From a virus: a DNA stretch of 22,153 nucleotides. The notes under the pieces are model-generated. The model was not told where the DNA came from. It searched no databases and saw only the letters and a list, made by a program, of their open reading frames with translations. The stretch lies in the IMG/VR virus record IMGVR_UViG_3300034407_002314, positions 1-22,153 of that record; one strand, given 5' to 3'. Within the stretch, counting starts at the first letter, position 1; each line of letters opens with the position of its first letter. The position numbers and the translations under genes were made by a program. This document shows positions 1-22,153 of this stretch, in pieces.

Positions 1-1
1 T

Positions 2-3000
2 AATTCAATGAATGCACCTACACAACCAGATGCAGAAACTTCTGCGGAACCAACTTTAGAGGAAAAGAAAGCAGAAATTAAAAATGGTATACCTAAACAA
101 GGTGCTGTTGTTGATGGAGGCAAAGTTGTTTCTGTAATAGAAAACATAGGAGATAGTGCCACAGATTCTGATTTAAAAACTAAACTAGATAACATTCAGG
201 GTAGAACTTTTAAAATGAAAAGGACTTCTCTTGAAACATTATACGAAACAAACAAAGAGTTTAAAAAGTTTGTAGATGAAAATCCTGACATGGTTTATGA
301 TGGTAAGAACAAAAATGCTCCTGCTGTTATTGATAATGAAGGAAATGTTTTAGATGGAATGAAGCGATTGGCTGCTGCATACAACAGAGGTCAAAAAGGA
401 ATTAGAGTTTTTAACGAACAAGAAACCACTGTTTCTAAAGAAGAAGAAACATCTATTGTAAACGCTATAGATAATATTGTATCTCCAACATCTGAGAATA
501 GTACTAATGAATCTATGCAAGACATAGAAAAAATTGGTAACCATTTTCAAAGAGTGTTTAAGGGATCAACAATAGAATTTGATCAAGAAGTATTTAATGC
601 TGAGGCTCAAAAGAGAGGATTAGATCCTGCAAAAAATAAAGGCTTCAGAGACAGAAATACAAACCAAATTTATATAAACCCTAAACTTGCTACGCTAGAT
701 ACACCTATACATGAGTTTGCTCATATATGGGAGGATATGTTGGCTGAAGTTAATCCAGATGCTCATAAAAAAGCAATGGCTTTAATTAAAGGCACAAAGT
801 TTCATAAAGAAGCGGTTGCTAACGGTTATGGAGATAGAGCACTAAACGAGGCTTTAGTACAGGCTATTGGCGAAAAAAGTGCTAAAATATTTAAAGATCC
901 TAAGAGACAATCACAGTTTGAAAAAGTAATTGATCAAGTTAAACAGGCAATTAAACAAGCATTAAACTTACCTGCTGATGCAGATTTTGATATCAAAACA
1001 AGTAGTATTGATGCTGTTATAAACTCAAGTGCTGAGAAAATAATGTCCGCTACAAGTATTGATCCTAATGCAAACAAAGAATCAATTGATGTAGACGCAA
1101 TTGACGCACAGAGATACAAAAACCCTGAGCGTGAAGCAATAAAAGAATTCAATGCGTTAAAAGAAACATTAGAAAACGACCCAACACTATCACAACTTAC
1201 ACCTGTGATGAAGGACGGTAAATATCAATTTACTAAAACAAAATCAGGTAAACTAAAAGTAAAAATTTCTGGTCAATCTTATGCTTTAGTTAATGGAGTT
1301 AATGAACACTTTGAGGGGACTATTGAAGAGAAAATAGATCTGATTGGTGACAAAATTGTAGATGAATTTGAAGCCAATAAGGATGTACCTGAAGTAGTTA
1401 AAGGTTTAGGATGGTATAAAGATTTACATCTAAATATGAGAAACCTCTTTGGAGGTAGAACTAATTTCTTTGGTAGATTATTAGGTGCAACTTCTGGACA
1501 GACAGATGTACAGCAAAATTACAAATATGCTACTCAAGCATTAGAGGCTTACTCAAAGGGTGCTTATGACAAATACCTTGAAGAGTATAAAGAGTTTATT
1601 GATAGGGTAGAACAGTTTGAAAACGAAGAGGAATTAAATCAATTCTTTAACGAATATAAGGGAAGAGCAATAAACGCTTTAAAAAAACAAGGCAAAACTG
1701 CTTATAGCGAATCAAGACTTAAGCCCGATCCCAAAGACATTAACGAAACAAAAAGAAAGTTATTAAATCTATGGCCAAAGGCTAATCCTTTATATAGAAC
1801 TGATAATCCTACAAAACTATACGGTATTAATAGTCCTGCTGCTGCAAAGGTATTAGCAGGTATATGGTTGCAACAAACTCAACAATCAAAGACAAATAAC
1901 TTTTATGAAAATGTTGTTGGTCTAACAACAAATCCTACTATTGATTTATGGGCTGCTCGTACAATAAGACGAATGGTTTACGATGGCAATGTTGATAGAT
2001 ACAGAATTGCTGAGAGAGCAGAGCAAGGTGTGGATGAAAGAGTTTATGCTGCTGAAGCAGGAGGTTTTTCAGATTATCAATTAGCGGAAGAGGTTATCAA
2101 AAACGCTTCGGCAAAACTAGACATGGATCCCGATGATCTACAGGCATACTTATGGTTTGCAGAAAAGGATCTTTGGTTAAAGAAAGGATGGTCAAAAGGA
2201 ACTGCCGCTAAGAAATCTGATTTTAGGGAAGAGGCTGCTAAAAATGATATCACTAGATATTATTTAGGATTAAGTACAGAAAGAGATCAGTATACAGATC
2301 CTGAGTTAGAAGCAAAAGATAACTTAGAGATAATAGAAGAGGAAAGACAGTCTATTCAAAATGACTTAAGAGAGGGTGACCTGGTATCATTAAAAGTAAA
2401 CGAGACACAGGGACAGTATTTAATATATCCTGAAAGAAGTTTTGATGCTGAGATGATTGTAAAGTCGGATCAAGATATGACTCCTGTTTTGAAGAGGGCT
2501 ATAGAGTCTGCAAAGAAACATGAGCAAGAGTCTGTGTTCTTATCAGAGGTATTACCTATTGATGAGAGAATGGATCCTGAAACAATGGAGAGAGAATTGG
2601 CTAAACGTCCAAACGCTCGGCCTGCTGTTGAAATGCAATTTAGAACTCCTATGAGTTTTGAAGAAGCATCTACTTTTGCTAGAGAAAATTTAGACAAAGA
2701 AGGTGTTCAATTAGGACCAGTAAAAACAGATATCTCTGGTTATACTTTTATAACTAATGAAGCAGGAGATAAAGTCTTAGGTGTTAAGTATCAGTTTGTT
2801 CCAGAGTTTGTATTTGAAAACGAAGAGGATATTACAGATGATAATGTAAGGCAAGCAGTTAGCGACTGGAGTAATAATGCACATGAAACTAAATTAAATT
2901 TAGAAAACAACGAAAATGTTTTGTACTTTTACAACCATTATGTAGATACATTCGTTGCTCACAATAATCAATACAACGGAATCTTAAATAATATAGAAAA

Positions 3001-6000
3001 TGGATCAAAAGACATATTTAAAGGAACTAGCAAAACACGCACAAAGGAATACTTCCAATCAAAGGCCACAAGAGTCGAATCCCAACAAGGAAGTCCAAGT
3101 GTCGATGCACAAAGACAACAAGATGAAGGGGATAGATCCCGCTTCTCTGGAACTGTATCGCCAAATGATGGCGGATCGATTTCAGGAGTCGAACACAGAA
3201 GAATAGATCAAGCAAAACTACCTGATCAACTTACACAATTACTTACTACATTGAGTGGACAAGGCATGGTGCCTTCTAAACTTATTCACGCAATTAAGAT
3301 TTATTCTCAAAGAGTAGATGGTAAAGAACTATCTACTGAACAAGCGAGAATGCTGCTTAATAAGTTTATGCAATCTCAAGGTTTCAGACAAAGAGGTTTT
3401 GAGACAGGATCAATTACAAAGGGTAAAGATTCTGATGTAGGTAAACAAGAAGTGTATGATTGGGTAAACGAAAATCCAAACTATTATGAAACCATGGATA
3501 TGAAACAAACCATGGAACTAATATTGGAGGATATAAATTCTAGAGGAGGTTTTGAAGCGGAGCAAGTTATAAAAGACTTACTAAAAGCAGATCCTACAAT
3601 AAAAGAATTGCCTAGAGTTCAACTTGCTAGACAAGCGGCATTACATCATTATGGATTAAAGGTTAGTAAACTTAGATCAGAAGGTGCATCAGAAACAGAA
3701 ATCGATTCTGTTATAGATACAATGGCTCAAATCGAACGTGCTCTAGCAAAAGATGCTACGTTTGCAGGTCAAGCCTCTGCCGCATTAAGATCTTGGACAG
3801 CACAAACAGCCGCTACATTAATTGACAGGACTGAACGTGCCATGGAGAAGTTTAACGAGGACATGGATAATAAAAGTAAGTTTGGTAATTTTATTCATAG
3901 GCTTTTTGGAGGTAAACAAAAATTAGAAAGCACAACACTATCACCAGAACAGCGTAAAAAAATTGAAGAGTTACACTCTATAATTAAAGACGCTCCTGCT
4001 AACAGTGAACTTGCTAATGTTGCTATGAGATCTATGTATAAATATATGGATTCAGTATTACCTTCTTACACATGGCAAGACACGTTTTTTGGTTTGCAAT
4101 ACGCAGCACTTTTATCAGGTGTTTCTACGCAAGTATTAAATGTAACATCAGGTAGTGCAAACATTGTTTTGCAACCATTAATGGAAATGTCTAGAATAGA
4201 TAAAATCTTTACAGGCGGTTACTTTGATTTCATAAGAAAGATTGGTTCTGGCACAACTAAAAAAGGTATGCAGCAAGGCTATAACATGGCTATGGATATC
4301 TGGAAAAATGGAGCCAGAGTAGATAAATACCAGAACTCTGAAAGCACACCAGATGGTGGTCAGTACAATGTTTTAGAAACTACAGAGTTTAAAACAGGTG
4401 GTAAAGCAAACCCTTACAACTACTATAAGTATGTGGGTAGAATGTTAAATGCTACTGATAGATTTATAAGTAAAGTTGGATATGAAGGTAGATATTATAA
4501 TTATCTGATAGATCAATTAAGAAAAGATGGTGTTCCTAAAAGTCAATTAAGAAAGAGAGCATCAGAGTTATACTTAGCAACTGAAGTTAGTAGAACCGCA
4601 CAAAAGGAAATGGAAACCTTAATGAACAGAATGCGTGAGGCTGATCCTGATACTGATTTTAGTAATATAGAAGTTGTTAGAGCAAGAGAATTAATGCACG
4701 AAGCACTTGCTTTAAAATACAGTGAAGACTTTGTTGACAAATCAGATGCTGAACTTGAGGTAATGAAGGAAAAAGATGGTTTCGATGGAACCATTGAAGA
4801 GTTTAAAGAATACATGAAGGCCATGAAAGAGGCTGAAATAAACGGTATTGCTACAGACGCTAACTTGGCTAGTAATTCACAGGTGTTTATAGACAATAGA
4901 CCAGGAAGTTTTTCTCAACCTATTGCTTGGGTCGCTGAGAAAATTCGACAAGCATCCAATTCACAAAGTATAGGATTTGGTGGAAAACTTGCCATAAAAT
5001 CATTTGTACCTTTTACAAGTATTATTGGTTCAATTGGTGAATATATGATCGATGTTACACCTGGTATAGGTTTAGCAAGAGCATATATGGCTAAGGATGG
5101 TTTAGGTGAAAAGGGATCTAGAATGAGAGACGAACAAATGTCTAGAGCATACTTTGGTACAATGTCGTTTTTAGGTCTAGCAGCACTTGCGGCTAAGGCA
5201 TATGAAGATGATGATGAAAAACCGTTTTTTGAAGTAAGTGGTGGAGGTTACAACAACTCTAATATGTACACTAGAAACGATATGAAGAATGCTGAACTAC
5301 CTCCATATTCTTTTAGAGTTGGTAATGTGGTTATGGATTACAGAAACATAGTTCCTTTATCAATTCCATTGGCCATCATAGGTAATTATATGGAAACTCA
5401 CAAGATGACAGGAGGAAAAGGTGAGGTGTTTGATGATATGATGTCTAGACTAACTATTGCTTATGCAAACTCAGCAAACTTAATTATGGATTCATCTGTA
5501 CTTACATCTGTGAAAGAATTAACTGAGGCTATATTTGGTCAAGTAGATGGTAGAGGATCTCAGTTTGATCCTAATACAGTTAGTGATTCTAGTTTAAATA
5601 AAACATTACAGCGAATAGGTAAAACATCTATAAAATCTATTGGAGGAACTGTTTTAAGACCACTACCACAAAACCTAAATTTATTTAGACAAACGACTAA
5701 AATTCTTGACGCAAACTCATACAGTGCGGGAGATGCTAAAAATGCATTATTATATGCAGCAGGACTTAGTCAAATAGCAGGTCAACCAAAGGTAGATGTG
5801 TTTGGTGAACAGGCTAAAAGTTACCCAGGTGAAACAGTAATTCCATATACTCATTGGTTAGGCTTAAGAGGTGAAGATGCTAGATGGCAGTTTTTAGATA
5901 AGTATAATGCTTATCCTGGTAAAATTCAAAACAGACCTATGAAGATAGGAAGAGATATGAGAACTCTTACAGATGATGAACTTTACCAACATCAAATAAC

Positions 6001-6193
6001 TACTGGTCAAGAGTTTAATAAACTCATTACTAAATATATGAAAGGAAGAGGTAGACTTGAAGATAAAATACTTACTTATTCAGGTAGATCTCAAAGCATG
6101 CACAAGATGAATATCTCTAAAATGTGGACTGCTGCTCAGGCTAAATCTAAACTCAAGAATAAAAAATCCTGGAGAAACACAATAATAGATTAA
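2..6193 (+). CDS. Giant polyvalent phage protein with zincin metallopeptidase motif (5' end open at window edge)
   Basis: The frame is open from base 2, so the first in-window ATG (base 8) may be internal; from there the product has 2061 residues. Numbering from that Met, residues about 20-135 end in a ParB-like stretch with D116-G-M-K-R120. Residues 175-330 hold H235-E-F-A-H239, an HExxH zinc-protease motif, with E281 as a candidate third ligand. Residues 600-720 are a helical domain. The last third has hydrophobic stretches near 1362-1390, 1665-1690, 1714-1730 and 1780-1795. This arrangement matches the phage polyvalent proteins, long multi-domain products thought to be packaged and injected with the DNA. 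It lies directly upstream of the lysis genes, as late or internal virion proteins often do. The family call is by architecture, and substrate and exact role are unknown. Confidence 0.8.
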   Translation, partial: NSMNAPTQPDAETSAEPTLEEKKAEIKNGIPKQGAVVDGGKVVSVIENIGDSATDSDLKTKLDNIQGRTFKMKRTSLETLYETNKEFKKFVDENPDMVYDGKNKNAPAVIDNEGNVLDGMKRLAAAYNRGQKGIRVFNEQETTVSKEEETSIVNAIDNIVSPTSENSTNESMQDIEKIGNHFQRVFKGSTIEFDQEVFNAEAQKRGLDPAKNKGFRDRNTNQIYINPKLATLDTPIHEFAHIWEDMLAEVNPDAHKKAMALIKGTKFHKEAVANGYGDRALNEALVQAIGEKSAKIFKDPKRQSQFEKVIDQVKQAIKQALNLPADADFDIKTSSIDAVINSSAEKIMSATSIDPNANKESIDVDAIDAQRYKNPEREAIKEFNALKETLENDPTLSQLTPVMKDGKYQFTKTKSGKLKVKISGQSYALVNGVNEHFEGTIEEKIDLIGDKIVDEFEANKDVPEVVKGLGWYKDLHLNMRNLFGGRTNFFGRLLGATSGQTDVQQNYKYATQALEAYSKGAYDKYLEEYKEFIDRVEQFENEEELNQFFNEYKGRAINALKKQGKTAYSESRLKPDPKDINETKRKLLNLWPKANPLYRTDNPTKLYGINSPAAAKVLAGIWLQQTQQSKTNNFYENVVGLTTNPTIDLWAARTIRRMVYDGNVDRYRIAERAEQGVDERVYAAEAGGFSDYQLAEEVIKNASAKLDMDPDDLQAYLWFAEKDLWLKKGWSKGTAAKKSDFREEAAKNDITRYYLGLSTERDQYTDPELEAKDNLEIIEEERQSIQNDLREGDLVSLKVNETQGQYLIYPERSFDAEMIVKSDQDMTPVLKRAIESAKKHEQESVFLSEVLPIDERMDPETMERELAKRPNARPAVEMQFRTPMSFEEASTFARENLDKEGVQLGPVKTDISGYTFITNEAGDKVLGVKYQFVPEFVFENEEDITDDNVRQAVSDWSNNAHETKLNLENNENVLYFYNHYVDTFVAHNNQYNGILNNIENGSKDIFKGTSKTRTKEYFQSKATRVESQQGSPSVDAQRQQDEGDRSRFSGTVSPNDGGSISGVEHRRIDQAKLPDQLTQLLTTLSGQGMVPSKLIHAIKIYSQRVDGKELSTEQARMLLNKFMQSQGFRQRGFETGSITKGKDSDVGKQEVYDWVNENPNYYETMDMKQTMELILEDINSRGGFEAEQVIKDLLKADPTIKELPRVQLARQAALHHYGLKVSKLRSEGASETEIDSVIDTMAQIERALAKDATFAGQASAALRSWTAQTAATLIDRTERAMEKFNEDMDNKSKFGNFIHRLFGGKQKLESTTLSPEQRKKIEELHSIIKDAPANSELANVAMRSMYKYMDSVLPSYTWQDTFFGLQYAALLSGVSTQVLNVTSGSANIVLQPLMEMSRIDKIFTGGYFDFIRKIGSGTTKKGMQQGYNMAMDIWKNGARVDKYQNSESTPDGGQYNVLETTEFKTGGKANPYNYYKYVGRMLNATDRFISKVGYEGRYYNYLIDQLRKDGVPKSQLRKRASELYLATEVSRTAQKEMETLMNRMREADPDTDFSNIEVVRARELMHEALALKYSEDFVDKSDAELEVMKEKDGFDGTIEEFKEYMKAMKEAEINGIATDANLASNSQVFIDNRPGSFSQPIAWVAEKIRQASNSQSIGFGGKLAIKSFVPFTSIIGSIGEYMIDVTPGIGLARAYMAKDGLGEKGSRMRDEQMSRAYFGTMSFLGLAALAAKAYEDDDEKPFFEVSGGGYNNSNMYTRNDMKNAELPPYSFRVGNVVMDYRNIVPLSIPLAIIGNYMETHKMTGGKGEVFDDMMSRLTIAYANSANLIMDSSVLTSVKELTEAIFGQVDGRGSQFDPNTVSDSSLNKTLQRIGKTSIKSIGGTVLRPLPQNLNLFRQTTKILDANSYSAGDAKNALLYAAGLSQIAGQPKVDVFGEQAKSYPGETVIPYTHWLGLRGEDARWQFLDKYNAYPGKIQNRPMKIGRDMRTLTDDELYQHQITTGQEFNKLITKYMKGRGRLEDKILTYSGRSQSMHKMNISKMWTAAQAKSKLKNKKSWRNTIID

Positions 6194-6195
6194 TT

Positions 6196-6636
6196 ATGAG
6201 AGAAATAGACAAGATCATTGTGCATTGCACAGCGACACAAGAAGGTAAGCCTATATCAGTTAGCACCATTGATAAATGGCATAAGAAAAGAGGTTGGTCA
6301 GGAATTGGGTATCATTATGTTGTGCAATTAGATGGTACAATAAATCGGGGGCGACCAATTGAAAAGCAAGGTGCTCATGTCAAGAATCAAAATAAAAGTA
6401 GTATCGGTATTACATATGTAGGAGGAGTAGAATCTGAAAGAGGTGAAGACGGTAAATGGATTGCAAAAGATACAAGGACGGAAGCACAAAAAGATAGTTT
6501 AGAGTATCTGATTGGTTATCTTTGTGCTAGTTATCCAGGGTCAGAGGTATCAGGTCATAATAATTGGTCTAGCAAAAGTTGCCCATGCTTTGATGCAAAA
6601 GAAGAATATAAATCCATACAAGAAAAATATGTTTGA
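6196..6636 (+). CDS. N-acetylmuramoyl-L-alanine amidase (T7 lysozyme type endolysin)
   Basis: This 146-residue endolysin should cut the amide bond between N-acetylmuramic acid and L-alanine in peptidoglycan during host lysis. It has the Amidase_2 / T7 lysozyme pattern. Zinc ligands are H10 (in IVHCTAT), H121 (in SGHNNW) and C129 (in KSCPCFD). Y39 (in GIGYHYV) and K127 align with the catalytic tyrosine and lysine of T7 lysozyme. Length is close to the 151 residues of the T7 enzyme, with no signal peptide, so export would need the holin downstream. The ATG lies 2 bases after the polyvalent gene stop, and the 3' end overlaps the next small ORF by 8 bases, placing it first in a lysis cassette. 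Confidence 0.95.
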   Translation: MREIDKIIVHCTATQEGKPISVSTIDKWHKKRGWSGIGYHYVVQLDGTINRGRPIEKQGAHVKNQNKSSIGITYVGGVESERGEDGKWIAKDTRTEAQKDSLEYLIGYLCASYPGSEVSGHNNWSSKSCPCFDAKEEYKSIQEKYV

Positions 6637-6796
6637 TAATTTAGGCTACGTTGTAGCAATATCAGAAAGGTTTAGGATTGGTCCAATGTTAGGTTGGGCA
6701 TTCTACACACCTGATGATGAGGAAGACAATTATGAGTTGAATATTTATATAATATTCATAATGATTCACATTAAATGGTGGGAAGGCGATGAGTGA
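6629..6796 (+). CDS. Small 55-residue protein in lysis cassette
   Basis: ATG at 6629 overlaps the last 8 bases of the amidase gene and gives 55 residues. The same frame stays open upstream inside the amidase, but the start at 6629 fits translational coupling best. The product has a charged middle (TPDDEEDNYELN) followed by a hydrophobic stretch (IYIIFIMIHIKWW) that could be a beta strand or a short membrane-associated segment. I recognise no named family. Position between endolysin and holin suggests a lysis accessory role, which is inference only. Confidence 0.6.
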   Translation: MFDNLGYVVAISERFRIGPMLGWAFYTPDDEEDNYELNIYIIFIMIHIKWWEGDE

Positions 6797-6929
6797 TACA
6801 AGCAGCAATAGTGGGCCACAATTAAATGCCTTACGCAGTAATTATAATAAATTAGTTTCTAAAAAACTTTACTTATCTAAAAGTAAAAAAGTACAATGGG
6901 AATCTAAAAGAAGATTTGGCAATATTTAA
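6789..6929 (+). CDS. Small basic 46-residue protein
   Basis: ATG at 6789 overlaps the preceding ORF stop by 8 bases (ATGAGTGA), a spacing typical of coupled phage genes. The 46-residue product begins MSDTSSNSGPQLNALRSNYN and is lysine/arginine-rich toward its end (KLYLSKSKKVQWESKRRFGNI). No membrane segment or named motif is seen. Codon use matches the neighbours, and the frame fills what would otherwise be a coding gap. Function unknown; the call rests on context and frame. Confidence 0.5.
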   Translation: MSDTSSNSGPQLNALRSNYNKLVSKKLYLSKSKKVQWESKRRFGNI

Positions 6930-6933
6930 TCCA

Positions 6934-7185
6934 ATGTCTAAGGAGGATGTAAACATAAATAAGTTTTTAGCAAACAATTGGTCAATCGTAGTTGGTTTGT
7001 TGGCTGCTATATTTACAGCAGGAACTATTTTTGCTCAGTTTACTGCATTAAAAGTAGAATTAACAACTGTACATGAACGGTTAGACAAGAAAATAAAAGT
7101 CATCAACGAAATAGAAGATAGAATTGTTGGTATCGAAAAAGAATTGCAATACGAAAAAGGATACCTAGAAGGTAAAAAAAAATAA
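6934..7185 (+). CDS. Single-span membrane protein with coiled coil, lysis cassette
   Basis: I start this gene at ATG 6934; an in-frame TTG at 6916 is possible but would overlap the previous ORF by 14 bases. The 83-residue product has one clear transmembrane helix at about residues 17-38 (SIVVGLLAAIFTAGTIFAQF) and then a charged coiled-coil-like tail to the end (residues 40-78, with E/K/I heptad-like spacing). This layout fits an inner-membrane lysis accessory protein such as a spanin-like or holin-associated protein. No lipobox is present, so it is not an outer-membrane spanin. It lies 6 bases upstream of the holin gene. Confidence 0.7.
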   Translation: MSKEDVNINKFLANNWSIVVGLLAAIFTAGTIFAQFTALKVELTTVHERLDKKIKVINEIEDRIVGIEKELQYEKGYLEGKKK

Positions 7186-7191
7186 AAAGGC

Positions 7192-7629
7192 ATGAGCAAA
7201 CCAAAGAAAAAATTTAAGGATACTAAAGTCGGTCAATTTTTAATTAAGAAAGTACCATCTATTTTAGGCATAGTGGGAGATGTATTACCTGATGCGGGTG
7301 TGTTGGGTGTCGTTAAAAAATTAATAGAAAAAGAAGATCCTAAAGTATTAAGTCCTGAAGATAAAGAAACAGCACTAAAACTTTTAGATATTGACATGAT
7401 TGAAATGCAAGAAGTCACAAAAAGATGGACTTCAGACATGGCAAGTACATCATGGTTGAGTCAGAATGTAAGACCTATGACCCTCGTATTTTTTTCGGTT
7501 AGTTATATTGTTGGTTGGTACCTAGATTATCCCTTAGAATCGGTCTCAGGTGTACTGAGTTTGATTGTAGGAGCATACTTTGGCTCCAGAGGAATTGAAA
7601 AAGTCATGGGTAACAATAGACATAAGTAA
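7192..7629 (+). CDS. Holin of the 3TM family
   Basis: The 145-residue product has a basic N-terminus (MSKPKKKFKDTK), an amphipathic or hydrophobic region at about 20-42 and two strong hydrophobic segments near 93-110 (PMTLVFFSVSYIVGWYL) and 117-132 (SVSGVLSLIVGAYFGSRG). The stretch EVTKRWTSDMASTSWLSQNVRP before the membrane spans is the hallmark of the 3TM phage holin family (Holin_3TMs). It should form the membrane lesion that releases the upstream amidase. It is the last rightward gene; its TAA is immediately followed by the stop codon of the convergent integrase gene. Confidence 0.85.
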   Translation: MSKPKKKFKDTKVGQFLIKKVPSILGIVGDVLPDAGVLGVVKKLIEKEDPKVLSPEDKETALKLLDIDMIEMQEVTKRWTSDMASTSWLSQNVRPMTLVFFSVSYIVGWYLDYPLESVSGVLSLIVGAYFGSRGIEKVMGNNRHK

Positions 7630-8883
7630 TTACAATGTAGTTACTTTATCCCTCAACATTTCAAACATTTCAGATACCCTGTACTTAATTAAAATGTCTG
7701 AATGAAACTTTGTATACTTTGCTAACATCATGGGTGCCTGAGTGTCCTTATAGTGTTTTGAAATTGTATTGTCTGTTTGAAACATAAGTTCTCTAATATC
7801 GGCATCAGGAATACTAATAATAGACCCTGTTGTATTAAATGCTTTTCTTGCTGATTTATAACTATGACCTGTCAATTTTTTAAATTGCATTTGATTGACT
7901 TTCCAAACACTATCATCAACCAAACCACTCATTATTGGAAAAAGACTTTTATTATTTGGATTAGTTAAGCGGTTTAATAATAATATGATTTCTTTAATTG
8001 GATTTAGTCCCATATACACCAATCCCATTTTGTTAGTTTTTGATCTAAAATGTTTATACACCATATTTTCCTCAGCAAACAAATATTTTTTATGGTTCTC
8101 ATAGGTAGAGTTTACGAATGATTTCATTGATAATTTTTCAAGATCTTTAGCATACATTCCTCTCAATGAAAACATTAACAAATAAATTAAAATAGATATT
8201 ACTTCTTTTTTAAATTTCTTGTCATTGTGATTTAATTTTTTTATTACATCAATTAACTCATGAGACTTCATCCATTGTGGTGTGAAATTTTTTTGAGGAT
8301 TTGTTCTAACGTGAGGAAAAACATTAAATGTGATTTCATCTTTTAATGCGTGAGAATGAAGTGCTTTTATTGCTCTATGATAAGTATTAAATGTAGCGGG
8401 ACTTCTTCCTTTTTCTGCCAGGACTTTTTTAAGTTTTACCCAAACTTGTTTCTGACATATATCTTGAAAAGTAAGGTTTTTAATTCCAATGTTAGCAGCA
8501 ACCGACCTGACTTTATTTTTATAGTCATTGAAAGTAGTTTCTCTCATTTGATCTTTAAGATGATTGTCTAAGTAGGAATTAATATCATTCACATAAGATC
8601 CATAGGTTAACCTAGTTTTAGCCTCTTCAAAAGTAAGACTTCCAATAGCACTTTGCATGTGAAGATCATGAACAACATCCGTTAGTTTTTTTACTTGTTT
8701 ATTCTTTTGTTCAAAATATGGATGATCAGGTTTTAACCTTTTATTTTTTTTATCCCAATGTTTTTTATACACTTTTATTGCAGTATATATTTTTTTATCA
8801 AGCAGTTTGTTTTTGAAACGAACATGTAACAATACAGTTCCATCCTTATTAGTTTCTTTTCTGCTTCCAATTAATAATCCCAT
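7630..8883 (-). CDS. Tyrosine site-specific recombinase (phage integrase), degenerate active-site box
   Basis: This 417-residue protein has the three-part build of Bacteroidetes phage and ICE integrases: an N-terminal arm-binding domain (1-90), a SAM-like core-binding domain (about 95-185) and a catalytic domain (205-417). The first catalytic arginine is R241 (FSLRGMYAKDL), a lysine near 282-285 fits the beta-hairpin lysine, R346 is in SYKSARKAF, and Y378 (ISKHYKD) is the probable nucleophile. The usual HxxR histidine is replaced by K343 and the GH position by F368-Q369. Such changes occur in active members of this group, so I treat it as functional. The start codon directly abuts one of two 23-bp repeats, which suggests arm-site autoregulation. 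It should insert and excise the prophage. Confidence 0.9.
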   Translation of the reverse strand: MGLLIGSRKETNKDGTVLLHVRFKNKLLDKKIYTAIKVYKKHWDKKNKRLKPDHPYFEQKNKQVKKLTDVVHDLHMQSAIGSLTFEEAKTRLTYGSYVNDINSYLDNHLKDQMRETTFNDYKNKVRSVAANIGIKNLTFQDICQKQVWVKLKKVLAEKGRSPATFNTYHRAIKALHSHALKDEITFNVFPHVRTNPQKNFTPQWMKSHELIDVIKKLNHNDKKFKKEVISILIYLLMFSLRGMYAKDLEKLSMKSFVNSTYENHKKYLFAEENMVYKHFRSKTNKMGLVYMGLNPIKEIILLLNRLTNPNNKSLFPIMSGLVDDSVWKVNQMQFKKLTGHSYKSARKAFNTTGSIISIPDADIRELMFQTDNTISKHYKDTQAPMMLAKYTKFHSDILIKYRVSEMFEMLRDKVTTL

Positions 8884-8905
8884 GGTCCCTAATTTGGTCC
8901 CTAAA
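8883..8905. repeat. 23-bp direct repeat, copy 1 (arm-type integrase site candidate)
   Basis: TGGTCCCTAATTTGGTCCCT followed by AAA is identical to 9108-9130. Each copy holds two tandem units of TTTGGTCCCTAA (12-bp period; the first unit of this copy is degraded at its left edge). Its left end touches the integrase start codon. Paired tandem short repeats flanking about 200 bp beside an integrase gene resemble arm-type binding sites; this role is inferred. Confidence 0.75.
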
Positions 8906-9107
8906 ACATAAAATGCTGTTTATAAGGTGTTAGCCTCAAAGTTATACACAAAACACGAAAATCTGAGGGTAGGTTATTAACATTAGGTCAAAGTTATTGT
9001 ATATATTTGCCCTTATGTTTAACATGATGTTAATTTATCAGCAAGTCACTGTTTAATACCTCTACCTCATAAAAAAGAGACAGATCTTAACTGAAATGTC
9101 TCTCTTT
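8906..9107. promoter_or_regulatory. Intergenic control/attachment region between integrase and early operon
   Basis: No gene is seen here. The region holds a perfect 15-bp palindrome at 9019-9033 (TTAACAT-G-ATGTTAA), another TTAACAT at 8977-8983 within TTATTAACAT, and two CAAAGTTA elements at 8937-8944 and 8989-8996, which read on the minus strand as TAACTTTG, matching the Bacteroidetes -7 form TAnnTTTG. No convincing -33 element is seen for either, so an integrase promoter is likely but unresolved. Bounded by the two 23-bp repeats, this interval is the best candidate for attP, but no core crossover sequence can be assigned from this window. Confidence 0.5.
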
Positions 9108-9108
9108 T
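9071..9108 (-). terminator. Rho-independent terminator of the leftward early operon
   Basis: Read on the minus strand, a stem formed by AGAGACA / TGTCTCT (14-nt loop) runs into a T6 tract. It lies about 40 bases beyond the stop of the last early gene (9151). The plus-strand reading also ends in four Ts (positions 9105-9108), so it may work in both directions. It should insulate the integrase gene from early-operon transcription. Confidence 0.75.
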
Positions 9109-9130
9109 GGTCCCTAATTTGGTCCCTAAA
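9108..9130. repeat. 23-bp direct repeat, copy 2 (arm-type integrase site candidate)
   Basis: Exact copy of 8883-8905, 225 bp away in the same orientation. Here both 12-bp units (TTTGGTCCCTAA) are intact, because the copy is preceded by TT. It overlaps the right edge of the terminator. An ATGTTAATAA element follows at 9135-9144, in inverted orientation to the TTATTAACAT at 8974-8983. Confidence 0.75.
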
Positions 9131-9150
9131 TTTGATGTTAATAACTTTGA

Positions 9151-9357
9151 TTATAGGTTCTTTGTCACCTTGTCAGACACCTTCACTATTAGTTTGCTTA
9201 TCCCTAAAGTATCATAGATTCTTGGGCTTTTAGTTGACCTTTTATAAACGATATAGCCATCTTTTTTTAATAGTAGAATTGCATCTTGCCTTCTTTTCTC
9301 TTCCTGTCTAAAGTGATTAAATGTTTCACTTTCAATTGCGTTTGGTTTTACAGTCAT
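9151..9357 (-). CDS. Small hypothetical protein, last gene of early operon
   Basis: The 68-residue product begins MTVKPNAIESETFNHFRQEE and contains a basic helix (EKRRQDAILLLKKDGYIVYKR) followed by a short strand-rich end. The pattern of a helix, then KKDGYIVYKR, resembles a small winged-helix or DNA-binding fold, but I cannot name a family. It follows the pyrophosphatase-like gene by 10 bases, and a terminator lies about 40 bases downstream. Confidence 0.6.
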   Translation of the reverse strand: MTVKPNAIESETFNHFRQEEKRRQDAILLLKKDGYIVYKRSTKSPRIYDTLGISKLIVKVSDKVTKNL

Positions 9358-9367
9358 AATTTATAGT

Positions 9368-9703
9368 TTAAGTGTGATTTGTAAACCATCCAGAGTGATC
9401 TCTAAAAGGTTTGTTTCTATTAGCCATATCTTCTGTTGGTTGTTTTTGATCCTTCAAAGCAATCAATAAAAGTATTAGATATCCTGTAAGATCTTTAACA
9501 GTATCTTCAGTCTTATCATATATTCCTTTTTGTTTTATTCTAGATAATTTATCATCTATCCTAGCACATAAAGACACTACCGCATCGCCCTCACTAAAAA
9601 CATTAATAGGTGATGTAGCACTATCACCATAGTCAGCGTTTTTAGAGATGAGAAGGCTGATGATTTCAGCACCAACCCTCTCAATTTTTTCTCTAGTATC
9701 CAT
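9368..9703 (-). CDS. Nucleotide-modification-associated / DUF1599-like (MazG-type) protein
   Basis: The 111-residue product has the conserved blocks of the DUF1599 / Nmad1 family: K21-x2-DYG26 near the N-terminus, then R48-I-D-D-K52 with R55 (ARIDDKLSRIK), and E66-D-T-V-x-D71-L-x-G-Y (EDTVKDLTGYL). The acidic residues fit metal binding by an all-alpha NTP pyrophosphatase-like fold. Members are frequent in phage replication operons and are thought to hydrolyse or sanitise nucleotides. No base-modification enzymes are visible nearby, so a dNTP-pool role is more likely here than hypermodified DNA. It lies 2 bases downstream of the DUF3127 gene. Confidence 0.8.
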   Translation of the reverse strand: MDTREKIERVGAEIISLLISKNADYGDSATSPINVFSEGDAVVSLCARIDDKLSRIKQKGIYDKTEDTVKDLTGYLILLLIALKDQKQPTEDMANRNKPFRDHSGWFTNHT

Positions 9704-9705
9704 TA

Positions 9706-10089
9706 TTAAAACGGTAGATCAGGACCATCTTCTTTACCATTAACGAAGTTTTCAACCTTCTGCTCATGCGACTTAGCCTTTCCGTTTGGAATATTTCCAT
9801 CAGCATAAGTGATTTTCCATGCATTAGCATTAGCGGTTCTTAGTTCTCCATTACGATCTCTGTAACTTCTAAGGTTAATAGAAACCAAAACTTCATCTCC
9901 ACTTTTGTAAGCACTAAACAAGTTTGCCTTGGCCCCAATTGCTTCAACAGGATAGTCTACAGGATACTGACTATCAGCACCTAGTTCAACTGTTAATACT
10001 CTTTTTTCAATGTCTCCCTTTTGGGTTTGAATGGTTTGTGCATCAGAGATGTTTTTAATGCGACCTTGTAATTCTAATGAATTTGACAT
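9706..10089 (-). CDS. DUF3127-family SSB-like OB-fold protein
   Basis: The 127-residue product starts MSNSLELQGRIKNISDAQTI, continues with RVLTVELGADSQYPVDYPVEA and has GDEVLVSINLRSYRDRNGELRTANANAWKI, the pattern of DUF3127 OB-fold proteins common in Bacteroidetes and their phages. It ends in an acidic tail, EDGPDLPF, much like the C-terminal protein-docking tip of SSB (DDDIPF). I infer that it coats single-stranded DNA during phage replication and recruits partners through that tip. It sits in the operon with primase-helicase and nuclease genes, which supports this. Confidence 0.85.
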   Translation of the reverse strand: MSNSLELQGRIKNISDAQTIQTQKGDIEKRVLTVELGADSQYPVDYPVEAIGAKANLFSAYKSGDEVLVSINLRSYRDRNGELRTANANAWKITYADGNIPNGKAKSHEQKVENFVNGKEDGPDLPF

Positions 10090-10107
10090 AATTAAATAAT
10101 TAAATTG

Positions 10108-10344
10108 TTATATATATTCAGAGATTTTACAACCTCTCGCCTGAAGGTATTCCAGGACTTCATTAACCACTTCATTTATATGGTCAATTTCTTTTATTAA
10201 AGAGTCATCTAACCCTTTTAGTTTCTTTACTTCTTCTTCTGTATTATTTACAGACACTATACTTACATGAGCAGAGTTGTGATCTGATAAAAGTTTATCA
10301 ATTTTTGGTATTCTAATTTTATAATTTACTGGCATTTCTTGCAT
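10108..10344 (-). CDS. Small hypothetical protein with C-terminal coiled coil
   Basis: The 78-residue product begins MQEMPVNYKIRIPKIDKLLS and from about residue 34 is an acidic helix with heptad-like leucine/isoleucine spacing (EEEVKKLKGLDDSLIKEIDHINEVVNEVL). No family is recognised. It is 1 base from the upstream nuclease gene and 18 bases from the SSB-like gene, so it is part of the replication transcript. Internal M4 is an alternative start. Confidence 0.6.
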   Translation of the reverse strand: MQEMPVNYKIRIPKIDKLLSDHNSAHVSIVSVNNTEEEVKKLKGLDDSLIKEIDHINEVVNEVLEYLQARGCKISEYI

Positions 10345-10345
10345 G

Positions 10346-10693
10346 TTATGGGGTGTTAATTATTTGATTACTAATAAGCATTTGTATCATCTCCATCATA
10401 TCTTCTTTATACAAGATGCAATACTCTTTACCTCCTGGTGCTTTATGGAAAACAATTGGCACATCTGTTGGCTGTACAACCATGTCTGCTAACACCTTTT
10501 TGTACTGTGGGTTTCTTTTATAGCATTTTGCTTGGACTACAAAATCTCCTGTGTTCATCAGATCAATTCCACGATCATCTAACATTTTAGATCCATACCT
10601 TGAGGTAACGCAATCCGTAAATCCTAATTCTTTAAAGTCTTTGACTAATTGTCTTTCGTAATTATGTCCTTTGTTTCTGTTAGTGTTTGCCAT
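10346..10693 (-). CDS. PD-(D/E)XK nuclease, Holliday-junction-resolvase-like
   Basis: I prefer the ATG at 10693 (115 residues) over the in-frame one at 10717, because the family-like N-terminus MANTNRNKGHNYERQ starts there. Active-site residues fit the PD-(D/E)XK fold: E13 in the first helix (HNYERQLVKDF), D44 (RGIDL) and Q54-x-K56 (VVQAKCYK) in place of ExK. The order GxxYER ... GF ... R.GS ... GxD ... VQxK resembles Hjc-like resolvases and related phage endonucleases. It probably resolves branched intermediates made by the phage replication and recombination genes. The start overlaps the previous gene by 14 bases. Confidence 0.75.
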   Translation of the reverse strand: MANTNRNKGHNYERQLVKDFKELGFTDCVTSRYGSKMLDDRGIDLMNTGDFVVQAKCYKRNPQYKKVLADMVVQPTDVPIVFHKAPGGKEYCILYKEDMMEMIQMLISNQIINTP

Positions 10694-11003
10694 ATTTATT
10701 AAAATCTTTGTAGACATATACCATTTTGTTTTTTACAAAACTTTTTATGTCGTTGAATTCTGCTGATTTGTGAAATCCTTTGTATGCTAAATAATAATCT
10801 TGTCCGTATCCATTGGGCCTAATAAAATATTCTTCTTTCCCAGGAACAATCTCATCAATATTAGCCATCCGCAAAAGATCACCACTTTCAAACTTCTTAT
10901 GTATTCCTATCTTACCGCCCCATTTATTTGTTTCCCAAACAATTTTAAATAGGTTATGGTTACTGTCCTCTAAACTTCGGGAACTGCCCTGGTGCTGTAT
11001 CAT
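10680..11003 (-). CDS. Hypothetical protein downstream of primase-helicase
   Basis: The 107-residue product begins MIQHQGSSRSLEDSNHNLFK and overlaps the primase-helicase 3' end by 44 bases. A start at an internal codon is possible, but the body from about residue 18 (FKIVWETNKWGGKIGIHKKFE) looks coding and lies beyond the overlap. Aromatic residues are frequent (YFIRPNGYGQDYYLAYKGF). No family is recognised. It is co-transcribed between the helicase and the nuclease, suggesting a replication accessory role. Confidence 0.6.
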   Translation of the reverse strand: MIQHQGSSRSLEDSNHNLFKIVWETNKWGGKIGIHKKFESGDLLRMANIDEIVPGKEEYFIRPNGYGQDYYLAYKGFHKSAEFNDIKSFVKNKMVYVYKDFNKYGKH

Positions 11004-12684
11004 ATTGTTCTTCGTTATGCTCTGTGTAGCAGGTTGTTGTTAAATTATATTTAAACTCTTGCATTCCTGTTTTTCCTGTGAACCTCCACCTGACTTTCCA
11101 AATGTGTACCTCAACAAGTTCTTTTTCAAAATCTCTATAAACAGTAATTCCGTTGTCTACTTTATTGAAGAAGTGTGAAGATCCACTTACGCTGTAACCT
11201 GAAGCGACCTCCACCTTCCCATTCTCTTTTTTTAATTTTTGTGGGTGAGCAACTAACACTACTCCACAATCGTATGACTCTTTAAATATTTTTATTTTTG
11301 ACAATTGCATTCCTGTGTATTGGTGCTCATTCATTCCTCGTTCTATCTTGTGTTCTACGAAAGCCCAATTATCAATTATCAAACAGTTAATACCTAACTT
11401 TTTCACTAACTCTTTTCCCTTGTTTAATATTCCATCTACTGTAAGATCATTGTCTTTAAGATTTATAAAAAAGAAATGGTTGTTTATGAAATCAATAGCG
11501 GGATCTAGTTCTTCAGGCTGTAGATTATCTACAGATCCTTTCCCAAATCTTTTACCCGCATACTTTTCAATCAGTTCAGCAACATGAACTTTAATTGGCT
11601 GCTTTTCAGCAGAAAATATTCCAAACTTCCATCCTTTCTTAGCGAGTTCTATAGCAACCTGATCAACAAAACTTGATTTACCATGTCCAGGAACTCCTGT
11701 AACAAGAGTAAATTCGCTAGGTCTCCAGGACATTAACTCATCAAACTTAGGATATCCTATAGTATCACCTTTAGGCATACCATAGTTATATAAATTGTGA
11801 ATTTCGGATCGAGAATCTGATGCTTTACTTACACCTTCTAGTGGAAAAGGTTTTGCAGAATCAATACATTTGACTAATACTTCTGATCCATGCTTAAGTA
11901 AAACATCATTGGCATCCTTGCATCCTTCTGGAAAATTTACTAACCAGACTCTTTCTTTCCCTAGCCTTCTCGATAATTCATCTCTTAATTTAATTCCTGG
12001 TGCATCATTGTCTAAAGCCAGGTATATTTTCTCTTTATTCTCAAACTCATCAATACTATTGTCTAAGTAAGTCAGGTTTTGATTTCCTGTAGATGCTCCG
12101 TTAGGAACAGAACAAGCAAACATAAGTTTACCTTGCTGTAAGCCCGCCTCATAAAATGCCATTGCATCAAACTCGCCTTCGGTTATAACACACCATGAAG
12201 CGGGTTTAATTAGATCCAAACCATACATGATCATCTCGGACCCTTTGTTAAGTTTAAAGTTCTTCTGTGAGTCTCTAAACTTTACATTAATTCTTCTACC
12301 TTTTCTTATGTAGTTAAATTGTATTACAGGTCTTTCAGCAGAAACTTGTGGCATCCACTCTACACCTTCAGTAACTCCAAAATATTCTATTGTGCTGTTG
12401 TTTATACCTCTGTCTTTAAAAAACTTTAAAACCTTATCGCTTAGTGAAGATGATTTTACAACAGGCAATTCATATTCTGACTCGTACTCTGCAACAGATC
12501 CATTTTCTCCACAGTGATGGCAGTAATAAGTACCTGTCTCTACCCAAACTCTTAGGCATTTTTCATTCTTATTCTTTTTCCTGGTGTGAGAACACTTAGG
12601 ACACTTTGTCTTCTGTGGCTCAGAGTTACTATTTCCATTGACTTCAATGCCAATGTCTTGCAGTTTAGATAAATTATCGCTCAT
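10960..12684 (-). CDS. Bifunctional DNA primase-helicase (T7 gp4 / Twinkle type)
   Basis: The 574-residue protein has a zinc ribbon at the N-terminus (C28, C31, C55, C58) that would read the template for primer synthesis. A TOPRIM primase domain follows (E169 in ITEGEFDAMAF; D225-N-D227 in LALDNDAPG), and then a RecA-like DnaB-family helicase domain from about 300. That domain has Walker A GVPGHGKS at 330-337, catalytic E360 (SAEKQ), Walker B LIIDN at 435-439 and sensor H480 (VVLVAHPQK). Length and order match T7 gp4. It should unwind DNA and prime the lagging strand at the phage fork. The start overlaps the initiator gene by 4 bases (ATGA). Confidence 0.95.
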   Translation of the reverse strand: MSDNLSKLQDIGIEVNGNSNSEPQKTKCPKCSHTRKKNKNEKCLRVWVETGTYYCHHCGENGSVAEYESEYELPVVKSSSLSDKVLKFFKDRGINNSTIEYFGVTEGVEWMPQVSAERPVIQFNYIRKGRRINVKFRDSQKNFKLNKGSEMIMYGLDLIKPASWCVITEGEFDAMAFYEAGLQQGKLMFACSVPNGASTGNQNLTYLDNSIDEFENKEKIYLALDNDAPGIKLRDELSRRLGKERVWLVNFPEGCKDANDVLLKHGSEVLVKCIDSAKPFPLEGVSKASDSRSEIHNLYNYGMPKGDTIGYPKFDELMSWRPSEFTLVTGVPGHGKSSFVDQVAIELAKKGWKFGIFSAEKQPIKVHVAELIEKYAGKRFGKGSVDNLQPEELDPAIDFINNHFFFINLKDNDLTVDGILNKGKELVKKLGINCLIIDNWAFVEHKIERGMNEHQYTGMQLSKIKIFKESYDCGVVLVAHPQKLKKENGKVEVASGYSVSGSSHFFNKVDNGITVYRDFEKELVEVHIWKVRWRFTGKTGMQEFKYNLTTTCYTEHNEEQYDTAPGQFPKFRGQ

Positions 12685-13295
12685 ATTAATGCTATGTTTT
12701 TTCTGTTGGGGGTGACCTTATTCATTGTCTCCCACTCTTTATATTGTATTAGGTACTTCTCTACGAATTTGTTTCCAAAAATAACTTCAGGAGTTACAGA
12801 GGACTGATACTTTTCACTCCAATTCTCTTTACACCAAACAAACACATCTACCATCTGAGATCCTGTGATCAACTCTCCATCAAATTTTTTTGATAGGATG
12901 CTTTTAAATCTTTTTTCGTATGTTCTTGGATTGTATTTGTGTTTAAATCTTTCGTTTAGATACGTTATAACTTCAGTGCATACCTTTTGATATTCAAGAG
13001 ATATTGTTTGATCCCCATCTGCTACAGCAACATTAAACCATAGTGGAGTAGTTCTAAATTTTGGATGTGCCTTTGTTCCTATGTTTTCAACAGTACCTTT
13101 ATCTGAAAGTTCCGTCATATATCTACTCATTGTCCTGGAGGACGAGTTAAGTTCTTCTGCTAGATCCGTCAATGTTTTATCACAATACCCATCAACTGAT
13201 GTGTACTTGTATATTAGATCACACAACATGTATGCAAGAGGAGAAATGTCGTGCTTTCTCAATACCTCATATATAATTGTTGTCGATCTTATCAT
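12681..13295 (-). CDS. Phage replication initiator / helicase loader with conserved phage C-terminal domain
   Basis: The 204-residue protein has an N-terminal winged helix-turn-helix (about 18-80: LTDLAEELNSSSRTMSRYMTELSDKG). Its C-terminal part from about 104 to 190 (EVITYLNERFKHKYNPRTYEKRF through TPEVIFGNKFVEKYL) matches the Phg_2220_C conserved phage domain found in lambda O / DnaD-like initiators. It probably binds the phage origin and recruits the primase-helicase encoded directly downstream, to which it is translationally coupled. No iterons are obvious within the gene, so the origin is not located. Confidence 0.8.
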   Translation of the reverse strand: MIRSTTIIYEVLRKHDISPLAYMLCDLIYKYTSVDGYCDKTLTDLAEELNSSSRTMSRYMTELSDKGTVENIGTKAHPKFRTTPLWFNVAVADGDQTISLEYQKVCTEVITYLNERFKHKYNPRTYEKRFKSILSKKFDGELITGSQMVDVFVWCKENWSEKYQSSVTPEVIFGNKFVEKYLIQYKEWETMNKVTPNRKNIALI

Positions 13296-13552
13296 TTTAA
13301 TAATATTTTATGATAAAATAATGTTGGATTTTTTTTGTTTCTATGTGACTCAATCTTACATTCAAGTGTAACTATTTCACCAATTTTAAAATCTAGTGTT
13401 TTTGATATAGTATTATCCCAACAGTTAATTGCTATATGAGAATCTTCCAAAGTTTTTACCCACATTGTTACAAAACGATGATCCTCATTACCTGATTCAA
13501 CCATCTTTGGTTTTGATATGTATTTAACTTGTCCTAATACAGTTACATTCAT
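13292..13552 (-). CDS. Small OB-fold (SSB-like) protein
   Basis: The 86-residue product is almost entirely beta-strand-like: MNVTVLGQVKYI, then FVTMWVKTLEDSHIAINCWD, then FKIGEIVTLECKIESHRN. The order and the IGE-V-x-L-E-C-K-I-E strand fit a single OB-fold as in SSB or PriB-like proteins. It has no acidic C-terminal tail, so it would be a second, tail-less ssDNA or protein-binding OB-fold next to the DUF3127 protein. It overlaps both neighbours by 4 bases (ATGA at each end), implying fixed stoichiometry with the initiator. Confidence 0.65.
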   Translation of the reverse strand: MNVTVLGQVKYISKPKMVESGNEDHRFVTMWVKTLEDSHIAINCWDNTISKTLDFKIGEIVTLECKIESHRNKKNPTLFYHKILLK

Positions 13553-13914
13553 TTTATTTTATCTTTAATTATATCTTTAAGAGACACTGATTTTTGGTGC
13601 TCAAGTCTGATATGGTTTAGAATTAAGTTTGTTTTGACGAAAAAACCTCTAGTAGTTACACTTGGATCCTTTGTGTTAAAGTAGTTATCTAATATTGATA
13701 AAAACTTTTCCTCCAGAAATTCCACATGATCCATTGGCTCACTTAAAAAATCTTGAATTTCTGTTTTGGAAAAATTAAACATCCTAGATACTCCAACAAA
13801 AATGCAGAGTCCAAAATAAGAATTACCCTCCAGGACAGGATCCACTTCTAATGTGTGTTGGTTTTTAACTGCTAGATTATGTAGTATGCCCTTCTTTATA
13901 TCGTTTAATTTCAT
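13549..13914 (-). CDS. Hypothetical protein with a helix-turn-helix-like segment
   Basis: The 121-residue product has a middle stretch (CIFVGVSRMFNFSKTEIQDFLSEPMDHVEFLEEKF) whose helix-turn-helix-like layout weakly resembles DnaA domain IV, but the DxxTV signature is absent. The last part (TRGFFVKTNLILNHIRLEHQ) is a basic helix. It lies 1 base after the exonuclease gene and overlaps the OB-fold gene by 4 bases. DNA binding is a guess from composition and neighbours. Confidence 0.6.
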   Translation of the reverse strand: MKLNDIKKGILHNLAVKNQHTLEVDPVLEGNSYFGLCIFVGVSRMFNFSKTEIQDFLSEPMDHVEFLEEKFLSILDNYFNTKDPSVTTRGFFVKTNLILNHIRLEHQKSVSLKDIIKDKIK

Positions 13915-13915
13915 T

Positions 13916-14941
13916 TTAAAAGTTTAATAATTTTGCTTCTTTGTATCTTACGTTAAAGGTCTTTCCCCAAACGATCTTACCACTATCACCAAAGTCCACT
14001 TCTTGTGCTCCTCGATGTAATAGGATTTGTTTTATCTGTTGCATTGCTAACTGTTTACCTGCCTTTGCAACCTTTTCATCTTCCCTGAAGTTTATATATT
14101 GCTTTGTGAGTTCAGTGATTTCATCATCAGAATCAATCTTAATTCTATCAAGCATTGCTTTATGTTTGAATGATAAAAATTGATCTAGATCTACTTTGTA
14201 TTGATCTTCAACATCAGGCTCTAAATGAGATACAAGTCTGTATGCATCATTAGTGTTTCCTTGAACACCTTCAATATCAATTATACCTCTTGCTTCCTGG
14301 ACGCTATTGTAAAACTTCTCACCTTCAATAAGTATAGTTTCTTGTATATTCTGATTAGCCTCAACAGTAAAAACATCCATATGCCTTCCATCCTTTAGGA
14401 AAGCAAACTGTCCGTAGTCATATCCTAAAACAAGCATATATAATTGGATCTGTGCTATGTAGTAAGGAGGTATTCCGCCTTCCCATTTATCTGCATTGTA
14501 TCCTGAGATTGTTTTAATCTCCAATACACCTCTTCCAGACATTTCATCGTGACTTGTTATCTGTCTATCTATATTGGCAAACAAAAAAGGATACTTCTCG
14601 TTGATAAAAATAGAATTACGTCTAATTGATTTCCTTAATTTCGTTTTGCCTTGATAATTATTTATCATTTCGATAGGATCTCCTGTCCAATATTGCCATA
14701 GATCAGCAACGTAATCTTCTAAAAGCCTTCCATGAAACATGATCTCATTGTCAATGTTTTTCATGTTCGCTGTTCCAACAGATTGATTCCATCTTGTTAT
14801 TTTAGAAGTCCAGGGATTAAGGCCTAATAATGTTGAGGCATCTGATCCTCCTACCATTCCCTTGTATACTAATGTTTTTCTTAATGCAACCCATTCTTCA
14901 TACGAAAGATTTGCGGTTGGTATTCTAGTTATTTTGCTCAT
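13916..14941 (-). CDS. YqaJ / lambda-exonuclease family recombination nuclease
   Basis: The 341-residue enzyme shows all YqaJ/lambda Exo landmarks: W17-x3-R21 with GGSDAST at 31-37 (followed by LLGLNPW), E75 in FHGRLLEDY, D125 in FANIDRQ, E141-I-K143 in VLEIKTIS, and Q164-x3-Y168 in YIAQIQLYML. These form a PD-(D/E)XK active site that chews one strand of duplex DNA 5' to 3', giving ssDNA for an annealing partner. The likely partner is the gene at 15176-15709. The start overlaps the ribbon-helix-helix gene by 4 bases. The last 100 residues are a charged helical extension, common in phage members. Confidence 0.93.
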   Translation of the reverse strand: MSKITRIPTANLSYEEWVALRKTLVYKGMVGGSDASTLLGLNPWTSKITRWNQSVGTANMKNIDNEIMFHGRLLEDYVADLWQYWTGDPIEMINNYQGKTKLRKSIRRNSIFINEKYPFLFANIDRQITSHDEMSGRGVLEIKTISGYNADKWEGGIPPYYIAQIQLYMLVLGYDYGQFAFLKDGRHMDVFTVEANQNIQETILIEGEKFYNSVQEARGIIDIEGVQGNTNDAYRLVSHLEPDVEDQYKVDLDQFLSFKHKAMLDRIKIDSDDEITELTKQYINFREDEKVAKAGKQLAMQQIKQILLHRGAQEVDFGDSGKIVWGKTFNVRYKEAKLLNF

Positions 14942-15090
14942 ATTTTACAGTTTTTTTTTAATGCTTCTCTGATTAATTGAGAGATGTTTTTTCTCTCCAA
15001 ATCGCATGCTGAATGCAGTTTGTTAACTTCACTTGGTGTAAGTCTAAATGTGATTCTAGTTGACAGTTTCTCTGTAATTCCTCTTTCCAT
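14938..15090 (-). CDS. Small ribbon-helix-helix (Arc/CopG-like) DNA-binding protein
   Basis: ATG at 15090 gives a 50-residue protein whose stop overlaps the exonuclease start by 4 bases (ATGA). A beta strand TRITFRLT (residues 11-18) is followed by two helices, PSEVNKLHSACDL and NISQLIREALKK, the classic ribbon-helix-helix layout in which the paired strands enter the DNA major groove. It probably acts as a dimeric repressor. Its own gene is preceded by a large inverted repeat (15108-15169). Too short for routine calling, but coupling and fold make it credible. Confidence 0.82.
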   Translation of the reverse strand: MERGITEKLSTRITFRLTPSEVNKLHSACDLERKNISQLIREALKKNCKI

Positions 15091-15107
15091 TTGTCGTTTT
15101 TAAAGAA

Positions 15108-15169
15108 AGGGAGGACACGTAAAGACAATGGTTTGACTTCACTGGTTGTTGTTGGTTTGCGTCCTCCCT
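15108..15169 (-). promoter_or_regulatory. Long-loop hairpin upstream of ribbon-helix-helix and exonuclease genes
   Basis: AGGGAGGAC at 15108-15116 is perfectly complementary to GTCCTCCCT at 15161-15169, with a 44-nt A/C-rich (in RNA) loop. On the transcribed minus strand it starts 6 bases after the stop of the annealing-protein gene and is followed by TTCTTT. It could be an attenuating terminator, an mRNA-stabilising structure, or the operator of the small repressor just downstream. The stem is unusually GC-rich for this genome. Confidence 0.6.
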
Positions 15170-15175
15170 CTTAAA

Positions 15176-15709
15176 TTATTTGCTTGCTTGTGCGGTAGCC
15201 TTCTTCGATTTTTCAGCATTAATTAAAGACTTCAATTCCTTAATTTGCTCGGCAGTAAGTAGAGATTTGTTTGCGGGGATACGTTTCTCTACAGCGTTAT
15301 AGTCTACCGTTATGTATGATAACATTGATTGATAAATATCAGATCCGTTTGATGCTTTAACTCTTTGAAGTTCTTTGGCCTCATCTTCGTCCATAATAGA
15401 GTCTTCACCACTATCAACTATTCCTAAGATGAATAGTGCACGATTTAATGCTCCTGATTGGCATTTTTGAAAAGAAAATGGCTCGGTTGTTCTTTTGTGT
15501 GCTACACCATCAGCGACCATTACCTTGTCCTGATTGTAGACTTTACCTATCATAACGATAATACTATCGTTCATCTCAATGATCTCAGTTTCAAGAGTGT
15601 AGCCTTCAGGTCTGAAATAATCGTTGAAATAATTCAATCTTTCAATCCAAGGTACAATATTTACTCCTCTACCTATTGATGTTTTTTTTAGTTTTCGCTT
15701 CAGTTTCAT
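15176..15709 (-). CDS. Probable single-strand annealing protein (Rad52/Erf-like)
   Basis: The 177-residue product has a basic N-terminus, a strand-rich middle (GYTLETEIIEMNDSIIVMIGKVYN) and the segment FQKCQSGALNRALFILGI (about 79-96), which resembles the ETSAxGRALxxLGI motif of Erf/Rad52-like annealing proteins. The C-terminal tail is lysine/alanine-rich and flexible. It lies two genes upstream of a YqaJ exonuclease, the usual partner of such proteins in phage recombination modules. The family call combines motif resemblance with context and is not certain. The start overlaps the preceding gene by 41 bases. Confidence 0.6.
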   Translation of the reverse strand: MKLKRKLKKTSIGRGVNIVPWIERLNYFNDYFRPEGYTLETEIIEMNDSIIVMIGKVYNQDKVMVADGVAHKRTTEPFSFQKCQSGALNRALFILGIVDSGEDSIMDEDEAKELQRVKASNGSDIYQSMLSYITVDYNAVEKRIPANKSLLTAEQIKELKSLINAEKSKKATAQASK

Positions 15710-15926
15710 TTTTTAATTTTTGTTTTAGATTGGTTAAATAAAAGTTTACTATATAGTATTTTCTTGCGTGAAATAGGATTGATTCCCAGTCAAATACCCA
15801 TCCTCTAATTCTTCTCTCCATGCATATATCTTCATGATATGTGAGCATGAATAATTTAAAATCTCTTAGAGAAAATCTTTTCCGATCATGAATAATCTCT
15901 TTATTATCGTAGTCAAATCTGACCAT
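15669..15926 (-). CDS. Hypothetical protein, first gene of the recombination/replication segment
   Basis: The 85-residue product begins MVRFDYDNKEIIHDRKRFSL, contains an aromatic-rich middle (RRIRGWVFDWESILFHARKYYIVNFYL) and ends in a very basic tail (KQKLKNETEAKTKKNINR). No family is recognised. A promoter-like sequence with an overlapping palindrome lies just upstream (15964-15995), so this would be the first product of that transcription unit. Its 3' end overlaps the annealing-protein gene by 41 bases. Confidence 0.6.
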   Translation of the reverse strand: MVRFDYDNKEIIHDRKRFSLRDFKLFMLTYHEDICMERRIRGWVFDWESILFHARKYYIVNFYLTNLKQKLKNETEAKTKKNINR

Positions 15927-15963
15927 GTGCTATATAGGTGTTTCATGTCGTGGTTATTTGCTA

Positions 15964-15995
15964 TAAATGTATGACAATTTGAACGTAAGTTCAAA
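15964..15995 (-). promoter_or_regulatory. Bacteroidetes-type promoter for the recombination/replication genes
   Basis: Read on the minus strand: TTTG (15992-15995), 20-nt spacer, TACATTTA (15964-15971), matching TTTG-N(19-21)-TAnnTTTG at 11 of 12 counted core positions if the n positions are included. Predicted start near 15957, about 30 bases ahead of the ATG at 15926. Inferred from consensus only. Confidence 0.55.
15978..15995. promoter_or_regulatory. Palindromic operator candidate overlapping the -33 element
   Basis: TTTGAAC-GTAA-GTTCAAA is a perfect 7+4+7 inverted repeat covering the -33 box and part of the spacer of the promoter above. A closely related copy, TTTGAAC-GCAT-GTCCAA, lies at 21456-21472. 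The ten bases AATTTGAACG are shared. A repressor site is the natural reading. Confidence 0.5.
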
Positions 15996-16005
15996 AAAAA
16001 TGTTT

Positions 16006-16968
16006 TTATTTTATTAACATTTCGTTGTGGATTCTTCTTTGTTTTTCTATAGAGTCTGAGTTACTGTGCTTTACGTATCTATAAAACGCTTTTGAACCGT
16101 TAGTGTGTCCGCTAATATTCCTGGCCTCGATCTCACTTAAGCCCTTAGATAGTTGGTAAGTTATACCGCTTGCTCTTAGTTTGTGGGGAGTTATAAGATC
16201 AAACAAAAACTTTTCTTCATGCACAGGATTACCGTTATGATCATAACTATACACTATTTTCTTTTTATGAAATTCATTATAAAACTTTAGCAGTTGCTTA
16301 AGCCTTACTCTAAAGTATTGTTGAGATTGAGAAAAAGATCCCTTGCCCTCCAGGAATTTAAGAACATCATCAGGTAAATAAAAAGAAGATATTGATCCTA
16401 CTCCTTTCTTAGTAATTATCGTAACAACACTGCCATCTGAAGAGGCCTGGAAGTTTACCAGGTCACTTACTCTCATGCAAGAGTATAGCATAAGCCTGGT
16501 GTAGTACCATATGTCCTGGAGTTCGATTCCTGGGAAGTTGTTATGTATAAGTTCTACTTGTGATGGCTCTAGAGCAATTACCTCTGTTTGAAGTTCCTTC
16601 ATGCTCTGTAGTCCAGGAAACAGGTAGCCATAATATGCTTCTGCTTTCTTAAGAGTTGTTCTTATTATTTTTAAATGTGTTTTCCTGGTGTTATGATGTT
16701 TGCAATCTTCTAACATCATGTTTAAGTACTTATTTACGTACGTCTGTAAATTTCGGGTGACCTTCAATCTATCCTTTCTACTATTAACGCTGTTAAGATC
16801 TAAAGCATCTACATTAAAGTTATAATTGTATGCAGACATTTGATTATACACCTGTCTGTAGGAAGTTATAGTTAGGTTTGAAAATTTCTTTCCATAATTT
16901 AATATAGATCCATCCTCTAGTAAAGTAATCACTTGTTTCAGTAAGTGTAAAAAGGTTCCAGGCTTCAT
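16006..16968 (-). CDS. Second tyrosine recombinase (Xer/integrase-like) with complete catalytic set
   Basis: The 320-residue protein has a SAM-like N-terminal core-binding region (about 30-125) and a catalytic domain with R166 (SCMRVSDL), K187/K188 (ITKKG), H262-x2-R265 (TPHKLRAS), H288 (SGHTNGS) and Y298 (FYRYVKH; Y296 is the alternative). Unlike the integrase at 7630-8883 it keeps the canonical histidines, and it lacks the long arm-binding N-terminus. It lies inside the early operon rather than beside an attachment-like region. It may resolve phage DNA multimers, invert a segment or act with the other integrase. No recombination sites for it were found. Confidence 0.88.
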   Translation of the reverse strand: MKPGTFLHLLKQVITLLEDGSILNYGKKFSNLTITSYRQVYNQMSAYNYNFNVDALDLNSVNSRKDRLKVTRNLQTYVNKYLNMMLEDCKHHNTRKTHLKIIRTTLKKAEAYYGYLFPGLQSMKELQTEVIALEPSQVELIHNNFPGIELQDIWYYTRLMLYSCMRVSDLVNFQASSDGSVVTIITKKGVGSISSFYLPDDVLKFLEGKGSFSQSQQYFRVRLKQLLKFYNEFHKKKIVYSYDHNGNPVHEEKFLFDLITPHKLRASGITYQLSKGLSEIEARNISGHTNGSKAFYRYVKHSNSDSIEKQRRIHNEMLIK

Positions 16969-17008
16969 AAAAGTTCTTTAAAGTTAGTAAGTTAGTTTTG
17001 TACTATGG

Positions 17009-17263
17009 TTAATCGTTGATGATGTCTATGATCTCGTCAGCAACTTTACCGTAGTAGTCTATTATTTTGCAAGACTCTTCAAAAAATAGAGGAGATGCAC
17101 CTGTTTTTTTCTGATTTAGAGTGCTCTTCTTTTTTTTGCTACCGTAAACATATTCGCATACCTCAGTGGTAGGTAGGTAGGTGAGTTGCAGCAGATTATA
17201 CGCTGTCCGTTTAAATCGTTCGTGAGATCTGTACTTAATCCTTAAGTTCTTTTCAGTTTTCAT
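17009..17263 (-). CDS. Small basic hypothetical protein
   Basis: I choose ATG 17263 (84 residues, MKTEKNLRIKYRSHERFKR), which has the A/T-rich leader usual here. ATG 17296 would add a hydrophobic 11-residue stretch with weak support. The product is basic and helical, with a KKKKSTLNQKK loop and an acidic end (YYGKVADEIIDIIND). Its general look suggests a nucleic-acid-binding adaptor, but no family is recognised. It sits between the DnaA-like gene and the recombinase. Confidence 0.6.
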   Translation of the reverse strand: MKTEKNLRIKYRSHERFKRTAYNLLQLTYLPTTEVCEYVYGSKKKKSTLNQKKTGASPLFFEESCKIIDYYGKVADEIIDIIND

Positions 17264-17319
17264 AATTATTAATATAATAGTTTTAGTCATGTACATTCTT
17301 GTATGAATGCATATCTAAT

Positions 17320-17865
17320 TTAAATATTCGTATTCTTTTTAACAAGTATTTCGTGTAAAGTTTTTTGTAGATCAGATGAACACTTGTCGTCTTTTATAAT
17401 ATCGTGAATTAACAGATTATCTATTGGTGATAATAGTTCGTCAATCTTTTGTGCTACTTTATATTGAAGTGATTTTAAAAGATGATTATATTTTTGTTTA
17501 GCGTCTAAGTGATCGTCTTTAAGACTTAAGTAGTCGACAATAATGTCCTGACTGTCAATAATATTGCTATCAAACTCAATACTAGAGATCACATTCATCA
17601 CAGCATTGTAGTTCCTTCTAAACTCTCTATCTGTTTCAAATAAGGCATCAAATTGTTTAAGCCCATGAAGTACTGAGGCATGGTTCTTATCAAAATATCT
17701 TGCTATCCTTGTGTATGTAATGTTAAGTAACTCTCTACATAGTTTGTATACAATTCTCCTGGCATCTACATTCTGTCTCACTCTGTCCTTTGCCATTGGA
17801 TCTGATTTTGTAACTATTTTTACTGCATCGCAGATTATACTTATGTCGTGGTTTATTGTGTTCAT
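17320..17865 (-). CDS. DnaA domain IV-like DNA-binding protein
   Basis: Residues about 22-85 of this 181-residue protein match the C-terminal DNA-binding domain of the initiator DnaA: NVDARRIVYKLCRELLNITYTRIARYF corresponds to the basic loop and first helices, and FDKNHASVLHGLKQF (58-72) to the GRDHTTVxHAxKK signature. The AAA+ ATPase domain is absent; the remaining part is a charged helical extension. It could bind DnaA boxes in phage or host DNA, either to mark the phage origin, to repress, or to titrate or replace host DnaA. Its start is 5 bases from the preceding gene. Confidence 0.82.
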   Translation of the reverse strand: MNTINHDISIICDAVKIVTKSDPMAKDRVRQNVDARRIVYKLCRELLNITYTRIARYFDKNHASVLHGLKQFDALFETDREFRRNYNAVMNVISSIEFDSNIIDSQDIIVDYLSLKDDHLDAKQKYNHLLKSLQYKVAQKIDELLSPIDNLLIHDIIKDDKCSSDLQKTLHEILVKKNTNI

Positions 17866-17870
17866 TTGTC

Positions 17871-18182
17871 TTATGCTGTTAGGGTTTGTGTAATGTTTCT
17901 TGCAATTTCAACTGATAAATTCCATTGATCTGACCAATATTTCTTTGATCTACTAAGTGATCCAATAGAATTTTTAGATACCTGGTACCTTGAGGGTACC
18001 GATACAAAAATATTAATTACATGTTCTTTGTAGGGTAGGTAACAAGCACCTGTTATTAGTGCTTCTTTACATTTTTTGGTAACTGAGGATCCTGAATTCC
18101 ATGCTGCTCCTGAATTGATAAGAGCCTGTAAGACATCGTATCCAAATTGTTTCTGTAACTCTCGTATTTTACGTTCGTTCAT
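17871..18182 (-). CDS. Hypothetical protein
   Basis: The 103-residue product begins MNERKIRELQKQFGYDVLQA with an amphipathic helix. It continues with small-residue-rich loops (NSGAAWNSGSSVTKKCKEAL) and a central strand (HVINIFVSVPSRYQVS). No family is recognised. The ATG is preceded by a leader containing ACTGAAAAAAAAAA and, further out, by a palindrome at 18214-18226, so this gene may be separately regulated. Confidence 0.6.
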   Translation of the reverse strand: MNERKIRELQKQFGYDVLQALINSGAAWNSGSSVTKKCKEALITGACYLPYKEHVINIFVSVPSRYQVSKNSIGSLSRSKKYWSDQWNLSVEIARNITQTLTA

Positions 18183-18213
18183 GACTTTAGTTTTTTTTTT
18201 CAGTTAGTATATG

Positions 18214-18226
18214 CCTGTCTGACAGG
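18214..18226. promoter_or_regulatory. Inverted repeat in the intergenic gap before 18182
   Basis: CCTGTC-T-GACAGG is a perfect 13-bp palindrome about 32 bases upstream of the ATG at 18182, in the widest gap (58 bases) of this part of the operon. The half-site is GC-rich for the genome. It may be a repressor site or a short mRNA hairpin; no matching promoter boxes were found. Confidence 0.4.
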
Positions 18227-18241
18227 TGCTAAATTAATGAT

Positions 18242-18433
18242 TTAATCTGTATTACCAAAATATTCTCTATCTGATTTTGAATCATCGTTCACGTCAATTA
18301 ATCCCCAAATCATTTGTTTTCCTTTTAAACTATGAAACATGTTATTAATAAATTGTTCATCTGTTCCTTCAGGAAACATTGATTTGATATGTTCTTTTAA
18401 CTTTTTATCTTCCTCGCTTAGGTTATAATACAT
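18242..18433 (-). CDS. Small acidic hypothetical protein
   Basis: The 63-residue product begins MYYNLSEEDKKLKEHIKSMF and is acidic with two predicted helices (EEDKKLKEHIKSMF and DEQFINNMFHSLKG). No family is recognised. Its start overlaps the upstream gene by 11 bases, so it is translated from the same message. Acidic, very small early phage proteins often bind host enzymes, but nothing here proves that. Confidence 0.55.
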   Translation of the reverse strand: MYYNLSEEDKKLKEHIKSMFPEGTDEQFINNMFHSLKGKQMIWGLIDVNDDSKSDREYFGNTD

Positions 18434-18659
18434 GCTCTTGTTTATTTAAAAATTCTTTGTTCTCATCTTCTTCTTTAATTTTTACTACAGTATTCATGTA
18501 GTCTTTAGTTTCGTTTACCAAATCCTGGACCTGTTTAAGTTGCTCTGTAATCTCATCCAGGTAAGGAAGAGATCTAGTCGGATCGTATTTATATTTTCTA
18601 GAGATCGTATCTAAAATGTTTGTCTCTAAAAACTTTCCCATTTTTATATTAGTTCCCAT
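18423..18659 (-). CDS. Small helical hypothetical protein
   Basis: The 78-residue product begins MGTNIKMGKFLETNILDTIS and is mostly helical, with a coiled-coil-like stretch (LDEITEQLKQVQDLVNETKDYMNTVVKIKEEDENKEF). ATG 18641 (the MGKF methionine) has a better A-rich leader and is an alternative start giving 72 residues. No family is recognised. It is two bases from the upstream gene and overlaps the downstream one by 11 bases. Confidence 0.55.
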   Translation of the reverse strand: MGTNIKMGKFLETNILDTISRKYKYDPTRSLPYLDEITEQLKQVQDLVNETKDYMNTVVKIKEEDENKEFLNKQEHVL

Positions 18660-18661
18660 AG

Positions 18662-19024
18662 TTATGAATTAAGTTTTTTAAATTGTAGTGTTAAGTTGTC
18701 CTTCCAATGATCCTTATCGTTGAGGTATTCATCTATGATTTTATTAACCAAAGGCAATTCCTCTATACCTAAGCCCGCCAATTTGGTTACCAGGGAGTCA
18801 ATATGATTTTGAATATTCATATAAAACTGCTCATCATTTTTAGCAAACAGGTTTATATATTTTTCCAATTCTTTTTCTAACTCTTTTTCTGCAATGTTTA
18901 CTTTGTTCTTCAAAGAGTGTTTAAAGATCTTTGTTTCTTTTACGTCATCCAATGCTTCTAACATTAGTTGGCCATAGATCACCGCCTTGGTGACGCTATA
19001 AAAAATTATTTGTTCCTTATTCAT
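18662..19024 (-). CDS. Helical hypothetical protein
   Basis: The 120-residue product (MNKEQIIFYSVTKAVIYGQL) is almost wholly helical and charged, with a coiled-coil-like stretch NIAEKELEKELEKYINLFAKNDEQFY near residues 43-68. No membrane segment or enzyme motif is seen, and no family is recognised. The start overlaps the small ORF at 19017-19175 by 8 bases, and the stop is followed after two bases by the next gene, so all three are coupled. Confidence 0.6.
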   Translation of the reverse strand: MNKEQIIFYSVTKAVIYGQLMLEALDDVKETKIFKHSLKNKVNIAEKELEKELEKYINLFAKNDEQFYMNIQNHIDSLVTKLAGLGIEELPLVNKIIDEYLNDKDHWKDNLTLQFKKLNS

Positions 19025-19175
19025 ATTCTCTCATGTTTATTGGCTCCACATAAAATGTTTCACACAGTTTGTTATAAGTTTCTACACCTGATCGAGACAT
19101 TCTCTGTGTCTCCCATCCAAGATCTACTATTTGATCCTGGATCTCTGCTAGTTTTTTGCTTGTTATTACGGCCAT
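19017..19175 (-). CDS. Small 52-residue protein, coupled to downstream gene
   Basis: ATG at 19175 gives 52 residues starting MAVITSKKLAEIQDQIVDLG and ending VEPINMREYE. Its stop lies inside the start region of the next gene (8-base overlap), and it fills a 160-base gap that would otherwise be empty. Leader bases before the ATG are A-rich, as elsewhere. The first half is an amphipathic helix. No family is recognised. Confidence 0.6.
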   Translation of the reverse strand: MAVITSKKLAEIQDQIVDLGWETQRMSRSGVETYNKLCETFYVEPINMREYE

Positions 19176-19186
19176 TGTTTTTAATT

Positions 19187-19495
19187 TTAGTATGCACTTA
19201 TTGGCATAGATTGATTTTGACTATATGTTTGCTCAAGTTCCTCACCTTGTAAATAAATTGGTGCTGTCATCCTGTGCATGATCTTTGCTAAACTGTCTGC
19301 GATATCTACCAGGTGTTTAGATTCATCCCAATTTTTAATTGTACAATCGTTACCAATTCTACCTAAAATTCCACCTCCTAAATAGTTTTGGTAGGCTGTC
19401 ATTTTTTCTCCTGGATAACCCTGATTTTCTAGGCATATTTCTATACCTCCGCCTCTAGTAGTTACCTGTTGTCTAATAATATTTAAAGTTTCCAT
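19187..19495 (-). CDS. Hypothetical protein
   Basis: The 102-residue product begins METLNIIRQQVTTRGGGIEI and has glycine-rich turns (TRGGG, NYLGGGILGRIGND), then a helix (LVDIADSLAKIMHRM). No family is recognised. The start codon shares one base with the upstream stop (TAATG), so it is coupled to the gene released by the first hammerhead ribozyme. Confidence 0.6.
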   Translation of the reverse strand: METLNIIRQQVTTRGGGIEICLENQGYPGEKMTAYQNYLGGGILGRIGNDCTIKNWDESKHLVDIADSLAKIMHRMTAPIYLQGEELEQTYSQNQSMPISAY

Positions 19496-19920
19496 TATGC
19501 TGAGGTGTTTAAGATTGCGTAAATTTCATCAAGGCATTCGCTATCTGTTGGCTGCTGCTCTTCTTTGTCTGCTTCATACTCGATAGCATCCATGATAGCA
19601 TCCAAAACTTTCATCATTCCATATCCTTCTGCTTGTTCTCTAGAATCTCCATGGTCTAGTAATTCTTGGGCCTGTTCTCTCATGCTAAAACGATTTGGGG
19701 TGACCTCCTCTTCATTCTCAACCCATGGACATGCCTTATTGTATAGAGAGAGAGCAAGACTCTTATCACCTATAGCAGTCATAAGAATATTTAATTCGTT
19801 TCTTTGTGCTGTACCTCTTCTGTATACTCCAGGATCTTCTGATCTTTGGTAGTGCCAATCGTGGTTGGTTAGTGCTTTTTGTAATTTAATGATTGCGTTT
19901 AATTTTACTTGAGTTTGCAT
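19495..19920 (-). CDS. Hypothetical protein, first gene after hammerhead 1
   Basis: I start at ATG 19920 (141 residues, MQTQVKLNAIIKLQKALTNH) because TTAAAAATGAAAATC just before it aligns with the conserved TTAAAACTGAAAAC leaders of the neighbouring genes. In-frame ATG 19929 is an alternative. The body has a motif-like DWHYQRSEDPGVYRRG and an acidic C-terminal half (EYEADKEEQQPTDSECLDEIY). No family is recognised. Predicted ribozyme cleavage would leave a 25-nt leader in front of this start. It is then followed by the long set of early and replication genes. Confidence 0.65.
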   Translation of the reverse strand: MQTQVKLNAIIKLQKALTNHDWHYQRSEDPGVYRRGTAQRNELNILMTAIGDKSLALSLYNKACPWVENEEEVTPNRFSMREQAQELLDHGDSREQAEGYGMMKVLDAIMDAIEYEADKEEQQPTDSECLDEIYAILNTSA

Positions 19921-19940
19921 GATTTTCATTTTTAAGTTAT

Positions 19941-19992
19941 ACAAAGACGCTTCGCAGCGTTTCGCCTGGATCTCACAGGCTCGTCAGTTTGT
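19941..19992 (-). ncRNA. Type I hammerhead ribozyme 1
   Basis: Minus-strand RNA, 5' to 3': stem I ACAAA (19992-19988), core CUGACGA (19987-19981), stem II GCCUG-UGAGAUC-CAGGC (19980-19964), GAA (19963-19961), stem III ACGCU-GCGA-AGCGU (19960-19947), C17 (19946), stem I UUUGU (19945-19941). All invariant core positions are present, including A15.1-U16.1. Predicted cleavage is between 19946 and 19945, leaving a 2',3'-cyclic phosphate upstream and a 5'-OH downstream. Stem I is open, hence type I. The stop codon of the membrane-protein ORF abuts stem I at 19993-19995. Confidence 0.95.
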
Positions 19993-20136
19993 TTACCCTA
20001 AGTATCCGAAACTTACGTTAGGATCTATACCATTTGTTACCAGGTGAAAGATTAGCATTGTAAATGTTATTGCCCACAGTGTGAATAAAGATCCTAAAAG
20101 GCTGTTGATTGCGATTGATTGAATTTTGTTTAACAT
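19993..20136 (-). CDS. Small single-span membrane protein, 47 residues
   Basis: ATG at 20136 follows a leader TTTAAACTGAAAAACT that matches those of its neighbours. The product (MLNKIQSIAINSLLGSLFTL and on to NVSFGYLG) has one transmembrane helix, about residues 13-34, and short polar ends. The TAA is the base next to stem I of hammerhead 1. Neighbour 20164-20304 is another tiny membrane protein, and both lie between ribozymes 2 and 1 as one predicted RNA unit. Function is unknown; superinfection exclusion or antiholin-like roles are possible guesses. Confidence 0.72.
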   Translation of the reverse strand: MLNKIQSIAINSLLGSLFTLWAITFTMLIFHLVTNGIDPNVSFGYLG

Positions 20137-20163
20137 AGTTTTTCAGTTTAAATTATTAATTGA

Positions 20164-20304
20164 TTATTTAAAGTTTGTAAGGTTTATTAGATCCGATTGT
20201 CTCTCAATAAGATCCATTGCTTGAATTAATGCAGCACCTAGGAAAATGATTGCTATTCCAATTACTGTTGCTACTAGTACTAATTTTAATTTTGATTTTG
20301 ACAT
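20164..20304 (-). CDS. Small single-span membrane protein, 46 residues
   Basis: ATG at 20304 gives 46 residues: a basic start (MSKSKLKLV), one transmembrane helix (VLVATVIGIAIIFLGAALIQA, about 9-29) and a polar helical tail (MDLIERQSDLINLTNFK), so the tail is likely periplasmic or cytoplasmic depending on the positive-inside rule (N-terminus in the cytoplasm). The start lies 27 nt after the predicted cleavage site of hammerhead 2. The gene is 27 bases from the next membrane-protein ORF. No family is recognised. Confidence 0.7.
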   Translation of the reverse strand: MSKSKLKLVLVATVIGIAIIFLGAALIQAMDLIERQSDLINLTNFK

Positions 20305-20325
20305 TTTGTTTATTTTAAATTATTT

Positions 20326-20376
20326 GACAATGACGCTTCGCAGCGTTTCGATCATAAAAGATCTCATCAGATTGCC
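20326..20376 (-). ncRNA. Type I hammerhead ribozyme 2
   Basis: Minus-strand RNA: stem I GGCAAU (20376-20371), core CUGAUGA (20370-20364), stem II GAUC-UUUUAU-GAUC (20363-20350), GAA (20349-20347), stem III ACGCU-GCGA-AGCGU (20346-20333), C17 (20332), stem I AUUGUC (20331-20326, one G-U pair). Stem III is identical to that of copy 1 but stem II is different in sequence and length. The UGA stop codon of the upstream gene is the second to fourth base of the core CUGAUGA, and the last sense codons form stem I, so the ribozyme and the coding sequence share bases. Cleavage is predicted between 20332 and 20331. Confidence 0.95.
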
Positions 20377-20621
20377 TGGTATAGTTCTTTGTCTACTTGC
20401 ATCCATAGATTGTAAACATAATTGTAATCAACCCCGATCATGTTGGCAAGTTGCTGAAACAATCTCTCTCTAACTAGGCTGTCTGCTACACCTATGTAGA
20501 GGTATACGTCACCTCCTCTATGTAAGCAATCCAATAAGGCTACAAAACTTGTTAAGTTGATTTCAGATCCTAAATCATCTGTTGGGTAATTGTCCTGGTA
20601 AAATTTTCTTAGTGTTAACAT
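20367..20621 (-). CDS. Hypothetical protein overlapping hammerhead 2
   Basis: The 84-residue product begins MLTLRKFYQDNYPTDDLGSE, has a strand-rich middle (GGDVYLYIGVADSLVRERLF) and a helical end (QQLANMIGVDYNYVYNLWMQ). No family is recognised. Its final codons CAG-GCA-AUC-UGA supply stem I and part of the core of ribozyme 2. The ATG follows a TTTAAACTGAAGACC leader, and the gene lies 10 bases after its upstream neighbour, with which it would form a two-gene unit between ribozymes 3 and 2. Confidence 0.65.
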   Translation of the reverse strand: MLTLRKFYQDNYPTDDLGSEINLTSFVALLDCLHRGGDVYLYIGVADSLVRERLFQQLANMIGVDYNYVYNLWMQVDKELYQAI

Positions 20622-20631
20622 GGTCTTCAGT

Positions 20632-20967
20632 TTAAATTGTTTGTGTGTATAATTCGTTTGTTACCTCTTCGCCTATTATGTAAACAATCATATTTACAGT
20701 AGTTTCTGAATTGTCGTAAGTTCTTACAGCATCATCACCGAAATTTTCTCTCTCGTAATTCTGTACAAACGCAATCGCTTCGAAAGGATCAATGCCATGT
20801 TTGTTTAACCATTGGCTACAGTTGTAATAACCGATTAAATAGTAATCCTGGTTAAAGGCTTCGTTGTGTAGATCGTTATCATCGCTATTCCATTTAACAT
20901 CGTTGTTGTTAGCGACAAAATCATTTAAATACTCTCTTAGTTCAGTTTTGATTGTTTCAGTATACAT
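20632..20967 (-). CDS. Hypothetical protein after hammerhead 3
   Basis: The 111-residue acidic product begins MYTETIKTELREYLNDFVAN and contains NDLHNEAFNQDYYLIGYYNC, QWLNKHGIDPFEAIAFVQNYERENFG and VNMIVYIIGEEV. I have the impression that this order recurs in phage and Bacteroidetes hypothetical proteins, but I cannot name the family. It starts 25 nt after the predicted cleavage site of ribozyme 3, behind the leader AATTAAAACTGAAAACA. Confidence 0.65.
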   Translation of the reverse strand: MYTETIKTELREYLNDFVANNNDVKWNSDDNDLHNEAFNQDYYLIGYYNCSQWLNKHGIDPFEAIAFVQNYERENFGDDAVRTYDNSETTVNMIVYIIGEEVTNELYTQTI

Positions 20968-20987
20968 TGTTTTCAGTTTTAATTAAT

Positions 20988-21041
20988 AATCAGACATCCC
21001 GAAGGATGTTTCGCCTGGATCTCACAGGCTCGTCAGTGATT
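20988..21041 (-). ncRNA. Type I hammerhead ribozyme 3
   Basis: Minus-strand RNA: stem I AAUCA (21041-21037), core CUGACGA (21036-21030), stem II GCCUG-UGAGAUC-CAGGC (21029-21013), GAA (21012-21010), stem III ACAUCC-UUCG-GGAUGU (21009-20994), C17 (20993), stem I UGAUU (20992-20988). Stem II and its loop are identical to copy 1, whereas stem III is fully re-sequenced yet still pairs and is capped by UUCG. Predicted cleavage is between 20993 and 20992. The upstream gene stop (21042-21044) abuts stem I, as in copy 1. Confidence 0.96.
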
Positions 21042-21311
21042 TTATGCTCGTGCTATAATTCCGTCTAGAGTGTCGGCAATTGCGTGTAGATCTCTAAGCA
21101 TCATAATATCGTGTGAGTATAAGCGATCTGCTTCTGCTCTAAGGTTCGTGTAGTAGTAACCGTCATAGATACCGTAAAGAGAGTTAACCAAGTCTGATGC
21201 TCTGAAGCCTCCGTTACGTAAGTTGTTGATTGTTGTTTGAATGAAAGACATCATCATTGGGTTGAAAGTTGTGTGTCTGTCGAATCTGTTGAAGTTGGTG
21301 AAAGTTTGCAT
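21042..21311 (-). CDS. Hypothetical protein, first gene of ribozyme-punctuated segment
   Basis: The 89-residue product begins MQTFTNFNRFDRHTTFNPMM and is rich in aromatic and polar residues (GIYDGYYYTNLRAEADRLY), ending in a helical segment (MMLRDLHAIADTLDGIIARA). No family is recognised. A strong Bacteroidetes-type promoter lies 40-72 bases upstream (21351-21383). Its stop codon touches stem I of ribozyme 3, so cleavage would yield a single-gene mRNA capped at its 3' end by the ribozyme fold. Confidence 0.65.
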   Translation of the reverse strand: MQTFTNFNRFDRHTTFNPMMMSFIQTTINNLRNGGFRASDLVNSLYGIYDGYYYTNLRAEADRLYSHDIMMLRDLHAIADTLDGIIARA

Positions 21312-21350
21312 TGTTTTTCAGTTTTAATTAATAATGATTGAACGATGGTA

Positions 21351-21383
21351 CAAATATAAAGCATTATTTTATTAACATCCAAA
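21351..21383 (-). promoter_or_regulatory. Bacteroidetes-type promoter of the ribozyme-punctuated operon
   Basis: Minus strand: TTTG (21383-21380), 21-nt spacer, TATATTTG (21358-21351), a full match to TTTG-N(19-21)-TAnnTTTG. The predicted start is near 21345, about 34 bases before the ATG at 21311. The spacer contains the motif TTATTAACAT (21369-21378), seen also near the other control regions. This is the best candidate for the head of the leftward transcript. Confidence 0.75.
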
Positions 21384-21447
21384 TGTGAATATCATTTTTT
21401 TTTCAAAATAACTCTGTACAACCTGTAAAACCTAAGAAAAAAACTTT

Positions 21448-21472
21448 AAAAAAAATTTGAACGCATGTCCAA
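21448..21472 (-). terminator. Weak terminator or operator downstream of tRNA-Arg
   Basis: On the minus strand TTGGAC-ATGC-GTTCAA (one G-U pair) is followed by ATTTTTTTT, the shape of an intrinsic terminator about 35 bases beyond the tRNA 3' end. The 6-bp stem is weak. The same sequence is a near copy of the palindrome at 15978-15995, so an operator is a competing explanation. Confidence 0.45.
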
Positions 21473-21474
21473 GC

Positions 21475-21506
21475 GGGGGGTAATTTATCCCATTGGGGGG
21501 TAATTT
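21475..21506. repeat. Tandem GGGGGGTAATTT repeat next to tRNA-Arg
   Basis: Two exact 12-bp copies at 21475-21486 and 21495-21506, with a 20-bp period, directly adjoin the tRNA 3' end. Runs of six G are very rare in this AT-rich sequence. Possible roles are a protein-binding iteron or an RNA element (CCCCCC on the transcribed strand) in the tRNA trailer. Confidence 0.7.
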
Positions 21507-21583
21507 TGGTTACCTGGGAGAGGCTCGAACTCTCAACCTACAGATTAGAAGTCTGTTGTTCTATCCAATTGAACTACCAGGCA
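21507..21583 (-). tRNA. tRNA-Arg (anticodon UCU)
   Basis: The minus strand folds as a complete 77-nt cloverleaf: acceptor TGCCTGG / CCAGGTA (one G-T), D stem GTTC / GAAC, anticodon stem ACAGA / TCTGT with loop CTTCTAA giving anticodon TCT, T stem GAGAG / CTCTC with TTCGAGC loop, and an encoded CCA end at 21509-21507. It reads AGA (and AGG), the dominant arginine codon in this window, so it probably boosts translation of phage genes. It sits between the winged-helix gene and the operon promoter, so it is unlikely to be the phage attachment site. Confidence 0.96.
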
Positions 21584-21662
21584 ATGTGCTTTACATATGA
21601 TCCATAACGTGTAAAGGTTTTGGGGTTTTCTTATCAGATCATTTTGGGGTGACCGTATAGAA
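21584..21662. other. Short gap with two TTTTGGGGT repeats
   Basis: No gene is seen. TTTTGGGGT occurs at 21618-21626 and 21642-21650 (24-bp period), and the second copy runs into GGGTGACC (21647-21654). The gap would be the leader of the tRNA transcript or read-through from the winged-helix gene. No promoter matching the Bacteroidetes form was found here. Confidence 0.4.
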
Positions 21663-22055
21663 TTACTGTAAGGGAGTATAAAGATCACGTATAAGGTAAT
21701 TGTATAGTCTACGTAGTTGTGTCCTTCCATATATCGTAACACAAAACTGTTGGCCTTTATACTCTTGCTTTTTAGTTAACCTATCAATGAACCCTAGTGC
21801 GAGTAACTTCTTATGTTCCCTGTATACTGGATACTGATTATCCTTACTACTTAGCCAATCCATACGATCACACAGATCAATAACTTGCGGCATAGTATAA
21901 AAACTAAAGGACGATTTACATTCGCTTTCACGTATAGCACATGCAAGAAATACCATGACTGTGCGAGTCTGTAATTCGTTATCCAATGACTTAATGTATT
22001 TATTGATTGCGTGTTGATGGCTAAACAATTCTACTAGTTTTTTTGCTACGATCAT
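21663..22055 (-). CDS. Winged-helix DNA-binding protein (probable regulator)
   Basis: The 130-residue product (MIVAKKLVELFSHQHAINKY) looks like a winged helix-turn-helix protein: helices at about 1-45 (RTVMVFLACAIRE), a recognition-like segment YTMPQVIDLCDRMDWLSSKDNQYPVYREHKKLLALGFIDRL at about 53-93, and a beta-hairpin wing KKQEYKGQQFCVTIYG at 95-110. This is similar to MarR-like or replication-initiator-type folds, but the exact family is unclear. It lies first in the leftward direction, behind an inverted-repeat region (22105-22147), which fits an autoregulated early regulator. No enzymatic motif is seen. Confidence 0.65.
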   Translation of the reverse strand: MIVAKKLVELFSHQHAINKYIKSLDNELQTRTVMVFLACAIRESECKSSFSFYTMPQVIDLCDRMDWLSSKDNQYPVYREHKKLLALGFIDRLTKKQEYKGQQFCVTIYGRTQLRRLYNYLIRDLYTPLQ

Positions 22056-22104
22056 GTCTCAATATTTTTGTTGGTTTTGTTTTCTTTTAAAATCTTCAGG
22101 GCAT

Positions 22105-22147
22105 TGCATCGTTAACGTAACGACATGCATTTTTTTAATCGGCATGT
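22105..22147. promoter_or_regulatory. Overlapping inverted repeats upstream of the winged-helix gene
   Basis: TGCAT-CGTTA-ACG-TAACG-AC-ATGCA (22105-22129) is an imperfect 12+12 palindrome. ACATGC (22123-22128) also pairs with GCATGT (22142-22147). They lie 50-90 bases ahead of the ATG at 22055, where an operator would be expected. The far side runs to the window edge, so the associated promoter may lie outside. Confidence 0.45.
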
Positions 22148-22153
22148 GCAATT

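Follow-up and report, generated by a model that had tools for sequence, protein, structure and literature searches.

The stretch of DNA analysed here (the window) is a virus record of 22,153 bases, with minus-strand genes running from 22055 down to about 7630. The early/replication block on this strand holds a DnaA-type helix-turn-helix protein, a YqaJ recombinase and a DNA primase/helicase (10960..12684, minus strand; PHROG 239, E=1e-95; Toprim and DnaB_C), and is headed by six small genes, g1-g6, which encode proteins of 89, 111, 84, 46, 47 and 143 aa. As the primase/helicase lies downstream, the operon leads into replication genes. Comparison of g1-g6 with known families yielded only PHROG and Pfam matches that were weak or had no assigned function. 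The best full-length relatives of the primase include phages of Cellulophaga, Tenacibaculum and Flavobacterium, and for this reason the host probably belongs to the marine Bacteroidota. Promoters of Bacteroidota follow the consensus TTG / TAnnTTTG, and a candidate promoter of this type can be read about 40-70 nt upstream of g1 (21351..21382, minus strand), composed of TTG (21380-21382), a 21-nt spacer and TATATTTG (21351-21358).

Several other features were observed in the window. A tRNA-Arg gene (anticodon TCT; 21507-21583, minus strand) is located directly upstream of the operon, and two tyrosine-recombinase-like genes are found at 7630-8883 and 16006-16968 (both minus strand), one of them with an Arm-DNA-bind_5 domain. 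On the plus strand, a giant open frame (2-6193; >2,061 aa) combines a DUF7178 match with a HEFAH zinc-peptidase-like motif. In addition, a leader repeat that reads AATAATTTAAACTGAA or close to it on the gene strand directly precedes the starts of g1, g2, g3 and g5; the copy at g4 is weaker. Its copies, of 16 nt each, are situated at 20142, 20309, 20626, 20972 and 21317, and it is possibly a translation-start signal.

Three hammerhead motifs, termed A, B and C, are located on the minus strand at the junctions of the small genes, in the order g1, A, g2-g3, B, g4-g5, C, g6. The g1 gene (21042..21311), which is conserved in 15 viral loci, terminates with a UAA stop codon 5 nt ahead of the core of A (20988..21041; predicted cut between C17 at 20993 and 20992), and g2 (20632..20967; PHROG 10208, no function assigned) starts 25 nt past this cleavage site. 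The following gene, g3 (20367..20621), ends within the core of B (20326..20376; predicted cut between 20332 and 20331), its stop codon being the UGA of the CUGAUGA element. The start of g4 (20164..20304), whose product has a hydrophobic N-terminal segment, lies 27 nt past the cleavage site of B, and g5 (19993..20136), which also encodes a hydrophobic segment, carries its UAA stop 5 nt ahead of the core of C (19941..19992; predicted cut between 19946 and 19945). The first gene past C is g6 (19495..19926), whose ATG at 19926 is found 19 nt after the cleavage site, or 16 nt if an upstream in-frame ATG is counted.

Structure and covariation of the hammerheads

In 5' to 3' direction, with square brackets enclosing stems II and III together with their loops and a slash at the cleavage site, A (21041-20988) reads AATCA-CUGACGA-[GCCUG UGAGAUC CAGGC]-GAA-[ACAUCC UUCG GGAUGU]-C/UGAUU, B (20376-20326) reads GGCAAU-CUGAUGA-[GAUC UUUUAU GAUC]-GAA-[ACGCU GCGA AGCGU]-C/AUUGUC, and C (19992-19941) reads ACAAA-CUGACGA-[GCCUG UGAGAUC CAGGC]-GAA-[ACGCU GCGA AGCGU]-C/UUUGU. 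All three exhibit the type I layout, in which stem I is open and stems II and III are closed by loops, and B, with its short stem II, represents a second sub-type. The core CUGANGA ... GAA, the A15.1-U16.1 pair and H17 are present at all three sites, H17 being a C in each. A structural scan counted 5, 5 and 6 pairs in stems I, II and III of A, 6, 4 and 5 in B, and 5, 5 and 5 in C; under strict settings, it returned three matches in the window and none in 100 Markov-1 copies. Folding recovered the hammerhead as the minimum free energy structure for A and B and as the centroid structure for C. Two combinations of loop II and stem I flank recur, as judged by eye, and loop II-stem I tertiary contacts are plausible in A, B and C; such a contact is required for fast cleavage at cellular Mg2+ concentrations. 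Stem III of A and C was also flagged by a scan as an intrinsic terminator and was rejected as such, given that the tail that follows contains no real U run.

A covariance model (R1) was trained on 38 diverse hammerheads from other phages; neither the window nor its near relatives contributed to it. It identified C (E=3.2e-21), A (1.2e-20) and B (6.5e-13), while the next-best site in the window reached 0.075; bit scores across the three sites were 72.5, 70.8 and 47.0, compared with 12.9 for the next-best site. Full cores, paired stems and these R1 matches thus confirm the claim of an earlier note on this DNA that three complete type I hammerheads occur here in the same orientation, each at a gene junction. 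The 5' ends that it had given for the RNAs after cleavage (20992, 20331 and 19945) likewise agree with the cut positions read from the sequence.

The search against Rfam hammerhead models that had been proposed as a check turned out negative, whether gathering scores or E-values served as the threshold. In Rfam 15, no hammerhead family came near its gathering score at A, B or C, the best scores, both for sites A and C, being 23.8 of 48.5 bits for RF00008 (Hammerhead_3) and 23.5 of 56.3 bits for RF03152 (RAGATH-1 hammerhead). These families share their core with A and C and differ from them in the open stem or the layout; A and C remain below half of the gathering score. A gathering score is a cut-off for annotation and lies outside the structural definition of a hammerhead, and since R1, built from other phages, scores the three sites at 47-72 bits, the low Rfam scores were not treated as an exclusion. 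The Rfam hammerhead models do not cover the window variant well, and the array exposes this gap, as all three of its copies in the window are missed.

Pairing in stem I was analysed in 87 candidates that had been chosen by core, stem II and stem III alone, with stem I unused. Positions 1-5 of stem I pair in 74-85 of these 87 (85-98%), compared with means of 42-52 (about 50-60%) in shuffled controls. In a second data set, alignment A1, the covariation score was 0.705 versus 0.160 after shuffling, and 97% of cells pair, a value that drops to 25-38% when the partner is slid by one to three columns. As the rows of A1 came from a scan that required pairing, the analysis of the 87 candidates is the cleaner test. 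Similarly, the core bases are invariant in A1 by design of the search patterns, which demanded them, and selection cannot be deduced from this.

Conservation of the array in relatives and other contigs

Three relatives (L005, L006 and L007) carry the same hammerheads, A, B and C, in the same order. A is kept in the L005, L007, L138 and L064 groups, and B and C are likewise kept in relatives. The genes between the hammerheads are less constant: g2 and g3 are lost or changed among relatives while the hammerheads persist. In L007, for example, g3 is deleted and B is retained, and one group of five loci (L138, L090, L078, L106 and L068) is without g2 and carries a fourth hammerhead ahead of g9. 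Another group (L064, L115 and L127) is without B. In a 62.6 kb relative (G001), the only hammerheads are the three copies within the operon. Loci were also retrieved by the g7 and g9 proteins, with hammerheads unused in the retrieval; these loci contained 35 matches to the covariance model, all 35 of them on the gene strand.

Larger arrays occur as well. Two of these protein-retrieved loci carry six (L274:53-2933, plus strand) and five hammerheads (L268:4903-6856, plus strand), so placed that almost all genes in the neighbourhood of a g7 homologue and of a gene for a 285 aa protein are separated by them. The longest array, on a phage contig that was added through the pattern scan (L440:2290-8609, plus strand), comprises at least 12 hammerheads (12 covariance-model matches) on one strand within 6.3 kb, at almost every gene junction. 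Several hammerheads of this contig were observed to have A in place of C at the cleavage site.

Gene turnover between persisting borders, together with a 37-nt repeat (92% identity) that comprises the core and stem II block of A and C and a 24-nt repeat (96%) that comprises the stem III block of B and C, would also be expected if the hammerhead DNA served mainly as a shared border for the recombinational swapping of gene cassettes, with RNA cleavage being secondary. This is unlikely, as the stems change in pairs instead of being kept as DNA, the copies in the largest arrays vary in stem sequence and retain the fold, and the spacing relative to stop and start codons (see below) would be left unexplained.

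Hammerheads are missing from other relatives of the same genes. Neither the scan nor R1 detected a hammerhead near distant g2 relatives, even with relaxed stems included, or at most of the more distant g7 relatives, which indicates that those genes do not depend on the device. Such a patchy presence might suggest that the hammerheads are selfish or barely functional passengers, maintained since a cut between genes does little harm. Passengers would decay, though, and the intact cores and stems, the restriction to the gene strand and the strict spacing render this scenario extremely improbable. No cultured relative with the array was found in the phage collection, either by DNA or by the g7 protein; the DNA matches listed there lie in a 70-base stretch that corresponds to the tRNA.

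Hammerheads with the same stem II were also observed in many species of Legionella (L170-L198) and in other genomes, in both cases mostly without the stop and start spacing of the viral copies. A contig of a Patescibacteria metagenome-assembled genome (L186:6101-7635, plus strand) harbors three hammerhead-like motifs within 1.5 kb, the first and last of which enclose the upstream stop codon in their core.

Stop codons, start codons and proposed mRNA processing

The arrangement of stop codon, ribozyme and start codon was analysed in three sets of hammerheads, using mechanically called ORFs. The stop codon of the upstream ORF falls within a range of -4 to +8 nt relative to the core in 85 of 111 (77%), 117 of 175 (67%) and 12 of 16 cases (75%). 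These counts are partly dependent, since some phage lineages recur between the sets, and the protein-anchored set is a small one. The commonest position is 5 nt, often as a UAA just beyond stem I, or the UGA of the CUGANGA element. The next ATG follows at a median of 26-27 nt past the cut in the three sets. In a control with random positions, each offset received about 1% of the stops and starts were spread nearly evenly. The spacing holds after grouping of the upstream genes into 81 families and of the downstream genes into 65. Moreover, the stops occupy all three reading frames, and a single stop codon built into the motif can therefore not account for the spacing rule.

Conservation next to gene junctions does not by itself demonstrate a role in gene expression. 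We infer cleavage and the types of RNA ends from known hammerhead chemistry, and the effect on expression from the positions of the motifs. The best explanation, to which a probability of roughly 0.7 is assigned, is that the hammerheads divide the early mRNA into units that can be stable and translated independently of one another. In this model, the three type I hammerheads would cut the early transcript in cis, during its synthesis, at the three gene junctions. The predicted pieces are a g1 RNA of about 350 nt, a g2-g3 RNA of 661 nt, a g4-g5 RNA of 386 nt and a message that extends from g6 into the replication genes; this is the layout that the earlier note had put forward, and this part of its proposal stands. 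On each upstream piece, the ribozyme would remain as a structured 3' terminus that bears a 2',3'-cyclic phosphate. Each downstream piece would have a 5'-OH, followed by a short leader, rich in A/U and 19-27 nt long, which is roughly what a normal 5' UTR measures. In this way, every gene block would probably gain a 5' leader of its own and protection at its 3' end, and a single promoter could serve blocks that differ in stability and translation.

Same-strand pairs of type I hammerheads that flank 386 and 661 nt would leave ends competent for ligation, and the released segments could close into retrozyme-like circular RNAs carrying g2-g3 or g4-g5, through RtcB or through self-ligation by the hammerhead. 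This possibility was named for bacterial arrays by Perreault et al. (2011; PMC3088659), who sought circular or spliced products of such arrays and found none. Retrozymes have ribozyme-bearing direct repeats that flank one non-coding unit, whereas the hammerheads of the window flank differing conserved genes and share short core repeats only. As the segments hold ordinary genes with leaders and many contigs carry a single hammerhead, circle formation appears very unlikely.

In the proposed mechanism, upstream translation would never cross the ribozyme, as the stop codon abuts stem I, and the ribozyme could fold once the terminating ribosome has departed. Hammerheads with a tertiary contact cleave rapidly once folded (PMC6155905). 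The cut would leave the downstream gene with a free 5' end and a leader similar in length to that of a promoter-derived transcript. The same geometry could be turned into an argument for conditional switches, in which a protein, a small RNA, the ribosome or a metabolite governs cleavage at each junction: a ribosome terminating flush with stem I or within the core would occupy the ribozyme's 5' half and might prevent folding until it is released. A, B and C are, however, of minimal size and carry no aptamer-like additional domain, and regulation of this kind is considered quite unlikely. An extension of mRNA segmentation to a general, gene-by-gene punctuation in environmental phages is tentative and is given somewhat less than even odds. 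In this reading, arrays that comprise from 3 to at least 12 hammerheads, each set between a stop codon and a start codon about 27 nt past the cut, would convert the message of one promoter into many separate short mRNAs, and termination at the stop codon would time the folding.

Comparison with known systems

Polycistronic early messages of phages are known to be cut between genes by RNase III or RNase E, for example in T7. The proposed processing would resemble this system in the position of the cuts and differ from it in that self-cleavage takes the place of a protein enzyme and the RNA ends are of another type. A closer parallel is provided by the haloviruses HF1 and HF2, in which a single hammerhead (HHphage) is located upstream of a helicase gene and the 5' end mapped for an early polycistronic transcript of HF2 is no more than 3 nt away from the cleavage site (PMC3088659). 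As in the window, this ribozyme is situated a few nucleotides ahead of a start codon; unlike in the window, there is one ribozyme per transcript and its core is a variant.

The closest match is found in prophages, where clusters of hammerheads flank genes and processing into operon- or gene-length mRNAs has been proposed (Perreault et al., 2011; PMC3088659). In Agrobacterium tumefaciens, for example, three hammerheads surround ardA, and cleavage of this array was shown both in vitro and in E. coli (PMC3088659). The earlier note had named single hammerheads as the reported kind and had judged a tandem set to be a possibly undescribed system; this cannot be upheld, as clusters with the same proposed processing have been known since 2011 (PMC3088659). 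The window, with three same-strand hammerheads among g1-g6, is a further case of clustered phage hammerheads and no new system, and the same applies to its relatives. The prophage clusters and the window share the arrangement of several hammerheads that flank single genes of phage origin or short blocks of them. The window differs in its genes, probably in its host group, in that all hammerheads are of type I, and in that the array belongs to the early operon of an environmentally sequenced phage.

The available part of the 2011 article mentions neither the spacing rule nor arrays that reach or exceed 12 hammerheads (PMC3088659), and nothing closer was found in later open-licence literature on tandem phage hammerheads. 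As far as the literature covered goes, contigs with four, six and at least 12 hammerheads, and the failure of Rfam 15 to recover A, B and C, are new relative to open-licence publications. Additions to the earlier descriptions are the conserved location in the early operon, the spacing rule, the turnover of genes while the ribozymes stay in place, and arrays of such great length; any of them may have been reported elsewhere. The role of bacterial and phage hammerheads was called an open question in a 2017 review (PMC6155905). With a conserved array that has a fixed geometry of stop codon, ribozyme and start codon, occurs on many contigs and reaches a dozen copies in one region, the mRNA-processing idea that was proposed for the prophage clusters becomes directly testable.
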